Assembly (NCBI GenBank): GCA_012729455.1
Contig: JAAYDC010000014.1
Span: 1-64,000, forward strand
DNA length: 64,000 nucleotides
Direction of reading: 5' to 3'
From: Chloroflexota bacterium
GTDB lineage: Bacteria; Chloroflexota; Anaerolineae; UBA1429
Part shown: positions 1 through 64,000 of the stretch, one piece after another
Layout of the letters: each line of letters begins with the position of its first letter
Numbering within the stretch: position 1 is the first letter of the stretch
Notes under the pieces: generated by a model
Seen by the model: only the letters and a program-made list of their open reading frames with translations
Databases searched by the model: none
Told to the model about the DNA's origin: nothing
Program-made: the position numbers and the translations under genes

Positions 1-2
1 CG

Positions 3-176
3 GCATTGCCTACCGCCTATTTCGTGGACGGTGAGACGGGCCTGAAGCAGACCACCAAGGTTGAGTGGGCTAATGTGATGCTGTCGGCTGAAGAGCTGGC
101 CGTCATCGTGCCGGTGCCGCAGAGCGCAGGGTTGTTGCCTTGCTTTTGCGCCGCAGTTCACCCGATTGGGCTATAG
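3..176 (+). pseudogene. C-terminal fragment resembling an HK97-type phage major capsid protein
   Basis: The frame is open from the left edge of the window to a TAG at 174-176. Its middle reads VEWANVMLSAEELAVIVPVP, which I recognise from memory as similar to the segment of HK97-fold phage capsid proteins that reads roughly AEELAVIVPIPEAVLDD. The similarity stops right after VPVP. The last 18 residues (QSAGLLPCFCAAVHPIGL) do not look like a capsid, so the frame has probably been broken by a deletion or shift. There are no other phage genes in the window, so this would be a relic or the edge of a prophage lying to the left. It could also be an unrelated protein. Confidence 0.4.
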
Positions 177-289
177 AGTCTGTCTCGGTACACGTAACTT
201 GCTCAAAGGGCGGACCTGGTTATGATCGAGGTGCAGCAACGATGCCGCACCATAACCCGGAATATGTTGGATTGGAGGACATCCTTTAT

Positions 290-2346
290 ATGTCAGACGC
301 TCTCCAGCGACCTCGCCTCTGGGTGCTTGTATTCTTTCTATCGATCTATCTGCTGACCTTTGGCGGACATTTCTATTCGCCCGACGAGGATGTGATCTTT
401 CATGTAACCCACTCTGTGGTTGAACACCGCTCCTTTTCGCTGTTGACACTCGCCGAACCTCGTGTTTTGCAGTTCCAGATGGGTATTGATGGCAAGCGCT
501 ACAGCCGCTACGGTTGGGGAGCTTCGGCCGTGGCCATACCCTTTTACCTCGTCGGCAAATGGTCAACCCAATTCGTGCAACTCCAGCTGCAGGGATTTGT
601 CGCGCGCCTGGTAACTGCCCTCGTCAGCCCCATTGTCTCGGCAATCAGCTGTGTCGTTGTCTACAGCCTGGCAATCGCGTTTTTCAGGAAACACAAGCAA
701 GCGTTCCTGATAACTGTGCTGTTTGGGCTCTTTACCTTGACCTGGCCATATGCCAAAATGAACTTTTCGGAATCGCTCCTGACGATGGAGCTTGTGTTGG
801 CGTTTTACCAGCTGTTCAGATATACACAGGATGGTCGTGCAAGCCAGCTCGTATTGAGCGGCTTTTTTTATGGGCTTGCTGTCGCCACCAAGATGGCTAG
901 CATTCTTTTCGTTCCCCTTGCAGGACTCTATCTGTTGGCGCATCTGTATGAGCAAAACGGACGCCTCGCGGGGATACGCAAGCATGTGAAACACTATATC
1001 AGCGCCCTGCTGTGCTGGGGCATTCCCATCGCCCTGCTGATCGTAACCGTCTTGCTGTACAACGCCTTTCGCCGCGGCAGCCCCTTTGAGTCCGGCTATG
1101 GTTCTGCCGCAGGTTTAATGCGATACCCGCTTTTAGAGGGTTTGTATGGTCTGCTCTTCAGCAGCGGCCGCAGCCTCTTTCTCTACGCCGTTCCCACTGC
1201 GCTGTTCATTCCGGCAATCATGGCATTTACAAGGTCTGGCGCAAGGAGGCCATCTTTTTCGCCCTGGTCGTCGTCGTTAACATTATCTTTTTCTCCAAGT
1301 ACGTCTTTTGGCATGGAGCAGGCTGTTGGGGACCGCGCTTTCTGACGATCCTGATGCCCTATATGATCCTTCCTCTAGGCGCCCTGGCTGACCGCGTGCA
1401 CAGCAAAGTACTTCGTTTCGTGTGCATCGCTGTAGCGTGCCTGTGGATGCTGACTGTACAGCTGCCTGGCATGATGCTGGATATGCGTTCGTATATGACC
1501 TGTGGTATTACCGAAGAGCAGCAGCTATGGATACCCCGGCATTCTGCACTGGCTTTTAGCTTCCCTCGCAGCGTCTCCTTGATTCGCGATTGGTCCAGGC
1601 AGGCTTTCTACCCAGATAGCCTGGTTGAGAGCAGCTATGATGGTCCGCCCGGCGAACCCTATGTCAAGTGGCTGCTGAGTACCCCCCATCAGGTAATCGT
1701 ACCGCCATATCCTACTGCCGACCGTATGGACATCACCCACTACGCCATGGGTTGGATATATGATCATAGGAGCAACAACCTGGTAGACGCATGGTGGTGG
1801 TATTGGCTGCAGTTGGGGTTGCCGCCAGGCTGGACGGGTTTGGCTGTCCTGATGCTGGTGTTGACGATTATCAGCTTGTGCCAGCTGTTACGCATGCGCG
1901 ATGAAACTCAAGTTTCTCTCAAGCGTGTATCTATCAGTCACTCTCTTATGTGGATAGTGTTATCAGTCTGGTTGCTTTCTACTACGTGGTTCGCATTCGA
2001 AACGGTTGCGAACATGCGTGCCGAGCGCATCGAACTCCAGCTGGGCGAGAGCATCATCCTGCGCAGTTACGACGTCGATCAGCGCGCCAAGCACCCCGGC
2101 GATGCACTCGACCTGATACTCTACTGGCAAGCCGGCGGCGACGCCCCTACCAATGCCTGGGAGCCCGAGCAGGTGGTGCGCGATGCTTACTACCTGACGA
2201 TCCCCCCCGATACCCCGCCTGGCAACTATCGGGTACTAGTGGGAATGTACGAGCTCGAATCGGGCACGCGCCTGCCGATTACAGGCCCGGATGGCACAGC
2301 CATCGGAGATCATGTCGAGTTAAGCACCGTCTGCGTGAAGGATTAA
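290..2346 (+). pseudogene. Frameshifted GT-C type membrane glycosyltransferase-like gene (paralog 1)
   Basis: This is the first of three tandem paralogs of integral membrane GT-C (PMT/ArnT-like) proteins. ATG 290 follows GGAGG and gives MSDALQRPRLWVL, which matches the start of paralog 3. The first extracytoplasmic loop carries the acidic motif FYSPDED expected in GT-C enzymes. At the run TTT 1226-1228 the frame moves by one base: the first part runs on to a stop at 1345, and the matching sequence resumes in another frame with YKVWRKEAIFF and WGPRFLTILMPYM and ends at 2346. One added T at 1226-1228 would restore a continuous protein. The C-terminal domain also lacks about 30 residues that paralog 3 has between LYWQA and GGYAPTNAW. 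Two lesions suggest real decay, although a sequencing error in the T run cannot be excluded. Confidence 0.75.
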
Positions 2347-2348
2347 CT

Positions 2349-4577
2349 ATGGAGCCTGTAAACATCAGGCCGGCTCTGCACGAGGGTGTAAACGGTAACC
2401 GTCACATCACCCATGATACGCCCAGACAGACCCCACCAGACAACATGCGTTCTCGGCTATGGGTGTTTATTCTCTTTCTCTCGATCTTTCTCGTTACCTT
2501 TGGCGGTCATTTCTATTCGTACGACGAAGAAATGACGCACCGCCTTGTTGTCTCTATAGCTGACCAGCGCAGCCTCTCCATACCAATAAACGGCGAGGCG
2601 TGGGTAGCGACATTTACTTTTGGGGTCGATGCCAAGCACTATAGCCCGTATGGTTGGATGGTAGCATTTATCGAGTTGCCACTGTATTACCTGGGTTCGT
2701 GGCTTGCTGTGCTGGTCGAACCTGGACTGCAGGGCTTTCTCATCCGGTTCGTGGCATCCTTGGTAGGTCCGATATCATCAGCCCTCTCTTGTATGGTTTT
2801 CTACACTATCGCGTTCTACCTGTACGCCTCTGAGCGACGTGCTTTGGTGCTAACGCTCCTGTTTGGCCTCTGCACACTCGTCTGGCCGTATTCCAAGATG
2901 AATTTTTCAGAACCATTACTATCGCTCTTTCTCATCCTGTCCTTCTATTGGCTATTTATTTATCAGCGCGACAGGTCAAAAATCCAGCTGCTATTGAGTG
3001 GACTAATGATGGGAGCTGCCGTTGCGACCAAAATAGCTTCAGCAGTATTTGCCCCAGTATTTGCCGTTTACCTGTTGATGATCTTGCGATCCAACTCTCA
3101 GACAGTAGCAGAGAGAAAAAGGTGGTTGACTGATAGGCTGCTTCCGCTGGCGACATGGGGGATGATGACGAGTCTGCCTGTGCTCGTAGTGCTTGGATAT
3201 AACTGGTTTCGATTTGCTAGTCTCTCTGAGACTGGGTATGGCACAGCGTTGTTTTCTCCGGCTTTAACGGATACACTGATGGGCTTGTACGGGTTGCTGT
3301 TAAGTCCCGGCAAGAGCGTCTTTCTTTATGCACTACCGACCATTTTGTTCCTGCCAGCGCTTGTATCGTTTCGTAAACGCTGGCCCAAGGAAGCCCTCAT
3401 CTTTGTGTTGGTGGTCGCGGTAAATATTGCCGTCTTCGCCCCATACAAATATTGGGCTGGCGGTGTTGCTTGGGGACCGCGCTTCCTCGTCATCCTGATG
3501 CCTTATATGGTGCTCCCGGCTGGTACTCTCTTTGACTGGTTTAGCTCTAGAAAAGTCATCCGTACGGTCAGCATCTTGATGCTGTGTATCTGGATGGCTG
3601 TAGTCCAGATTCCGGGGATGCTGATCCATTGCGCCACCGCCTACATGCTGGGCTTTGGGTACCACGACGTCCAGTACGTGCCGCGTTATTCACCTTTGCG
3701 TTTTCATTTGTTACGTTCGGTTGCTCTGGCACGCGATTGGGGTAGCTTGCTGTTAGGGCAAGCACCGCCTGAAACCGAAGCATATCAGGGTGACCTTGAG
3801 GATTACTATAACTGGGTGGTATATACGCCTCATCGGCCGGTTGTGCCCCCCTACTGGCATGGTAATCGACCTGGTCCGATACACTACAGCGCCGAATGGT
3901 TTTTGTTGGTTGAAAACTATCACTGGTTTGACGCGTGGTGGTGGTACTGGTGGTGGATAGGCCTCCCCAAGGGCTGGATCCTGCTGGTGTTAATCCCGCT
4001 CGGGATGATCCCGATCAGCCTTTGGCGTCTGAGGTGCTCAGCCCGGCGACCGGATTTCACACGTCGGACGGTTAACATGTTTCGTTCTGCCCTGGCGGTA
4101 TTTGCACTGGTATGGATCGTTGCGGCCAGCTGGTTGGTGTTCCAGACAGTTACGAATATGCGCACTCAACGCGTCGAACTGCAGTTGGGACAGGATATCG
4201 CCTTGCGCAGCTATGATATCGACTACCACGCTAAACGCGCGGGCGATGCCCTCAGTCTGATGCTCTATTGGCAAATCAATGCGCCGGCCCTGCCGGAAAA
4301 CAAGGTACTCGTAGAGCTAGTTGATAGAGATGGGCACGTGATCGCCCAAGAGGAAACCCAGCCGACCATTGCAGCCACACCGACCTATGACAGGGATCCG
4401 CAGCAGACCTTGCGTGATGCGCACTATCTGACGATCCCAGCGGACACCCCGCCAGGCAACTATCGTGTGCTGGTAGGCATGTACGAGCTCGAATCGGGCA
4501 CGCGCCTGCCGATCCAAGCACGTGACGGCACGCCCCTGGGGGATGTTGTCGAGTTATCCATGATCCGGGTGAAATAG
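2349..4577 (+). CDS. GT-C type integral membrane glycosyltransferase-like protein (paralog 2)
   Basis: A 742-residue polytopic membrane protein. ATG 2349 follows GTGAAGGATTAACT; an internal ATG at 2445 (MRSRLWVF) aligns better with paralog 3 and could be the true start. About 10-12 hydrophobic segments cover residues 33 to 590. The first loop has the acidic motif HFYSYDEE typical of the GT-C fold, which uses lipid-linked sugar donors outside the membrane. The final 120 residues form a soluble domain (ALRSYDIDYHAKRAGDAL to TPPGNYRVLVGMYELESG) shared by all three paralogs. The gene starts 2 bases after paralog 1 ends. Likely role: transfer of a sugar to a surface glycan or lipid carrier. The substrate cannot be told from the sequence. 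Confidence 0.75.
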   Translation: MEPVNIRPALHEGVNGNRHITHDTPRQTPPDNMRSRLWVFILFLSIFLVTFGGHFYSYDEEMTHRLVVSIADQRSLSIPINGEAWVATFTFGVDAKHYSPYGWMVAFIELPLYYLGSWLAVLVEPGLQGFLIRFVASLVGPISSALSCMVFYTIAFYLYASERRALVLTLLFGLCTLVWPYSKMNFSEPLLSLFLILSFYWLFIYQRDRSKIQLLLSGLMMGAAVATKIASAVFAPVFAVYLLMILRSNSQTVAERKRWLTDRLLPLATWGMMTSLPVLVVLGYNWFRFASLSETGYGTALFSPALTDTLMGLYGLLLSPGKSVFLYALPTILFLPALVSFRKRWPKEALIFVLVVAVNIAVFAPYKYWAGGVAWGPRFLVILMPYMVLPAGTLFDWFSSRKVIRTVSILMLCIWMAVVQIPGMLIHCATAYMLGFGYHDVQYVPRYSPLRFHLLRSVALARDWGSLLLGQAPPETEAYQGDLEDYYNWVVYTPHRPVVPPYWHGNRPGPIHYSAEWFLLVENYHWFDAWWWYWWWIGLPKGWILLVLIPLGMIPISLWRLRCSARRPDFTRRTVNMFRSALAVFALVWIVAASWLVFQTVTNMRTQRVELQLGQDIALRSYDIDYHAKRAGDALSLMLYWQINAPALPENKVLVELVDRDGHVIAQEETQPTIAATPTYDRDPQQTLRDAHYLTIPADTPPGNYRVLVGMYELESGTRLPIQARDGTPLGDVVELSMIRVK

Positions 4578-4675
4578 CACACAGGCTGCCGTCCACCAGG
4601 CAGAGCCCTACCCAACATGTTGACGCGGGCTCTTCTCGCTACTAAGCTGAGAGGCAGCCAGGTAACGAGAACCTT

Positions 4676-6826
4676 ATGGACAAAGCGCCGACGATTCGAT
4701 CACGCGTGTGGGTCTTTGTGCTCTTTCTATCCATCTACCTCGTGTCCTTTGGCGGACATGTGTATTCGTGGGACGAAGAAATGGTGCACATCCTACTCGA
4801 GCGCATTGTCGAGCAAAAGACCTTTGCCATGCCCACGACCGACGAAGCCTGGGTGGGCAACTTTGAGCGCGGTATCGACGCCAAACAATACAGCCCCTAC
4901 GGCTTGGTGCCCTCGCTCGCTCAATTACCCTTTAACGCCATCGGCAAGCAGCTCGCCAGGCTGACAGAACCGCGCCTGCAGGGGTTTATTGAGCGCTTCC
5001 CCGGCAGCCTGGTCAGCCCGATTGCCAGCGCCCTTAGCTGCATGCTGGTATACTCGCTTGCCTTTCAGCTTTACTGTTCGAAACGGCGATCGCTGGTGCT
5101 GACGGCGCTCTTTGGCCTGTGTACGCTGGTATGGCCTTATGCCAAGATGAACTACTCCGAGCCGCTGGTATCGCTGTTTTTACTGGCGGCGTTTTACCAG
5201 CTGTTCATGTATGGTGGCGACGGCAATCGATGGCGGCTTGGTTCCAGCGGACTGCTCCTGGGGATAGCAGTCGCCACCAAGGTCGCCTCCGCCATCTTTA
5301 TCCCCGTCTATGCGCTTTACCTTTTGCTGGTGTTGCGCCAGCGAGGATTAGCCAAGCACATGCCACAACGTCCGCGCGCACTGCTGAGCCAGTTGGCGAT
5401 TTGGGCTCTGCCGGTCGCCATCTGCGTCGCCCTGGTGCTGGGCTATAACTATTTCCGCTATGGCGACCTCGGAGAGACCGGCTATGGCCCCGCGGTGGTG
5501 TTGTTCGCCTGGGAGCGCATCCCCACCGGCATGTACGGCTTGCTGCTGAGCCCGGGTAAGAACCTGTTCATCTATGCCCTGCCAACGCTTTTATTTGCGC
5601 CCGCCCTGTTGGCTTTCGGCAGACAAAGGCGCGATGAAGCCCTGGCTTTTGGGCTGGTGGTGCTGGTGAACCTGGTCTTTTTCGCCGGTTATATCTACTG
5701 GCAGGGGGGTGTGTCGTGGGGGCCGCGCTTTCTGACGATCCTGATGCCCTATATGGTCATCCCGCTGGGAGCACTATTCGACTGGCTGAACAGCCGACGT
5801 GTGCTGCGCGCACTGTGTGTGGTGATGCTGGCGCTGTGGTTTATCAACGTGCAAGTGCCGGGGATGCTGATCCATTGTGCCACCTCCAACAAGATCGGCT
5901 TCTATGATCCAGAGCTCATCTATATCCCGCGCTACACGCCCCTGACGTTCAACCTGCTGCGTACGGCGACTCTGGCGCGCGACTGGGGCAGGCTGCTGCT
6001 GGACCAGGCTCCGCCTGAGGCTGAGCGTTACCAGGGCGCACCGGGTGAGGAATACTATCGCTGGTTGTTGTTCAGCCCGCATCGTCCCGAGGTACCGCCC
6101 TTCCCCTCCAGCCAGGGGCCAGGACCGCTCTACTTTGACGGACCCTGGTTCTATGAGGCCGAACACTATCATGCGGTGGATGCCTGGTGGTGGTATTGGG
6201 GCTGGCTGGGCCTCCCAAGAGGCTGGATACTGCTCGTGTTGATCCCGCTGGCACTCATCCCGATCAGCCTCTGGCGTCTGAAACAGGCCGACGCCGTGCC
6301 GGATTATCCCGCGCGCACACGGCGCGTTGGACACTGGCTCTTTCTGGCGATTGTATTGGCATGGGCAGCCGTATCGACCTGGCTACTGGCCCAGACCCTC
6401 ACCAATATGCAGCGTCAGCGTGTCGCGCTACGGTTGGGCGAAAGCATCGTCCTGCGTAGTTACGATATCGACCAGCGCGCCAAGCGCCCCGTCGATGCGC
6501 TCGACCTGATGCTTTACTGGCAAGCCAGCACGCCCATCGAGATGCCTTACAACGTCTTTGTGCATTTTGCCGATGACAGCGGCCGCGTGATCACCCAGCA
6601 GGATGGCTGGCCAGCCGGCGGCTACGCTCCCACCAATGCTTGGGAGCCCGAACAGGTGGTACGCGATGCTTACTGCCTGAAGATCCCGGCGGATACCCCG
6701 CCTGGAATCTATCGTGTGCTGGTGGGCATGTATGAGCTCGAATCGGGCATGCGCCTGCCGATAACCGCCCCCGACGGGTCACCTGTCGGCGATTATGTAG
6801 AGTTGTGCCAGGTTCACGTACGTTAG
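4676..6826 (+). CDS. GT-C type integral membrane glycosyltransferase-like protein (paralog 3)
   Basis: The intact reference copy of the tandem family, 716 residues. ATG 4676 (MDKAPTIRSRVWVF) follows a purine-rich AACGAGAACCTT stretch. It has about 11 membrane segments, the acidic loop motif VYSWDEEMVH near residue 28, the conserved GVSWGPRFLTILMPYMVIP segment, a W-rich DAWWWYWGWLGLPRGW helix, and a C-terminal soluble domain with LMLYWQASTP, FVHFADDSGRVITQQDGWP and PPGIYRVLVGMYELESG. This end domain resembles beta-sandwich tails seen on many Chloroflexota membrane glycosyltransferases. The three paralogs run head to tail, which points to local duplication. Function as a polysaccharide glycosyltransferase is inferred from fold motifs and the neighbouring glycan operon. 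Confidence 0.78.
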   Translation: MDKAPTIRSRVWVFVLFLSIYLVSFGGHVYSWDEEMVHILLERIVEQKTFAMPTTDEAWVGNFERGIDAKQYSPYGLVPSLAQLPFNAIGKQLARLTEPRLQGFIERFPGSLVSPIASALSCMLVYSLAFQLYCSKRRSLVLTALFGLCTLVWPYAKMNYSEPLVSLFLLAAFYQLFMYGGDGNRWRLGSSGLLLGIAVATKVASAIFIPVYALYLLLVLRQRGLAKHMPQRPRALLSQLAIWALPVAICVALVLGYNYFRYGDLGETGYGPAVVLFAWERIPTGMYGLLLSPGKNLFIYALPTLLFAPALLAFGRQRRDEALAFGLVVLVNLVFFAGYIYWQGGVSWGPRFLTILMPYMVIPLGALFDWLNSRRVLRALCVVMLALWFINVQVPGMLIHCATSNKIGFYDPELIYIPRYTPLTFNLLRTATLARDWGRLLLDQAPPEAERYQGAPGEEYYRWLLFSPHRPEVPPFPSSQGPGPLYFDGPWFYEAEHYHAVDAWWWYWGWLGLPRGWILLVLIPLALIPISLWRLKQADAVPDYPARTRRVGHWLFLAIVLAWAAVSTWLLAQTLTNMQRQRVALRLGESIVLRSYDIDQRAKRPVDALDLMLYWQASTPIEMPYNVFVHFADDSGRVITQQDGWPAGGYAPTNAWEPEQVVRDAYCLKIPADTPPGIYRVLVGMYELESGMRLPITAPDGSPVGDYVELCQVHVR

Positions 6827-7043
6827 CCTTGGATTACTGGTTTGGCATCCCGCTGTCCGCGGGTGCCACAAGCGCTTCATCAGACATTCGGGGTTAAACG
6901 GATCAGAACTGGTATCTACCCCAGAGGTGATCATCTCGCAGCCCGGCACCTCGACCACGCGCACAGCGGTTCGCACCCCGAACTTGATCGTTGAGGAGAC
7001 TGGGTGTATTGCGTACGTGGATGATCCTGGTATTTTCCCAACT
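6827..7043. other. Intergenic stretch with no convincing gene
   Basis: This lies between convergent genes. A plus-strand frame is open for about 58 codons, ends in TGA at 7056-7058 inside the hairpin, and has no good start. A minus-strand frame (about 96 codons ending at 6779) overlaps the end of paralog 3. Neither looks like a known family. I see only a hairpin at the right end, listed separately. Confidence 0.4.
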
Positions 7044-7084
7044 ACTGCTATGAAATGATGTACATTCATTTCATAGCAGTTTTC
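7044..7084. terminator. Perfect 15-bp hairpin between convergent genes, probable bidirectional terminator
   Basis: ACTGCTATGAAATGA (7044-7058) is the exact reverse complement of 7066-7080, with loop TGTACAT, and is followed by TTTC. It lies between the plus-strand GT-C gene ending at 6826 and the minus-strand GT4 gene ending at 7170. The stem is A/T-rich for this genome, so a protein-binding palindrome is an alternative. Confidence 0.6.
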
Positions 7085-7169
7085 AGTATATCAACGGGTT
7101 TCCGGGGATCAGACCGCTATTAGCGTCTGCATACCACGGGCCCGGTGCCACACCGTGAGAACTGTGCCC

Positions 7170-8357
7170 TTAACGCATAAAGTGTTCTGCCAGGCGGATG
7201 TACGCCTGCGCGGCCTGGGTGCCAGTCGAATGCTCGGCAATATAGCGCCGCCCGTCGCCGCCCATGTTGCGCCGCATGGTCGGTTCGGACGCCAAGCGGG
7301 TCATGGCACTTACCAGCTCGCCGTCATCTAGCGTCTGCAGCTTCCAGCAGCCTTCATCGGGCAGTTCGCTGTACCAGCCGTGGTCGTTGACAATCAGCGG
7401 CTTGCCGGCCGCCAAGGCGCGCAGGGCTGTCGCCGAGGTTTCACCGATGGTGGGATAGCGCAGGTTGATCACCACATCCGAGGCAGCGATCCAACCCTGC
7501 AGGGCAGCCAGATCGTTGACATAGCCCGTAAAGCGCACCAGCTCGTTAAGCTTGAGCTTGCGCACGAGAGCTTGCAGTTTTTGCTGTTCGGGATGACCCT
7601 CCCCCACGATCAGGTAACGCGCCTTCGGGAACCCCTCGACGACTTGCGCAAAGGCGCGCAGCGCCTGGTCTAGGTGTTTGGTGGCGGTGAGCTGACCGAT
7701 CGAGGCAAAGATGAGCACATCAGGTGGCCAGCCCAGTGTGTCGCGGCACTCAGTCGACGGATCGACGATATCGATGGGTTGAGGCGCGACCTGTATCGGC
7801 GTGCGATGCCCTTCCTGTCGGATAAGCGATCGCACATAGCGGCTGTGCACGATGATCCCCAGTGAGCTGTTGATCAGGCGGGCCGCCAAAGGCAGCTCAA
7901 ACAGGGGCAGCGCTTTGTCGTGCCGGATGTTCGCGGCTGCACGCATAATCCCCTTAGCCCCGCCGTGGTAGCCCATCTCGCGCTGATACCGAGCGTTTTC
8001 GCCTTTGGCCACCGTCATGGCAGCAATGAGGTGGTGCAGGTAATAGTCGTGCAAGACGGCGATACCCGGGTACCGGAGTGCCGTATCGTAGATGGAGGCA
8101 TGAAAGGATGCGTTGCCGATCTGGTAGATCGGCAGATCGAAAGCAAAACGCTGTTGCGGATAGGCATTGGTTGGCAGGATGGTGTACCGAGCACGCAGGA
8201 TATCCTGGACCTGTGCAGGATCGTCGGTAAACAGGGTGAGGTCAGCCAGCTGCTCGAGATAGGGCAGCAGCTCGTAGCTGTATTCAGCAATACCGGTGCG
8301 TTGCGGAGGCAGCGGGCTGAAAAACGCCAGCCGTAGACGGCTAGTCGGCGCTGTCAC
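7170..8357 (-). CDS. GT4-family glycosyltransferase
   Basis: A GT-B fold retaining glycosyltransferase of about 395 residues. The N-terminal half begins RLRLAFFSPLPPQRTGIAEY, a common GT4 opening. The C-terminal half contains the nucleotide-sugar region VLIFASIGQLTATKHLDQAL, then VINLRYPTIGETSATALRALAAGKPLIV, which holds the E-x7-like donor-binding motif. I chose GTG 8357 as start (TAPTSRLRLAFF) because it is preceded by GGAG, and the ATG at 8393 adds only a poorly fitting stretch. The start overlaps the end of the upstream coiled-coil gene by 17 bases, so translation is probably coupled. It is the last gene of the minus-strand glycan operon and acts in the cytoplasm on nucleotide sugars. Specificity unknown. 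Confidence 0.85.
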   Translation of the reverse strand: MTAPTSRLRLAFFSPLPPQRTGIAEYSYELLPYLEQLADLTLFTDDPAQVQDILRARYTILPTNAYPQQRFAFDLPIYQIGNASFHASIYDTALRYPGIAVLHDYYLHHLIAAMTVAKGENARYQREMGYHGGAKGIMRAAANIRHDKALPLFELPLAARLINSSLGIIVHSRYVRSLIRQEGHRTPIQVAPQPIDIVDPSTECRDTLGWPPDVLIFASIGQLTATKHLDQALRAFAQVVEGFPKARYLIVGEGHPEQQKLQALVRKLKLNELVRFTGYVNDLAALQGWIAASDVVINLRYPTIGETSATALRALAAGKPLIVNDHGWYSELPDEGCWKLQTLDDGELVSAMTRLASEPTMRRNMGGDGRRYIAEHSTGTQAAQAYIRLAEHFMR

Positions 8358-8658
8358 GGCGCTCCAGTGCAGCGAGGCGCTCCTCCAGCTCACGAATCTG
8401 CCGCCTGAGGGCGCTCAGCTCAGCTACCAGCTCACCCAGGTTATGGGTAAGACCTACCTGGTCGCGGTCAAGTTCAGTCATTAGGTCGGTATGGTAAGCC
8501 ACCCTTTGCTCGATACCCTGCAACTGCTCGGCGGCCTCGGCGTTAAAGCTGTTTTGTTGGCGCAGCGTCACGATCAACCGCCTGGCCAACCACTCGGTTT
8601 CTGCTGGCAAGCCCTTGATGTTCTCGAATCCCAGGTCTGGCTCGCTGGATTGAGACAT
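8341..8658 (-). CDS. Small coiled-coil protein of the glycan operon
   Basis: 105 residues starting MSQSSEPDLGFENIKGLP, with GGAGGTAGCAC in front of the ATG. The C-terminal half is a heptad-like helix rich in Leu, Glu and Arg (LVAELSALRRQIRELEERLAALERR). The N-terminal part resembles the coiled-coil leader of methyltransferase-like proteins in polysaccharide clusters, including the gene at 12618-13517, which also opens with short helices and Gln/Glu-rich coils. No catalytic motif. It overlaps the GT4 gene downstream. A scaffold or chain-length role is possible but not shown. Confidence 0.65.
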   Translation of the reverse strand: MSQSSEPDLGFENIKGLPAETEWLARRLIVTLRQQNSFNAEAAEQLQGIEQRVAYHTDLMTELDRDQVGLTHNLGELVAELSALRRQIRELEERLAALERRDSAD

Positions 8659-8674
8659 GTGCTACCTCCGGATC

Positions 8675-11362
8675 CTAACGCGGCATATTGCAGCCCGGGT
8701 CCGCACTGACCTCGAGCGAGTAAAGCGCGATGCCGAGATCGCGTCCGTCGGCACCATTAGAGTAGCTGGTGGCGTTCCAGGTATTTACAACGAGATCGAT
8801 GATCAGTTCCTGGCTGCTGGATTGAGCAAGTTCAAAGGGAATCGCCAGGTTTTGGGGCGCAAAGTCGCGCTCGAGGACTTGAGTAACAACCTGCTGCCCG
8901 TCGATAGCGACGCGCAGTTCAGCCGGAGCTTCATTCTCTGGGCGCCCGGCATGCAGCCTGGCACGCAGGCACAGGCCGCCAGCAGCTTCATCCTCGGAGG
9001 GCTTGGGCAGCACCACGCGCGATTGCGCTCCGGTCCAGCGGAATGGGTTGCCCTGCTCGTTGGCCTCGGTGGAGTAAAAGCCCGCGCGCAGGTACCCGTA
9101 ACCGCCGGCACCCATTGGCGCTGCCAACGGCAACTGAGCCTGCTCTGACGGCGATGCTGGTTCCAGACGGTAGACATCCAACGCGATGCGCATGCGGGTA
9201 ACGTCACTTGCGGTTGGGAGCGCGCCCCAGACCTCACGCAACACCGGCACATCCAGCATCGTGATCCCTTGGCTGATAAACCGCCATTCGGGCGGAAACC
9301 ACTGCAAGTTACCGTTGGTGGTGATCAAATACACGGAGCGCTGCTCTTGCTGCGCAGCGCGCACGATCTGATCCAACAAGGCAGCATCCACACTACCCGA
9401 TAAGCCGGTCTGGATGATAACCGTGGGGTAGCCAAAAAAGAGCTCAAAGGCAGGTGCCAATCCGCGCGCAGAAAAGCCATTATCCAACAATACGACTGCG
9501 CCTTTGGGGAGCGTCTCGGCAAAAGCCTGCATCTGATCAGCAAGGCCATGCCGTTCAGCGTGCCGCCAGATGGGCTGGCTGCGCATCGCGATGGCACCGA
9601 CCTGCAGCGGGGTCACCAGCAGAAAAAGCGCCGCCAGGATGCTGACTGCCAGCGGGCGCCCAACACGCCAGCGGCTGCGATCAAATGCCCGCCCGACCAG
9701 GCTACCCAGGAATACTGCCGTTGAAACAGCAAGAACCGGTAGAATGATTAGCACAAGGCGCCGGGAAGCCCAGGGGTGGGTAGGCGTAACGCGGCTGTTG
9801 AGGGCGTATATTATCATAAATGCGATCGCCATCGCCAAGAGCGGCACGACCTCGGAGGTTGTGCGCTTGCGCTGCTCGCACCAGAGGAGCCAGATTGCCC
9901 CCGCCACACCGAACAAGAGGCCGGTAGGGGTCCAATAGCTAGCCAACCAGCCAATAAAATGCCCCATGGTAGGGTCGATTACAAGCCTAATGAAGGCACC
10001 GAGTGCCCACAGCAGCCACACCCCAGCCAACACCAGCGGTATGCGTTGATATATCCCCAGCCACAGCGACCGGATGCGGTCGCACCAGCGCGCATGGTAG
10101 CGGTAAACCAGTGCTGCAGCGCCCAGTAACAGAAGTACCGCCACAACCAGCAGTTGTGCCGTGCGCGGCATGATCGCCAGCAGGCTGCGGGTAAAGATAT
10201 AATAGCGCGCATGCCCCAGGCTGATGACCCCGCCCAACACCGTCCCTGCCAGGAGGACAGCCAGCCAGCGCCGGCGCAGGGCGGCATCCAGAGCGTTGTC
10301 TCTGTGCCAGGCCAGGAGCATCAACGGCACTAGCAGCGCCAGAAATATGATGCCTTCAAAGCGCAGGACCATCATGGCAGCGCAAGCCCATGCGCTCAGA
10401 TAGAGCTGAAGCGTATTTTTGCTCTGGCGTGCGGTAACGGCGAAATAAATACCGCTCAGCAGCAGGGCTTGGGCATAGATTTCAGACGCGCTCAGGCGTG
10501 CAAACCAAAGCTGTGGAAAACTAATCATCAAGAGCGCCGCCCCGAACAAGCCCGGGAGCCAGCCGAACAGGCGCTTGCTAACGGCATAGAGCGCCACCAG
10601 GGCAGTAAGCGCCATAAAGGGAGTAGCATAAGTGCCGTTCCGACTGCCAAACAGGACGGCACTGAGGCCGATCCACACTTTGGGCAACGGCAGAAAACCA
10701 ATTTCGATCTGCTGGGTGCCCAGGTGCCATTGGTAGAACGGCCCAGGGAAGCGGTTAACGGTGCTGGTCGTCTCCAAATAGTTAAACTGACGGCTAAAAA
10801 TAGAGGGCAGCACGATACGGATCTCAGAGGGCAGGTTGGCGCTCTCAGGGGTCTCCTGGATGGCTTGCCAGGGTGCCCAGAAGGGATCCGAGTGCGCCCA
10901 CAGGGTACCCTCCTGGGCCAACCAGATGCCGCCGACCGCATACACACCCGGGTCGCCATCAATATAGTACCCGTCGACCGGCCGGTTATAGAGCCACCCG
11001 GCCACGACCAGCAGCACCGCCAGGGCGATCTGCGCGCCAAGCGGCGTGCGCGGTGCGGCGGGCGCTGACTCCTCGTGCTGGGACTGTCTGCGCCACTTGT
11101 AAACCCGATACCCCACAAGTACCGCCAGCAGGAGGGCAAATACCCACCAGCGGAACAGGCCGATGCTGGCCAGGATCACACCCACCCACGAGATCACCGT
11201 CACGCCCGACAGCCAATACTGGATCGCACGCTCGTCCAAGCTCTCATGGGTCGCGCCGGCACGGCGGCCTAGTACCAGCCAGCCGACCAGGATACTGTCC
11301 AGTATCATCACGGGCAGCATGAGATAGTGCAGGATTGCTTGTGGGATCAGCTGAGCAAACAT
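8675..11362 (-). CDS. Large GT-C type membrane glycosyltransferase-like protein
   Basis: 895 residues. ATG 11362 follows AGGGGGGGTAACGCC. Roughly 13 hydrophobic segments occupy residues 1 to 610, with a first large loop containing DGYYIDGDPGVYAVGGIWLA, an acidic motif position typical of GT-C enzymes. The last 250 residues are extracytoplasmic: a Rossmann-like stretch (LPKGAVVLLDNGFSARG) followed by a beta-rich segment ending in NTWNATSYSNGADGRDLGIA, probably a jelly-roll or carbohydrate-binding domain. It differs from the three paralogs at 0.3-6.8 kb. It begins 5 bases after the stop of the 64-residue gene, so it sits inside the glycan operon. Probably transfers sugars from a polyprenyl donor. 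Substrate unknown. Confidence 0.72.
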   Translation of the reverse strand: MFAQLIPQAILHYLMLPVMILDSILVGWLVLGRRAGATHESLDERAIQYWLSGVTVISWVGVILASIGLFRWWVFALLLAVLVGYRVYKWRRQSQHEESAPAAPRTPLGAQIALAVLLVVAGWLYNRPVDGYYIDGDPGVYAVGGIWLAQEGTLWAHSDPFWAPWQAIQETPESANLPSEIRIVLPSIFSRQFNYLETTSTVNRFPGPFYQWHLGTQQIEIGFLPLPKVWIGLSAVLFGSRNGTYATPFMALTALVALYAVSKRLFGWLPGLFGAALLMISFPQLWFARLSASEIYAQALLLSGIYFAVTARQSKNTLQLYLSAWACAAMMVLRFEGIIFLALLVPLMLLAWHRDNALDAALRRRWLAVLLAGTVLGGVISLGHARYYIFTRSLLAIMPRTAQLLVVAVLLLLGAAALVYRYHARWCDRIRSLWLGIYQRIPLVLAGVWLLWALGAFIRLVIDPTMGHFIGWLASYWTPTGLLFGVAGAIWLLWCEQRKRTTSEVVPLLAMAIAFMIIYALNSRVTPTHPWASRRLVLIILPVLAVSTAVFLGSLVGRAFDRSRWRVGRPLAVSILAALFLLVTPLQVGAIAMRSQPIWRHAERHGLADQMQAFAETLPKGAVVLLDNGFSARGLAPAFELFFGYPTVIIQTGLSGSVDAALLDQIVRAAQQEQRSVYLITTNGNLQWFPPEWRFISQGITMLDVPVLREVWGALPTASDVTRMRIALDVYRLEPASPSEQAQLPLAAPMGAGGYGYLRAGFYSTEANEQGNPFRWTGAQSRVVLPKPSEDEAAGGLCLRARLHAGRPENEAPAELRVAIDGQQVVTQVLERDFAPQNLAIPFELAQSSSQELIIDLVVNTWNATSYSNGADGRDLGIALYSLEVSADPGCNMPR

Positions 11363-11366
11363 GGCG

Positions 11367-11561
11367 TTACCCCCCCTGCTGCTCGGGCAGCAGGCTCAGG
11401 ATAGCCCGCGCGATAGGTTCCAGCATAGTATCGCTCATCCTGGCCGCCCCCATCTGGCCCAAAGCAGCCCCCGCCAGGCGCGCCAGTTTGACGCGGCGGC
11501 GCTGCTGGGCGGATTGATCGTCCGGTAAAAGTCGGTTGGTTGCATCTCTGCGTTGTGACAT
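11367..11561 (-). CDS. 64-residue basic hypothetical protein
   Basis: ATG 11561 gives MSQRRDATNRLLPDDQSAQQ and ends at 11367. It is packed between the GT4 gene (stop at 11570) and the large GT-C gene (start 11362), and this tight spacing is the main support that it is real. The N-terminal half is Arg/Gln-rich and the C-terminal half contains a possible amphipathic helix (MLEPIARAILSLLPEQ). The ribosome site is weak (AGGCAAGG). Family not recognised. Confidence 0.5.
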   Translation of the reverse strand: MSQRRDATNRLLPDDQSAQQRRRVKLARLAGAALGQMGAARMSDTMLEPIARAILSLLPEQQGG

Positions 11562-11569
11562 TGCCTTGC

Positions 11570-12616
11570 CTAACCTTCCAACAGGCGGTGGAGGGTGGCA
11601 TCCCATGTGATGCTGGCAACCCTTGCGCGTGCATTCATGCCCCAACGGGCGTTCAAATCCCGGTCGTAAAATAGCTGGTCGATGCGTTCGGCCAGCTGGT
11701 GCGGATCAGCCGGGTTGACTACCACACCGGTGATGCCATCCTCGACGAACTCGAGCACCCCGCCGCTATCGCCAGCCGTTAAAACGGGCTTGGATGACTT
11801 CATCGCCTCGATGGTGGTGAGCCCATAATCCTCATCGACGGGCGCGTAATAGAGCGCCAGGGCGTTGGCGTACAAACCGATCATCTCGTCATCGGGCACA
11901 TAGCCTTTAAAGACAACCTTGTCCGCCGCACCCACCTCGCGCGCCAACTGCTGGAGCCGCGCCAGGTCTTTGCCGCGCCCCACGATCCAGGCCTGTGCAC
12001 CGCTGCGGGTCAAGCCCATGGCACGCACCAGCAGGTCGATGCGCTTGAGCGGATCTAGGCGCGAAACCGATAGTACGTAATCGCCATAGGCGGCGTGAGC
12101 ATAGCGCTCTTCGTTGGCTGGCGGCGGATAGAGCACCTCAGCGCTCAGCTGGCTCCAGTGTGCCAGACGTTTGGCCACATTGCCCGAAATCGCCAACAGG
12201 CGCTCGGATTCGCCCAGGGTCTGGCGGTCGATCGCCATGACCGTATCGCGCAGTTCAGTATCATCGGGCGAGTCACTCAGGATGCCATACGGAGTACCGA
12301 ACAGGTCGTAAACCTGGCGGAACTGCTGCACCAGCCAAGTGATTTTGTGGGGATGATCGACCGCAAAAGACGGGAATTTGAGGCAGATCACGCGGTCGAT
12401 CGGTTGCCCCTCAGCTTCCCTGAGGTTGAGCAGGCGCCACGCTAGGTATCCCTTTAGGATCTCGTCTTTGTCATAGTGCAGATAGGGGATGTTGACCAGC
12501 GCCACAGCGTGCCCGGCAGTGCGCAGGCGTGCCGCCAACGACTCGGCCAGGATCTCGGCACCGCCATACTCAAAGGGCACCTGAGCGTTGCAGACCGCAA
12601 TGCGCAGCTTGTCCAT
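11570..12616 (-). CDS. GT4-family glycosyltransferase
   Basis: 348 residues starting MDKLRIAVCNAQVPFEYGGAE, the usual GT4 N-terminus with a Gly-Gly nucleotide-sugar loop. The donor half has YVLSVSRLDPLKRIDLLVRAM, then AWIVGRGKDLARLQQL and DEDYGLTTIEAMKSSKPVLTAGDSGGVLEFV, which contains the conserved E-x7-E arrangement. ATG 12616 lies one base after the stop of the preceding gene. A longer frame reaching back to 12676 has no good ribosome site and overlaps that gene. Cytoplasmic GT-B enzyme of the same glycan operon. Sugar specificity unknown. Confidence 0.87.
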   Translation of the reverse strand: MDKLRIAVCNAQVPFEYGGAEILAESLAARLRTAGHAVALVNIPYLHYDKDEILKGYLAWRLLNLREAEGQPIDRVICLKFPSFAVDHPHKITWLVQQFRQVYDLFGTPYGILSDSPDDTELRDTVMAIDRQTLGESERLLAISGNVAKRLAHWSQLSAEVLYPPPANEERYAHAAYGDYVLSVSRLDPLKRIDLLVRAMGLTRSGAQAWIVGRGKDLARLQQLAREVGAADKVVFKGYVPDDEMIGLYANALALYYAPVDEDYGLTTIEAMKSSKPVLTAGDSGGVLEFVEDGITGVVVNPADPHQLAERIDQLFYDRDLNARWGMNARARVASITWDATLHRLLEG

Positions 12617-12617
12617 C

Positions 12618-13517
12618 CTAACTCGGCTGGTAGGAAAAGAGGGCGAGGCTGCCGGCTTGCGCAGGATCTCCCGCAAGACTGGACAGGCTGTCAGCTGGCA
12701 GTGCCCGCAGGTAGCGCACTTGTGCGGGGTTCAAACCGAGTGTCTCACACAGAGCTGCCACCAGCCGCACTGGCTGCACCGCCGGATGCTCACCCATAGT
12801 TGCCTCGCTCAGGTGCAGCAGAAGCAACCCACCGGGGGCCAGGACCTGAGCGGCAGCGTTGATCAGGCGAGCCAGCTCGGTCAGCGACAGCTGGCCGCTA
12901 TCCGCCAGCACCACCCCTTTTACGGCACCGCGGTTCAGGGTTTTGAGCTGATCCAGGCCCTGAACCAGGTCATAAGTCTGTAGATCACCTTTGGCAGTCA
13001 CCAGCACAAGCGTCTCGCTGGCGTCGGAATCGGGCACAGTGGGCACGGCATTGCCCACCAGAGGCGAGAGCAAGTCGCTGCAGCGCGCCCAAAACTCGGG
13101 CAATGTGGGGGGCTGGCTGGCAGAGTCACTTGGCGCCTGCAGCGAGGCGGTACTGGCGGTCTCCAGCTGCTCAAGGCGGCTTTCCAGGCGCTGCTGGTTT
13201 TGCTCGAGGGTCAGGATATACTCGCTGGCGACGCGGTTATAGTCGTTTTGCTGATCGACAATAGGGTTGATATACCAGCGCAGCAGCCGGCGGACGATCT
13301 TTTTGGTATAAGCAGCCAGCTTGGCCACCAGCCCTTTGGGCATTGTGGGCCATCCGATCGGCAAGTGCGGATTCACACGCCCATAACGCTCCAGGCGCGA
13401 AGCCATCTTTGGCTGAAACGCTTCTCCGACAAGCTGCGAGAGCTCATGCTGGTGGATAAGCTCGTCCTTGAGGGCATCGATTACATCCTGCAGGTTGTCG
13501 TGTGGCGATCTCGCCAT
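12618..13517 (-). CDS. Methyltransferase-like protein with N-terminal coiled coil
   Basis: 299 residues starting MARSPHDNLQDVIDALKDEL at 13517. Residues 1-140 form helices and a coiled coil (YILTLEQNQQRLESRLEQLE), with a short basic hydrophobic segment before it (KIVRRLLRWYINPIVDQQNDYN). Residues 180-299 look like the second half of a class I methyltransferase, with a VLAPGGLLLLHLSEATMG segment that matches the post-SAM-site strand and loop. The Gly-rich SAM-binding motif I is not evident, so the domain may be degenerate. Proteins of this layout are common first genes of surface-polysaccharide clusters. It leads the operon that runs to 7170. Enzyme activity is uncertain. Confidence 0.6.
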   Translation of the reverse strand: MARSPHDNLQDVIDALKDELIHQHELSQLVGEAFQPKMASRLERYGRVNPHLPIGWPTMPKGLVAKLAAYTKKIVRRLLRWYINPIVDQQNDYNRVASEYILTLEQNQQRLESRLEQLETASTASLQAPSDSASQPPTLPEFWARCSDLLSPLVGNAVPTVPDSDASETLVLVTAKGDLQTYDLVQGLDQLKTLNRGAVKGVVLADSGQLSLTELARLINAAAQVLAPGGLLLLHLSEATMGEHPAVQPVRLVAALCETLGLNPAQVRYLRALPADSLSSLAGDPAQAGSLALFSYQPS

Positions 13518-13586
13518 ATTGCGTGCTCCGCGCCGGATTAACGACCAAGCAGTCGCTGACACACCCAGGCGCCTGAAGATGGCTGT

Positions 13587-13614
13587 ACTATAGACCAAAA
13601 ACACAGCCCGGCAA
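13587..13614 (-). promoter_or_regulatory. Predicted sigma-70-like promoter of the glycan operon
   Basis: On the minus strand TTGCCG (13614-13609), a 16-base spacer, and TATAGT (13592-13587) stand about 70 bases before the ATG at 13517. It fits the first gene of the 13517-7170 operon. Confidence 0.5.
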
Positions 13615-13731
13615 ATGCTCAGGCACGGAAAAACCCTCACGCCCTTCCCCGCCTGACGCTATAATGAACGTGCCGCCCTGTGCGCTTGGATCAGGGCAGC
13701 AGGCATCCTGTGATGCGGTACAGGAGTTGGG

Positions 13732-13878
13732 ATGGTCAAGATTGCTTTGATCGGTGCCGGCAGGCGGTGCCAAGATCGTCGCACTCCTGTCCATAAATCG
13801 CCAGGCCGGCGCTCTCGAGCCTGGTTACCTCGGTATCGGGCGGAAACAGCGCGGCGATTTGTTCAGCGCTTGCCGTGA
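13732..13878 (+). pseudogene. Orphan 5' end of a Rossmann-fold gene (GH4- or Gfo/Idh-like), truncated after about 10 codons
   Basis: ATG 13732 is preceded by AGGAG at ideal spacing and a TATAAT at 13660-13665, and reads MVKIALIGAG, the classic start of NAD-binding Rossmann enzymes (compare MIKIAMIGAG of the GH4 gene at 48230). After GAG the reading turns into Arg-rich nonsense and stops at 13878. On the opposite strand, about 13755-13891, a different frame reads like protein (YWVLFTASAEQIAALF and TRLESAGLAIYGQECDD). Two gene fragments therefore seem to be joined tail to tail near 13762, a deletion or inversion scar. The rest of the 13518-14058 gap holds only the promoter listed above. Confidence 0.45.
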
Positions 13879-14058
13879 ACAGGACCCAGTACGGTTGCTG
13901 CCCACGCTAATACCCAGTTTTAGCATGTCGTTTATCCCCTGATGAACTGGCAGCAGGCGAACCCGCGCGCCGAATAGTTATATTGATTGCTCCGAATCGC
14001 AGCCTGTCCGGAAACTCTGAGCCGGGTTTACGGCTCGCTGTATCCGGAAAATGATTTG

Positions 14059-16170
14059 ATGAAACCCCTGGATTGCTTACAATCTAAAAGAACCCAACGA
14101 ACAGAGGCTGGTGTGGATCCGCAACTGTCTATCATCTATGAGGGTTTCGCGATTGAGCGCGGCAGCTGGCGCCGCAACCCAGGCCGCGCCCGCCTGACAG
14201 AGCATATCTCGCGCATCGAACGTTCACAGCGCGACAAGCTGGCGCTGGTGATCGATGTGATCTCGGAAAGCGCGGTGCCCTCGATCGTCTACGACCGGCT
14301 TTTTGCAGCCTTTTCCAGTGCCTTTGCGCGCTCCGAAGGTGACTTGAGCGCGGCGCTCGAGGCCGGCTACGATGGCGCTAACGCCCTGGTGCTCGACATG
14401 AATTCGCGCGCCGACGAAGCTCACCAGCTGCTGGTAGGCTTGCAGGCCGCCGTGATACACGAGGGTTGGCTCTATATCGCCCAGGCTGGGCCGGTCGTTT
14501 CGGTGCACTGGCATCACGGCAAGCTGAGTATCGAGCCGCCCGATTCGCCCTGGCTGTATGCGGATGGCGTCAACCCTTCCAACGAGACGCGTGACCTAGC
14601 ATTGGGCGAGACCCAGCAGGTCTCGCCGCGATATAACCGCCTGCACCTGTCGCCCGGGGACGCCCTGCTCCTGTGCAACACCGCCGTGGTAGCCGCGCTG
14701 AGCGACGACGAGCTCTTGCAGATCATGGCCGCCAGCCACGAAGACGCCCTGCCGGCTTTATTGGGCCCCAGACTGCACCAGGTTGAGGCGGTTGGCATGA
14801 TGCTGACCGTCGCTCCGGGGCCGGAGACGATCGCCTTCCCCGAGCCAGCACCAGTAGCCATCCTGCCGCCGCCCGAGAGCGCCGAGTTGCAGGCCGTGGT
14901 TAAGGACGAACCGGAGGAGCCTGTTGAACCGCCGCCCCGCGCGCCTGCACCGCCAGTGCATCAGTTGGGCAGTGCTGTGCTGCTGATAACTGCCGCAGCT
15001 ATCCCGCTGGTGCTGATGATCATGGTTATCTTTGCCAGAGTGCAGTACGACGCCCTGCGCCGGCGCGAGTTCAACGAGTTGCGTTCGACCGCTCAGCAGC
15101 AATATCAGGCTGCTCTCGAGATTAACGACACCCTCGCCCAGCGGCGCGCCATGAACGAAGCCCTGGCACGCACCGAAGAAGGCCTGCTGGCGATGCCCAG
15201 GGATGAGGAATTGCTAGCCCTGCAGCAGCGCATCATCAACCGGCTCGACCAGATCAATGCCGTCTCGCGGCTTTATCGCATGACCAAACTGCTGGATCTG
15301 GACGACCCGGGCATGTCGGCAGCTACCTCGCGTATCAGCGTGTCGGGCAGTAACCTCTTTTTGCTCAACCGCGGCAGCAACCGCGTCTATCATCTGCGCC
15401 TCGACCAGGCTGGCGAGCAGCTCCAGCCGCTGGATGCCAACTCTCTGGTGATCCAGCCCGGCCAGCAGCTTGGCGGGGTCAGCATCAGCCACCTGGTGGA
15501 TGCCGTCTGGATGGACGCGGACGCCTTTGTGCGCAAAGCCCAGCTGATGGTACTGGAGCGCTCTGGCTCGCTTCTGGCCTACGATCCCGAGATCGGCGTG
15601 CAGGGCATCAGCATCATGCCGGTGGGCAACTCTGACCAATGGCTCGGTCCGCAGTCGATCGGAAAATATGACGGCAACATCTATATCCTAGATCCGCTGC
15701 AAAGCCGCATCCTGAAATACGTGCCCGTCGAAGGCGCCTACACCCTCCCGCCGATCGACTACATTGACCCAATGCTGGGCATTGACCTGACGGGCGCAGT
15801 GGATATGGCGATCGACGGCAACATCTATGTGCTCTATGTCAACGGTCAGATTTTAAAATTCCTCGAGGGCGTACCGCAGCCTTTTACCATGGAAGGGCTG
15901 CCGGCCGAGATGACCAGCCCGCTGCAGCTGTGCGTCACGCCGGACGAATCGACTGAAAAACGGGGCTATGTGTATGTGGCCGACCCGGGCAGCCGTCGCA
16001 TCCTGCAGTTCGACAAGCAGGGCAACTATATCCGCCAGTTCATGGCCAACCCGGATGCCGACCTGCTCGGTGACCTGCAGGCCTTTTACGTGGACGAGCC
16101 CAGCGGGCGGCTCTTTATCGCCGCCGACGACGTCATCTGGCTGACCACCCTGCCGCCGCGCAGCTATTGA
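14059..16170 (+). CDS. PP2C-like / transmembrane / beta-propeller protein
   Basis: 703 residues from ATG 14059; GTG 14113 (VDPQLSIIYEGFAIERG), with GAGG five bases upstream, is an equally good start. Residues 20-250 resemble a PP2C phosphatase fold (LALVIDVISES, QLLVGLQAAVIHEGWLYIAQAGPV, LSPGDALLLCN), but the metal-binding DGMGG motif is absent. A Pro/Glu-rich linker (PEPAPVAILPPPESAE) leads to one TM helix at about 305-326, then a coiled coil (about 330-400) and, from about 405 to the end, NHL-like beta-propeller repeats (IYILDPLQSRILKYVP, VYVADPGSRRILQFDKQGNYIRQF). The protein would join a cytoplasmic sensor-like domain to an outside propeller. It precedes tsaD by 7 bases. Confidence 0.65.
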   Translation: MKPLDCLQSKRTQRTEAGVDPQLSIIYEGFAIERGSWRRNPGRARLTEHISRIERSQRDKLALVIDVISESAVPSIVYDRLFAAFSSAFARSEGDLSAALEAGYDGANALVLDMNSRADEAHQLLVGLQAAVIHEGWLYIAQAGPVVSVHWHHGKLSIEPPDSPWLYADGVNPSNETRDLALGETQQVSPRYNRLHLSPGDALLLCNTAVVAALSDDELLQIMAASHEDALPALLGPRLHQVEAVGMMLTVAPGPETIAFPEPAPVAILPPPESAELQAVVKDEPEEPVEPPPRAPAPPVHQLGSAVLLITAAAIPLVLMIMVIFARVQYDALRRREFNELRSTAQQQYQAALEINDTLAQRRAMNEALARTEEGLLAMPRDEELLALQQRIINRLDQINAVSRLYRMTKLLDLDDPGMSAATSRISVSGSNLFLLNRGSNRVYHLRLDQAGEQLQPLDANSLVIQPGQQLGGVSISHLVDAVWMDADAFVRKAQLMVLERSGSLLAYDPEIGVQGISIMPVGNSDQWLGPQSIGKYDGNIYILDPLQSRILKYVPVEGAYTLPPIDYIDPMLGIDLTGAVDMAIDGNIYVLYVNGQILKFLEGVPQPFTMEGLPAEMTSPLQLCVTPDESTEKRGYVYVADPGSRRILQFDKQGNYIRQFMANPDADLLGDLQAFYVDEPSGRLFIAADDVIWLTTLPPRSY

Positions 16171-16177
16171 AGCACGC

Positions 16178-17269
16178 ATGACACGCATCCTGGGCATCGA
16201 AACCTCGTGTGACGAGACCGCGGCTGCCGTGGTCGAAGACGGCCGCGTGTTGCTCTCGAACGTGGTGGCGTCGCAGATCAGCCTGCACCAGCAATACGGT
16301 GGGGTCTTTCCCGAGATCGCCTCACGTCAGCACATACTCTCGATCGACACCGTCATCCGCCAGGCACTCGAGCAAGCCGATATTACCCTCGACGAGATTG
16401 ATGCTATCGCCGTCGTCCACGGACCGGGCCTCGCGGGCGCGCTGCTGGTAGGGCTCAATACGGCAAAGGCTCTGGCGTATGCCGCCAACAAGCCGCTGCT
16501 AGGGATCAACCACCTCGAGGCGCACGTCTATGCCAACTGGCTGCTCTCGCCAGGCACCCCCAGTCTGCTTGAACCATGGTTTCCGCTGGTGTGCCTGGTG
16601 GTCTCGGGCGGACACACCGACCTGATCCTGATGGAAGGATATCACCGCTACCAGCTGCTGGGGCACACCATTGACGATGCCGCCGGAGAAGCGTTCGACA
16701 AGGTCGCGCGCCTGCTGGGACTTGGATACCCCGGCGGACCCGTCATCCAGCGCACTGCCGAGGGTGGCAACCCGCAGGCCTTTCACTTTCCGCGCGGCCA
16801 GGTCGATAATCCCTACGACTTTTCATTTTCGGGGCTCAAAACGGCTGTCCTGCGCCAGGTGCAAGCCCTGCGGCGTGCCGCCGGTCAGCAGGTCGAGGAG
16901 CATGGCGAAAAGCTGGTGGATGCTGCCTCGGCTGCCGCGCAGGTAGAGCTGCCGCTTGCTGATCTGACGGCCAGTTTCCAATCCGCCGTGGTCGACGCCC
17001 TGGTAAGTAAAACCGCTGCTGCTGCTCAAGCCTATGGCGCCCAACTGGTGCTGTTGGCGGGCGGAGTGGCCGCCAACAAGCTGCTGCGTATGGAAATGAC
17101 CCGCCGAATGGATGTTGAAGTGCGCTTCCCGCCGATCAGTTTTTGCACCGATAACGCCGCCATGGTGGCTGCTGCCGGCCATTACCGCTATATCGCGGGG
17201 CTGCGTTCAGGCCTCGACCTGGACGTCGACCCAAGCCTGCAGCTGGTGAGCGCCGAGGTCTTGGCATGA
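16178..17269 (+). CDS. tsaD: tRNA N6-threonylcarbamoyladenosine synthase subunit TsaD
   Basis: 363 residues, normal length for bacterial TsaD (Gcp/Kae1/YgjD). The start MTRILGIETSCDETAAAVV and the metal site HLEAH at residues 112-116 are diagnostic, as are FPEIASRQH, LVVSGGHTDLIL, DDAAGEAFDKVARLLGLGYPGGP and LAGGVAANKLLR. With TsaB, TsaE and TsaC it transfers a threonylcarbamoyl group to A37 of ANN-decoding tRNAs in the cytoplasm. The other Tsa genes are not in the window. The start lies 7 bases after the propeller gene, and its stop overlaps the next ATG (ATGA at 17266-17269), so the three genes probably form one transcript with selA. Confidence 0.97.
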   Translation: MTRILGIETSCDETAAAVVEDGRVLLSNVVASQISLHQQYGGVFPEIASRQHILSIDTVIRQALEQADITLDEIDAIAVVHGPGLAGALLVGLNTAKALAYAANKPLLGINHLEAHVYANWLLSPGTPSLLEPWFPLVCLVVSGGHTDLILMEGYHRYQLLGHTIDDAAGEAFDKVARLLGLGYPGGPVIQRTAEGGNPQAFHFPRGQVDNPYDFSFSGLKTAVLRQVQALRRAAGQQVEEHGEKLVDAASAAAQVELPLADLTASFQSAVVDALVSKTAAAAQAYGAQLVLLAGGVAANKLLRMEMTRRMDVEVRFPPISFCTDNAAMVAAAGHYRYIAGLRSGLDLDVDPSLQLVSAEVLA

Positions 17270-17565
17270 GCTCCCCCAACGAGGTCTACGCCCTGATTAA
17301 GCGCGTGCCGGCGGGCAAAGTCATCACCTATGGGCAGATCGCGCGCGCCCTGGCCAACCCACGGGCAGCCCGCGCGGTGGGCTGGGCGATGGCTGCCTGT
17401 CCGCCAGAAGTGCCCTGGCAGCGCGTGCCCAACGCACGGGGCGGCATCAGCCAGCGCAGTCTGCGCGACCACGAAAGCCTGCAACGAGAGCTGCTGGCAC
17501 GCGAGGGTGTCTGTCCGGATGCCTCCGGCTGTTATGACCTGGCGCGCTACGGCTGGAGGGGGTAA
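17266..17565 (+). CDS. Alkyltransferase-like protein (ATL), MGMT family without the acceptor cysteine
   Basis: 99 residues covering only the DNA-binding domain of the O6-alkylguanine transferase family: VYALIKRVPAGKVITYGQIARAL, then RAVGWAMAACPPEVPWQRVPNARGGIS. In true MGMT proteins the motif is PCHRV with the acceptor Cys. Here it is PWQRV, so it is an ATL protein that binds alkylated guanine and flags it for nucleotide excision repair instead of dealkylating. The start overlaps the tsaD stop by four bases. The helix-turn-helix and Arg finger regions seem complete. Confidence 0.85.
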   Translation: MSSPNEVYALIKRVPAGKVITYGQIARALANPRAARAVGWAMAACPPEVPWQRVPNARGGISQRSLRDHESLQRELLAREGVCPDASGCYDLARYGWRG

Positions 17566-17567
17566 TC

Positions 17568-18935
17568 ATGACCGACCCGCGTGAAGCCCTGCAACGCCTG
17601 CCGGCGGTCGATCGGACCTTGCAAACACCCGAGGCGGCCGAGCTGACGGACCGCTACGGGCATGCCTGGGTAGTGGCGGCCATCCGTGAGGAACTGGATG
17701 AACAACGCGCGCGTATTCGAGCCGGTGAACCCTCCATCGACCTGAGCGAGTTGGTCGGGCGGGTACGCCAGCGTCTGGCAGAACAGGGCACGCCCAGCCT
17801 GCAGGGCGTGATCAACGCCAGCGGCGTGATCGTGCACACCAACCTGGGGCGCGCACCGCTCTCGACAGCAGCCGCAACGGCGGCGGCAGAGATTGCGGCG
17901 GGCTATTCGAACCTAGAGTACGACCTCCCCGCGGGCAAACGCGGCTCGCGTTATGTGCACGCCCGTGAGCTCCTGACGCGCCTGACGGGTGCGGAAGCAG
18001 CCCTGCTGGTCAACAACAACGCCGCGGCAGTCTTGCTGGCGTTGGCGGGCCTGGCGGCCGGGCGCGAGGTGATCATCTCGCGCGGTCAGTTGGTTGAGAT
18101 CGGCGGCGGGTTTCGCATCCCCGACGTGCTGGCGGCCTCGGGCGCGCAGCTGGTGGAGGTGGGCACTACCAACCGCACCTATGCTGCTGACTATGAACGC
18201 GCCATCACCCCCGATACCGCCCTGATTTTACGGGTGCACCAGAGCAACTTTCGCCAGCAGGGATTTGTGCATCAGGCGGAATTAGCCGAACTGGCTGAGC
18301 TCGCTCACGCCCACGGCCTCGTACTGGTGGATGACCTCGGCAGCGGGACGCTTCTGGATACTGCCCCCTATGGCCTAGTGCACGAGCCCACTGTACAGGA
18401 AAGCCTCGCGGCTGGCGCCGACTTGGTGACATTTTCGGGCGACAAACTGCTGGGCGGACCGCAGGCCGGCATCCTGGTGGGCAAGGCTGAGCTGATTGCC
18501 CGCCTCGAGCATAATCCGCTCACGCGCGCGCTGCGGGTCGACAAAATGGCGATCGCTGCCATGCAGGCAACGTTGCTGCATTATGTGCGGGGTGAGGCAG
18601 AGCGCAAGATCCCTGTGTGGCGCATGCTGGCTGCCAGCGCCGTTGAGCTGGAGGCGCGTTCTGAACGTCTCGCTTCTAGCGTGGGGGCGGCTGGGTGGCA
18701 ACTGCGTGAGGGCCGCTCGATGATCGGCGGCGGCGCGCTGCCCGAAGAGAGCCTGCCGACCAGGCTCCTGGTATGGCCGTATGCTAACCCGCAGGTGCTG
18801 GCAGAGCGCCTGCGCGCCGGCAGCCCGACAGTGCTGGCGCGCGTCGAAGATGGCGCTCTGGTGCTGGACCTGCGCACTGTGCTCCCCGAACAGGAAAGCG
18901 CCCTGGCCGATCGCCTGCGGGCGCTCCTGGGTTAA
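17568..18935 (+). CDS. selA: L-seryl-tRNA(Sec) selenium transferase
   Basis: 455 residues, full length for bacterial SelA. It is a PLP enzyme that converts Ser-tRNA(Sec) to Sec-tRNA(Sec) with selenophosphate. Visible motifs: the N-terminal tRNA-binding part (LPAVDRTLQTPEAAELTDRYG), VINASGVIVHTNLGRAPLS, a PLP region with VNNNAAAVLLAL, SRGQLVEIGGGFRIPD, and the Schiff-base lysine in TFSGDKLLGGPQAG at about residue 293. It follows the ATL gene by 2 bases. selB, selD and the tRNA(Sec) gene are not in the window, but a yedE/tusA selenium pair lies at 53-54 kb. The presence of selA implies that the organism makes selenoproteins. Confidence 0.96.
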   Translation: MTDPREALQRLPAVDRTLQTPEAAELTDRYGHAWVVAAIREELDEQRARIRAGEPSIDLSELVGRVRQRLAEQGTPSLQGVINASGVIVHTNLGRAPLSTAAATAAAEIAAGYSNLEYDLPAGKRGSRYVHARELLTRLTGAEAALLVNNNAAAVLLALAGLAAGREVIISRGQLVEIGGGFRIPDVLAASGAQLVEVGTTNRTYAADYERAITPDTALILRVHQSNFRQQGFVHQAELAELAELAHAHGLVLVDDLGSGTLLDTAPYGLVHEPTVQESLAAGADLVTFSGDKLLGGPQAGILVGKAELIARLEHNPLTRALRVDKMAIAAMQATLLHYVRGEAERKIPVWRMLAASAVELEARSERLASSVGAAGWQLREGRSMIGGGALPEESLPTRLLVWPYANPQVLAERLRAGSPTVLARVEDGALVLDLRTVLPEQESALADRLRALLG

Positions 18936-18948
18936 GCGGGGGCGCTGA

Positions 18949-19440
18949 TCAGGTCTTTTGCACCTCGAGGTTGGCGCCGCAGTTGGGGCATTTGCGCAGA
19001 TCCGAGCGCACCGGCAGCTTGGTGGTACAGTAAGGACACACCTTTTCGGCAATGCTCAGACGCAAGCCGCTGACGACGTATACCGTGCGGTCCTCTCGGT
19101 CTTCGCGCTGAGCCGACCCCTCGCGAACCAGGCCTTCAAGCGTCTGGGCAGCCAGCTGCTGCGGGATCTTGAACTCGGCACGCAGCTGCGCGGCGGTTAC
19201 TTCGCCGCCCAGACGCTGTGCCAGGTTGATAGCTCCCGTGCGCAGCGCCTCGGGGGTAATCTCGGCTAGCCGGCGCAACCGGCGCAGGCCAAAGATCAGC
19301 AAAAACAATCCGATGGCACCCAGTGCCAGAGCCACCCACAAGCGGCTGGGACTCTGGCTGGCGGCGATCAGAAAGAGCACCCCCAGAGTGAGGAATGGGA
19401 TCGCTAGCAGGACGGCTAAGATGGCGGGCAGTTTTCTCAT
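18949..19440 (-). CDS. Small membrane protein with winged-helix-like region and C-terminal zinc ribbon
   Basis: 163 residues. ATG 19440 follows AGGGGAAGAAT. Two hydrophobic helices (about 6-26 and 34-52) are followed by a basic stretch RRLRRLAEI, then a region with helix-turn-helix pattern (AINLAQRLGGEVTAAQLRAEF, LEGLVREGSAQREDRE, TVYVVSG) that reads like a winged helix, and finally CPYC and CPNC, a two-knuckle zinc ribbon at 136-158. It is the last gene of the minus-strand series containing the Cys-repeat protein and radical SAM enzyme, and it ends 13 bases from the convergent selA. Possible role: membrane-tethered accessory or regulator of that system. No family name recognised. Confidence 0.65.
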   Translation of the reverse strand: MRKLPAILAVLLAIPFLTLGVLFLIAASQSPSRLWVALALGAIGLFLLIFGLRRLRRLAEITPEALRTGAINLAQRLGGEVTAAQLRAEFKIPQQLAAQTLEGLVREGSAQREDREDRTVYVVSGLRLSIAEKVCPYCTTKLPVRSDLRKCPNCGANLEVQKT

Positions 19441-19460
19441 ATTCTTCCCCTTGTTCCGGT

Positions 19461-20639
19461 TTACTTCCAGGCTTCCGTCGCTTTATTGAGCGCCACGCCC
19501 ATGTTCTCGAAAAACGCCTTGATAATGTCATCGTTGAGACGGTCAGAAAAGTAGACCTTGACAATCTGGCTGAACTCGAGCGGGTTGGCGCCCAGGTACA
19601 CTTCGTCCTTGACCGCACCTGTCAGCGGCTTCCAGGTCTCGGCCACGTTGACAACCCACTGCGGGATGGCCAACTTGACCTCTGAGAGATTGTAGCGGTT
19701 TTGCTCCTCGACCACGCCGGCCACTGATTTGGCAAAGCGTTCCATGCCCTGCGCAATGCCCTTGGTGAGGCCAAGCGCTTCAGCTACAGACCGCAAGCCC
19801 TCCTCGTAGTTGGTGCGCACCTGGTTGCGGCGTGCCAGATCATCGAGGGCAGTGCCCAGCTCGCCGGCCACCCCGGATGGGCCGTCCAGGTTGGTGAGCA
19901 CGTTGGTGATGCCCTGCTGCTGGGCTAACCCGTCCAGGTTAGCCTGTACAAAGTCGCGCCGTGCCTGAGCCTCAGCCTTGGCAATGCCCTGCTCTTCCCA
20001 CTGCTTGCGCAGCTCAGACTGATGATCAGCGGTCTCAGTGAGCTGTTGCTGCCAGGTATTACGCGTGTTCTGCAACCTGTCTTGCAGCTGCTGGCGCTTC
20101 TTCAGGAGTTTGTTTTGCTGGCTTTTCAGGCTGCTAATTTTAAAGGCGTTGAACAATCCGCCCAAGCCGCGGCGCAGGCTCTCGATCTGCTCATACAAAG
20201 CGGCATAGGCATCCTGTGTAGCCGCCAACTGCTGCTTGAGCTTTTCTTCCGCGTCGTTGAGCTGCGGATTACTGGTCTGGAGCTGGTCTCTGGCCTGCTG
20301 GGCGCGCGCCAGGAGTTGGTCGCTCTCGGCCTGCATCTGTGGGATTTTCTGCTCCAGCTCTGCGAGCTCCTGCTCGAGTTTGGCGTGCTCAATCCGTTCA
20401 GCATCATCGATCTTGATGCGCAAAGCATCCGGCAGCTCACGCCGCTCCGTCAGCACCCTCGGGAAGCAATAGGCAAACTGCTTTTGCCAATCCTCGAGCT
20501 CGCGCTTGAAGATGTCGTTGAACTGCTTTTGGATCTCTTCGGTCTCGCGAAACGCCGCCTTCATCTCGGCCACTTTATCTCGCAGGTATTTATGAAACTG
20601 GGTCAGGGTGAGATGATAGACCTTGTTCGGATCGCTCAT
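19461..20639 (-). CDS. Long coiled-coil protein in the radical SAM operon
   Basis: 392 residues starting MSDPNKVYHLTLTQFHKYLR; the ATG at 20639 has GGAGGCGCT in front, and an upstream extension to 20726 overlaps the radical SAM gene. The N-terminal 70 residues are helical and Lys/Asp-rich; residues 75-230 are a nearly uninterrupted coiled coil rich in Gln, Leu and Glu (HAKLEQELAELEQKIPQMQ, KLLKKRQQLQDRLQNTRN). The last 120 residues (YNLSEVKLAIPQWVVNVAETWKP onward) look globular. No signal peptide or membrane segment, so it is probably cytoplasmic. It lies 25 bases after the radical SAM stop. No family recognised; a scaffold for the Cys-tail membrane protein is a plausible guess. Confidence 0.65.
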   Translation of the reverse strand: MSDPNKVYHLTLTQFHKYLRDKVAEMKAAFRETEEIQKQFNDIFKRELEDWQKQFAYCFPRVLTERRELPDALRIKIDDAERIEHAKLEQELAELEQKIPQMQAESDQLLARAQQARDQLQTSNPQLNDAEEKLKQQLAATQDAYAALYEQIESLRRGLGGLFNAFKISSLKSQQNKLLKKRQQLQDRLQNTRNTWQQQLTETADHQSELRKQWEEQGIAKAEAQARRDFVQANLDGLAQQQGITNVLTNLDGPSGVAGELGTALDDLARRNQVRTNYEEGLRSVAEALGLTKGIAQGMERFAKSVAGVVEEQNRYNLSEVKLAIPQWVVNVAETWKPLTGAVKDEVYLGANPLEFSQIVKVYFSDRLNDDIIKAFFENMGVALNKATEAWK

Positions 20640-20664
20640 GAGCGCCTCCTCAGTACCAAACCAA

Positions 20665-22089
20665 CTAGAGCCCCACTCCGCGTGTACCGGCATGCAGACG
20701 CTTGCGCACCCGCCAACCGAGCGCATGCAGGCGCGAACCGCCGGGGGCTACTGCTGCCAGCTCCTCAAAGCTGCCGCGTTCATCCCAGTAGAGCGGACAT
20801 GCGCCGCAACAGATGTCGCGGATCTGGCAGCGCTGGCAATCAGGCGGGATAAACTCTTTACGGCGCCAGTAGAGCGCGGTGCGGCTGTGCCAGACGGCCT
20901 CAAAACCGTCGTGCAGCAGGTCGCCGATGCCATCCTCAAAGCTGGAACAGGGCAGCAGCTCGCCGGCCGGATTAACGGAAATCAGACCATCCACGCAGGC
21001 GCACGATTTAGCGCCCAAACCAGCTTGCACCGGGTTGAACAGGCAATAGGGCACCGGCGAATACCACACCAGCCGCACGCCCCGCTCCTTGGCGCGCGCC
21101 TGCACGGCCAGGATGTGCTCGCCGATGCTGCTGTAGCGGATGTCATCCTGGGCATGGTCAAGTGCTGTGCCGGTACGGATCACCATGTTCATCGAAAAGT
21201 ACTCGGATTTCAGCTCTTGTGCGATGAAATCGACCAGCTCGAGCAGGTGGTCGCGGTTGCCGCCGCACACCGTGGTGTTGGTGTGGGTATGGATACCGAC
21301 CGCGCGCAAGTTGTGCACCGCCGCCACCGTCTTGACGAACGCTCCAAGATGCTGGGTGATGGCATCGTGCACCTCCGCAGTCGCCCCCTCGAGGCTCACC
21401 TGGGCGGAATCCAGTCCTGCCTCTTTGAGCCTGGCGACGTAGGCTGGGTCGGCACAGGCCAAACCATTGGTGATCAGGTTGACGCGCATGCCCTTGGCTT
21501 TGGCATAAGCCACCAGCTCGGGCAGATCTTCGCGCAGGGTCGGTTCGCCGCCGGTGAACGAGACAGTCGGGCAATGCGCCTCGTCATAGAGCCGATCGAT
21601 CACCAGCATGACCTCGGCGGTATCCATCTCGGGTACCTTGCGGCCGCGCTTGGGGGCGTCCGCATAGCAAAACGTACAGCGATTCTGGCAGCGATAGGTC
21701 AGCGCGATCTCGGAGAGCACCGGCAACTCGCGCTTGTGGCTGCCAAAGGTCGTCTGGCGCACTTTGGGCGCCCCGCATACGTCGTCATTCAGGAGCGCCG
21801 CCACGCTGTACAGGAGCTCTTTCAGGTCAGTACGCACCCGCTCCGGCTCTGCGTGATAGGTTTCACTGATCTCGCTCACCAGTTGCTCGATGCTGGGCGC
21901 ATCAGGCGCATACAATCGGTCAAGCATCAGGGTCGCCATCGGGTTGAGGTGATGGATGCGGTTGGGGCGCAGGATGATCAGGCCATCCTGCGGACGGATA
22001 TAGATATAGGCACGCGTAGATTCAACCAGCTCGCTGGCAAAGCGCTGCAGGTCGAACCCCTGCTGGGTCGTGGTCGAGGTCATGGTCAT
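20665..22089 (-). CDS. Radical SAM/SPASM peptide- or protein-modifying enzyme with N-terminal PqqD-like recognition domain
   Basis: 474 residues from ATG 22089, which overlaps the stop of the DUF2207 gene as TGATG. A longer upstream frame is only the Cys-repeat read out of phase. Residues 11-100 fit a PqqD-like RiPP recognition element (LIILRPNRIHHLNPMATLML, ERVRTDLKELLYSVAALL). The radical SAM core has YRCQNRCTFCYAD with the cluster cysteines C134, C138 and C141, and SFTGGEPTLRED at about 180. The SPASM region has C349, C363, C365, C381 and the cluster CQRCQIRDICCGACPLYW (418-435), enough for auxiliary iron-sulfur clusters. Enzymes of this layout (PqqE, sactipeptide and related maturases) modify ribosomal peptides or proteins. 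The directly coupled upstream gene ends in a Cys repeat, the obvious candidate substrate. The reaction is not known. Confidence 0.9.
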   Translation of the reverse strand: MTMTSTTTQQGFDLQRFASELVESTRAYIYIRPQDGLIILRPNRIHHLNPMATLMLDRLYAPDAPSIEQLVSEISETYHAEPERVRTDLKELLYSVAALLNDDVCGAPKVRQTTFGSHKRELPVLSEIALTYRCQNRCTFCYADAPKRGRKVPEMDTAEVMLVIDRLYDEAHCPTVSFTGGEPTLREDLPELVAYAKAKGMRVNLITNGLACADPAYVARLKEAGLDSAQVSLEGATAEVHDAITQHLGAFVKTVAAVHNLRAVGIHTHTNTTVCGGNRDHLLELVDFIAQELKSEYFSMNMVIRTGTALDHAQDDIRYSSIGEHILAVQARAKERGVRLVWYSPVPYCLFNPVQAGLGAKSCACVDGLISVNPAGELLPCSSFEDGIGDLLHDGFEAVWHSRTALYWRRKEFIPPDCQRCQIRDICCGACPLYWDERGSFEELAAVAPGGSRLHALGWRVRKRLHAGTRGVGL

Positions 22090-23807
22090 CAGACGCTGCT
22101 CACACAGGCACTGTGGCAGGCGCTGTGGCAGGCGCTGTGGCACACGCAGGCACTGTGGCAGGCGCTGTGACAGGCATCGTGCACGCAGGCCGAGTGGCAG
22201 GCGTCGTGCACGCAAGCCGAGTGACAGGCGCTGTGGCAGGCACTATGGCAGGCGTCATAGCCGGCCACTTCGCCCGTACCGCCGCCAAAGAGCTGGCTGA
22301 TGGTGGACTCGACAGAGGCCACCGTACCGCTGACGGTCTTTTCAATGCTCGAGGTGACGTTCTGCGCCAGCGATTCAAAGGGCGCTATGGCCGTGCCGGC
22401 GCCGCGCTCGAGCGGCGAGGGAATGTGCGGGCCGCCGCCACTGCTGCTGCTCATCGGGCGGTTCGCAAGGATCACCCAAGGAGCATAGTCGGGCAGCGGG
22501 GCGTTGGCCGGCCGCAGGGTCGACTCGCGCTGCCAGTCTTCCCAGGCAGTATCGATGCGCCGGCGATAGGTCTCGCGGGTGGCCGCCGGGTCGGCGTTCC
22601 ACATCTTGGGCTGCACCGCCGATGCCACCGCGCTGAGCACCGCACTGATACCCGCCTTGTCGAGCGTGCCGTCTTCCTGCACACCGCTGACCAGTACGCG
22701 CTCGTACTCGGCCATCTCGGCATCGGGTTTCAGGATCTCGAGCTGCAGCGGCATATGGTTGACGATGTTGACAATGCCGCGCTGTTCGAGCCCCAGCACG
22801 ATCAGCGAAATGGTCTTGGCTGTGTTACCCATCAGGAAAGCGGCCTCGATGGCGTTCAGATCCGGCACTACCCCGGGCGTCTGAAAGGTCTCGATCTCGA
22901 TTTCGGGCGAGGCGTATTCTTCAAGCTTGGGCTTGGGCTTTTTCAGGAGCGTGATCACCAGCAAGACCAGCACCAGCACGGTGATCGGCACGCCCACGCA
23001 GCAGACTGTGCCGAGGGCTTCCGGATCGCGCAGGACGCCGATCAGGCTGGTATCTGAGGGGGTGGCTGTATTGAGCGGGATAGGCGTCTCTTTGGTGGTG
23101 CTGATCAGCGATGCCGGCAGATAAAAGCGCGGGATCATCTCTTCCTGCGGAGCCAGGTTATCTTTGCGCACCAGGAACGACAGCCATACCTTGCCGGTGG
23201 TCTCATCGGGAGTGGGAAAGAAGACCCAGCGGTCAAAGCTCTCGGGGTCAACGGTGATGATGCCGCTGCCATCCACCAGCTCATCCGTCACCTGTTCGGG
23301 CGTCGTCACATCGGCGGACAGCTCAAACGGCAGAATATAGGTGATCTCCTGGCGCTGGATCGGCAGGCTCCAAGCAAAGGGAGCCCAGCCGATCGCCACC
23401 AGGTCCTGGCCCTGATAGCTGGTGGGATCAAACACCGACCGGTCGATAGTATAGTGAATCAGCACCTTGTAATGCTGGTTGCGCTGCGTGCGAATATCAA
23501 AGTTCAGCTGGTAGTAGGGCGCAGAACCGCTCAGATTGCCGCCGAACGGGCCATCCGGGCCTTCGCCGGATACCTCGACAATCACTGCATCCGATTCAAA
23601 GGGACCTACCGCGCGAAAGCGGTTGCGGCCGTCTTCGTGTTCGGTAAAGGTGAGTGTGTATTTAACGTCCAGCCGCCCATCCGCCAGCACCACCACGTAG
23701 GATTCGACGAGGTCGAGCGTGACTGGATCAGCCGCCAGGCTCACTATCGGCACCTGGAGCATCAGCAGCACAAGCACTGCAAGCACAACGCGTGCGATTC
23801 GACGCAT
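22089..23807 (-). CDS. DUF2207-family membrane protein with a C-terminal Cys-His-Ser-Ala repeat tail
   Basis: 572 residues. GGAGGT five bases before ATG 23807; the start is 10 bases after the WecG-like stop. Signal peptide about 1-26 (VVLAVLVLLMLQVPIVSLAA), extracytoplasmic DUF2207-type beta domain 27-245 (VESYVVVLADGRLDVKYTLT, YYQLNFDIRTQ, IHYTIDRSVF), one TM helix at about 267-288, then a cytoplasmic helical part including EAAFLMGNTAKTISLIVLGLEQRG, usual for the family. A Ser/Gly-rich linker leads to the unusual end: residues 518-572 are built of CHSA units, with 13 Cys, nine HSA and two VHDA inserts. By the inside-out topology the tail faces the cytoplasm, where the coupled radical SAM enzyme could reach it. 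DUF2207 function itself is unknown. Confidence 0.85.
   Translation of the reverse strand: MRRIARVVLAVLVLLMLQVPIVSLAADPVTLDLVESYVVVLADGRLDVKYTLTFTEHEDGRNRFRAVGPFESDAVIVEVSGEGPDGPFGGNLSGSAPYYQLNFDIRTQRNQHYKVLIHYTIDRSVFDPTSYQGQDLVAIGWAPFAWSLPIQRQEITYILPFELSADVTTPEQVTDELVDGSGIITVDPESFDRWVFFPTPDETTGKVWLSFLVRKDNLAPQEEMIPRFYLPASLISTTKETPIPLNTATPSDTSLIGVLRDPEALGTVCCVGVPITVLVLVLLVITLLKKPKPKLEEYASPEIEIETFQTPGVVPDLNAIEAAFLMGNTAKTISLIVLGLEQRGIVNIVNHMPLQLEILKPDAEMAEYERVLVSGVQEDGTLDKAGISAVLSAVASAVQPKMWNADPAATRETYRRRIDTAWEDWQRESTLRPANAPLPDYAPWVILANRPMSSSSGGGPHIPSPLERGAGTAIAPFESLAQNVTSSIEKTVSGTVASVESTISQLFGGGTGEVAGYDACHSACHSACHSACVHDACHSACVHDACHSACHSACVCHSACHSACHSACVSSV
22092..22256 (-). repeat. Degenerate 12-bp tandem repeat encoding the CHSA tail
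   Basis: On the coding strand the unit is about GCC TGC CAC AGC (Ala-Cys-His-Ser), repeated in three blocks separated by two Val-His-Asp-Ala units (GTG CAC GAC) and one Val-Cys step. Synonymous differences are few (CAC/CAT, AGC/AGT, TCG), which suggests expansion by slippage or unequal exchange and possible copy-number variation between strains. The read length needed to span it is only 165 bases, but assembly errors are possible. Confidence 0.9.
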
Positions 23808-23817
23808 TTTTACCTCC

Positions 23818-24558
23818 TCAGCCGCGAGCAGACAGGCGCTGCTGCATCACTCGAACCATGTACACCGGTAACCTCGCCATGCGCCGCCAGCGCCAGGGTT
23901 GGCGCACCAGACGGAACAACCATTCTGCGCCGATGCGACGCATCCACTTGGGGGCTCGCGGCGCAATGCCGGCGATAAAATCCAGCGTACCGCCCACCCC
24001 CATACAGACCGGCACCGGCAGTGCCGCGCGGTTGCGGCTAATCCACAGATCCTGCGCCGGTGCGCCATAGGCTACAAAGAGCATGTCGGGCGCAGTTGCG
24101 CGGATACGCGCTGTGATCTCGTCCTGCTCCTCGACCCTGGGCGACCCGGAATAGGTGCCGGCAATCCGCAAACCCGGATATGCGGCCTGCAGGCGCTGTG
24201 CCGCCTGATCAGCCACGCCCGGTGCTGCCCCTAGTAAGTATAGACTGAACCCCCGCTGCGACGCCAATTGTGCCAAGAGCGGCACCGTGTCGGCGCCCGT
24301 CACACGCTCACGGATCCTTCCGCCCAGTAAACGTGCTGCCCATACCAGGCCGGCGCCATCCGGCAGGGCACAGTCGCTGGCATTGATCGTGCGGCGAAAC
24401 TCGTCGTTGTCCTGGGCGGTTATTACAAATTCCGGGTTAACCGTCACCAGGTGGTGATGCCCGCCCTCGGCGATGAATTGTTCGCAACAAGCGAGCGTCT
24501 CGGCGATGGTGATGTCGTCAACACGCACCCCCAGAATCTCGATCGAGCGCCTAGCCAT
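23818..24558 (-). CDS. WecG/TagA/CpsF-family glycosyltransferase
   Basis: 246 residues from ATG 24558 with GGGAGGTGAGG in front. The family (GT26) transfers ManNAc, ManNAcA or similar sugars to a polyprenyl-diphosphate-linked acceptor at the inner membrane face. Seen here: ILGVRVDDITIAETLACCEQ, VTVNPEFVITAQDND, DCALPDGAGLVWAARLLGG, RVTGADTVPLLAQLA, YLLGAAPGVADQAAQRL, LFVAYGAPAQDLWI and GVGGTLDFIAGIAPRAPKWM. The GAPAQD segment takes the place of the usual GxPkQE. It starts 2 bases after the GT4 stop and ends 10 bases before the DUF2207 gene. Its polyprenyl acceptor would come from the isoprenoid pathway encoded upstream. Confidence 0.9.
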   Translation of the reverse strand: MARRSIEILGVRVDDITIAETLACCEQFIAEGGHHHLVTVNPEFVITAQDNDEFRRTINASDCALPDGAGLVWAARLLGGRIRERVTGADTVPLLAQLASQRGFSLYLLGAAPGVADQAAQRLQAAYPGLRIAGTYSGSPRVEEQDEITARIRATAPDMLFVAYGAPAQDLWISRNRAALPVPVCMGVGGTLDFIAGIAPRAPKWMRRIGAEWLFRLVRQPWRWRRMARLPVYMVRVMQQRLSARG

Positions 24559-24560
24559 CC

Positions 24561-25676
24561 TCACCTCCCTGCCGCACATTCCAGGGCGGCTAGTACTGAT
24601 GCGGCACAAGCATGCCAGGTGAACTGACTGGCGCGCTGATAGCCGCGCTGGCGCAGTTGCTCCGCCAAGACGGTATCCTGTACCACGTTGGCCAACGCCT
24701 CAGCCCAACCGACGGTGTCATCAGGATCGACCAGGATGGTAGCATCGCCAGCGACCTCTGGCAGGGAGGAGGCATCCGAGCAGATCACCGGCGTGCCGCA
24801 GGCCATGGCTTCCAGCACCGGCAGCCCAAAGCCCTCGTAAAAGCTGGGCAGCGCAAAGGCGCGCGCTCCGCTCAGCAAGGCCGGCAAATCGGTCTCGTTT
24901 GCATATCCTGGTAACTTTACGCGCGAGTAGACGCCCTGGTTGCGGGCGATTTCGGCCAGATCCTGCGGCAACCAACCCTGCCGACCGGCTAACACGAGGT
25001 TGAGCTGGGCGGGCAGATCCAGCGCATGCGCCGCCAAGGCAAAGGCACGGATCAGCCCGGGCAGGTTCTTGCGCGGCTGCAGCGACCCGAGGTAGAGGAT
25101 ATAGTCGCTGCCGGTGTCATACTGGGCCTGTACCCTGGCCAGAGCTTGCGGGTCGTCTGTCCGCCGGATCGGGCTGCCCGCCGGATACGCCACCACCACC
25201 TTGTCCGCCGGTGTGCCGTAAAAGTGCGCCAGGTCGCGCCTAGTCGCGTGCGAATCTGCCACCACCATACGCGCGCTGCGGACGTTGTGGCGTGTCGACC
25301 AATCCAAGTAGGCGCGCTGCAGCGCAGGATGGGCCTGCGGGTAGTGACGGTAACCGACGTCATGAACGGTGACGACGCTGGCTCCGCGGTATCCCAGAGG
25401 AATAACATGTGCGGGGACAAACAACACGTCGGGCGGATCACGGCGCAGTTCGGCGCCGAGCGTAAAGTGCGTCCATAACCGCCGACTCGGCAGCACCCGT
25501 GCTATGACACGCTCATTGAAAGCAAAGAGATCTGCGGCCGGCGGCTGGTTAAAGTAGAGGGTGTAGTGATGCTGCGGCGCCAGCTCCAGCAGCGCACGCA
25601 CCAGATAAAGGGTATAGTTCTCGGTGCCGGTGCGCTGGATAGCGGTGCTGCGACTAGCATCGATTCCGATTCTCAT
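24561..25676 (-). CDS. GT4-family glycosyltransferase
   Basis: 371 residues from ATG 25676 (MRIGIDASRSTAIQRTGTENY), the typical WbaZ/mannosyltransferase-like GT4 opening with the TGTENY acceptor loop. The donor half has YILYLGSLQPRKNLPGLIRAF, LVLAGRQGWLPQDL and PSFYEGFGLPVLEAMACGTPVICSDASSLPEVAG, an intact E-x7-E motif. The ATG overlaps the mevalonate kinase stop by four bases (ATGA), so translation is coupled to an isoprenoid gene. The product is cytoplasmic or membrane-peripheral. Sugar unknown, although the PSFYEGFGLP form is frequent in mannosyl- and rhamnosyltransferases. Confidence 0.92.
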   Translation of the reverse strand: MRIGIDASRSTAIQRTGTENYTLYLVRALLELAPQHHYTLYFNQPPAADLFAFNERVIARVLPSRRLWTHFTLGAELRRDPPDVLFVPAHVIPLGYRGASVVTVHDVGYRHYPQAHPALQRAYLDWSTRHNVRSARMVVADSHATRRDLAHFYGTPADKVVVAYPAGSPIRRTDDPQALARVQAQYDTGSDYILYLGSLQPRKNLPGLIRAFALAAHALDLPAQLNLVLAGRQGWLPQDLAEIARNQGVYSRVKLPGYANETDLPALLSGARAFALPSFYEGFGLPVLEAMACGTPVICSDASSLPEVAGDATILVDPDDTVGWAEALANVVQDTVLAEQLRQRGYQRASQFTWHACAASVLAALECAAGR

Positions 25677-26638
25677 GCTGGTACCCCGCTGTGCCACACA
25701 GCAGTTGCGCTGGCTTTCAGCAGGGCGCGTTCGATATCAATAATAGCCTCAGGGGGTGCCAGGGCGATGATGCAGCCGCCCATGCCCCCGCCGGAGAGCT
25801 TGGCGCCCCACGCGCCCGCCCCTATAGCGGCTTTGATGAGCGCCTCAAGGCGCGGGTGCGAGACGCCCAGTTCCTGCAGCAGCAGCTGGTTAGTGACCAT
25901 AGCACTGGCCAGGGTATGCCAGTCGCCCTTGTGCCATGCTGCCAATCCAGAGCTGGCGACGCGACCAATGGCGTTCAAGGTCCTGCCTATCTCTTGGGGT
26001 TGTGACGCAAGGCACTCGCGCACGGCGGCCACCGCCGTATGGGTTTGCGAGGCGATCCCGCTGGAAGCGATGATCATACAGGGTGCTGGCAGACCGTCGA
26101 GCAGCTTGATCGGCTGGCCGCGCTCGTAATAAATCGCCCGTTCGTAAGCGATGACGGTGTTATCGATACCGCTGGGGGTGCCATGGTGCACCACCTCGGC
26201 GGCATAAGCGGCCTGCGAGACGGCTTCGGGCGGCAGCTCGGTATCGTACCAGGCTGCCATCGCGCGCACCAGCGCCACCGCCGTGGCTGCGCCACTGCCC
26301 AAACCACTGGCCAGAGGGATGTCGGAGGTGATCAGGAATTCCGCTTCCGGCAGTGGGCGCCGGAGCACCAGCATGGTTTGCTCAAGAGCTGTTCGGATAG
26401 CGCGCGCGGTCAGGTCGGCAGGTACAGACGCCAGATCGCCGAACACAAAACGGCGCCCGAGTTCGCGTGATTCGACCACCAGGGCTTTCGAGCCGGGTTG
26501 CGGTGTGATCTGCACCCTGGTACGCAGCTGGGGAAACGGCACTGCCAGGGCCGGCTCGCCATAGACTACGGCGTGTTCGCCAAGCAAAATGGCCTTGGCG
26601 CAGGCGCTGACAGTTTGGGTAGCAGGATGTGCTGACAT
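25673..26638 (-). CDS. mvk: Mevalonate kinase
   Basis: 321 residues, normal for bacterial and archaeal mevalonate kinases of the GHMP family. Motifs: AKAILLGEHAVVYGEPALAVP (motif 1), SDIPLASGLGSGAATAVALVRAM (ATP-binding motif 2), GTPSGIDNTVIAY and AKLSGGGMGGCIIALA (motif 3). It phosphorylates mevalonate to 5-phosphomevalonate. ATG 26638 is chosen because GTG 26653 adds only YHRG-like residues, but its GAGG is only one base away, so the start is uncertain. It lies downstream of thiolase, HMG-CoA synthase and reductase, so this one transcript encodes acetyl-CoA to phosphomevalonate. No phosphomevalonate kinase, decarboxylase or isopentenyl phosphate kinase gene is in the window. Confidence 0.93.
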   Translation of the reverse strand: MSAHPATQTVSACAKAILLGEHAVVYGEPALAVPFPQLRTRVQITPQPGSKALVVESRELGRRFVFGDLASVPADLTARAIRTALEQTMLVLRRPLPEAEFLITSDIPLASGLGSGAATAVALVRAMAAWYDTELPPEAVSQAAYAAEVVHHGTPSGIDNTVIAYERAIYYERGQPIKLLDGLPAPCMIIASSGIASQTHTAVAAVRECLASQPQEIGRTLNAIGRVASSGLAAWHKGDWHTLASAMVTNQLLLQELGVSHPRLEALIKAAIGAGAWGAKLSGGGMGGCIIALAPPEAIIDIERALLKASATAVWHSGVPA

Positions 26639-26683
26639 ACCTCGATGATACACGTATCCGCGTAGTTTGTCAGCGCGAGTGTA

Positions 26684-26887
26684 CTAGACGCGCAATACGG
26701 TGCGAAAGCCTCGCACGCCATAGTACGAGTCGGCGTCATTGTGGTAGATACAGACCTGATCGCAGCGCCGGTCGCCAAGGATAGCACCGCCCAAACGGCG
26801 GATCACCTGCGGCGTCTTGAGCCAGCTGGAGGTCTTGAGGTCGTATTCACCCGCAGCCTGCAGGGCGTGGTACTGCGCCTCGTCCAT
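26684..26887 (-). pseudogene. C-terminal fragment of a DUF4256 protein
   Basis: A 67-codon frame (MDEAQYHALQAAGEYDLKTS, then SWLKTPQVIRRLGGAILGDRR and HNDADSYYGVRGFRTVLRV) that matches the last third of DUF4256 proteins, which are about 185 residues long. From memory the family ends with FDLKTSSW, KTP, IRKLGGALFCDRRYD, YHNGAESYYAARGFRGSLRV. The first two thirds are missing; the frame begins 4 bases after the DUF35 stop and has no ribosome site. It is probably a remnant brought in or left behind by a rearrangement, sitting between DUF35 and mevalonate kinase. Whether it is still translated by coupling to the DUF35 gene is open. Confidence 0.7.
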
Positions 26888-26891
26888 CAGC

Positions 26892-27302
26892 TCAGTGCTT
26901 GGCAGCCGCAGCCAGTTCTGGGCGAAATTTGAAATGATAGTTGATGATGCCGTCATCGCCTTCTTCGTTGATGTGGCGGGTGACCATCTCAACCGGCATG
27001 CCGATAAACACCTCGTCGGAAGCCACATCGGTAAGCTGTGCGGTAACCAGCGGGCCTTCTTCGGTCTTGACCAGGGCGGCCACGTAAGGAGTCTGGCCCT
27101 CAAATCCGCGCGGAGCCACGCTCATGGTCGTGTACGAGTAAACTGTGCCGTGCCCCGAAAAAGCCAGCGGCTCTTTGGCTGGGCCGCCGCAGTGCGGGCA
27201 GATATCGCGCGGCGGAAAGAGTTTGGCATGGCACTGCGGACAGATCTCGCCCACAAAGCCAAGACGGAACTTGCGTGTGCGCCATGATGATGCCAGGCTC
27301 AT
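26892..27302 (-). CDS. DUF35-type zinc ribbon/OB-fold acyl-CoA-binding protein
   Basis: 136 residues, ATG 27302 after GGAGAATTTA. The N-terminal rubredoxin-like zinc ribbon has CPQC and CPHC (residues 21-39) and the C-terminal half is an OB fold (GHGTVYSYTTMSVAPRGFEGQTPYVAALVKTEEGPLVTAQLTD). In archaea such proteins form a complex with acetoacetyl-CoA thiolase and HMG-CoA synthase and channel the intermediate. The gene order here (synthase, thiolase, DUF35) is the archaeal one, which supports the same role. Confidence 0.92.
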   Translation of the reverse strand: MSLASSWRTRKFRLGFVGEICPQCHAKLFPPRDICPHCGGPAKEPLAFSGHGTVYSYTTMSVAPRGFEGQTPYVAALVKTEEGPLVTAQLTDVASDEVFIGMPVEMVTRHINEEGDDGIINYHFKFRPELAAAAKH

Positions 27303-27313
27303 TAAATTCTCCT

Positions 27314-28471
27314 TTAACTCACTCGTTCAAAAATGTGTGTGATGATGTTGGCGCCGCTCCCGCCAATGTTCTGGGTCATGCCCAGCACACAGCCAGGGAT
27401 CTGGTTGGCGCCTGCTTCGCCGCGCAGCTGGGTGACGGCTTCGAGTGCCTGATAAGTGCCGGTAGCGCCTACCGGATGCCCGCGCGCCTTGAGCCCGCCC
27501 ATGGTGGCGATAGGGATACGCCCGCTCAGGCTGATGGCCTCTTCCATGGCCAGACGCACGCCCTGTCCGCGCTCCGCAAAGCCGTTGGCTTCCAGCGATA
27601 GCGCCGACATGATGGTAAAGGCGTCGTGCAGCTCGAAAAAGTCAATGTCCTCCGGCTGGATGCCGGCCTGCGCGTAGGCATTCAGCGACGAAATGCGTGC
27701 TGCGCGCAGCTCGAGGATATCGGCGCGGTCATGTATCGCCAGGGCATCGGTGGCAGCCGCAGATGCGGCGATGCGCACCAACGGTTTGCCCAAGCTGCGC
27801 GCCAGATCGAGCGGTGCCAGCACCAATGCCGCAGCCCCGTCGGCAATGCCGGCAGAATCCAGCAGCCCGACCGGCTCGGCGATCAGTTTGGCCTTCATAA
27901 AGGCTTCGGGCGTGATGGCGCGGCGGAACATGGCGGCCGGGTTGTTGACGGCATTGCGGTGCGCGGTGACGGCAAAGTTGGCAAAATCCGCGCGCTGGTA
28001 TCCATACTCGTACAGATAACGCTGCATCAACAGGGCATTGAGCCCCACAAAACTCAGGCCGTGCGCCACCTCATTTTCGGCATCGGCAGCCGCTGCCAGC
28101 GCCACAGTGGTATCAGGCTGGGAGGTCTCGGTCATCTTTTCGACGCCGCACACCACCACGGTCTCGGCCATCCCGCCTGCCACCATTATATAACCCTGGT
28201 GCAGTGCGGCGGCCCCCGAGGCACAGCCCGCCTCGATCTTGGCAGCGGGCACACCGCGGATGCCGGCATAGTCGGCAATCAGCGCGCCCAAGTTCTCCTG
28301 GCCGCACGAGAGCCCCGAGAGCATGTTACCCACCAGCAGAGCATCCGGCAGGCCCGTGCCGGCGTCTTCCAGCGCCAGATAGGTGGCCTCCGAACCCAGG
28401 ATGCGCAACGACGACTCCCAGTGTTCGCCCACGGGGGTCTGACCGAGCCCAATAACCGCTACCTCTCTCAC
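27314..28471 (-). CDS. Acetoacetyl-CoA thiolase (archaeal-type, mevalonate pathway)
   Basis: 385 residues from GTG 28471, which has AGAGG five bases upstream. Catalytic Cys83 lies in KIEAGCASGAAALHQ; other thiolase motifs are FFELHDAFTIMSALSLEANGF, GGLKARGHPVGATGTYQALEAVTQLRG and a C-terminal GMTQNIGGSGANIITHIF that has no second Cys-Gly pair of the classical biosynthetic thiolases. This is the archaeal/SCPx-like form that joins two acetyl-CoA and works together with HMG-CoA synthase and the DUF35 protein. The gene begins 8 bases after the synthase stop and is followed 11 bases later by the DUF35 gene. Confidence 0.92.
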   Translation of the reverse strand: MREVAVIGLGQTPVGEHWESSLRILGSEATYLALEDAGTGLPDALLVGNMLSGLSCGQENLGALIADYAGIRGVPAAKIEAGCASGAAALHQGYIMVAGGMAETVVVCGVEKMTETSQPDTTVALAAAADAENEVAHGLSFVGLNALLMQRYLYEYGYQRADFANFAVTAHRNAVNNPAAMFRRAITPEAFMKAKLIAEPVGLLDSAGIADGAAALVLAPLDLARSLGKPLVRIAASAAATDALAIHDRADILELRAARISSLNAYAQAGIQPEDIDFFELHDAFTIMSALSLEANGFAERGQGVRLAMEEAISLSGRIPIATMGGLKARGHPVGATGTYQALEAVTQLRGEAGANQIPGCVLGMTQNIGGSGANIITHIFERVS

Positions 28472-28479
28472 GGCAGCCT

Positions 28480-29532
28480 CTAGTGCATCACCAGCTGGCC
28501 GCGCAGGCGCAGGTAGGTGGCGTAATCAATGATCGTCTTGCGTTCGATATAGGCGCGTGTGGTCGGTGCGAGGGACTGCCGTTTGGGCAGGGTGTCGGTT
28601 ACCAGCCAGCTAAAGGCATCGCTGCCAGCGCCCGACCCAAACGATACCAGCAGAATACGATCGCCGGGCTGGGCGATATCGAGCACCGCGCTCATCCCCA
28701 ACAACGACGACCCGGCATAGGCGTTGCCGATCTCGTTGGCCAGTAACCCCGGGCTATACTGCTCGGACTTGAAACCCAGTTGCCTGGCGGCACGCTCCGG
28801 GAAGCGCGGGTTGGGCTGATGAAATACGGCGTAACGATAGTCACTCGCGCTGCGCCCCAGGCCTTCCATCAGGCTGCGCACCGACGAGAGCACATGCGCA
28901 AAGTAACCCGGCTCGCCGGTAAAGCGCCCCCCATGACGAGGATAGTTTTGCCCTGGCCGCCGCCAGAAATCGGGCGTGTCAGAGACATATGAGTAGGAGC
29001 CTTCCAGCGTGGCACAACCAGCCTCAGCCGGCCCCACGATGTAGGCTGCCCCGCCAGCTGCCGCGGTGTATTCCAGGGCATCGCCGGGGCGCCCTTGGGC
29101 GGTATCCGCGCCGATCGCCATGGCATAGCCGGCCATGCCCGATCCTACCAGAGCGATGCCCGCCTGCAGCGCTTCGGTGCCGGCCTTGCAGGCGAACTGC
29201 AGGTCAGCCGCCAGGCAGGCGTTGCCCACACCCAGGGCCTCGGCCACCACCGTCGAGCTGGGTTTGACGGCATAGGGGTGCGACTCGCTGCCGATCCACA
29301 CGGCGCGTAAAAGCACCGGGTCGATCCGAGCGCGCGCCACAGCATTACGGGCCGCCTCGATAGCGATCGTGACCGTGTCTTCATCCAGACCCGGGACGCT
29401 CTTGAACGCCACTGTGCCTTCTTCGTCGCCGCCCCAAATGCGGCTGATCTCGCTGGCCGGCAGGCGGTAGCGCGGGATATAGGCGCCATACCCGACAAGA
29501 CCGACACTGCGCAAGGGTCTCATCACACTCAT
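28480..29532 (-). CDS. Hydroxymethylglutaryl-CoA synthase (archaeal-type)
   Basis: 350 residues from ATG 29532, which overlaps the reductase stop (ATGA). The alternative ATG at 29523 gives MRPLRSVG. It opens VGLVGYGAYIPRYRLPASEI. The acylated Cys is C115 in ADLQFACKAGTEALQ, as in archaeal HMG-CoA synthases and KAS III relatives. Further motifs: VFHQPNPRFPERAARQLGF (catalytic His) and NEIGNAYAGSSLLGMSAVLD. It condenses acetoacetyl-CoA with acetyl-CoA. The order synthase-thiolase-DUF35 is characteristic of archaea and of bacterial lineages that acquired this pathway. Confidence 0.93.
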   Translation of the reverse strand: MSVMRPLRSVGLVGYGAYIPRYRLPASEISRIWGGDEEGTVAFKSVPGLDEDTVTIAIEAARNAVARARIDPVLLRAVWIGSESHPYAVKPSSTVVAEALGVGNACLAADLQFACKAGTEALQAGIALVGSGMAGYAMAIGADTAQGRPGDALEYTAAAGGAAYIVGPAEAGCATLEGSYSYVSDTPDFWRRPGQNYPRHGGRFTGEPGYFAHVLSSVRSLMEGLGRSASDYRYAVFHQPNPRFPERAARQLGFKSEQYSPGLLANEIGNAYAGSSLLGMSAVLDIAQPGDRILLVSFGSGAGSDAFSWLVTDTLPKRQSLAPTTRAYIERKTIIDYATYLRLRGQLVMH

Positions 29533-30866
29533 GGGGTGCACCCCCTGAGCTCGGCCAGCAGCACCTGGGCGGCGTCGGAACGCACGGTGCGCGCTGTGAT
29601 CATGGCTGCTGCCAGCTGCTCGATTTCATCGCCCTGTGCGCCAGCCGCCATCGCCACCTGGCGGGCATGCAGACGCATGTGTCCACGCTGGATGCCCTCC
29701 ATCGCCAAAGCGCGCAGGGCGGCCAGGTTTTGGCCCAAACCCACGGCAGCAGCAATGCCCGCCAGTTCACTGGCGTGCTCAACCTGGAGGATGCGCAGGC
29801 TCAGGCGCGCCTGCGGATGCGAACGCGTGGCTCCGCCAAAGGTGGCGGCTGCCATGGGCAGCTCGATGCTGCCGACCAGGTCACCCTCAGGCGCAATCTC
29901 CCAGCTGGTGAGAGGCAGATACGCCCCGCTGTGAGCGGCATAGGCATGTGCCCCCGCTTCGACAGCGCGCCAGTCGTTGCCGGTCGCCAACATCAGCGCA
30001 TCGATGCCGTTCATAATGCCCTTGTTGTGGGTGGCAGCTCGGTAGGGGTCGGCTTGGGCAAAAGTGTGCGCTTCAACAATGCGCCCTACAGCCGCCTCGC
30101 CGCTGAATTCGGAAGTGGCGAGCAGTTCGGCCGAAACACGGCAGCTGGCTCGCGCCAGGCGCCGGTCGGCCAGGTTGGAGACGATGCGCAGGCCCACCCG
30201 TCCACCGCTGATGCGTTCGACAGCAGGGGTGAGGGCTTCAACCGCGGTGTTGACGGCGTTGGCGCCCATGGCGTCGCGCACATCCAGGATGAGGTGCAGC
30301 GCCAGCATCGCCCCGATCGCTGTTTCGAGCACGCGCACCTCGATATCGCGCGCCCCGCCGCCCAGCGAAACCAGCACCGCATCGGCCTGGTTGGCGAGTG
30401 CCAGCAGTTCCTCACGCGCTGCCAGCAGGCGCTCGCGGGCGGCTTGCGGGTCGGGCAGGTCCAGGATCTGGATCTGGCCGATCATGCGCGGCTCATCCAC
30501 CTGCGTGCTAAATCCGCCGCTATCTCGCACCAGGCGCGCGGCATTGCTCAGGCCTGCCACCACGGAGGGCTCTTCGACCACCATGGGGATCAGCCGGTCG
30601 CGTCCGTCGATGGTAAAGTTCATCGCCATGCCGATGGGCAGGGCATACACACCGATCACGTTCTCGATCATGTGCTCAGCCTGCTCAAGGCTCAGCCCTT
30701 GGGCAGGATCGTAGGCAGCGAGATCGTCAAGCGGGATACCGGCGGTATCCGCCACGAGGGCGCGTTTGGCGTCCATGTTCAGTTGATAAAATCCGGCAAT
30801 GCGCGAGTTCGTAAGAGAATCCTCCAGCGTGACACGGGCACTATTATAGGGTGTCTCAACTGTCAA
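29529..30866 (-). CDS. Hydroxymethylglutaryl-CoA reductase, class II-like
   Basis: Up to 445 residues. It reduces HMG-CoA to mevalonate. Motifs include ENVIGVYALPIGMAMNF, DVRDAMGANAVNTAVEAL, THNKGIMNGIDALMLATGND and GHMRLHARQVAMAAG, matching the catalytic Glu, Asp, Lys and His regions. The conserved N-terminal SRIAGFYQL needs a start before it, but no ATG or GTG lies in frame there. The longest frame starts at TTG 30866, where the TTGACA looks like promoter sequence. A GGAGG eight bases before an in-frame ACG (at 30818-30816) gives MNSRIAGFY, so an ACG start is possible. The first ATG in frame falls after SRIAGFY. First gene of the 30.9-18.9 kb series. Confidence 0.9.
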   Translation of the reverse strand: MTVETPYNSARVTLEDSLTNSRIAGFYQLNMDAKRALVADTAGIPLDDLAAYDPAQGLSLEQAEHMIENVIGVYALPIGMAMNFTIDGRDRLIPMVVEEPSVVAGLSNAARLVRDSGGFSTQVDEPRMIGQIQILDLPDPQAARERLLAAREELLALANQADAVLVSLGGGARDIEVRVLETAIGAMLALHLILDVRDAMGANAVNTAVEALTPAVERISGGRVGLRIVSNLADRRLARASCRVSAELLATSEFSGEAAVGRIVEAHTFAQADPYRAATHNKGIMNGIDALMLATGNDWRAVEAGAHAYAAHSGAYLPLTSWEIAPEGDLVGSIELPMAAATFGGATRSHPQARLSLRILQVEHASELAGIAAAVGLGQNLAALRALAMEGIQRGHMRLHARQVAMAAGAQGDEIEQLAAAMITARTVRSDAAQVLLAELRGCTP

Positions 30867-30914
30867 AAGCTCTCAGGGTGGCTATCAGGAGCTATCAGGC
30901 TGCGGTGGTATAAC

Positions 30915-30948
30915 AAAAAACGGGCAGGAGCGTGTGCTCCTGCCCGTT
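30915..30948 (-). terminator. Rho-independent terminator of the DUF4013 gene
   Basis: On the minus strand AACGGGCAGGAGC pairs perfectly with GCTCCTGCCCGTT (13 bp, loop ACAC) and is followed by a run of T (30920-30915). It ends the transcript of the gene stopping at 30962, just before the HMG-CoA reductase gene. Confidence 0.9.
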
Positions 30949-30961
30949 ATGAGTGCACGGT

Positions 30962-31648
30962 TTACTGTTCGGGGATGACGGGAGCCACCGGCGTCGCGGC
31001 AACACCTGAAATGATGTTGTTATACTGCGCCAGCAGGTGCATCACAGCCAGGTTGGCAATCACCATGGTAAAGAGGGTGCCGATACCACAGATGATACCA
31101 CCAACCAGTCCAGCCACCAGGTTCACCACCACGGACATGATCACCACCATAGCGTATTCCTTGGTATTGGCTTTGGTCAGTGCAATGACATCCTTAATCT
31201 TGAAAAACGAGCCGATCGATTCGCCCTGACGAGCAAAGTTGAGGATCGCCGCAGGCGAGATAATCGCCACGAACAAGCCCCAAACGACTTGGACAATGGT
31301 CTGACCACATGCACAAATCGTGCTGATTGTGCTAGGCGAGTCACTGGAGGCATCAGCAGTAGCAGCTATGATTACTGAGGCAACTATAGAAACAAGTACC
31401 GCAGGCAGGGCATAGATAAACAAGCCGATCAAAATCTTGGCGCCAGCGGCCAAGTCGCCGCCCCAGTTATCCCACTCGGGGAGGGGTAGTTCTCGTCCGG
31501 CAGCCTGGTTTTTGAGCTGACGCAGCGCGTACCCCTGGGTAATCATCTGCCCCAGCACCGGGATAATGTTGACCAAACCCCCAATACCGATCTTTTTGAG
31601 CCAGTCCTTGTCCTCAAAGACGAACTTGAACACGCGACTCGAATCCAT
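30962..31648 (-). CDS. DUF4013-family membrane protein
   Basis: 228 residues, AGGAGGAAAGA before ATG 31648. After a short amphipathic N-terminus (VFKFVFEDKDWLKKIGIGGL) there are five to six membrane helices, including VPVLGQMITQGYALRQLKNQ and the DUF4013 signature with LPEWDNWGGDLAAGAKILI. The C-terminus ends in a short Pro/Val tail. The function of the family is unknown; it is often found in archaea and Chloroflexota. It is transcribed alone between a clear promoter and a terminator. Confidence 0.8.
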   Translation of the reverse strand: MDSSRVFKFVFEDKDWLKKIGIGGLVNIIPVLGQMITQGYALRQLKNQAAGRELPLPEWDNWGGDLAAGAKILIGLFIYALPAVLVSIVASVIIAATADASSDSPSTISTICACGQTIVQVVWGLFVAIISPAAILNFARQGESIGSFFKIKDVIALTKANTKEYAMVVIMSVVVNLVAGLVGGIICGIGTLFTMVIANLAVMHLLAQYNNIISGVAATPVAPVIPEQ

Positions 31649-31697
31649 TCTTTCCTCCTGTTTCGTAAAACTTCTTATCAGCCCCGCTTACCTTGAT

Positions 31698-31725
31698 ATT
31701 ATAACTGAAATAAAAATCATATCAA
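31698..31725 (-). promoter_or_regulatory. Strong sigma-70-like promoter of the DUF4013 gene
   Basis: Minus strand TTGATA (31725-31720), a 16-base spacer, and perfect TATAAT (31703-31698), about 50 bases before ATG 31648. The -35 box overlaps the end of the DUF2085 gene. Confidence 0.75.
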
Positions 31726-32291
31726 TAGGCAAACCCCCACAGGCTAAAAACCAATCGCACCAATGCCAGCGCCGCGAGCTCCAGAACACCGGCAGCTGTC
31801 CCAGCCGCCAAGCGCCAGACCGGGCGAAGCCGCCCGATCAGTTTTAAATGAAACAGCAACACCGTATTAACCAGGGCAAAGACCGCCACCACGCTCAGGC
31901 CGATGACTGTTTGCCACAGCCATAGCGGAGCCGCCAGCTCAAAGGCCAGGCAGAGCAGTGCACTGCCCGCCATGGCGCCGGTGAGCCAGCGCAGCGTATT
32001 GCTGGGAGTGTACAGCAGCCCGCCACCGCTCAGATATTCCCAGGCCGAATTGAGCCCGTCAAGTGCCCACAGCGCCAGCATGGCCGCCAATACCGCGGCT
32101 GTTGCCCCGCGAGGGAGCGCCATGCGCCCGCGCCGCAGGATGCCCACCAGCACGACGATGCCCCAGTTAGCCGCCAGATACATGCCTGTGCAGCGTGCGC
32201 ACAGGGGCAAAGCCCCGCCGGTGACCTGCAAACTGTGGTGGGACATCTGATGACAGATGCCGCTCAGCAACCACTCTAGCAGCTCGCTCAT
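31722..32291 (-). CDS. DUF2085 membrane protein
   Basis: 189 residues from ATG 32291. The family signature is present near the N-terminus: GICHQMSHHSL followed by PLCARCTGMY, Cys and His residues that probably bind a metal at the membrane surface. Four to five helices follow. Function unknown. The gene is divergent from the M24-like gene at 32432. No clear promoter was seen in the 140 bases between them. Confidence 0.85.
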   Translation of the reverse strand: MSELLEWLLSGICHQMSHHSLQVTGGALPLCARCTGMYLAANWGIVVLVGILRRGRMALPRGATAAVLAAMLALWALDGLNSAWEYLSGGGLLYTPSNTLRWLTGAMAGSALLCLAFELAAPLWLWQTVIGLSVVAVFALVNTVLLFHLKLIGRLRPVWRLAAGTAAGVLELAALALVRLVFSLWGFAY

Positions 32292-32431
32292 CACTGACCT
32301 TGTATACGCACATCACCATGCAGGGTTGTAAAGATACCTGCATTATAGGAAGCAAATCCGTGCTGACAAGATGCCAAGCCATTGACGCGCCAGCTGGCTT
32401 ACGCTATCGTAATGGCGAAAGGCAGGTGGCT

Positions 32432-33841
32432 ATGCAACCCAAATCCTCCCGCTTGATCGAAACGACCTGGCCCGACATCCGGCCATTGCCCGAGCCTCCC
32501 GCACCGCTGGATACCGCTACCTATACCGCGCGCCTCGACCAGCTGCGCGCCATGATGGCTCCTACCGGTTATACCCATCTGGTGATCTATGGCGACCGTG
32601 AGCACTTTGCTAACCTGACCTATCTAACGGGCTTTGACCCGCGCTTTGAAGAAGCCCTGCTAGTGCTATCGGGCAACGACAAGCCGCTGATCATCGCCGG
32701 CAACGAGTCGCTCGGTTACCTGCCGATCAGTCCGCTCTACCGCGAGGGACTATTGCGCAGCGAGCGTTATGCCACCTTTTCGCTGCTCGACCAGCCGCGC
32801 CTGGGCTGCCGGCAGCTGGCCGAGATCCTCGCCGATGAACGCATTGGAGCGACCTCGCAGGTCGGCTGCGTGGGCTGGAAGTACCTCACCAGCCGCGAGC
32901 ATCCCAACGCGCGCCACGCCCTCGAGCTGCCCAGCTATATTGTCGATATCCTGCGAAGCCTGTGTCCTACCGAGCAGGTGTTCAATGCCAACGACCTTCT
33001 GATGCATCCGGCCTATGGCATGCGTGCCACCGTCAGCTCCGACGAAGCGGCTTATTTCGAATACACCAACGTTTTGGCCAGCGAGGGCATGCGCCGCATG
33101 CTACTGGGGTTAGAGCCCGACATGCCCGATTATGCCGTCGCCGAGCTTGCGCGCCTCAACGGCATGCCGCTCGGTTGCCACATGACGGTAGTGACGGGCG
33201 ATACGCGCGATTGCGGCATGAACAGTCCTCTCGGGGCGCCCGTGCGCCTTGGCGAGCCCTTTGCCGCCAACGTGAGCTACTGGGGCAGCAACTGCTGCCG
33301 TGCCGGCTGGGTGGCGGAGAGTTCCTCCGACTTGCCGCTGGGCTGCGAAGATTATGTCAGCACCTTTGCCGGCCCTTACATGGCTGCCATGGGCGAGTGG
33401 TTCCGCGCCCTAAAGATCGGCGCGACTGGCGGTGCCGTGCAACAGGTTATCGATGCGCTCCTGCCCGATGACATCTTTCACATCGAGCTGAACGCCGGCC
33501 ACCTGATCCATTACGACGAGTGGCTGTCATCGCCGATCAAACCCGGCTCAGAGATCCCGCTGCGCTCGGGGATGGTGATTCAATCTGACGTGATCCCCTC
33601 CTCATCCGACTATTTTTCGACGCGCATGGAGGATGGCTACCTGCTGGCCGACAATGCCCTGCAAAGCGAGCTGAGCAGCCGCTATCCCGAGTGTTATGCG
33701 CGCTGCCTGGAACGGCGTAGCTTTATGCGCAATGTCCTGGGCCTGCCGGTGGGCGACGACCTGCTGCCGCTTTCCAACCTAGCGGGGATTGTGCCGCCCT
33801 ACCTGCTTGATCCAACCACCCTGCTGGCTCTCGAGGCATAA
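32432..33841 (+). CDS. M24-family (creatinase/aminopeptidase P-like) protein with degenerate metal site
   Basis: 469 residues from ATG 32432 with AGGTGG upstream; an in-frame extension back to 32300 has no ribosome site. N-terminal creatinase-type domain (TYTARLDQLRAMMAPTGYTHLVIYGDREHFANLTYLTGF), then a pita-bread domain. In M24 peptidases five ligands (D, D, H, E, E) bind two metals. Here the segment where the two Asp should be reads FAANVSYWGSNCCRAGWVAE without Asp; a His-containing NAGHLIHYDEW and RMEDGYLLAD remain. This resembles creatinase, which needs no metal, or a non-catalytic homolog. It is followed 8 bases later by the hydrolase gene, so both may act on the same amide or ester substrate. 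Confidence 0.8.
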   Translation: MQPKSSRLIETTWPDIRPLPEPPAPLDTATYTARLDQLRAMMAPTGYTHLVIYGDREHFANLTYLTGFDPRFEEALLVLSGNDKPLIIAGNESLGYLPISPLYREGLLRSERYATFSLLDQPRLGCRQLAEILADERIGATSQVGCVGWKYLTSREHPNARHALELPSYIVDILRSLCPTEQVFNANDLLMHPAYGMRATVSSDEAAYFEYTNVLASEGMRRMLLGLEPDMPDYAVAELARLNGMPLGCHMTVVTGDTRDCGMNSPLGAPVRLGEPFAANVSYWGSNCCRAGWVAESSSDLPLGCEDYVSTFAGPYMAAMGEWFRALKIGATGGAVQQVIDALLPDDIFHIELNAGHLIHYDEWLSSPIKPGSEIPLRSGMVIQSDVIPSSSDYFSTRMEDGYLLADNALQSELSSRYPECYARCLERRSFMRNVLGLPVGDDLLPLSNLAGIVPPYLLDPTTLLALEA

Positions 33842-33849
33842 GGAGCGCC

Positions 33850-34975
33850 ATGCCATTCGAACACCTCGGCCGTTACTCGAACCTCTACCAAGTATTGCGC
33901 TCGCGAAACGGCCCGCGCCCGCTGGCTGAACCCGGGCCTGTTACCCAGGCGCTGGTGCGTAAGTGTCTGAACTTTACCCTGGGAGACGAAACGCCCCGCT
34001 CGGTGCGCTTAGAACGGCAGTGGCAGCGCGATGGCGTGGAAGGCGAACTCGTCAGCTGGGATGTGGGCTATGGCCCGCGCACCGAAAGCTATATCCTCAA
34101 ACCCATCGGCGCCAGTGAGCCGTTGCCGGGGGGTACTGGCTCTGCACGATCACGGCGGATTCAAGGCCTGCGGCAAGGAAAAGATCGCTGAAGGCCCCGA
34201 TCCGCTGGATGACACCCTGATCGAGTACCGCAAAGCCTATGGCGGGCGCAGCTATACCAATGCCCTGGCACGCGAAGGGTTTGTGGTGCTGGTGCCGGAT
34301 ACCTTTATGTGGGGCAGCCGGCGCTTTGAACTGGATGAGATGCCCGCTTCGATCCGCCCCGCCGAGCCAGCCGAGCCTGGTGCTGACTTTTATACGCGCT
34401 ACAACCAGGCCGCCTCGACCCACGAGCACCTGGTGGAAAAGTATTGCTCGGTGTTGGGCACCACCATCTCGGGGCTGATCAGCTACGAAGACCGCGTAGC
34501 AGCCAACTATCTGGCCAGCCGAACGGACGTAATACCCGAACGCATCGGCTGTGTGGGGCTTTCGGGCGGCGGGCTGCGTTCTACCCTGCTGCAAGCCACC
34601 TGTGAGCGTATCCGCGCGGCGGTGGTAGTGGGATTGATGAGTACCTACGACGGCCTGATCGACCACAACGTCGTCTCGCATACCTGGATGCTCTACCCCA
34701 ATGGCTGGGCTCGCTATGGCGATTGGACCGACCTGGCCGCCTGCCGCGCACCCTCACCGCTCCTGGTGCAGTTTGATAGCGAGGATCCGCTCTTTCCCCT
34801 GGCGGGCATGCGTGCTGCTGATGCCAGGTTGCGTGCCCATTACGCCTCGGTGGGGCATGCCGAATGCTATACCGGCCAGTTTTACCCCGGCGAGCACAAG
34901 TTTGACCTGGAAATGCAGACGGCTGCGTTTGCCTGGTTAGCTCACTGGCTCAAGGCATCCGCAGCCGCCCGCTAA
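33850..34975 (+). pseudogene. Alpha/beta hydrolase (dienelactone hydrolase or acetyl-esterase-like), frameshifted at G6
   Basis: AAGGAGCGCC precedes ATG 33850. The first part (MPFEHLGRYSNLYQVLRSRN to ESYILKPIGASEPLPG) stops at 34191, and the rest continues in another frame as VLALHDHGGFKACGKEK. Removing one G from the run GGGGGG at 34128-34133 restores a protein of about 374 residues. It has the strand PLPGVLALHDHGG, nucleophile elbow GLSGGGLRS, a late Asp (LVQFDSEDPLF) and His (GEHKFDLEMQ), so the catalytic triad is complete. The family acts on ester-linked acyl groups. The shift could be a homopolymer sequencing error, since the coding pattern past it is excellent. Confidence 0.78.
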
Positions 34976-34984
34976 GACAGTTTT

Positions 34985-36679
34985 TTACCAGCCGCTGGCC
35001 TCAAACACGCTGGTGAGCAACTGCTCGCGTTCCGCCACCGTCATGAGGCGCGGACGGGCATAGTCTTCGAGCATATAGGTATACAGCACCGTCGAGATGT
35101 GGCGCCCGTCATAGATGACGTGCCAGTCGACAAACTCCTGGCGAGTACCCAGCATTTGCATCTGGTCAAAGAACAGGTTGCCCAAGCCGTAGTGGATAAA
35201 ACCGCCCTTGTAAAACTCGAACGCCTGCGGATGATGTGACTGGCTACCCGAGACGATCTTGGCGCCGGCATCCACCATACGGCGAAAGTCGGTCTGCTGC
35301 TCTTCCGTCGCCCAGTATTCGTAAATCTCATGATACTGGAAGGTGGCGATCGGCACGTCCACCTCTTGCGACATCTTTTCGAGCTCAGCGGTCATATAGT
35401 CATAGTCGCACGGAGCGGCACCCGGACGGTCTTCGGTAGCCCAGGCGTAAATGGGTCCCACCGGGTTGCAGCCGATGAACGAGAACGAGTTGCCGTTCGA
35501 TTCGATGATCATGGGGCGCGAAGCCTCTTCGAGGTTGGCACCTCCGCCATAGTAAGGCCAGCCGAGTTCATCGTACATAGCCAGCGTCTCGAGGGTAGCC
35601 TCGTCGCCATAATCCTGAAAGTGGTTGCCGGTGAGTTCGATCAGATCCGCGCCGGCATCCTGCAAGAGTTCGATATACCTAGGGTCGCTGCAGAAAACTA
35701 GGTCCTGTTGCACCGGGTCGGGATACGGACAGCCCGAGTAAAATGGAATTTCGTTCGAGATGTGCGTCAGGTCGGCGGTCTCCAGCAGGCGGTTGACCTC
35801 TTCACCGGGATAAAGAATGCCTTTGATCTCCATGCGGTAGGCGATGCTGCGCACCATGGCGGTAACGCCGGTCATCACCAGGGTGGTGATCTTGGTCACA
35901 TCGCGGTTAGTCTGTGGCAGAGGGTCAGCCTCGAGTGCCTGCAGGATAGCCTCATCCGCTTCCCCCGCCAGATTGATGGACATCTGCAGCGGCCAATCTT
36001 CGTTGGCGACCTCTTTATCCAAGAGCGACATACCATCGAGGCGCAACACCTTCCATTGCGGATCAAGCTCTTCGAATGGCACGATCGCCCAGCCGTGCCC
36101 GGCAGCATCCCAAGCCCGGGAGATCAGTTCTGCCGGTTCAACTATGGTGATCTTGGCCTCTGCCGAAGGCTCGCCCAACAGCTGGGTGAGCATTGCCAGC
36201 GTGTTTGCCGTCAGAAACAACTCGACAGCGTGGCCATCGCGAGAAAGATTGGCCACATGGCCTGGATCACCCTGCCAGAAGGCGTTGATGCCTTTCAGGG
36301 TGATATCGTCCGTGAGGGTCGGGAAAGGCGCTACTGGCTGGTAGACCCACAGTGCCAGTTCTTGACCGTCTGCCATGCCGATCACCGCGTCGGCGTCATC
36401 GGCCGATTCGGCTACCACCAGATCCGCCTCCTGCACCATACGCTTGAGCTGGGCGCTCAGACTGTCGGGCAGGTCATCCCCCAGCCACAAGGTTTTGGGG
36501 ACAGGGGTCGGTTCTGGGGTTGCGGTAGGCACTTCAGTGGGCTTGGGGGTAGCCGTGGGAACCGGAGTATCCGTCGCTGTAGGTACAGCAGTGGGGCTGG
36601 CCGGCACCAGGCTGCAGGCTGTGCAGATCAGCAGAGTCAGTACGATCGACAGGCAGCGAAACATGCGCGTTCTTCTCAT
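34985..36679 (-). CDS. CapA/PgsA-type lipoprotein with N-terminal binding-protein-like domain
   Basis: 564 residues; GAGG before ATG 36679. Lipobox LICTAC with the acylated Cys at about residue 22, then a Thr/Pro repeat linker (PTATPKPTEVPTATPEPTPVP), typical of Chloroflexota lipoproteins. Residues 63-265 look like part of a periplasmic binding domain. From about 270 the CapA metallophosphatase-like domain reads TGVTAMVRSIAYRMEIKG, THISNEIPF, LTGNHFQDYGDEAT, TFQYHEIYEYWATEEQQ and GSQSHHPQAFEFYKGGFIHYGLGNLFFDQ. The last three hold the conserved His and Asp positions. CapA proteins take part in polyglutamate capsule attachment or are phosphatases. Ends 9 bases from the hydrolase gene, convergent. 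Confidence 0.85.
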   Translation of the reverse strand: MRRTRMFRCLSIVLTLLICTACSLVPASPTAVPTATDTPVPTATPKPTEVPTATPEPTPVPKTLWLGDDLPDSLSAQLKRMVQEADLVVAESADDADAVIGMADGQELALWVYQPVAPFPTLTDDITLKGINAFWQGDPGHVANLSRDGHAVELFLTANTLAMLTQLLGEPSAEAKITIVEPAELISRAWDAAGHGWAIVPFEELDPQWKVLRLDGMSLLDKEVANEDWPLQMSINLAGEADEAILQALEADPLPQTNRDVTKITTLVMTGVTAMVRSIAYRMEIKGILYPGEEVNRLLETADLTHISNEIPFYSGCPYPDPVQQDLVFCSDPRYIELLQDAGADLIELTGNHFQDYGDEATLETLAMYDELGWPYYGGGANLEEASRPMIIESNGNSFSFIGCNPVGPIYAWATEDRPGAAPCDYDYMTAELEKMSQEVDVPIATFQYHEIYEYWATEEQQTDFRRMVDAGAKIVSGSQSHHPQAFEFYKGGFIHYGLGNLFFDQMQMLGTRQEFVDWHVIYDGRHISTVLYTYMLEDYARPRLMTVAEREQLLTSVFEASGW

Positions 36680-36781
36680 CTTACAACCTCACAACTACAT
36701 TTCGGCGCACGCCCGGTATTTCAGACCGGCCTAGCTGCACAACAGGCAGTGGGCAGCCAGCCTGATCCCCCTGATGATATG

Positions 36782-37789
36782 CTAATTCAAATCCTGTACA
36801 AATGATAAGAGCACTTTACCGGTGGCTTGGGCATCAAAGGCAGCGTAGGCCTCGGCAGCCTGAGCGATCGGATAGCGGTGCGTTATCAGGCGGTCTGCCG
36901 GAAAGCCCTGGCGGTAGAGGGCCAGCATCTCGGAAAATTCGCTGGTAAAGCAGAACCACGAACCAAACACGGTGATATCGCGGCGGATCAGATCCTCGCT
37001 GGGAGATAACGAAAGGGGCCCCTGTTCGCCATTGACAGCCACCACCCCGCCAGTGCGCACCGCCTGCAGGGCTTGTTTGAACGTTATGGGTTTGCCAGCC
37101 GCCTCGATGCAGACATCCGGCCCCGCCCCATCGGTGAGTTCGCGCAGGTGCGCGGGAGCGTCGCCGTCGGAAGAATCAATCGCCTCAGCAGCCCCCAGTT
37201 CGCGAGCCAGAGCACACCGATCGGCTGAGGGCTCGACCACGATCACCTGGCGTCCCAAGTAGGATTGCATCATCACATTGCCCAGGCCGATCGGCCCAGC
37301 CCCAAAGATCGCAACACTCCGGATCTCGGGCGCCTGCAGACGGCGGCTGGTGTGGTAGGGCACACCGATGCCATCACCCGCCAGCAGCACCCCCACCTCC
37401 CACGAGACGTCGTCAGGCAGCGGAATGCAGCTGTGCGCTTTGGTGAGGGCATATTCAGCATGGCTCGAGCCGTACACGGCGTGCTGCGCACACCAGGTAA
37501 AGCGCCCGGCTCGACAATCGGCGCAGGTGCCGCAGCCCGAAAGGGCGTGAACTCCCACGCGCTGGCCAACTTGCAGCCCCTCCACGCCTTCACCCAGCTG
37601 AGCCACCCAACCGGCTGATTCGTGGCCCGGGTTGCCCTTGGGGCTGCCATCATGGCGATAGGTGTGCATTTCGCTGCCGCAGATCACTGAGACAGCCGTG
37701 CGCACCACCACTTCCTGGGGACCTGGCTGCGGAATAGGGACGTCAATCAGCGCCACCTGACGGTCGCCCAGCATCTGTAAACTCTTCAT
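36782..37789 (-). CDS. Zinc-type medium-chain dehydrogenase
   Basis: 335 residues, AGGAGTCCACC before ATG 37789. Catalytic zinc Cys in VICGSEMH, GHE in NPGHESAGWV, structural zinc Cys set in GCGTCADCRAGRFTWC, and Rossmann motif VAIFGAGPIGLGNVMM. The family oxidises alcohols or polyols with NAD(P). It diverges from the UroD-family gene, sharing a 128-base promoter region. Substrate unknown; sorbitol or threonine-type dehydrogenases are the closest in style. Confidence 0.9.
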   Translation of the reverse strand: MKSLQMLGDRQVALIDVPIPQPGPQEVVVRTAVSVICGSEMHTYRHDGSPKGNPGHESAGWVAQLGEGVEGLQVGQRVGVHALSGCGTCADCRAGRFTWCAQHAVYGSSHAEYALTKAHSCIPLPDDVSWEVGVLLAGDGIGVPYHTSRRLQAPEIRSVAIFGAGPIGLGNVMMQSYLGRQVIVVEPSADRCALARELGAAEAIDSSDGDAPAHLRELTDGAGPDVCIEAAGKPITFKQALQAVRTGGVVAVNGEQGPLSLSPSEDLIRRDITVFGSWFCFTSEFSEMLALYRQGFPADRLITHRYPIAQAAEAYAAFDAQATGKVLLSFVQDLN

Positions 37790-37815
37790 GGTGGACTCCT
37801 TGATGGGATACGCCC

Positions 37816-37843
37816 ATTATAGCCCGCTACAGGGCGCCGGCAA
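37816..37843 (-). promoter_or_regulatory. Predicted promoter of the dehydrogenase gene
   Basis: Minus strand TTGCCG (37843-37838), a 16-base spacer, and TATAAT (37821-37816), about 27 bases before the ATG at 37789. Confidence 0.55.
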
Positions 37844-37856
37844 CCGACCGGCACCC

Positions 37857-37885
37857 TTGCACGCTCACAGCGATCGGTTTATACT
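37857..37885 (+). promoter_or_regulatory. Predicted promoter of the UroD-family gene
   Basis: TTGCAC (37857-37862), a 17-base spacer and TATACT (37880-37885), 33 bases before ATG 37918. It lies back to back with the dehydrogenase promoter, so a common regulator could sit between them. Confidence 0.6.
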
Positions 37886-37917
37886 GCGCGCTAAGCATCT
37901 GCTGGGGAGCCTGCCGC

Positions 37918-38913
37918 ATGAACCATATCGAACGATTCCGCGCCGTGATGGAGTTCAAACCTGTTGACCGACTGCCGCGCTGGGAGTGGGCCACCTGGTG
38001 GGACCAGACCATCAAGCGCTGGTGGGGCGAAGGCCTGCCGAACGAACTCACGGATACTTTTGATATCGAGGTGTATTTTGGGCTCGACCCGATCAAGCAG
38101 TTCTGGATCAGCCCACGGGGCAAGGGTCTGCCGAATCCGGAGGTGCATGGGGCCGGCATCGTCGCCAGTACCGAGGAATATGAGCGCGTACTGCCGCACC
38201 TCTTTCCGAACCACGATGAGCTCTACCTCTCCATGCAGCCCTGGGGCGAGCGCCAGGCTCGCGGCGAGGCCGTCATCTGGGCTACTTATGACGGCTTTTT
38301 CTGGTTCCCGCGCACCCTCTTTGGCATCGAACCGCATATGTATGCCTTTTACGACCATCCCGAGCTGATGCATCGCATGTGCCAGGGGCAGACCGATTTC
38401 ATCCTCCGGTCGCTGGAGCAGATGGCGCCCTATTGTGTGCCCACCTTTATCACCATGGCCGAAGATATGTCCTACAATCACGGGCCAATGCTCTCCAAGG
38501 AGCTGTTTGACGAGTTCATAGCACCCTACTATCGCCAGATTGTGCCGGTGCTGGAACAGATGAACATCATCCCGATTATTGATTCGGATGGCGACATCAC
38601 CCGCATGGTGCCCTGGTTTGCCGAAGTCGGTGTGCATGGCTTTTTGCCGCTTGAGCGTCAGGCCGGCGTGGATGGTATGCAACTGCGCCAGATGGACCCG
38701 AGATTGCTGATCATCGGCCACTTTGACAAAATGACCATGCCGCTGGGACGCGAGGCGATGCGTGCCGAGTTCGAGCGTCTGCTGCCGTTGATGCGCACGG
38801 GCGGGTATATCCCCGGAGTCGACCACCAGACCCCGCCGGGCGTCTCACTTGAGCAGTACCGCATCTACCTCGAGCTGCTCAACGAATATACGGTGCTGGG
38901 CGCCCAAGCCTAG
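37918..38913 (+). CDS. Uroporphyrinogen decarboxylase (UroD/MtaA/CmuA) superfamily protein
   Basis: 331 residues, GGGGAGCCTGCC before the ATG. It has the TIM-barrel pattern of the UROD superfamily: NHIERFRAVMEFKPVDRLPRWE at the start, TMAEDMSYNHGPMLSKELFDEFIAPYY and IDSDGDITRMVPWFAEVGVHGFLPLE, then HFDKMTMPLGREAM. Members distant from HemE act in methyl transfer to corrinoids or have unknown functions in sugar and aromatic degradation clusters. The PEVHGAG stretch and lack of other heme genes suggest a non-HemE role. It is expressed alone from its own promoter. Confidence 0.85.
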   Translation: MNHIERFRAVMEFKPVDRLPRWEWATWWDQTIKRWWGEGLPNELTDTFDIEVYFGLDPIKQFWISPRGKGLPNPEVHGAGIVASTEEYERVLPHLFPNHDELYLSMQPWGERQARGEAVIWATYDGFFWFPRTLFGIEPHMYAFYDHPELMHRMCQGQTDFILRSLEQMAPYCVPTFITMAEDMSYNHGPMLSKELFDEFIAPYYRQIVPVLEQMNIIPIIDSDGDITRMVPWFAEVGVHGFLPLERQAGVDGMQLRQMDPRLLIIGHFDKMTMPLGREAMRAEFERLLPLMRTGGYIPGVDHQTPPGVSLEQYRIYLELLNEYTVLGAQA

Positions 38914-38958
38914 GAGCCGAGGCGTACCAATCTTGCTTGTGGGAGTACAGGCTATATT

Positions 38959-38991
38959 GGGTATCCAGCGGCGCGGATACCCATGCCTTTT
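38959..38991 (+). terminator. Probable terminator of the UroD-family gene
   Basis: GGGTATCC (38959-38966) pairs with GGATACCC (38975-38982), loop of 8, followed by ATGCCTTTTGG. Moderately convincing because the T run is short. Confidence 0.5.
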
Positions 38992-39246
38992 GGCGCGAGC
39001 CGCACATACCCCTTTTTATACACACTGGTGTCACCCATCCCTCACGCCTCTTTCCTTAAGCACGCCGCGCCGGCGTGCGCCGCTCTCTGCAGCCGACGCA
39101 CCTGCATTTTCATTTGCGGGGCAACCGAGCGGTCTTGCCTTGCGCTATCTGGCGGACCTGCAGCTCTCCGACAGAGATGGCTGCAGCCAGCCTGGCCTGA
39201 GGAGTACGTATTTTGGACGAGTGGCATACGCTGATCAATGTAGAAC
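38992..39246 (+). other. Non-coding stretch with a possible gene remnant
   Basis: No plausible gene. A plus-strand frame at about 39100-39170 reads somewhat protein-like (FAGQPSGLALRYLADLQLSD) but lacks a start and a family, so it may be a remnant. The strong promoter of the next operon follows at 39247. Confidence 0.3.
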
Positions 39247-39276
39247 TTGACCAAAACGCGCATACCAGTGTATAAT
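39247..39276 (+). promoter_or_regulatory. Strong promoter of the binding-protein/DppBC operon
   Basis: TTGACC (39247-39252), an 18-base spacer, and perfect TATAAT (39271-39276). Transcription would start near 39283, leaving a leader of about 218 bases before the ATG at 39501. Confidence 0.75.
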
Positions 39277-39282
39277 CGGTTT

Positions 39283-39500
39283 TGTCTTTTATCCCATTTA
39301 TCTCGTTTAGCGATGCCCTGCTTTGGTTTAATGCAGATGGTATCTGAGGTGAAATGGTCGGCCCGGCATGAGGGATACCCTCACGTCTGGCTGCGAAAGG
39401 AGGGTCGCCTCTGCAAGACAAGGCTTGGTTAGCAACCGGTAACGGTGAGCCAAGTTTTGTAACTTGGTGTTCTGGATCGCACTATACCTAGGAGGATGTA
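39283..39500 (+). promoter_or_regulatory. Long structured 5' leader of the binding-protein operon
   Basis: Several pairings are visible: GGTATC (39339-39344) with GATACC (39374-39379), GAGGG-ATA-CCCTC at 39370-39382, ACCG-GTAA-CGGT (39435-39446, a GNRA tetraloop) enclosed by CTTGG/CCAAG (39424-39428/39450-39454), and the competing CCAAGTT/AACTTGG (39450-39456/39461-39467). The ribosome site AGGAGG follows. No known riboswitch class recognised. Confidence 0.45.
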
Positions 39501-41300
39501 ATGAGGTCTTTCAAACATTGGTCGGGCATTATTGCCCTCGTATTGGTCCTGTCGATGCTTCTCACCGCCTGCACGCCGCAGGCCGCGCCGACCGCTGCCG
39601 CTGAGGGTGAGCCTACCGCCAAACCTGAGCCGACCGCCGAACCCACGAAAGAGGCAGAGCCCGAGGCTGAGCCGACCGCCGCAGAGCCGGTCGAAAAAGT
39701 GCTGCGCATCAATGAAGGGTCCTACCCCGATATCATCGACCCGCAGCGCTCTTCGTATGTGGGTGAGATTGGTCACCTCCAGTTGATCTATGAGGGACTG
39801 ACCACCTTTGACACCGATCTCGAGACGGTACCCGGCGCCGCTGAATCGTGGGAATACAACGATGACGCCACCGAGCTGACCTTTACCCTGCGCGAGGGGT
39901 TACAGTACAGCGATGGTTCGCCCTTGAACGCCATGCGCTTCAAGTTCTCGATCATGCGCAACATCGACCCGAATACCGCCGGTGAGTACTCGTACATCAC
40001 CGACTATATCCTCGGTGCTGCCGAGTGGCGCAGCTCGGACCCGACTGACGCTGCCGCTTACGACGCTGCTAAGGCCGTCGTAGATGGCAACGTTCAAGCG
40101 TACAAGATGGACGGCACCACCGTGTGCGACAGCTACGACGACACGGATTGCCGCATCCTGACAGTCAAACTCGGTCAGCCCACGCCCTACATGCACACTG
40201 TGCTGGGCATCTGGGTCGCCTACCCAGCTAAAGAAGAGAACATCACCGAAGGCGGGGAGAACTGGTGGAACTCGAGCGTGTGGCAGATCGGCAACGGCCC
40301 CTTCATCCTGAAGACGCTTGAGCCGTTCGTGCGCGCCCGCTTCGTGCCCAACCCCAACTACCATGGCGAAAAAGCCAAGGTCGACATCGAGTACTCGTAC
40401 ATCATCGACTCAGCTATTTCGTTCCAGGCCTACCTGAACGACGAGTTTGACATCGTCGGTCTGGCGTCGGAAGACCTGCAGACCGTCGAAAGCGATCCCG
40501 AGCTCAGTGAGCAGATGTTGATCTATCCGCAGGCCTGCACGTTCGCCCTGCAGTTCAACCTGACCAAAGAACCGTTCAACGATCCGTCGGTGCGTAAAGC
40601 CTTCTCGATGGCCCTCGACCGCGACGCCTATGCCCAAGACGTGCTGGCCGGTCTCGGCACCGGCACGCTCACCTGGATCCCTGAAGGCATCCCGGGTGCT
40701 AACGAAGCCGAAGACCGCTGGGCTTTTGACCCGGAAGCAGCCAAGGCAGAGCTGGCAAACAGCGTTTACGGCTCAGTCGAAGGCCTGCCGCTAATCACAG
40801 CTACCTTTGGCGATTCCCCGCGCAACCGTGTTCGCTGGGAGTGGATGGCCGACAACTTTAAGAAGAACCTGGGTGTCGAGATCGAGTTGAACCCGATTGA
40901 TCCCACCACCTTTACTTCGCTGACTAAGGATACCAGCACCATGCCGCAGATGATCCTGTTGGGTTGGTGCTCGGACTATCCAGATCCTCAGAACTGGCTG
41001 AGCGTGTACTGGTCGAGCAGCTCGGAATTTGCCAAGTCAGTGGCTTACGCCAACCCCGAGTTGGATGCCCTGCTGGCCCAAGCCGACGTCGAGCTTGATC
41101 CGGATGCCCGCCTCAAGATGTATGAGGATGCTCAGGACATGCTGATCGAAGAGCTGCCCGCGGTCATGTTCTATAACCGCGTCAACAGCTTCCTCGTAAA
41201 GCCGTGGGTTACCGGCATCGAAACCACACCGCAGGACGGTGTCTTCCCGGGCCAGTACGCCGCGAATCTGATCGACATCGATACCAGCCTGCTCCCCTAA
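39501..41300 (+). CDS. ABC transporter solute-binding lipoprotein, family 5 (peptide/oligosaccharide type)
   Basis: 599 residues; GGAGG at ideal distance. Signal peptide with lipobox MLLTACT (Cys at 24), then a linker of Thr/Pro/Glu repeats (EGEPTAKPEPTAEPTKEAEP). The body is a family 5 binding protein (DppA/OppA): LRINEGSYPDIIDPQRSSYV, IYEGLTTFDTDLETVPGAAESWE, FTLREGLQYSDGSPLNAMRF, VRKAFSMALDRDAYAQDVLAG and the C-terminal PELDALLAQADVELDPDARLKMYEDAQDML. It binds peptides or, given the GH127 and GH4 genes nearby, perhaps oligosaccharides. It is followed by a terminator hairpin and then the DppB and DppC permeases. No ATPase genes follow. Confidence 0.9.
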   Translation: MRSFKHWSGIIALVLVLSMLLTACTPQAAPTAAAEGEPTAKPEPTAEPTKEAEPEAEPTAAEPVEKVLRINEGSYPDIIDPQRSSYVGEIGHLQLIYEGLTTFDTDLETVPGAAESWEYNDDATELTFTLREGLQYSDGSPLNAMRFKFSIMRNIDPNTAGEYSYITDYILGAAEWRSSDPTDAAAYDAAKAVVDGNVQAYKMDGTTVCDSYDDTDCRILTVKLGQPTPYMHTVLGIWVAYPAKEENITEGGENWWNSSVWQIGNGPFILKTLEPFVRARFVPNPNYHGEKAKVDIEYSYIIDSAISFQAYLNDEFDIVGLASEDLQTVESDPELSEQMLIYPQACTFALQFNLTKEPFNDPSVRKAFSMALDRDAYAQDVLAGLGTGTLTWIPEGIPGANEAEDRWAFDPEAAKAELANSVYGSVEGLPLITATFGDSPRNRVRWEWMADNFKKNLGVEIELNPIDPTTFTSLTKDTSTMPQMILLGWCSDYPDPQNWLSVYWSSSSEFAKSVAYANPELDALLAQADVELDPDARLKMYEDAQDMLIEELPAVMFYNRVNSFLVKPWVTGIETTPQDGVFPGQYAANLIDIDTSLLP

Positions 41301-41318
41301 GGGAAAAGGTATATCCTT

Positions 41319-41355
41319 CCGGAGGGCGCCCGCGGGCGCCCTCCGGCTTTCTTTT
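41319..41355 (+). terminator. Hairpin terminator between binding protein and permease genes
   Basis: CCGGAGGGCGCC (41319-41330) pairs perfectly with 41335-41346 (loop CGCG) and is followed by CTTTCTTTT. A partial terminator here would give more binding protein than permease, a common arrangement in ABC operons. Confidence 0.9.
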
Positions 41356-41455
41356 GCGCAGTTATGGTGATGGTGCTATTATTAGCGGCTAACTGATCAA
41401 GATACGGGGCGCCCACCCCGACAAATTCCTGCGCCCAAGCTGACTGGAGGCTTGC

Positions 41456-42454
41456 ATGACGCTACGCTTCATCGCCCGCAGAGCGCTATGGACCATCCCG
41501 GTGCTCATTTTGATCGCTGTCGTAACGTTTGTTCTGATGCACCTAGCGCCGGGCGGACCTTGGGACAAGGATCCCGGCAAACGCAATGTGGATGCCATTA
41601 CGCTCAAGAACCTCGAGCGCCTCTATGGCCTGGATAAGCCCGCCTGGCGGCAGTTCACCGCCTATATGATCGGCGACTTTGATCATGAAGGTGAATGGAA
41701 GTTTGGTGCTATCGGCGGCAACCTGGGCCCCTCGTACCGCCAGCGCGGTATGACGGTGCAAGATATCCTCTTCAAAGCCCCGGCAGGCAAACCCTTTACC
41801 GAAAGCCGCTTTGGATATTCGGTGCGGCTGGGGGTGCTGGCGCTCTTCCTGGCCATGATAGTGGGCATCCCATCTGGCGTCATTGCGGCGCTCAAACAAA
41901 ACACCTGGATTGACTACCTGGTGACACTGATCACCAACATTGGGGTTTCGGTACCCAACTTTGTGATGGGCATCTTTTTGGTGATCCTCTTTGCGGTGCA
42001 ACTCAAGTTAGTACCCGTAGCGCCGCGCACCTGGACGGATCCGCGCGTATGGGTGATCCCCTCCTTTGTGTTGGCGTTTGGCACGATGGCCTATACCGCG
42101 CGCCTGATGCGCTCCAGTATGCTCGAAGTGATGCGCCAGGATTACGTGCGCACCGCACGTGCCAAGGGGTTGTCGGAAACGCGCGTGGTGACAATCCACA
42201 TGCTCAAGAACGCCCTCATCCCGGTAGTGACCATCCTGGGGCCTGCCCTGGCGGGCTTGCTGGTGGGCTCGTTCGTGATCGAATCGATGTTTGCCTTCCC
42301 CGGCATCGGCCGTGAGTTTGTGCAGTCTATCAGCAACCGCGACTATTCCATGATCATGGGCACTACGCTGATCTATGCGGTACTGATTGTGGCTGCCAAC
42401 CTGAGCGTCGATGTGGTGTACGGCCTGCTCGATCCGCGCATCAAGATCAAGTAG
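41456..42454 (+). CDS. ABC transporter permease, DppB/OppB type
   Basis: 332 residues, GGAGG before ATG 41456. Six membrane helices. The start LRFIARRALWTIPVLILIAVVTFVLMHLAPG and the EAA-loop region YVRTARAKGLSETRVVTIHMLKNALIPVVTILG are characteristic of DppB. The QLKLVPVAPRTWTDPRVWVIPS stretch follows the usual QLxWLPxxG position. It pairs with the next gene to form the membrane channel of the importer that starts with the binding protein at 39501. Confidence 0.93.
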   Translation: MTLRFIARRALWTIPVLILIAVVTFVLMHLAPGGPWDKDPGKRNVDAITLKNLERLYGLDKPAWRQFTAYMIGDFDHEGEWKFGAIGGNLGPSYRQRGMTVQDILFKAPAGKPFTESRFGYSVRLGVLALFLAMIVGIPSGVIAALKQNTWIDYLVTLITNIGVSVPNFVMGIFLVILFAVQLKLVPVAPRTWTDPRVWVIPSFVLAFGTMAYTARLMRSSMLEVMRQDYVRTARAKGLSETRVVTIHMLKNALIPVVTILGPALAGLLVGSFVIESMFAFPGIGREFVQSISNRDYSMIMGTTLIYAVLIVAANLSVDVVYGLLDPRIKIK

Positions 42455-42463
42455 GAGGAAGCC

Positions 42464-43447
42464 ATGTCGACTGTTGATTACGCCGTTACCGAACTCTCAG
42501 CCGAGGAACAGATCCTTGCGCGCCCGGTCCGCAGCCTGTGGACTGACGCCATGGCGCGCCTCAAGCGCAACCATCTGGCGATCGTCGGGCTGATCATGAT
42601 CCTGTTTTTCCTGGTGATTTCCTTTGCCGCGCCCTTGATTGCGCCGCACCCGCCGCTCAAGGTCTATCGCGGCATGTCGCAGCTACCGCCCGTCTTTGCC
42701 AAGGTATCCGAGTCCGGCGTCAAGGCTGACCCGCGCTTTTTCTTTGGCACCGACTCCATCGGCCGTGATGTGCTCTCACGCGTGATCTATGGCGGGCGCG
42801 CATCCATGCTGGTAGGCATCATCCCGGTGACGGTGATCCTGATCATCGGCACGACCATCGGGTTGATCTCGGGTTATGCCGGTGGATGGGTCGATAACTT
42901 GCTGATGCGCCTGACAGACGTGGTTTACGCTTTTCCCGACCTGCTCTTTTACATTTTGCTGATGATCACCCTGCGCGAGACCTATTTTGGGCGCATGTTA
43001 GGCGGCATGCTGCTCTTGTTCCTGGCACTCGCGGTGGTCTCATGGGTGGGAGTAGCCCGCCTGGTTCGCAGCGAGGTGCTCGCGATCAAGGAAAAGGGCT
43101 TTATCGAGGCTGCTCGCAGCGTGGGCGCCAGCAACTCACGCATCATTTTGCGCCACATCCTGCCCAACACGTTGAGCCCACTGATCGTTTGGGCGGCCTT
43201 TTCGATCCCGCGCATGATCATCGTTGAGGCGGTGCTGGGTTATATCGGCATCGGCCTGCGCCTGGAGACCAACGACAACGCCTTTTTCATCTCCAGCTGG
43301 GGCGGGTTGATGTCTACCGGCCAGGCCTCGATCACGTCGCAGCCCTGGGTTTTGCTGACGCCCTCAATCTGCGTGGCGCTGGTGGTGCTCTCCTTTACCT
43401 TTATCGGTGACGGCCTGCGCGACGCCTTTGACCCGCGCATGCGCTAG
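42464..43447 (+). CDS. ABC transporter permease, DppC/OppC type
   Basis: 327 residues, GGAGG before ATG 42464, 9 bases after the DppB stop. OppC-type N-terminus (LWTDAMARLKRNHLAIVGLIMILFF), FFGTDSIGRDVLSRVIYGGRASMLVG, and EAA loop FIEAARSVGASNSRIILRHILPNTLSP. With DppB it forms the translocation pore. The usual DppD and DppF ATPases are missing downstream, where GH127-like and YhfC-like genes follow; a shared ATPase elsewhere must energise it. Confidence 0.94.
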   Translation: MSTVDYAVTELSAEEQILARPVRSLWTDAMARLKRNHLAIVGLIMILFFLVISFAAPLIAPHPPLKVYRGMSQLPPVFAKVSESGVKADPRFFFGTDSIGRDVLSRVIYGGRASMLVGIIPVTVILIIGTTIGLISGYAGGWVDNLLMRLTDVVYAFPDLLFYILLMITLRETYFGRMLGGMLLLFLALAVVSWVGVARLVRSEVLAIKEKGFIEAARSVGASNSRIILRHILPNTLSPLIVWAAFSIPRMIIVEAVLGYIGIGLRLETNDNAFFISSWGGLMSTGQASITSQPWVLLTPSICVALVVLSFTFIGDGLRDAFDPRMR

Positions 43448-43465
43448 ATCCTGAAGGATCACTTT

Positions 43466-43500
43466 ACGAGGCTGCCTAACCGGCAGCCTCGTGCTATAAT
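43466..43500 (+). promoter_or_regulatory. Hairpin and -10-like TATAAT in front of the GH127-like gene
   Basis: ACGAGGCTGCC (43466-43476) pairs perfectly with 43482-43492, loop TAACC. There is no T run; instead GC-TATAAT (43495-43500) follows directly. The hairpin may end the dpp transcript weakly while a promoter for 43528 starts there. Confidence 0.45.
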
Positions 43501-43527
43501 GCGCCCAAGTTGATGATGGAGGTTGCC

Positions 43528-45186
43528 ATGCAGCCGTTACCCTTTGCCGATGTTCGCGTAACCAGCGGATTGCGCTCCCGTGCCCTGCTGAACTATGACC
43601 GACTGGAACTGCCCAATTATGAGCCGCAAGCCGCTTTTCAGCCGATCGAATACGACTGGCCTGGCGATACTGAAGGCCGTGTATTGATGGCCTGGATCCT
43701 GCTGGCGCAAGCCACCCATCGCGAGCCCAGGTTCCTAGATGCCATGCTGGCCGAGCTGCCTGCTCATTTTAACGAACTCGGCTATATGGGGCCGATCCTT
43801 CCGGATGGCGAATACGACGAACAACAGCTTTCCGGGCATGGCTGGGTGCTGCGCGCCCTGTGCGAGTATTATCTGTGGCGCCCAAATGACCAGATCCGCG
43901 CCATGATGGAGGGCATAATCCGCGGGCTGTTTTTACCGGTGCGCGGTTATTACAAGCTCTATCCCTCGCGCCCCGAAGACCGCTCTTATCAGGGGCAGGT
44001 GATCGGCCAGGCAGCCCGCCGATTGGTGGGCCACTGGTACCCCTCCACCGACATCGGCTCGGGCTTTACCATCCTGGATGGTGCCACGCAGGCCTATCAG
44101 ATTCTGCGCTGGCCCGAGCTGGCCGAGGTGATCGAAGAAGGCATCGCCGCCTATGGCGCCATCGACAAGGTCAAAGTATCCTTCCAGACCCATTCGACGC
44201 TGAGCACCTGCCGTGCTGTGCTGCGTTACTATACCACCGTCGGCCGCGAGCAGGATCTGACGCTGGCGCGTTCGATCTATCAGCTTTACCGCACCCAGGC
44301 GATCACAGCCAACTGGGCCAATTATAACTGGTTCGGACGCCCGCACTGGACGGAACCCTGCGCGGTGATCGACTCATTCATGGTAGCCATGCAGCTGTGG
44401 CAGCACACTGGCGAAACGCCCTACCTCGACGACGCCCAGCGCATCCTCTACAGCGCCCTGGGCTATGGCCAACGCCCCAACGGCGGTTTTGGCTGTGATA
44501 CCTGCGCCGGTGCCGGTACGCTCGAGCTACAGCCCTTAAAGGGCTCATTCGAGGCCACCTGGTGCTGCACCATGCGCGGCGGCGAGGGCCTGGCGCGCGC
44601 CATCGAATATTCCCACTGGGTAGATGGCAACCGCCTCTACCTGCCCTATTTTGGCTCAGCCGAAGCCAGGGTGCATTTGAACGCCGGCGAGTTGACGCTG
44701 CACCAGACCAGCGGCTACCCGCTGGAGGGCTTGGTCGAACTTGAGGTTACGGCAAGCCAGCTCAACCAGGCTGCCGGTATTGCGCTCTACATACCCGGGT
44801 GGATCGATGCCGAGCAGGCGGCACTGAACGTCAACGGCGAGGCTCTCGGCGGCGTGCACGCCGGGCAGTTCGTGGTGCTGGAGCGCCAATGGCGGGCCGG
44901 CGACCGCATCGAACTCGTGCTGCCGCACATCCTGCGCTGCGAAACACCGCCTCCGCACCTGGCGAGTGCCTCAGCGCACGCATTTTGGCAGGGTCCGCTG
45001 ATGCTGGGCATCCGCAACCCCGAGCATCTCTACAACCTGCCATGTGATGCAGCCCTCACCAGCCTGGGCGAGGGACGCTACCAGGTGCCCGGGAGCAGCG
45101 CGGTGCTTGCCCCGATCGACGACCTTGCCACTCTCGAGTGGGAAGAAGCCAAGTGCGACAAACGGCAGGTACTCTTTAATGACTGA
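43528..45186 (+). CDS. GH127-like (DUF1680) glycoside hydrolase
   Basis: 552 residues from ATG 43528, with GGAGG 6 bases upstream. An (alpha/alpha)6-barrel protein of the beta-L-arabinofuranosidase type. Recognisable parts: LSGHGWVLRALCEYYLWR, STLSTCRAVLRYY, TEPCAVIDSFMVAMQLWQHTGE and FEATWCCTMRGGEGLARAIE. The last carries the Cys pair that in GH127 enzymes binds zinc, one of them acting as nucleophile. The C-terminal beta-sandwich includes VELEVTASQLNQAAGIALYIPGW. It is shorter than typical DUF1680 proteins (about 600-650). No signal peptide, so it is probably cytoplasmic and degrades imported oligosaccharides. Its stop overlaps the YhfC start by 8 bases. Confidence 0.8.
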   Translation: MQPLPFADVRVTSGLRSRALLNYDRLELPNYEPQAAFQPIEYDWPGDTEGRVLMAWILLAQATHREPRFLDAMLAELPAHFNELGYMGPILPDGEYDEQQLSGHGWVLRALCEYYLWRPNDQIRAMMEGIIRGLFLPVRGYYKLYPSRPEDRSYQGQVIGQAARRLVGHWYPSTDIGSGFTILDGATQAYQILRWPELAEVIEEGIAAYGAIDKVKVSFQTHSTLSTCRAVLRYYTTVGREQDLTLARSIYQLYRTQAITANWANYNWFGRPHWTEPCAVIDSFMVAMQLWQHTGETPYLDDAQRILYSALGYGQRPNGGFGCDTCAGAGTLELQPLKGSFEATWCCTMRGGEGLARAIEYSHWVDGNRLYLPYFGSAEARVHLNAGELTLHQTSGYPLEGLVELEVTASQLNQAAGIALYIPGWIDAEQAALNVNGEALGGVHAGQFVVLERQWRAGDRIELVLPHILRCETPPPHLASASAHAFWQGPLMLGIRNPEHLYNLPCDAALTSLGEGRYQVPGSSAVLAPIDDLATLEWEEAKCDKRQVLFND

Positions 45187-46777
45187 GCAAAAGGAAATCC
45201 GCTTTCTGAACAAGCCCCTGGCGTCCAGCCCTTTCATTCTGGTGCTGATGCTTTTGATGGGGATGTTGGCCGGCTGTACAGCCAGCGCGCCGGACTGGCA
45301 AACGATGAGCCCGCAACCACCCTGGCAGGATGGCGAGGTCGCCACCTATAATATCAACGCTCCCGATGGCAGTCTGATGGGAGTGGCGAGTTGGCGCATC
45401 AGCGCCCAGGATGACGGATGGCTTCTGAGCCACGAGCTCGTGATGGCCGGCAGCTCTGAGACCAGCACCGTCACCATGGATAGCCAGCTGCGGCCGCAAA
45501 ACTCCCAGCGGATCACCAGCCAGGAGCAAGTCGAGGTGGTGTATCACCCCGGGGAGGCGCTGCTGACCGTCACGCGTGATGGCGTGCCCAGCACGCGCCA
45601 GGTATCCATCCTCGCGGGTATCCTGGATAACGACCAGCTGCTCTTGACATTGCGCGCGCTGCCCTGGTCAGCCGATCTGGCAGCCTCTGCAGATGTGCTC
45701 GTTACGGCGTCGGGAGCGCACATCGCCAACCGGATGCTGGTAACAGGCCAGCCCGTGACGCTCACCCTGCCCGCCGGACAGTTCAACGCCTGGCACGTGA
45801 ACATACGCACCGGCGCGGAGACTCACGAGGCGTGGTATAGCCAAGATGCACCGCATCTCTTGCTGCAGTATCGCAACCCCAACTCGGGGCTGGTATTTGT
45901 GCTGCGCAGCTGGCAGCCTGCAGCCGGCGCGCCGCTAGAGGGCGACGCCACACCGCCGCCCACCGCCGAAGAGCTCGCCCAGATGCCCGTCACATTCAAG
46001 ATGAACTGGCCCTATATCCTGCTGGGCTTGCTGGTGCAGGCGCCGGCCATGATCGGGATCGCTTTCGTGGCTGGCTGGTGGATCCGCAAACGCTACGGCG
46101 CGGGCTGGAATGTGTTTTTGTATGGCGCGATCGTCTTTGGCGTCTCGCGCATCGTGCATATCGCCATCAGCCAGCTGCTGACAAGCGTGTTGGGAGCCAA
46201 CCTGGCGGCCTGGCCGCTCCTGGCAACCGCCCTGGTAGTCGGCTTGATGGCAGGATTAAGCGAGCAGGGCACTAACTGGATCGGACTGCGCTTTTTCTGG
46301 AAGCATTTGCGCGGTTTTGGTGAGGGGCTGCAATATGGCGCCGGGCATGGCGGGGCTGAGGCAGTCGGTCTGGGGGTGCTGGCGCTAGCCACGCTTCTGA
46401 ACGTCGTGTTCTTAAACACCTGGGGTCCGGAAGGCCTGGGGTTGAGCGGTGCCAGCGCTCATCAGGCCAACCTGGCCTTTAGCCAACTCCTGAGCGCACC
46501 GCTTTATATGCCGATCGTCGCGGCGCTGGAGCGCGTCATGGCGATGATCCTGCAGATCACCATGGCGGTATTGGTGATGCGCTCACTCACCCGCCGCCAA
46601 CCGCTCTGGTGGCTGGCAGCTCTGGCGATCCACACCCTCATCGACGCATGGGCTGTTCTGGGAATGAACACCGTCGGAGTGCTGGGCACCGAGGCCGTGC
46701 TGGCAGTTATCACGGCCGGCGCAATCGGGCTGCTGTGGCTCCTGCGCGAGCCGCCGCCCAACGCTTTGGAAGGCTAG
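45179..46777 (+). CDS. Lipoprotein domain fused to a YhfC-type intramembrane protease-like domain
   Basis: 532 residues from ATG 45179, overlapping the GH127 stop. Residues 18-33 form a lipoprotein signal (FILVLMLLMGMLAGC), followed by a soluble domain to about 260 (GEVATYNINAPDGSLMGVASW, DGWLLSHELVMAGSSETSTV, LPAGQFNAWHVNIRTGAETHEAWYSQD) that resembles DUF3108-like outer beta-barrel/lipoprotein domains. The rest has about seven TM helices of the YhfC family (MIGIAFVAGWWIRKRYG, GLSEQGTNWIGLRFFWKH, GEGLQYGAGHGGAEAVGLG), related to PrsW/CAAX-type glutamic and metallo-proteases; the Glu and GHGG-type His are visible. A fusion of this kind is unusual to me. Confidence 0.72.
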   Translation: MTEQKEIRFLNKPLASSPFILVLMLLMGMLAGCTASAPDWQTMSPQPPWQDGEVATYNINAPDGSLMGVASWRISAQDDGWLLSHELVMAGSSETSTVTMDSQLRPQNSQRITSQEQVEVVYHPGEALLTVTRDGVPSTRQVSILAGILDNDQLLLTLRALPWSADLAASADVLVTASGAHIANRMLVTGQPVTLTLPAGQFNAWHVNIRTGAETHEAWYSQDAPHLLLQYRNPNSGLVFVLRSWQPAAGAPLEGDATPPPTAEELAQMPVTFKMNWPYILLGLLVQAPAMIGIAFVAGWWIRKRYGAGWNVFLYGAIVFGVSRIVHIAISQLLTSVLGANLAAWPLLATALVVGLMAGLSEQGTNWIGLRFFWKHLRGFGEGLQYGAGHGGAEAVGLGVLALATLLNVVFLNTWGPEGLGLSGASAHQANLAFSQLLSAPLYMPIVAALERVMAMILQITMAVLVMRSLTRRQPLWWLAALAIHTLIDAWAVLGMNTVGVLGTEAVLAVITAGAIGLLWLLREPPPNALEG

Positions 46778-46791
46778 AGAGATTGAACAAC

Positions 46792-46825
46792 AAGAGCCAG
46801 CCTTTTGGGGCTAGCTCTTTAATTA
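46792..46825. terminator. Bidirectional terminator between convergent YhfC-like and GH4 genes
   Basis: AAGAGC-c-AGCC (46792-46802) pairs with GGCT-a-GCTCTT (46809-46819), one mismatch, loop TTTTG, followed by TTAATT; in the other direction it is preceded by AACAAC. It lies between plus-strand stop 46777 and minus-strand stop 46839. Confidence 0.75.
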
Positions 46826-46838
46826 CCTCTCCTTTGCT

Positions 46839-48230
46839 CTAAGCATCAGCCGGCTTGACCCAGCGCAGAATGCCTCCATTAGGTTGCGGGATATCCGCCC
46901 ACGTTTGTGTGCCACAATACTGCGGCAGCCACCTGGCCTGCGCGGCGAGCATTTCGTCGCACATAGCCCACACCTCTTCGGGGTTACACACCGCACCGGT
47001 GAGCGGATCGTGCAGCACAGCCAGCTTGAGCAGCTCACGATCTCCGGTAAGCGCAGCCTGCACCGCCATCTCTTGAACGTTCACCGAAACACGGCAAGTA
47101 GCGGCACAGCCCATCGGCAAGGGGCCATTCCAGGCCGGACTGATGCCGTTGGCATCGATATAGCAGGGCAGCTCGACGGTGCAGCCTTCGGGCAGATTGG
47201 GAATCAGGCCGGTGTTACCCACGTTAAGGTGCCCGCGATAGGTACGCCCCGTCTCGAGTGCTTCAAGAATATAGGAGGCATGCTCGTGGCTGCGCCGCTC
47301 GGGTGTGATCGGCTCGGCTGGCTTGGCCAGCCACTCGTCGTAATGCTCGGTGTATTCGTAGCGCGTCCTGCGGCACTCGTTGAGGTAGCCGGCAGTGCGC
47401 CCATTGATCCAGGCCGTATCCGAAATCCAGCGCTGGAGTTCCTGCGGGCGTTTTCGGTACCACGGCAGGTATTCGCTGAGGTGCCCATTCGACTCGGTGG
47501 AAAAGTAGCCAAAGCGGCGCAGTATATCGATGCGGCAGGGCTCATCGCGTGCGATATCGGGATTGGCCTCCATCGCCGGCAAGATCAAGGGCAGTAGGTC
47601 CTTGCCCTTGTGGGTTACCTGCACATACCAGGTCTGGTGGTTGATGCCGGCGCACACGTAATCGACTTCGCTGGCCGGTAGACCCAGGGCGCGCGCGATC
47701 AGCTCGTGTCCGCCCTGCACGCCGTGGCACAACCCGATGGCGCGGATACCACCGGCACGCCGCAGCGCCCACATATTCATGGCCATCGGGTTAGCATAGT
47801 TCAGGAGCAGGGCATTGGGAGCCATCTCGCGCATATCGGCAGCCAGCTGCAACAACACCGGGATAGTACGTTGGGCGTAAAAGATGCCGCCGGGGCCCAG
47901 TGTATCGCCCACGCACTGATCAACGCCATATCTGAGCGGGATCTCGATATCGTATGTAAAGGCTTCCAGACCGCCTACACGCGCGGTACAGATCACATAG
48001 TCCGCGCCCTCGAGGGCAGCACGCTGATCGGTAAACTTGCGGATCACCGCCGGCAGGCTACTTTCTCGGATCGTTTTTTCGCACAGGTTTGCGACCATCT
48101 CGAGGTTCTCGGCCGAGATATCCATAAAGCGAAACTCGGTATCGGCAAATTCGGGCACGGTGAGGATGTCGCGCACCAACCCGCGGGTAAAGCCGATGCT
48201 GCCGGCACCGATCATGGCAATTTTGATCAT
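46839..48230 (-). CDS. GH4-family glycosidase (alpha-galactosidase/alpha-glucosidase type)
   Basis: 463 residues from ATG 48230 (overlap ATGA with the MBL gene). The N-terminus MIKIAMIGAGSIGFTRGLVRDIL is the NAD-binding Rossmann start of GH4. Further motifs: GADYVICTARVGGLEAFTYD, GDTLGPGGIFYAQRTIPVLLQ, NYANPMAMNMWALRR, GLCHGVQGGHELIARAL (Mn-binding Cys and His) and CAGINHQTWYVQV. The CHGVQ form is closest to MelA-like alpha-galactosidases. GH4 enzymes use NAD+ and Mn2+ and act in the cytoplasm by a redox-elimination route. An imported oligosaccharide is the likely substrate. Confidence 0.92.
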   Translation of the reverse strand: MIKIAMIGAGSIGFTRGLVRDILTVPEFADTEFRFMDISAENLEMVANLCEKTIRESSLPAVIRKFTDQRAALEGADYVICTARVGGLEAFTYDIEIPLRYGVDQCVGDTLGPGGIFYAQRTIPVLLQLAADMREMAPNALLLNYANPMAMNMWALRRAGGIRAIGLCHGVQGGHELIARALGLPASEVDYVCAGINHQTWYVQVTHKGKDLLPLILPAMEANPDIARDEPCRIDILRRFGYFSTESNGHLSEYLPWYRKRPQELQRWISDTAWINGRTAGYLNECRRTRYEYTEHYDEWLAKPAEPITPERRSHEHASYILEALETGRTYRGHLNVGNTGLIPNLPEGCTVELPCYIDANGISPAWNGPLPMGCAATCRVSVNVQEMAVQAALTGDRELLKLAVLHDPLTGAVCNPEEVWAMCDEMLAAQARWLPQYCGTQTWADIPQPNGGILRWVKPADA

Positions 48231-49039
48231 GAGTCTGCTCCCAAAGGTGAAATAGTTGCCTGCAGCCCGTCCACCGCGGCAATCCAACCCTCAGCAAGCG
48301 CCTTGGGGGCGAACTGTGCGGGCGGCAGATGGGTCATGCTGGCCAGGTGGGTGAGGTAAAGAGGCGCTCCCGGCTTTAACACTCCATTGCCGCGCATAAT
48401 GCGCACCACTTCGCGCACGATCGGCAGGGTATTATGTTCAAGCAGGTAGGGCACGTCGTAAACATCGCCAAAGGTCATCTCGATAATCGCCGCATCCAGC
48501 GGGACCCCCAAAAGCAGGCGCTTCCAGCTGGACACCGGTAACGATGAGCCGTCGGTGGCATACAACCAGCGTCCGCCAGCACTCTCAAAGATGTAAAAGA
48601 GGGGCGTCTCGCGCGAATCCGAAAGATGGTGGTTAGAGGCCAGCGCCTCGACACAAAAACCGCCGGTGTGCGCCTGGTCGCCGGGCAGCATGGGATGCAG
48701 AACGAGACCGGCGTATTCGGTGAGCATGAGGGGCGCCTCGCTCGGGTACCACAGCTGGAGTGGTGCAGGGCGTGCAAAAGCCGCCAGGGCAGTGATAACC
48801 TCCGGCACATAGTGGTCATCGTGCGAGTGTGTGATAAAGACATCTGTGATGGCGGCAGGATCAAGCCCGAAAGCGCGCAGGCTCTCGAGTACAAAGGGCC
48901 CGCCGTCGATCAGAATGTGTCCATCAACCAGCAACGAGGCGTTGCGGCGATATGTATCGGGCTGTGGAAAAGGTGTGTCGGGTTCGAGAGCCGGCCAATC
49001 GGCAGCGCCGGTCCCCAAAAAGAGCCATTCTGTTTGCAT
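48227..49039 (-). CDS. Metallo-beta-lactamase fold hydrolase
   Basis: 270 residues, AGGGGGGCTT before ATG 49039. Motif THSHDDHY at about residue 71 gives the HxHxDH metal ligands, with DGSSLPVSSWKRL further on and YLTHLASMTHLPPAQFAP near the end. RNase Z/lactonase-like members (PqsE/PhnP style: FLGTGAADWPALEPD) hydrolyse phosphodiesters or lactones. The stop overlaps the GH4 start, so both are in one operon; a role in processing GH4-derived products is possible. Confidence 0.85.
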   Translation of the reverse strand: MQTEWLFLGTGAADWPALEPDTPFPQPDTYRRNASLLVDGHILIDGGPFVLESLRAFGLDPAAITDVFITHSHDDHYVPEVITALAAFARPAPLQLWYPSEAPLMLTEYAGLVLHPMLPGDQAHTGGFCVEALASNHHLSDSRETPLFYIFESAGGRWLYATDGSSLPVSSWKRLLLGVPLDAAIIEMTFGDVYDVPYLLEHNTLPIVREVVRIMRGNGVLKPGAPLYLTHLASMTHLPPAQFAPKALAEGWIAAVDGLQATISPLGADS

Positions 49040-49071
49040 AAGCCCCCCTTGCGAGCGTGCACGTTGGGGTT

Positions 49072-49099
49072 ATTGTATCGCGTCTTGCAGGTGCGACAA
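49072..49099 (-). promoter_or_regulatory. Predicted promoter of the MBL-GH4 operon
   Basis: Minus strand TTGTCG (49099-49094), a 16-base spacer, and TACAAT (49077-49072), about 33 bases before ATG 49039. Confidence 0.55.
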
Positions 49100-49151
49100 G
49101 CGCCTGATCGCTACTGGTTGGCATTATGCACTTGAGCAGGAGGCAGACAAA

Positions 49152-49475
49152 CTATGAGCCCGAGACCTCAGGCTGTTTCGGGGTGCCAGACATGATGGCA
49201 TCCAACTCGCTGCGAAGCTCGCTATAAGAATGCTCGTCGAGTGAGTAGTAGATCCAGCGGGCGTCCTTGTCATCTCGGGCCGAGGTGATCAAACCCGCCT
49301 CGCGCAGGATGCGCATGTGGTGAGAGACAAGGGAAAGAGAGAGGCCCAGGATGGGGGCGATTTCGCCGTTGCAGCGTGTTCCATTGCGCAAAAGTGCGAT
49401 GATCTCCAAGCGTGTCGCATCTGCCAAGGCTTTGAGTCTGGGGAGTAGCAGTACCTGTTGTTGTGTGGTCAGCAT
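49152..49475 (-). CDS. ArsR-family transcriptional regulator
   Basis: 107 residues from ATG 49475, chosen because AGAGG is 7 bases upstream; the ATG at 49481 is too close to it. Winged helix with PRLKALADATRLEIIALLRNG, GEIAPILGLSLSLVSHHMRILREAGLI and KDARWIYYSLDEHSYSELRSEL. No Cys metal-binding ELCVCDL motif is present, so it may sense a non-metal ligand. It is transcribed divergently from the 50-kb permease gene and faces the MBL gene in tandem. Target unknown. Confidence 0.88.
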   Translation of the reverse strand: MLTTQQQVLLLPRLKALADATRLEIIALLRNGTRCNGEIAPILGLSLSLVSHHMRILREAGLITSARDDKDARWIYYSLDEHSYSELRSELDAIMSGTPKQPEVSGS

Positions 49476-49503
49476 AGCCATTCCTCTGCACGTTGCTTGT
49501 ATG

Positions 49504-49531
49504 ATCATAGTATACCGTACAGATATGTCAA
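49504..49531 (-). promoter_or_regulatory. Strong promoter of the arsR-like gene with nested palindrome
   Basis: Minus strand TTGACA (49531-49526), a 16-base spacer, and TATGAT (49509-49504). The spacer contains TATCTGTACGGTATAC, an imperfect palindrome that would suit ArsR autoregulation. Confidence 0.6.
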
Positions 49532-49632
49532 TGGGTTTTTTATTGTGTATTGTTATAAAAGATCCCAATTGTAGATAGATTTTACCGTTGTATGAACTCG
49601 AAAATCCAGACACTTGACGTGTTGACCAATGA

Positions 49633-49866
49633 CCCCTACATTTACCTGACGTACAATTAAAAACAGGCAGTATTCTTGGCGTCCACCCCAACAGCTATGA
49701 GCCGGTCACCAGTTACCTGGGGGCAGCCATTGCGCATCATGTTGTGCACATGGGGCCAGACACCCCTTCGCGGTTGATCTTGCCGGTGGTGGCTCCTGAG
49801 GTAAGCCAGGATTATGTGCCAGGCAAAACGCGTCTGTGCGCCAAGCTGATTCCATGGGAGAAGTAG
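49633..49866 (+). pseudogene. Gene remnant without start codon
   Basis: In-frame from a TGA at 49630 to TAG 49864-49866. It reads plausibly as protein: GSILGVHPNSYEPVTSYLGA, VVHMGPDTPSRLILPVVAPE, VSQDYVPGKTRLCAKLIPWE. No start codon or ribosome site fits, and no family is recognised. Probably the 3' end of a lost gene. The rest of the 49476-49954 gap holds only the arsR promoter. Confidence 0.35.
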
Positions 49867-49954
49867 ACATCGAGTCCAGCGATCGTACAAACCTGTCCGC
49901 AAACGATGGATCGGCGGTGAGTTACGCCGTGATTGCCCTCCGCCGAGGTGCGTT

Positions 49955-52777
49955 GTGAGCCTGCTGCGCCTGGCGGTCAAGCGCCTGCTGAGCCATCCGT
50001 TTCTGACGCTGATCTATATCGGCAGCCTGACGCTGTGCGTGGCGTTGTTGGTGTGCCCCTCGCTGTTTTCAGATTCGGTCGCCCAGGCGATCATGCGCGA
50101 AGAGCTGGCGATCAGCGCCAATATGGTACGCCGCCCGACCTTTGCCATCCGCATCTATGCCATCCCAAACAGCACCCACCCGATTGATCTGGCTAACTCG
50201 GACGCCGTGCGCCAGTGGCTGACAGACTATTTCGAAGGGGGCCTGGGCATCCCAGTGCGCACCACCTATGTGCAGAACGTCAGCAACGAGTATGTGCTCA
50301 AGACCACTGAGGGTGATCGGCGTTATTCAAGCGGCATCTTCGGCCATACCAAGGTTGCGGTGGTTCCCAAAATGGGCGAGCACGTCGAGACTGTCTCTGG
50401 CACCCCCTACGGCGAGGAAACAGTTGGCGAACTGCTCAACGTGTGGGTGATGACCGACTTTGCCGCAGAAGTGGGCATTGAAGCGGGCGATGTGTTCGAA
50501 ATCGCCTATCCCTCGCCGGGCTCGGAGGTGATCCGCCTGCGCGTGGCGGGCATCGTGCAGCCCCGAGACTCGCAAGAAGAGTATTGGTACCAAAAACCCG
50601 ATAATCTGCTCAAGCGCCTGCTGCTGACCAACGAGGCAGAATATAATGCCCACATCGCATCTATGCACCCCGAGGGGGTCGATTACGTCTTCTGGTACCT
50701 GGTTTTTGATGATACCCACCTGAACCTGACGCACGCGGCGCGTTATATAGACCTGCTGGAGCGCGTAAAATACGAATTGGATATGCGCCTGCCGCTCGGA
50801 CGTATGGACGTCTCACCGCTGGATGAGCTGGAGGCTGCCAGGCTGCGCAAACGCGACCTCTCGCTGACGCTTGGCGCAGTCACCATCCCGCTCCTGGTCA
50901 TCCTCGCCCAGTTTCTGCTGATCCTTGCCAACACCTTTGCACGCGCCGGCGCCCGCCATGATTCTACCCTGATGAGCCGCGGCACCAGCCGGCTGCAGCT
51001 CTTGCTGCTGGCGCTCACCGAGACGGCTATTATCCTGCTGATCTCGGTGCCGGCTGGGATGTGGTTGGGTCTGACGCTCGCTGGGCTGCTGGGTCTGGCG
51101 GATGGCTTCCTCTCGTTTGGCAGAGGCCAGATGCAGCCCGTCTTTGTGGCCGCCATCGACTGGCCACCCGTGGTGATCGCCGTGGGGCTGGGATTGCTGA
51201 CGCGCGTAGGTGCTGCCATGCGGCATGCACGCATCTCGGTGGTCGAGTTCGAGCACCGATCAGCCGGCCGCGAAGCGGTGATGACCGGAATGCGGCTCTT
51301 TGGACTCGCCCTGTTGGCTGGCATCAGTGCTTATACTTATCGGCAGCTGGTGACCGTCGGGGGCATCCCGCTGCTGCTCTCAGCCGATACTGCCCTGGCT
51401 GCCGACCCGCTGCTTTTAGTAGCCCCCAGCCTGTTTATCATTACCGGGTCGCTGTTCCTGGCCGAAGCCACCGGCCTGGTAGTGGGGGGCTTTGGCCGCC
51501 TGCTCGATCCGATCCTGAGCGCCAACGCTGTAGTGGCCTTTCGCCATATGGCACGCGAGCACTCCCGCTCACGCGCCCCCGTCTTTTTGCTGGTGGTCAG
51601 TCTGTCGCTGGGCATCTTTTATGCATCGCTGGCTTATAGTGCCCAGATCAACCTGCGCGACCGCATGCGCCATTCGGTGGGCGCCGATATTACCTTTGAA
51701 CAGGTGATCGAGGTTGAACAGGTGGGGCAAACGACCACCACTGGCGAGCTGATCTCGGAACTGACCGACGAGAGCGATGCGCGCAACCTGCTGGCATCCG
51801 ATTATGAAGAGATCGAAGGGGTGCTGCATGCCTCGCGGGTGGCCAACTATGACGCGCGCGTGCGCGTCGGCGGCAGTGAACGCCGTACCAAGCTGATCGG
51901 CATCGAGCGCACTACTTTTCGCCGGGCGACCTACCTGCGATCAGACTATGCCGAGGTTCCGCTGGGTGAGCTGATGAACCAGCTGGCGCTCAATCCACAG
52001 GGCGCGCTGGTGCCCAAGTGGATGCTGAGCGAATATGGCCTGCGCATCGGCGACCCGTTGAGCGTACCCTTTACCTTTGAAGACATCGCCACCACACTAT
52101 CGTTTACGATCGTGGGAACCTTTGAATACTTTCCGACGGTGGGCGCCAAGGACCTGGCGGTAGTCACTAATATCGACACCATCTTTGAGGGCGCCGGGCT
52201 GGTTTTACCACACTCGATCTGGCTGCGTACTACCCCGCAGGCCGATCCGGATGCCATCGTCAGGACTATCGACAACCGCGGCGTGACGGTCGGCCGCCTG
52301 CGGGTGCTCAAAAAGCTGATGGCGGTGGAACAGGGCCGCAAAGAGTATGTAGGCACCCTGGGGATGATGTCCGTCAGCTTTGTGGCCAGCCTGATCATTG
52401 CCGCCCTGGGCACGCTGGTGCACCTCTTTGCCGGGCTGATGCACAACCGCGGCGAGTTTGCGGTGATGCGCGGACTCGGTTTCCAGCTCCCGCAGGTGAT
52501 TGTGACGGTGCTGCTCGAATACATGCTGGTAATCATCGCCGGATTGGTGTGGGGCTCGACAGTGGGACTGGCCACCGTGAGGCTATATGGACGCTACATC
52601 CCGCTGATCCCGCCGGGCGAGAGCCTGATCCCGCCTTTTGTGCCATATAGCGATACTGCCACAGCCTGGTGGATCGTCTTTTCCATGGCGATCACCTCGG
52701 CCGCGTTGATGGTGATCATCTACCATTACCTGCGCTCGCAGCGCCTCTTTGAGGTACTGCGCATGGGGCAGCAGTGA
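49955..52777 (+). CDS. FtsX-like permease protein (MacB/LolC superfamily)
   Basis: 940 residues from GTG 49955 with GAGG six bases upstream. Duplicated FtsX architecture: an N-terminal TM helix (SHPFLTLIYIGSLTLCVALLV), a large extracytoplasmic domain of about 260 residues, helices near 305-450 (LGAVTIPLLVILAQFLLILANTFARAG), then a second half with TM helices, extracytoplasmic domain (HSVGADITFEQVIEVEQVGQ) and a C-terminal FtsX block with TLGMMSVSFVASLIIAALGTLVHLFAGLMHNRGEFAVMRGLGFQLPQVIVTVLLEYMLVI. MacB-like partners need an ATPase (LolD type), which is not found here. Transport of lipids or peptides, or mechanotransmission, is possible. Confidence 0.82.
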   Translation: MSLLRLAVKRLLSHPFLTLIYIGSLTLCVALLVCPSLFSDSVAQAIMREELAISANMVRRPTFAIRIYAIPNSTHPIDLANSDAVRQWLTDYFEGGLGIPVRTTYVQNVSNEYVLKTTEGDRRYSSGIFGHTKVAVVPKMGEHVETVSGTPYGEETVGELLNVWVMTDFAAEVGIEAGDVFEIAYPSPGSEVIRLRVAGIVQPRDSQEEYWYQKPDNLLKRLLLTNEAEYNAHIASMHPEGVDYVFWYLVFDDTHLNLTHAARYIDLLERVKYELDMRLPLGRMDVSPLDELEAARLRKRDLSLTLGAVTIPLLVILAQFLLILANTFARAGARHDSTLMSRGTSRLQLLLLALTETAIILLISVPAGMWLGLTLAGLLGLADGFLSFGRGQMQPVFVAAIDWPPVVIAVGLGLLTRVGAAMRHARISVVEFEHRSAGREAVMTGMRLFGLALLAGISAYTYRQLVTVGGIPLLLSADTALAADPLLLVAPSLFIITGSLFLAEATGLVVGGFGRLLDPILSANAVVAFRHMAREHSRSRAPVFLLVVSLSLGIFYASLAYSAQINLRDRMRHSVGADITFEQVIEVEQVGQTTTTGELISELTDESDARNLLASDYEEIEGVLHASRVANYDARVRVGGSERRTKLIGIERTTFRRATYLRSDYAEVPLGELMNQLALNPQGALVPKWMLSEYGLRIGDPLSVPFTFEDIATTLSFTIVGTFEYFPTVGAKDLAVVTNIDTIFEGAGLVLPHSIWLRTTPQADPDAIVRTIDNRGVTVGRLRVLKKLMAVEQGRKEYVGTLGMMSVSFVASLIIAALGTLVHLFAGLMHNRGEFAVMRGLGFQLPQVIVTVLLEYMLVIIAGLVWGSTVGLATVRLYGRYIPLIPPGESLIPPFVPYSDTATAWWIVFSMAITSAALMVIIYHYLRSQRLFEVLRMGQQ

Positions 52778-52783
52778 GCGCAC

Positions 52784-52811
52784 TTGACAGCCCAGTATCA
52801 CGCCTTAGACT
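52784..52811 (+). promoter_or_regulatory. Predicted promoter of the yedE leader
   Basis: TTGACA (52784-52789), a 16-base spacer, and TAGACT (52806-52811). The stop of the FtsX-like gene is just 7 bases before it, so transcription would start near 52818. Confidence 0.5.
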
Positions 52812-52817
52812 GGAGCA

Positions 52818-53000
52818 CAGTCCTATGATGGAGCAAATGGTAACCATGTCCTGCCGCATTTGATCGCTGGCTGCGGATGCCGTGCAGCATCCGTACTCGC
52901 AAGCGCATCAGCCTGGTTGTGCGCCGGGAGGCTACCAGCACTAGGCCCCTACACGCCTCCTCGACCGCCGCAGCCCGGCATGCTGCGGCGGTTTTGTTTT
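52818..53000 (+). promoter_or_regulatory. Structured riboswitch-like leader upstream of yedE
   Basis: A terminator stem (52965-52974 with 52982-52991) competes with an antiterminator pairing: GGCTGCGG (52869-52876) is the exact complement of CCGCAGCC (52968-52975). This pairing would enclose two hairpins (GCGCA/TGCGC at 52903-52907/52920-52924 and GGAGGC/GCCTCC at 52927-52932/52955-52960), a multibranch junction. Another hairpin, CGGATGC/GCATCCG (52874-52880/52887-52893), would instead occupy part of the antiterminator strand. These are all exact pairings seen in the sequence; regulation is an inference. Confidence 0.5.
52965..53000 (+). terminator. Intrinsic terminator 56 bases before the yedE start
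   Basis: CCGCCGCAGC (52965-52974) pairs perfectly with GCTGCGGCGG (52982-52991), loop CCGGCAT, followed by TTTTGTTTT. It may terminate the FtsX-like gene or act as the off state of the leader. Confidence 0.85.
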
Positions 53001-53055
53001 GGCGCAAACAGCCCATGGTGGGCTGAAGCACGCAACCACAACGAGGAGGAACAGT

Positions 53056-54174
53056 ATGCGAGATCGGATCACACGTTTCTTTGGTTCGCGTCTGGGCATT
53101 ATGACGGTTGGTGCCATCATTGGGGTGATCGCACCTCTCCTGCAGTATTTCGGTAACCCCAAAAACATGGGCATCTGTGTGGCTTGTTTTGAGCGCGACA
53201 TTGTGGGCGCCCTCGGATTTCACCACAATGCCGCCACCCAGTATCTGCGCCCCGAGATCTTTGGCCTGGTGCTGGGCGCCACCATCGCGGCACTGATCTT
53301 TAACGAATTCCGCTCCCGCGGCGGCTCATCCCCCCTTGTCCGTTTTATCCTGGGCATGTTTGCCATGATCGGCGCGCTGGTCTTCCTGGGCTGCCCCTGG
53401 CGGGCGATCCTGCGGCTGGCAGGCGGCGACCTGAACGCGCTGGTGGGCATCGCCGGTCTGGCGGCCGGCATCACAGCAGGGGTGTTTTTCCTCAAAGCCG
53501 GATTCTCACTGGGGCGCGCGCACCGCGGACCGGCTATCTCTGGCTGGATCATGCCGGTGATCATGGTATTTCTGCTGGTGCTAGCGGTCTTCCGCGTCAG
53601 CTTTGTCAAGGATGGCGCCCTCTTCTTCAGTGAATCGGGCCCGGGCTCGCTGGCAGCCCCACTGGCTATTGCGCTGGTGGCCGGTTTACTGATCGGCTTT
53701 CTGGCACAACGCAGCCGTTTTTGCACGATGGGGGCCCTGCGCGATGTGATCCTCATGCGCGATACCCATCTCATTTCCGGCCTGGGGGCGCTGTTGGTGG
53801 TAGCACTGGTCATGAACCTGATCCTCAAGCAGTTCAACCTGGGATGTGCCGCTCAGCCGGTGGCGCATTCAAACCATTTGTGGAACTTTTTAGGTATGAC
53901 GCTCTCGGGCTTGGCCTTTGCGCTGGCAGGCGGCTGCCCGGGCCGGCAGCTCTTTTTAGCGGGTGAGGGCGATGGTGATGCCGGCATCTTTGTGCTAGGG
54001 ATGCTTTCGGGCGCCGCACTGGCGCACAACCTCGACCTGGCCGGCAAGCCGGATGCGATCGTTGACGGGGTGCTCAAGGTCGGTGGCATTTCCACCTGGG
54101 GCATGTTGGCGGTACTAACCGGTCTGGTAGTGTGCGTTGCGATCGGCTTTGGGATGCGCGAGCGCAGCGCCTAA
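53056..54174 (+). CDS. yedE: YedE-type selenium (sulfur) transport membrane protein
   Basis: 372 residues from ATG 53056, with GAGGAGGAAC in front. YeeE/YedE family, selenium subtype by memory: NPKNMGICVACFERDIVGALG (Cys41, Cys44), RPEIFGLVLGATIAALIFNEFRSRGGSSPLVRF, GCPWRAILRLAGGDLNALVGIAGL, SRFCTMGALRDVILMRD and AGGCPGRQLFLAGEGDGD. Ten or so helices. The family moves thiosulfate-like sulfur or selenium across the inner membrane via conserved cysteines. The next gene is a TusA-like carrier, the usual partner, and selA lies in the same window. Reading it as selenium-specific is an inference from resemblance and this partner. Confidence 0.85.
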   Translation: MRDRITRFFGSRLGIMTVGAIIGVIAPLLQYFGNPKNMGICVACFERDIVGALGFHHNAATQYLRPEIFGLVLGATIAALIFNEFRSRGGSSPLVRFILGMFAMIGALVFLGCPWRAILRLAGGDLNALVGIAGLAAGITAGVFFLKAGFSLGRAHRGPAISGWIMPVIMVFLLVLAVFRVSFVKDGALFFSESGPGSLAAPLAIALVAGLLIGFLAQRSRFCTMGALRDVILMRDTHLISGLGALLVVALVMNLILKQFNLGCAAQPVAHSNHLWNFLGMTLSGLAFALAGGCPGRQLFLAGEGDGDAGIFVLGMLSGAALAHNLDLAGKPDAIVDGVLKVGGISTWGMLAVLTGLVVCVAIGFGMRERSA

Positions 54175-54186
54175 GGAGGAGACAAG

Positions 54187-54390
54187 ATGACGATCATCGA
54201 TACGCGCGGGCTTTCATGTCCGCAACCGGTGCTGTTGGTGCGCAAGGCGATCGAGGCCGGCCAGAAACCGCTGCAGGTCCTGACCGATTCGGCGACCGCG
54301 CGCGATAATGTGCGCCGTCTGGCGGAGCGCCTCGGGCTGAGTGTCACGATAACAGAGGCCAACGACGAGTTCACCATGACGCTTGAATAA
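54187..54390 (+). CDS. TusA/SirA-like sulfur (selenium) carrier protein
   Basis: 67 residues with GGAGG before ATG 54187, 12 bases after yedE. The signature GLSCPQPVLLVRKAI has the acceptor Cys at residue 11 in the CPxP motif, followed by TDSATARDNVRRLAERLGL. TusA-like proteins receive sulfur or selenium as persulfide or perselenide on that Cys. The protein corresponds in size to the TusA domain of YedF, and its closeness to yedE suggests transfer from the transporter. Confidence 0.92.
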   Translation: MTIIDTRGLSCPQPVLLVRKAIEAGQKPLQVLTDSATARDNVRRLAERLGLSVTITEANDEFTMTLE

Positions 54391-54496
54391 AACTGCGAGC
54401 CCCCGGCTGGTGCTTGCTCCAAGATGGCAATAGCTGGCTACTGGCGCAAACCACAGCCAGGGGATGCCGCATGCACTTGACAGGGTTCCTTACTAT

Positions 54497-54529
54497 CCAA
54501 AGCAGCGCTCGTAATGGGCGCTGCTTTGG
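54497..54529 (+). terminator. 12-bp hairpin downstream of the tusA-like gene
   Basis: CCAAAGCAGCGC (54497-54508) pairs perfectly with GCGCTGCTTTGG (54518-54529), loop of 9. No T run follows (GTATGG), so it is either a weak terminator or an mRNA-stabilising element. Confidence 0.45.
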
Positions 54530-54589
54530 GTATGGACTTGGCACTTGAAGTGGCAGCGCATTCTGTAATCCCCAGGCGTTAACAAAAGC

Positions 54590-54618
54590 TTGACAATCGC
54601 CCGCATTCGTGCTTGAAT
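54590..54618 (+). promoter_or_regulatory. Candidate distal promoter of the sugar ABC operon
   Basis: TTGACA (54590-54595), a 17-base spacer and TTGAAT (54613-54618). Good -35, weak -10. Confidence 0.4.
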
Positions 54619-54687
54619 AAATGAATGCTTTAGCGTCGATTGTTATAACTCCATGGTATGCTTGCTTCTGCCCGTCGTTTCATTGTG

Positions 54688-54720
54688 TTGCAGCCAATAT
54701 CTTGTCTGTACTATATACAG
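54688..54720 (+). promoter_or_regulatory. Candidate proximal promoter with palindromic operator
   Basis: TTGCAG (54688-54693), an 18-base spacer and TATATA (54712-54717). CTGTA-CTATA-TACAG (54706-54720) is an exact inverted repeat across the -10 box and could bind a repressor. The rest of 54391-54785 holds no gene. Confidence 0.5.
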
Positions 54721-54785
54721 GCCAGCGATGAAAGGAACGTCTGGTTATATCAGCTGTCCGAATCAAGTACTATTCGAGGAGAAAA

Positions 54786-56399
54786 ATGAAGACTAACCGT
54801 CGCGAGTTCTTGAAATTATCCGCTCTGGCTACCGCTGGTGTGTTGCTGGCCGCCTGCACACAATCAACTTCACCCACTGCTGCCCCCAAGACGGACGGTG
54901 ATGGCAGTGACGCTGCCCCGGCTGGTGCCAGCCCATGGGACGTCAATAAAAAAGACAAAATCGTACTGTCGGTAATCAACAACTATTACACCGCCGGCTG
55001 GAAAAAGATGGCCGCCGACTATATGGCGCTGCACCCCGAAACCGAGGTGGTGGTGGACGTGGTGGCCGATAACGACACCTACCTGCAAAAGATGACTACC
55101 TGGCTGACGGGCGATGACTTTTCGCAGTCGGCAGATATTGTGCACATCAACTTTGCGGCAAGCCCCGTCGGCGGCTACCAGGTCATGTACCAAAAAGACA
55201 TGATTTATGATTTCCGCAAAATGCTCGATGAGCCCAACCCCTACAATGACAACAAAAAGGTGCGCGATTGCTTTACCCCCGAGGACCTGCCGTTGGTGAC
55301 GGTGGCCGAAGGCCAGTACGCCCTGCCCTTTGACTGGGTCGGCATCGCCATCATGTATAATAAGACTCTGCTGGATAAAGAGGGCATCGCCCTGCCGAAA
55401 ACCTATGAAGAGTTTGATGCCGCCTGCGCCAAGCTGCGTAAGGGCGGTATGGCTGCCCCCATCGCTGCCGCCAGCGAGGCAGCCTGGTACATCTCGTCGT
55501 TTGCGGATGCCGCGCTGCGCAGCCGCGAATATGATTTCCTGGTACAGCCCGAGGACGGCCTGTGGGATGAAGCCACCATGGCTGCCAACCGGGATTTTGT
55601 GTTCGACGAGAACGACTGGACCTGCGACCGCTACACTGTCATCTCGGGTGAGCGCGTCTGCATGCACAAGCGTGAGACCAAACTGACGGATCCCACCACC
55701 GTCAAGATCTGGGAGCAATTTGCCAACATCGGCAAGTATTTCCAGGAGAACTTTACGGCGGCTTCGTCGATGGAAATCCAGTCGAGCTTTGAGCTGAGCA
55801 AGGCGGCCTTCTTTATGTCGGGCTCGTGGAACGTGGGCGTGCTCAACAGCGACATCAAAGAGATGGGCGACGACGGTTTTGAGTGGGGCACCATGTCCTT
55901 CCCGCCCTATGCCAATGCTCCCGAAGGCTTCCAGGCTGGCATGCGTACGCTCTATGTGGTCGGCAATACCATGGGAATTATCAAGTCCCAGGGCGATGGC
56001 GATCACCTCGAGCGCGTCAAGGATTTCTACAAGTTCTGCTACAACCCCAAGAACGCTCAGGACATCTTTGAGACGACCCTCAACGCCGGCAACTATGTGC
56101 AGGGGCCTCCCTCGATCCTCGGCGTCAAGCTTTCCGACGAGCTTAACCAAAAGCTGGAAGGCTTTGTACAAAAAGGCGCCATCAAGGACGCGTTCGGCGG
56201 CATCGCCGGACAAGATGCCTACCTGGCGGCCGACAAGGGCGTGTACGTTCAGAACTTGAACGACCTGCTCGCGGGCAAGATCGATGCAAAGGCGTTCTGC
56301 GAGAACTGCTCGCCGATCTTTATGGCTCAAAACGACGACATCATCGAAAAGAACGGCTACGACTTGGATCCTGCCACGGCTGACAAAGCCAAGGAATAA
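54786..56399 (+). CDS. ABC transporter extracellular sugar-binding lipoprotein (family 1)
   Basis: 537 residues, GAGGAG before ATG 54786. The start has a Tat-like NRREFLKLSALATAGVLLAAC with lipobox Cys at 21, then a Thr/Pro/Asp linker. Binding domain features: WKKMAADYMALHPETEVVVDVV, LPFDWVGIAIMYNKTLLDKEGIALPKTYEEFDAACAKL, FFMSGSWNVGVLNSDIKEMG. It is followed by a hairpin and two MalF/MalG-like permease genes. ATPase missing, as in many MalEFG systems that share MsmK-like subunits. Substrate probably an oligosaccharide. Confidence 0.92.
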   Translation: MKTNRREFLKLSALATAGVLLAACTQSTSPTAAPKTDGDGSDAAPAGASPWDVNKKDKIVLSVINNYYTAGWKKMAADYMALHPETEVVVDVVADNDTYLQKMTTWLTGDDFSQSADIVHINFAASPVGGYQVMYQKDMIYDFRKMLDEPNPYNDNKKVRDCFTPEDLPLVTVAEGQYALPFDWVGIAIMYNKTLLDKEGIALPKTYEEFDAACAKLRKGGMAAPIAAASEAAWYISSFADAALRSREYDFLVQPEDGLWDEATMAANRDFVFDENDWTCDRYTVISGERVCMHKRETKLTDPTTVKIWEQFANIGKYFQENFTAASSMEIQSSFELSKAAFFMSGSWNVGVLNSDIKEMGDDGFEWGTMSFPPYANAPEGFQAGMRTLYVVGNTMGIIKSQGDGDHLERVKDFYKFCYNPKNAQDIFETTLNAGNYVQGPPSILGVKLSDELNQKLEGFVQKGAIKDAFGGIAGQDAYLAADKGVYVQNLNDLLAGKIDAKAFCENCSPIFMAQNDDIIEKNGYDLDPATADKAKE

Positions 56400-56412
56400 T
56401 CCAGGCACACAG

Positions 56413-56459
56413 CAGGGGAGGGGGCTGGATGTCGTACCCTCCCCTGTTCTCTCCAGCCC
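56413..56459 (+). terminator. Hairpin between binding protein and permease, with overlapping alternative pairing
   Basis: CAGGGGAGGG (56413-56422) pairs perfectly with CCCTCCCCTG (56437-56446), followed by TTCTCT. GGGCTGG (56422-56428), mostly in the loop, also matches CCAGCCC (56453-56459), next to the ribosome site of the permease gene. It probably lowers permease expression relative to the binding protein. Confidence 0.65.
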
Positions 56460-56475
56460 GAAGGAGTGCAGTACG

Positions 56476-57360
56476 ATGGAGAATCCCAAGCGTTATAATA
56501 TTATCCCCTATTTGTTTATTGCCCCGACCTTTGTTCTGATCTTTTTATTCAGCTATTATGCCGTCTATAACGCGATAGAGCTCTCTTTCACTGATGCTTC
56601 GATCGGCTTTTCCAAGAATTTTATCGGGTTGGCCAACTATAAAGAACTCCTTAACAACACCGTATTCTGGACTTCCTTCAAGAACCAGGCCCTGATCACC
56701 GTTACGACCGTTTTCAACAGCATCTTTTTCCCGCTCCTGGCGGCCGAACTGCTCTTTTTCGTGCGCCGGCGTGAGGTAGCCAACGTTTTCAAGACCCTCT
56801 TTGTACTGCCGATGCTGGTGCCCAGCATTGTCACGATCCTCACCTGGCGTTATCTCTACAACAACGACTTTGGCTTTAACACCCTGCTGATCTCGATGGG
56901 CTGGGGCAACCTGGCGCGTAACTGGCTCAACGACGCGAGTGTGGCGATCTGGGCGATCATCATGGTAGGGTTCCCCTTTGTTTCGGGGCTCTACTTTCTC
57001 ATCTTTCATGCCGGCATCAACTCGATCGGCACCGACATTTTCGAGGCCGCGCTGATCGACGGGGTCAACAACCTGCAGATGGTGACCAAAATCCACCTGC
57101 CCAACGTGGTGCCCTACATCAAGGTGGTCTTTACGCTGGCGCTGATCGGCAGCCTGTCGGGCTTTGGTCTGGTAGCAGCCACCACCGGCGGCGGACCCGG
57201 CAACAACACCATGATCCCCTCCATGTTGATGTACAAGGTGGCGTTTGGGCAGGGCAGTTTTGGTTATGCCTCGGCTATCGGCGTGGTACTGCTCTTGATC
57301 ATTCTGACGCTCACCCTGCTGACGCGCTCGGTGATCTTTGGGCGCGAGGAGGCGAACTAG
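56476..57360 (+). CDS. Sugar ABC transporter permease, MalF-type
   Basis: 294 residues from ATG 56476 with AAGGAG upstream. Six TM helices, IPYLFIAPTFVLIFLFSYYAVYNAIELSFTD at the start and the EAA region FEAALIDGVNNLQMVTKIHLPNVVPYIKVVFTL. The following TGGGPGNNTMIPSMLMYK is typical for MalF/UgpA relatives. It ends directly at the next ATG (TAG then ATG with no gap), so the two permeases are coupled. Confidence 0.95.
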   Translation: MENPKRYNIIPYLFIAPTFVLIFLFSYYAVYNAIELSFTDASIGFSKNFIGLANYKELLNNTVFWTSFKNQALITVTTVFNSIFFPLLAAELLFFVRRREVANVFKTLFVLPMLVPSIVTILTWRYLYNNDFGFNTLLISMGWGNLARNWLNDASVAIWAIIMVGFPFVSGLYFLIFHAGINSIGTDIFEAALIDGVNNLQMVTKIHLPNVVPYIKVVFTLALIGSLSGFGLVAATTGGGPGNNTMIPSMLMYKVAFGQGSFGYASAIGVVLLLIILTLTLLTRSVIFGREEAN

Positions 57361-58221
57361 ATGGCAGTCAGAACTGGTACCACCAGCACCAGCACCTTGG
57401 GCGAACGCATCGGGTCCATCTTTTCGCAGATCATGCTCATCATCCTGATGTTGCTGACCTTTTTCCCCTTTGTGATGCTGATCAATATGTCGCTAAAGGC
57501 CAACATCCGCATCAAACAGGCCTTTTTCGCGCTGCCCAACCCGATTAAATGGGCCAACTATACCAACGCGCTCGAGTTTATCAAGCAGCCAGTGCTCAAC
57601 AGCCTGTTTGTGTGCGGCGTTTCGCTGGTGCTGATCCTCATCATGGTCTCGATGAGCGGCTATGCCTTTGGGCGGATGCAGTTCAAGGGCAAGGAATTTC
57701 TCTTTACCCTGCTTTTGGCCGTTCTGATGATCCCTTACACCCTGCTGATCATCCCCAACTATCGCATCATTGCGCGCATGGGGCTCTTGAACAACTACCT
57801 GGCGCTGATCCTGCCCTATATCGGCGGCCAGCAGATCTTTGGCATCGTGCTGGCACGCGCCTATTACGCCTCTTTGCCCAAGGACTTTTTTGAAGCCGCC
57901 AAACTGGATGGCGCCGACGAGCTGCAGGCCTATTTGCGCATCGCCCTGCCGCTGTCCTTCCCCACCCTGATTACGGTGGGCATCACGGTGGTGGTGGCGA
58001 TGTACAACGACTACATCTGGCCGACCCTGGTGATGACCACCAACGACAAGATGAAGACCTTTTGCCAGATCGTGTTCAACAACGCGGCCGGCAACGGCGC
58101 CCCCGATCTGGGACTGCTGGCAGCCTCCTTTGTGTTGGGCACCCTGCCGTTGTTGATCATCACCGTGCCGCTGCTGCGCTACTATACCCAGGGGTTGTTG
58201 GGCGGCGCTATCAAGGGTTAA
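57361..58221 (+). CDS. Sugar ABC transporter permease, MalG-type
   Basis: 286 residues. Typical MalG/UgpE: ILMLLTFFPFVMLINMSLKANIRIKQAFFALP, FEAAKLDGADELQAYLRIALPLSFPTLITVG (EAA loop) and WPTLVMTTNDKMKTFCQIV, ending RYYTQGLLGGAIKG. The last residues match the common C-terminus of family members. Together with the previous gene and the binding protein it forms an importer without its own ATPase. Confidence 0.95.
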   Translation: MAVRTGTTSTSTLGERIGSIFSQIMLIILMLLTFFPFVMLINMSLKANIRIKQAFFALPNPIKWANYTNALEFIKQPVLNSLFVCGVSLVLILIMVSMSGYAFGRMQFKGKEFLFTLLLAVLMIPYTLLIIPNYRIIARMGLLNNYLALILPYIGGQQIFGIVLARAYYASLPKDFFEAAKLDGADELQAYLRIALPLSFPTLITVGITVVVAMYNDYIWPTLVMTTNDKMKTFCQIVFNNAAGNGAPDLGLLAASFVLGTLPLLIITVPLLRYYTQGLLGGAIKG

Positions 58222-58227
58222 GGCGAG

Positions 58228-58249
58228 CAATCTGCCATGCGGCAGATTG
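58228..58249 (+). repeat. Perfect 9-bp inverted repeat whose loop holds an ATG
   Basis: CAATCTGCC (58228-58236) and GGCAGATTG (58241-58249) flank ATGC. The ATG in the loop opens the short frame at 58237. No T run follows, so a terminator is unlikely. Confidence 0.6.
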
Positions 58250-58401
58250 TACCGGGTACACCCGAGATGCTGGAGCGCTTTCGCCAGTCGACGATCTCCA
58301 ACGCCTGCGACGGGGTCAGGCTGGATGAAGCGCATATCACCTGCTTTGCGCTGGAGGATGACGCGCCGGTTGGCGTGATAGGCACCCATCTGCGCGGCTA
58401 G
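58237..58401 (+). pseudogene. 54-codon frame resembling a truncated RraA/HMG-aldolase-type N-terminus
   Basis: MRQIVPGTPEMLERFRQSTI begins like RraA-family proteins (a helix, then S-T-x-S-(D/N)-A-x-D-G), continues SNACDGVRLDEAHITCFALE and stops at 58401 with VGVIGTHLRG. RraA-family members are about 160-230 residues, so most of the fold is missing. It directly follows the sugar transporter, where an aldolase-like catabolic gene would fit. Probably a decayed gene, possibly a deletion fusion. The upstream inverted repeat sequesters its start codon. Confidence 0.4.
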
Positions 58402-58537
58402 ACGCACCCGAAAGAGGCGAAAGCGGTTTACACACCGGATATTATCTGGTATATAGCGGGTATATTATCTGCACCCTGCTTTGGACCCTGTAACGGCACA
58501 CCTGTATCTCGCCGCTGGCAAGCCAGAGGAGATAACC

Positions 58538-59290
58538 ATGCAGGAACCCCGCGAACCCCGCACCATCAGGCTTAAAATCCACTACTGGATTCTGGGCATT
58601 GCTGTCCTCGTTTTGGGCGTCTATCTGCTGCGGCCAGCGCCGGCAAGCACAGCTACCATTGCTGAGTACCCCTATCCTGATCCACAGCTGTTTCTGCCGT
58701 TAGCATTCAAACAGCCGACACCCTGCAACACGTCGTGGCAGGCACTACAGAATCCCAGCTTTGAGACAGGCATGGTTGACTGGGAAACAGTGGCGGGTAT
58801 CCCAGAAAGGGTTTGTGACTTGGCTGCAGAGGGTTCGTGCTCGGTGCTAATGGGCGGCTACAACAATGCCAACGATCGCATCCGCCAGCAGGTGACAGTG
58901 CCGGAATGGGCGGAATCGGCGGCGCTATATGTCGTGTGGGCTATGGCCACTACAGAATCTAGTTTCGGCCCAGTTGATTCGTTTTATCCGCAAGTGAAAC
59001 TGGTTGCTAACGGGGCGACTTTAGGCGGTGGGCCTATCAATAACCTGGACCCGACTGATGGCTGGTATGAATCCAAATTCGTGATACCCAACATCGCCGC
59101 TTACCGCGGACAGGCCGTTTATGTGGACATGTATGTCTGGACCGATGGATTTCTCCCGACCATATGGGCAGTGGATTATGTGCGCCTGAACTTTGCCTGC
59201 GGGGCGGTACCAGCTTCAGGCAATGAAGCGCCGGTCAAGGTCGGGGAACTCGACCCGGCGCTCTTGGAGCAGATAGCTGCGTGCGAGTAG
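58538..59290 (+). CDS. Membrane-anchored hypothetical protein with a beta-sandwich-like domain
   Basis: 250 residues from ATG 58538 with GAGGAGATAACC. One TM helix at 17-37 (IHYWILGIAVLVLGVYLLRP), then an extracytoplasmic domain: CNTSWQALQNPSFETGMVDWETV is a typical opening of a carbohydrate-binding jelly-roll (NPSFETG...W), followed by SVLMGGYNNANDRIRQQVTVPEWAESAALYVVWAMATTES and AVYVDMYVWTDGFLPTIWAVDYVRL. A carbohydrate-binding-module-like fold is likely, without catalytic motifs. Not in a clear operon. The 58402-58537 gap holds no obvious promoter. Confidence 0.65.
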   Translation: MQEPREPRTIRLKIHYWILGIAVLVLGVYLLRPAPASTATIAEYPYPDPQLFLPLAFKQPTPCNTSWQALQNPSFETGMVDWETVAGIPERVCDLAAEGSCSVLMGGYNNANDRIRQQVTVPEWAESAALYVVWAMATTESSFGPVDSFYPQVKLVANGATLGGGPINNLDPTDGWYESKFVIPNIAAYRGQAVYVDMYVWTDGFLPTIWAVDYVRLNFACGAVPASGNEAPVKVGELDPALLEQIAACE

Positions 59291-59490
59291 AAGAGCGGGT
59301 TGAGCGCAAAGCACATGGAAAACAACAATAGAGTGCCGATCCTCAAGTCGCTACGCAAATTCAGTGTTCTAATATAACCTGATTAACGTGGTATTGGTAC
59401 TGATTCTTTGCTTTGCGTTCCTGAATGAAGAGAATGCACACAGTTATTGAAGCGAAGAACCAAGCAGTGGAACACTGTTGGTTTTTATAC

Positions 59491-60579
59491 TCAGGCTTTC
59501 CCCCAGTCATCCGAGGTAGCAAGCATCTTCTTACAAATCGATTCGTGGGTATTTTCAGAATGCACTATCTCGTCGCATCGCATCGAAAATGTTTCAAGCA
59601 CACGCAGTTCAGTGGGTATCATAGCCTCGAATCGAGGATTAATAAATAACACTGGGTTATCAAAACAATAGTCTATCTGATAATAAAAGAGCACGCCAGC
59701 GATTTTACAGTCCCCACACGCGAAAAGACCACGAGCTTTCAAATATACGCAACGTTTCGAGCCATCTCGTTCTTCTATCAATTCGCCATAGAGTTCTCGC
59801 GCTACTTCTCTTTTATCTACTATTCCACCAAGATATACAGCCAGGATAACTGGATACTTTTGTCCACTTACTTGATCATGCTTAGCCTTGAATGCCTTAG
59901 CTATAAGGCCTTCAGGCATGGGCTTTAAGCCTGCGTCACCCCATAAGCCTCCAGGCGATTCTGCGACTCTTATTAGCAGAAGCTCCAACTCACCATTATC
60001 CCCGAATGATTCACAAAATGGTACTTCCATATACTCATTAGCATGATGGAGAGTATCCGCTAGCTTTATCATGGCTTTTTTCAGGTTAGCTTTGCTATCA
60101 TTCGAACCTATAGCTGGTTCTTTTCCTAAAAGTGCTACCCACCCTTTTGGTATACTATCATTAATTATTTTTTGAACTTCTTGAAGTTCCCTTTGAAGTG
60201 TATATGTATCTTTATCACCCTTTGGTGCAACTGCCTCAAAAAGGACAGTTGAGCTAGAGAATTCTGCTTTCACATCAATACGTTTCCCTTTGGCGTTCGC
60301 TAGAGCCTCACATTGGACTTTAGCTCCAAGTATCTGACAAGTTCTTATAGTCAGCAGCTCGAAAAAAAAGGAGTTCCAGTCACTTTCACTCATCGCCTTG
60401 TAGAGTTTTTCTTGATATTGATCAGGTACCTTATTGATATTAGCGTTCAGGAACTGCCGTAACCGGACGCCCTCAGCCGTAGACGAGTAAAGCGCTACAT
60501 CTTTTAGTGAATAGCCAGATCCTCGACAATGCCGTTCAGAGGTTTGGGGTTCTTTGAACCAGATATTATCCGTTCCCAT
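59491..60579 (-). CDS. AT-rich hypothetical protein, possible PD-(D/E)XK-like nuclease fold
   Basis: 362 residues from ATG 60579, GAGGTG in front (GTG 60588 is a less likely start). Base composition is clearly more AT-rich than the rest of the window, with codons like TTA, AAT and ATA that neighbours avoid, which suggests recent transfer. The central segment reads ELLTIRTCQILGAKVQCEAL, GKRIDVKAEFSSSTVLFEAV and APKGDKDTYTLQRELQEVQ. The order D (RID) then E (FEA) on adjacent strands, followed by a helix, is reminiscent of PD-(D/E)XK nuclease-like folds, but the K of the ExK motif is not clear. Near the C-terminus CGDCKIAGVLFYYQIDYC may bind a metal. No neighbours form a defence system. Confidence 0.6.
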   Translation of the reverse strand: MGTDNIWFKEPQTSERHCRGSGYSLKDVALYSSTAEGVRLRQFLNANINKVPDQYQEKLYKAMSESDWNSFFFELLTIRTCQILGAKVQCEALANAKGKRIDVKAEFSSSTVLFEAVAPKGDKDTYTLQRELQEVQKIINDSIPKGWVALLGKEPAIGSNDSKANLKKAMIKLADTLHHANEYMEVPFCESFGDNGELELLLIRVAESPGGLWGDAGLKPMPEGLIAKAFKAKHDQVSGQKYPVILAVYLGGIVDKREVARELYGELIEERDGSKRCVYLKARGLFACGDCKIAGVLFYYQIDYCFDNPVLFINPRFEAMIPTELRVLETFSMRCDEIVHSENTHESICKKMLATSDDWGKA

Positions 60580-60673
60580 CAGTAACACCTCGGATTTAAG
60601 TAATCCTACTTCATATTACTGTTATAATGCAAATATACTAACCTGTATTTTATTTTTAGCTCTAGTACTTTTC

Positions 60674-62002
60674 CTATTTCTCCTCCACCTGCTGAGCCTT
60701 CTGGATCACCGCCACGGCTTCTGACTGGGCCTTTTGCAGCACGGCGGTCGGGTCGTCGCCAGTTTCCATACTGCGCAGGGCATCATAGAGCACTTTGAGC
60801 ACGCCCTGCGGGCCGTAACGTCCATACACGTTCGGCATCATCACCAGGTTCTCAGCCGCCAGGTTTCCGGCATCCGCCATGCGCTCGCCGATCTGTGCGC
60901 GATACCAGGCATCCTGCACCAGGCTGCGGCGCGCCGGGAAGCGGCTGCCGACCGCCTTGGGCTGGTCGGCCAGCCAGCGGATCAGGTCGTGCGCCTCGCG
61001 CTTGTGGAGCGAAGTGGCCGGAATATAGTAGCCATCCACATTGCCCAGCGAGACCTCTTTGGCATCTCTGGGCAAGGGCAGCACCTGCCAGTTAAAATCC
61101 CATTTTTGCATAACACCGCTCGAATCCATGGTCACACCGCGTTTGGAAAACAGGTCGAACCACATCGCGCAAAAGCCCTGCATGGCCGCCACCGGGATGC
61201 CCGCATAGCCAAAATAGATGCCCAGCTTGCCGGCGGTAGGTGAAAACTGGTGCTCGCCAACGAGCGAACTGTAGAACCTGAGCGCCTCCATGGTCGGCTC
61301 GCTATCCAGGAAGGCCTGGGTCGGACGCGAAAAGTCGTCGACGATCGCAGCATCGTGCAGATAGGTGAATATTACCGGGTCGGGCGAGAGGTAGTAGGTG
61401 CCAAAGCCGTACACCACCGGCGGATCACCCCCCGGCTGGCCATCCGGCTGGTTGACGGCGGCGGCCTTTTCCACCAGGTCGTCGATCGTCCAGCCCGCCG
61501 CGGGCGGTTCGATGCCGGCACGCTCAAATATATCGCGGTTGACATAGGTCACGTACATATCCAGGCTGGCCGGCACACCGTATTGCTGTCCATCGACCAC
61601 CAAGCCCTCCCAGACACCGGTGTAATAGTCGTTCAGGAACTTGCCCCAGTCGCCGCTCTCGATGTAGCCGCCCAGCGGTTCAAAGTTGCCCTTGCGGATA
61701 TCTCCCAGCAAGATCTCGGGCGATTCGCGCACCACGTCGAGCGCTCCCTTGCCGATCTCGTCGATCATTGACGGGTAGTTGCTCTCCGTCAGTTCAAAGG
61801 TCTCGATCGTCAGCCCGGGATGGGCGCGCGCGTACTCTTCCAGGAGCGGTTTTAGGTCCACGATATTGGGGTAATAAGCGACTCGCAGCGTGATAGGTCC
61901 GCTGGGGGCGCGCCCGGGCGCACTGCAGCCCAGGATAGCAGCCGCCAGCAGCAGGCACGCCACCAGCCGGGTGATGCGGCGGAGACTCACCTTGCTTTGC
62001 AT
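60674..62002 (-). CDS. Sugar ABC transporter binding lipoprotein (family 1)
   Basis: 442 residues, GGAGGTG before ATG 62002. Signal peptide with lipobox AAAILGC (Cys at 26). Binding-protein body: LRVAYYPNIVDLKPLLEEYARAHPGLTIETFE, YGVPASLDMYVTYVNRDIFERAGIEPPAAGWTIDDLVEKA, YIPATSLHKREAHDLIRWLADQPKAV. It follows the other binding protein gene at 62019 by 16 bases and is its partner in one operon. No permease genes are visible; they may lie outside, but the operon reads away from the right edge. Confidence 0.88.
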   Translation of the reverse strand: MQSKVSLRRITRLVACLLLAAAILGCSAPGRAPSGPITLRVAYYPNIVDLKPLLEEYARAHPGLTIETFELTESNYPSMIDEIGKGALDVVRESPEILLGDIRKGNFEPLGGYIESGDWGKFLNDYYTGVWEGLVVDGQQYGVPASLDMYVTYVNRDIFERAGIEPPAAGWTIDDLVEKAAAVNQPDGQPGGDPPVVYGFGTYYLSPDPVIFTYLHDAAIVDDFSRPTQAFLDSEPTMEALRFYSSLVGEHQFSPTAGKLGIYFGYAGIPVAAMQGFCAMWFDLFSKRGVTMDSSGVMQKWDFNWQVLPLPRDAKEVSLGNVDGYYIPATSLHKREAHDLIRWLADQPKAVGSRFPARRSLVQDAWYRAQIGERMADAGNLAAENLVMMPNVYGRYGPQGVLKVLYDALRSMETGDDPTAVLQKAQSEAVAVIQKAQQVEEK

Positions 62003-62018
62003 CGTTGCACCTCCAGGT

Positions 62019-63653
62019 TCAGAAACTTGGCGGGGGCGGTTGTTTGGGCCAGCGGGTCAGATCCCACGAGCCATCGGCGTGATATTGCACGGCATTGGCG
62101 GCCAGCACCTCGCGAGATTGCAGGGCGAGCTCGCTGTCGGCCGTCGCCAGGAACTGCTCGAGGCTGCGCTCTCCGAGGAGCCACAGGCCCATCTCGCGCT
62201 GAATCACGTCGTAAAAGGTGGTGTGCCCGCCACTGCCCAGCCAATAGATCGGCGGCTGCCAGGCATGCACGCCGGGGGGCGCGTCCAGGCGGTCGCCCAG
62301 GAGCTTGCCCATCTCGGGCGGAATCGCCGCCCCGCGCACAGAGGGAAGCAGCATAGGCACCTCGTTGACCAGGTGGCTATTGTTTTCGGGCGTGGTGGTC
62401 AGCATCAGCCAGTCGATGCATTGCTGCAGGTGGCCGCGTTCGACGGCAGCGATGTTGATGCCCGCCGCGCTCGAGTAGCCGCCGACATCGACGGGCAGCA
62501 TGGCGGGGTCGGGCGCAAAGGGGCTCGAGGCGCGCGTCACGGGCGGCAGCCACATGCCGCCCCACTCAAAGGGCAGCAGGTCATCGGCCGCCAGATCGCG
62601 CACCAGCCAGCAGCCCTCCCACAGCATCGCCAGCTGCTGGTTCATGAATTTGTCCCAGCTGTAGCGCATGATGCTGCGCGTCTCGGCGCCGATCGGCAAA
62701 TAGGGCTTGAAGGCTTTCAGGAGCTCGAAATAGCCACGCATGGGCGCTTCGCTGAAAGGCCGCCAGCCGTTGACCAGCACCTGGTAGACGATCTCTTCCT
62801 GGCTGACGGTGCCGGCCTGGTCGGGCGAGGTCTCGGGGTCGTGGTAGTTGAACAGGTCGAGCTGCTCGGTATAGGGCCAAAAGAACTGATCCGCCAGGAT
62901 GCCCATCAGCCAGCCATCCAGGATCGAATAGGCCATGCTAAAGGGCAGCACATCGAGGGCCTGCAGTTTCTGGCACCACTCGATCAGCGCCTGCCAGTCT
63001 GGCAGAGCGCCCGTACCGGTGGCCTCGACTTCAGCCGGATCGATGCCGGCACGCGCGAGCATGTCGAGGTTGAGGTAGACGCCCGTCACCGTGCGGTCGA
63101 GCGGTACCCCGCCCAGTTTGCCCGGCGTGCCGGCCGTGCCCAGCACCGAGCCGTTAAAGCTGGCGCCCCAGGTAGGGGCTGCGTCGGGAGCAAACGGATT
63201 GGGCATTTTGAGGTATTCGTTGATCGGCACGACCGCCCCCAGCACGCTCAGTCCGTTGAGGTAGGGCAGCGGCACGGTGAGGATATCGGGGCCGGTATCC
63301 AGAAAGGCCTGTGTGGTGATCCACGACTCGAGCGGCATCAAGGGAGGCTGTTCGACAAAGCGCACCTTGGCGGTTGGATACAAATCCACCCACGAGACGG
63401 CGATCTGGGCGAGGGCCTCGCGCGGCACGGTCTCGACCATGCCCCAGGTGCGCGCCGAATTGGGGGTATACTCGCCGGCAAAGACGGTAAAGTCGCAGTA
63501 AAAGCTGGAAGGCTCGGGGCTATCCCCGCCGCTGACGGGCGGGCAGGAATTGATGTTCTGAGGGTCAATGCACGAGGAGGTCACTGCACCCACAGCTGCT
63601 AGCGTAGCAATGCGCAGGAACTGGCGGCGGCTGAGCCGGCGGTTAGCCGTCAT
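62019..63653 (-). CDS. Tat-exported sugar-binding-like lipoprotein
   Basis: 544 residues, GGAGG before ATG 63653. Twin-arginine signal NRRLSRRQFLRIATLAAVGAV with lipobox TSSC (Cys at 28). Family 1 binding-like body (TWGMVETVPREALAQIAVSW, GVPLDRTVTGVYLNLDMLARAGIDPAEVEATG, LPDWQALIEWCQKLQALDVLPFSMAYS, MNQQLAMLWEGCWLV). Coupled to the lipoprotein at 60674. Two distinct binding proteins in one operon suggest either a two-substrate importer or a sensor plus importer arrangement. Confidence 0.85.
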   Translation of the reverse strand: MTANRRLSRRQFLRIATLAAVGAVTSSCIDPQNINSCPPVSGGDSPEPSSFYCDFTVFAGEYTPNSARTWGMVETVPREALAQIAVSWVDLYPTAKVRFVEQPPLMPLESWITTQAFLDTGPDILTVPLPYLNGLSVLGAVVPINEYLKMPNPFAPDAAPTWGASFNGSVLGTAGTPGKLGGVPLDRTVTGVYLNLDMLARAGIDPAEVEATGTGALPDWQALIEWCQKLQALDVLPFSMAYSILDGWLMGILADQFFWPYTEQLDLFNYHDPETSPDQAGTVSQEEIVYQVLVNGWRPFSEAPMRGYFELLKAFKPYLPIGAETRSIMRYSWDKFMNQQLAMLWEGCWLVRDLAADDLLPFEWGGMWLPPVTRASSPFAPDPAMLPVDVGGYSSAAGINIAAVERGHLQQCIDWLMLTTTPENNSHLVNEVPMLLPSVRGAAIPPEMGKLLGDRLDAPPGVHAWQPPIYWLGSGGHTTFYDVIQREMGLWLLGERSLEQFLATADSELALQSREVLAANAVQYHADGSWDLTRWPKQPPPPSF

Positions 63654-63775
63654 GGCATATACCTCCCCAGACTGGACGGGCAGGTCGATATTCCATTATA
63701 CGTCCCTGGCCGCCCTGCTTCAAGGGTTGCTGGCTGGACGGCGGGAACAGGCAAGTTGAAATATCCGGATCAATA

Positions 63776-63788
63776 AATACAGTGTATT
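63776..63788. promoter_or_regulatory. 13-bp perfect palindrome upstream of the binding-protein operon
   Basis: AATACA-G-TGTATT at 63776-63788, in an AT-rich stretch about 125 bases before ATG 63653. Candidate operator for a regulator of the operon on the minus strand. The remaining bases of 63654-63834 show no gene. Confidence 0.35.
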
Positions 63789-63834
63789 CAACAACAAAAA
63801 AAGCGAAATTGAGCTGTTTTACACGGCTCTGTCT

Positions 63835-63999
63835 CTATACACCGAGCATCAGTTGGCGCTCCCGCGTTTCGAATTCGAAACGGTGCAGGTAGCCAAAGAT
63901 ATCCTCCGGCTGCCACAGCATGCCGGCCCACTGGCAGGTTTCGCGAAACAGACGTTCAAGAGCCTCGCATTCAGCCAGAAAAAGCAAAACGGGCATAGC
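63835..63999 (-). CDS. Partial gene cut by the window edge
   Basis: Open from the right edge to TAG 63837-63835. It reads AMPVLLFLAECEALERLFRE, TCQWAGMLWQPEDIFGYLHR, FEFETRERQLMLGV. An ATG at 63996 would fit if the gene starts there, but the frame continues past the edge. Not recognised. The downstream AT-rich sequence with a T run (63807-63800 on the plus strand as A run) may be its terminator. Confidence 0.45.
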   Translation of the reverse strand, partial: AMPVLLFLAECEALERLFRETCQWAGMLWQPEDIFGYLHRFEFETRERQLMLGV

Positions 64000-64000
64000 C

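Follow-up and report, generated by a model that had tools for sequence, protein, structure and literature searches.

A radical SAM enzyme paired with the cysteine-repeat tail of a membrane protein in Chloroflexota and some archaea

We examined four minus-strand genes in a Chloroflexota bacterium (assembly GCA_012729455.1, contig JAAYDC010000014.1, positions 1 to 64,000; this 64,000-nucleotide stretch is referred to as the window). An earlier note had described them as a DUF2207 protein ending in 55 residues of CHSA repeats with 13 Cys, a radical SAM enzyme with a PqqD-like domain and a SPASM region, a coiled-coil protein, and a membrane/zinc-ribbon protein. All four open reading frames were confirmed, and the first two overlap as TGATG. 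The features of the locus are as follows.

22089..23807, minus strand: DUF2207-like single-pass membrane protein (572 aa) with a signal peptide, an outer beta-sandwich domain, one TM, a cytosolic domain, a disordered linker and a Cys tail; putative substrate.
22092..22256, minus strand: CHSA-repeat tail, residues 518-572 of the membrane protein, with 13 Cys; putative modification site.
20665..22089, minus strand: RRE(PqqD)-radical SAM-SPASM enzyme (474 aa) with a C134xxxC138xxC141 motif and SPASM Cys 363/381/418/421/427/431; putative tail-modifying enzyme.
21811..22010, minus strand: PqqD/RRE winged-helix domain of the enzyme, at about residues 27-93.
19461..20639, minus strand: coiled-coil cytosolic protein (392 aa) without a predicted TM, a conserved partner in CHSA operons.
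18949..19440, minus strand: two-TM protein (163 aa) with a MarR-like winged-helix stretch and a C-terminal zinc ribbon, a conserved partner in CHSA operons.

The tail itself reads DACHSACHSACHSACVHDACHSACVHDACHSACHSACVCHSACHSACHSACVSSV and contains 13 Cys, while only 2 Cys occur in the other 517 residues of the protein. Two of the labels in the earlier note require qualification. The DUF2207 label may be right, at family level only, as the window protein itself hits no Pfam family, although PF09972 is recovered in 9 of 16 homologs (best E 2.7e-6). The zinc ribbon of the fourth protein falls below the Pfam cut-off (23.9 of 27 bits), but the CPxC...CPxC motif and a two-helix membrane hairpin are present, and the four Cys are invariant in its homologs. 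A SelA-like gene (selenocysteine synthesis; 17568-18935, plus strand) ends next to the operon and is convergent with it. A 515-aa open frame (20623-22170, plus strand) also lies antisense over the enzyme gene and is most likely a by-product of high G+C coding sequence.

The three domains of the enzyme are all recovered above the Pfam cut-offs: PqqD (PF05402, 2.8e-7, 31.2 bits against 23.4), Radical_SAM (PF04055, 6e-28) and SPASM (PF13186, 3e-5, 24.5 bits against 21.5). C134, C138 and C141 of the CxxxCxxC core are invariant in alignments of 26 and 29 rows, as are C363, G376, C381, C418, C421, C427 and C431 of the SPASM motif (CX9-15GX4C ... CX2CX5CX3C). An AF2 model of the enzyme (pLDDT 81.5) begins with a winged-helix RRE of three strands followed by helices, where pLDDT is mostly near 90, and its best PDB matches are the RiPP maturases SkfB, SuiB and CteB. 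A profile search against the PDB likewise returned SkfB first, followed by PqqE. This RRE-AdoMet radical-Twitch layout is exactly that described for the sactisynthase SkfB, and a substrate Cys has been stated to bind the open site of auxiliary cluster I in CteB (PMC6231123).

In the membrane protein, one TM was predicted at residues 270-288 after a signal peptide. The positive residues that follow it (KKPKPK) support a cytosolic placement of the tail, where a radical SAM enzyme must act. AF2 gave ordered outer and cytosolic domains, while residues 491-565 were disordered, as expected of a radical SAM substrate before modification. A PDB sequence search with the membrane protein gave no match. 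A fold search gave only partial beta-domain matches (TM-score about 0.24), in which the outer domain resembles the N-terminal beta domain of M1 aminopeptidases, and these were not informative on function.

Interestingly, the tail is not a chance repeat. In 60 related genomes, 20 others carry the enzyme at 58-77% identity, next to the same tail wherever the contig reaches it. A scan of one genome per species with patterns taken from the cytosolic domain (PEIEIETF, PKMWNADP), and not from the tail, found 36 loci, and all 32 with an intact C terminus end in the CHSA tail. Not only the motif but also the number of repeats and the interruptions (VHDA, VC) are kept. Mean pairwise identity over 29 homologs is 0.949 in the tail, 0.327 in the linker just before it, 0.455 in the outer domain and 0.578 in the cytosolic domain. 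Of the 32 tails, 31 have different DNA sequences and synonymous sites are near-saturated (pS about 0.78), so the residue sequence is held by selection and not by recent copying. The corresponding pN value is inflated by AGY/TCN Ser switches and by one-column shifts in tails lacking the VC step, so only pS and residue identity were used. A stand-alone CHSA-like peptide in one genome proved to be a CWSA run on the antisense strand of a Thr/Pro-rich open reading frame, an artefact.

The enzyme also tracks the tail protein. In 400 Chloroflexota genomes drawn evenly, the enzyme family (E up to 1e-45) was found in 30 and the tail protein (E up to 1e-10) in 29. All 29 have both, none has only the tail protein, 370 have neither, and the one enzyme-only genome holds the second, shorter paralogue (Fisher p about 3e-43, not corrected for the relatedness of the genomes). 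Where a tail locus lacked the enzyme, it was found elsewhere in the same genome in five of five cases, four of which are contig ends and one of which is a case of separated genes. In two archaeal genomes the enzyme stands apart and the tail protein lies 4 kb or about 30 kb away, while a further genome (G452) has a tail protein and only a partial, weaker enzyme match at a contig start. Co-occurrence of this kind shows functional coupling, but not the reaction.

The system is wider than the earlier note had seen. Enzymes of 31-36% identity in other Anaerolineae follow a homologous membrane protein (profile-profile probability 99.8, E 6e-29) with the tail CACACACACAGCACACAGGGR, here called the CACA type. 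In archaea, more distant enzymes pair with homologous membrane proteins ending in SCACVSCACACACVSCACACAGGG. More specifically, in an archaeal phylum, 22 of 29 genomes outside the two CHSA ones hold an enzyme at 33-40% identity, and the adjacent protein, where seen, ends in SCACVSCACACACVSCACACAGGGVG or close to it. A maximum-likelihood tree places the enzymes in clades that match the tail type, with support of 100/100 for CHSA and 96/84 for the archaeal type, although the CACA enzymes lie on one side of a branch that is only weakly supported (82/49). Two archaeal MAG contigs (G+C 44 and 48%) have CHSA tails and CHSA-clade enzymes although their phylum mostly has the other type; the tail follows the enzyme and not the host. 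One Chloroflexota genome outside the class (G069) holds one pair of each type, CHSA and CACA, though it is 8% contaminated. A contig labelled Propionibacteriaceae (Actinomycetota) carries a complete CHSA operon nested among Chloroflexota in the enzyme tree, which reflects either transfer or mis-binning. Most of these genomes are MAGs, and both the archaeal and the Propionibacteriaceae assignments could be binning errors.

The coiled-coil and zinc-ribbon genes are kept in the CHSA operon, and the archaeal CHSA loci have the order enzyme, coiled coil, tail protein. Upstream of the CHSA-type enzyme in one archaeal genome (G447; locus L160, 3857-4786, minus strand) lies a partial 310-aa protein with 34 Cys in CPTGAKCPTGANC-like repeats and a C-terminal TM helix, a possible second Cys-repeat partner. 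The two helper proteins proposed in the earlier note hold for the CHSA branch only. CACA operons have a different zinc-ribbon membrane protein, commonly a second, shorter PqqD-rSAM paralogue lacking the SPASM end, and a SAM-dependent methyltransferase, the latter two recurring downstream; some copies of the paralogue show in-frame stops in the search output. The two zinc-ribbon proteins share only a 21-column TM match, so only their architecture is shared.

The earlier note inferred that the cytoplasmic tail is the substrate of the enzyme, and this is supported by our results: no tail without the enzyme was found in the 400 genomes, and the enzyme was not seen next to unrelated substrates; three enzyme clades each pair with a homologous DUF2207-like protein carrying its own Cys tail. 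Therefore, we consider it probable, although no mass data bear on it, that the pair is a post-translational modification system acting on a membrane-anchored protein. In this model, the DUF2207-like protein is inserted with its outer domain outside and its unstructured tail in the cytosol. The enzyme, translated from the overlapping next gene, would dock the substrate through its RRE domain and work along the tail. A 5'-deoxyadenosyl radical would abstract hydrogen from residues between the Cys while the auxiliary SPASM cluster binds the Cys thiolate, giving several Cys sulfur-to-carbon (thioether) crosslinks and a rigid, polycyclic tail that stays tethered to the membrane. The coiled-coil and zinc-ribbon membrane proteins probably help present or use the tail. 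That the tail is the substrate, that thioethers are the product and that the tail is not released are all inferred. Thioether chemistry is favored because Cys is the only residue kept in all three tail types and the nearest characterized enzymes make thioethers. However, the SPASM-family match says nothing about the bond formed, and CHSA and CACA tails share Cys but neither the same spacing nor the same acceptor residue, so one common thioether acceptor is not obvious and acceptors may differ.

It is possible, though less likely, that the enzyme modifies the tail by other means, such as Cys oxidation, epimerization, C-C crosslinks or desaturation, leaving thiols free for metal binding. Enzymes of this fold make many bonds, including C-C bonds (SuiB), cyclopropanes (TvgB, PMC9062424) and oxidized Cys (anSME), and SuiB, anSME and TigE are among the fold matches, while CHSA keeps a His next to Cys that is suited to metal binding. 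Nevertheless, the closest sequence and fold match is the sactisynthase SkfB. We regard as unlikely an unmodified metal, Fe-S binding or redox tail with an enzyme that makes a cofactor or signal in the same pathway. The 13 Cys and 12 His in 55 residues, the zinc-ribbon partners, and the methyltransferase and second rSAM of CACA operons are consistent with it, but the RRE domain points to a peptide or protein substrate, tail type switches together with enzyme clade, and the two-gene unit moves between domains of life while other neighbors change. The metal or cluster binding suggested in the earlier note is not established.

Release of the tail as a ribosomal peptide product, with the DUF2207-like part as a mere carrier, is more doubtful still. 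RRE enzymes normally act on precursor peptides that are later cleaved, but no peptidase or exporter recurs in the operons, the 500-residue carrier is itself conserved at 46-58%, and the tail is near-invariant across species, unlike diversifying antimicrobial peptides. Low-complexity C termini may be frequent in DUF2207-like proteins, yet an accidental association with an ordinary repeat is contradicted by the conservation and co-occurrence described above. Heme c attachment (CHSACH contains CX3CH) was rejected because the CACA and archaeal tails have no His and the tail is predicted to be cytosolic. A small-molecule enzyme of the heme or PQQ type was likewise rejected, as the best NCBIfam scores, to AhbD, NirJ2 and PqqE, are far below cut-off and an RRE is fused.

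Nearly all known radical SAM RiPP maturases act on peptides that are cut off and released, whereas here a co-inherited enzyme seems to rebuild the end of a housekeeping-like membrane protein. The 13-Cys tail is one of the most conserved 50-residue stretches one could expect outside core machinery, yet in the open-access literature searched, which cannot prove absence, no paper joins DUF2207 and radical SAM or prints a CHSACHSA sequence in a protein context. We consider it about as likely as not that these pairs represent a so far undescribed class of radical SAM protein maturation shared by bacteria and archaea, in which the invariant tail becomes a polycyclic thioether (or other Cys-derived) structure that stays as a permanent part of the membrane, for example as a redox or metal device. 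Such a system would also give a first handle on what the widespread DUF2207-like proteins do, and the three matched tail/enzyme clades offer a ready comparison for how such enzymes read Cys spacing.

Sactipeptide and ranthipeptide maturases (SkfB, AlbA, CteB, PapB) likewise combine RRE, radical SAM and SPASM/Twitch domains beside a Cys-rich target. Their targets are small precursor peptides that are released, while here the target would be the C terminus of a 572-residue membrane protein; 31-36% identity already separates the branches, and no NCBIfam maturase cut-off is reached. QhpD is a radical SAM/SPASM enzyme that makes several intra-protein thioethers on a protein, QhpC of quinohemoprotein amine dehydrogenase (PMC8172795), but QhpC is a soluble enzyme subunit with scattered Cys-Glu/Asp bridges and has no repeat tail or membrane anchor. 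In the TvgA/TvgB (TVGG), ACGX (TIGR04340) and CXXX systems, one rSAM-SPASM enzyme lies beside a substrate made of a short repeated motif (PMC9062424). Those substrates are peptides, and our enzyme scores 91.6 bits against the TIGR04340 cut-off of 400. Finally, TIGR04222 multi-domain membrane proteins with Cys-rich low-complexity C termini have been proposed as substrates of MNIO enzymes (PMC12452194). The match here is weak (16.2 bits, and 19.4 bits in an archaeal homolog, against a cut-off of 43), and no MNIO gene was recognized among the operon genes, although no MNIO profile was run. The TIGR04222 tails are Ser/Gly-rich and predicted on the outer side, and the proteins have several TMs and occur mostly in Actinomycetota. 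The pairs described here would provide a partner to that proposal, with two unrelated enzyme chemistries converging on Cys-rich tails of membrane proteins.
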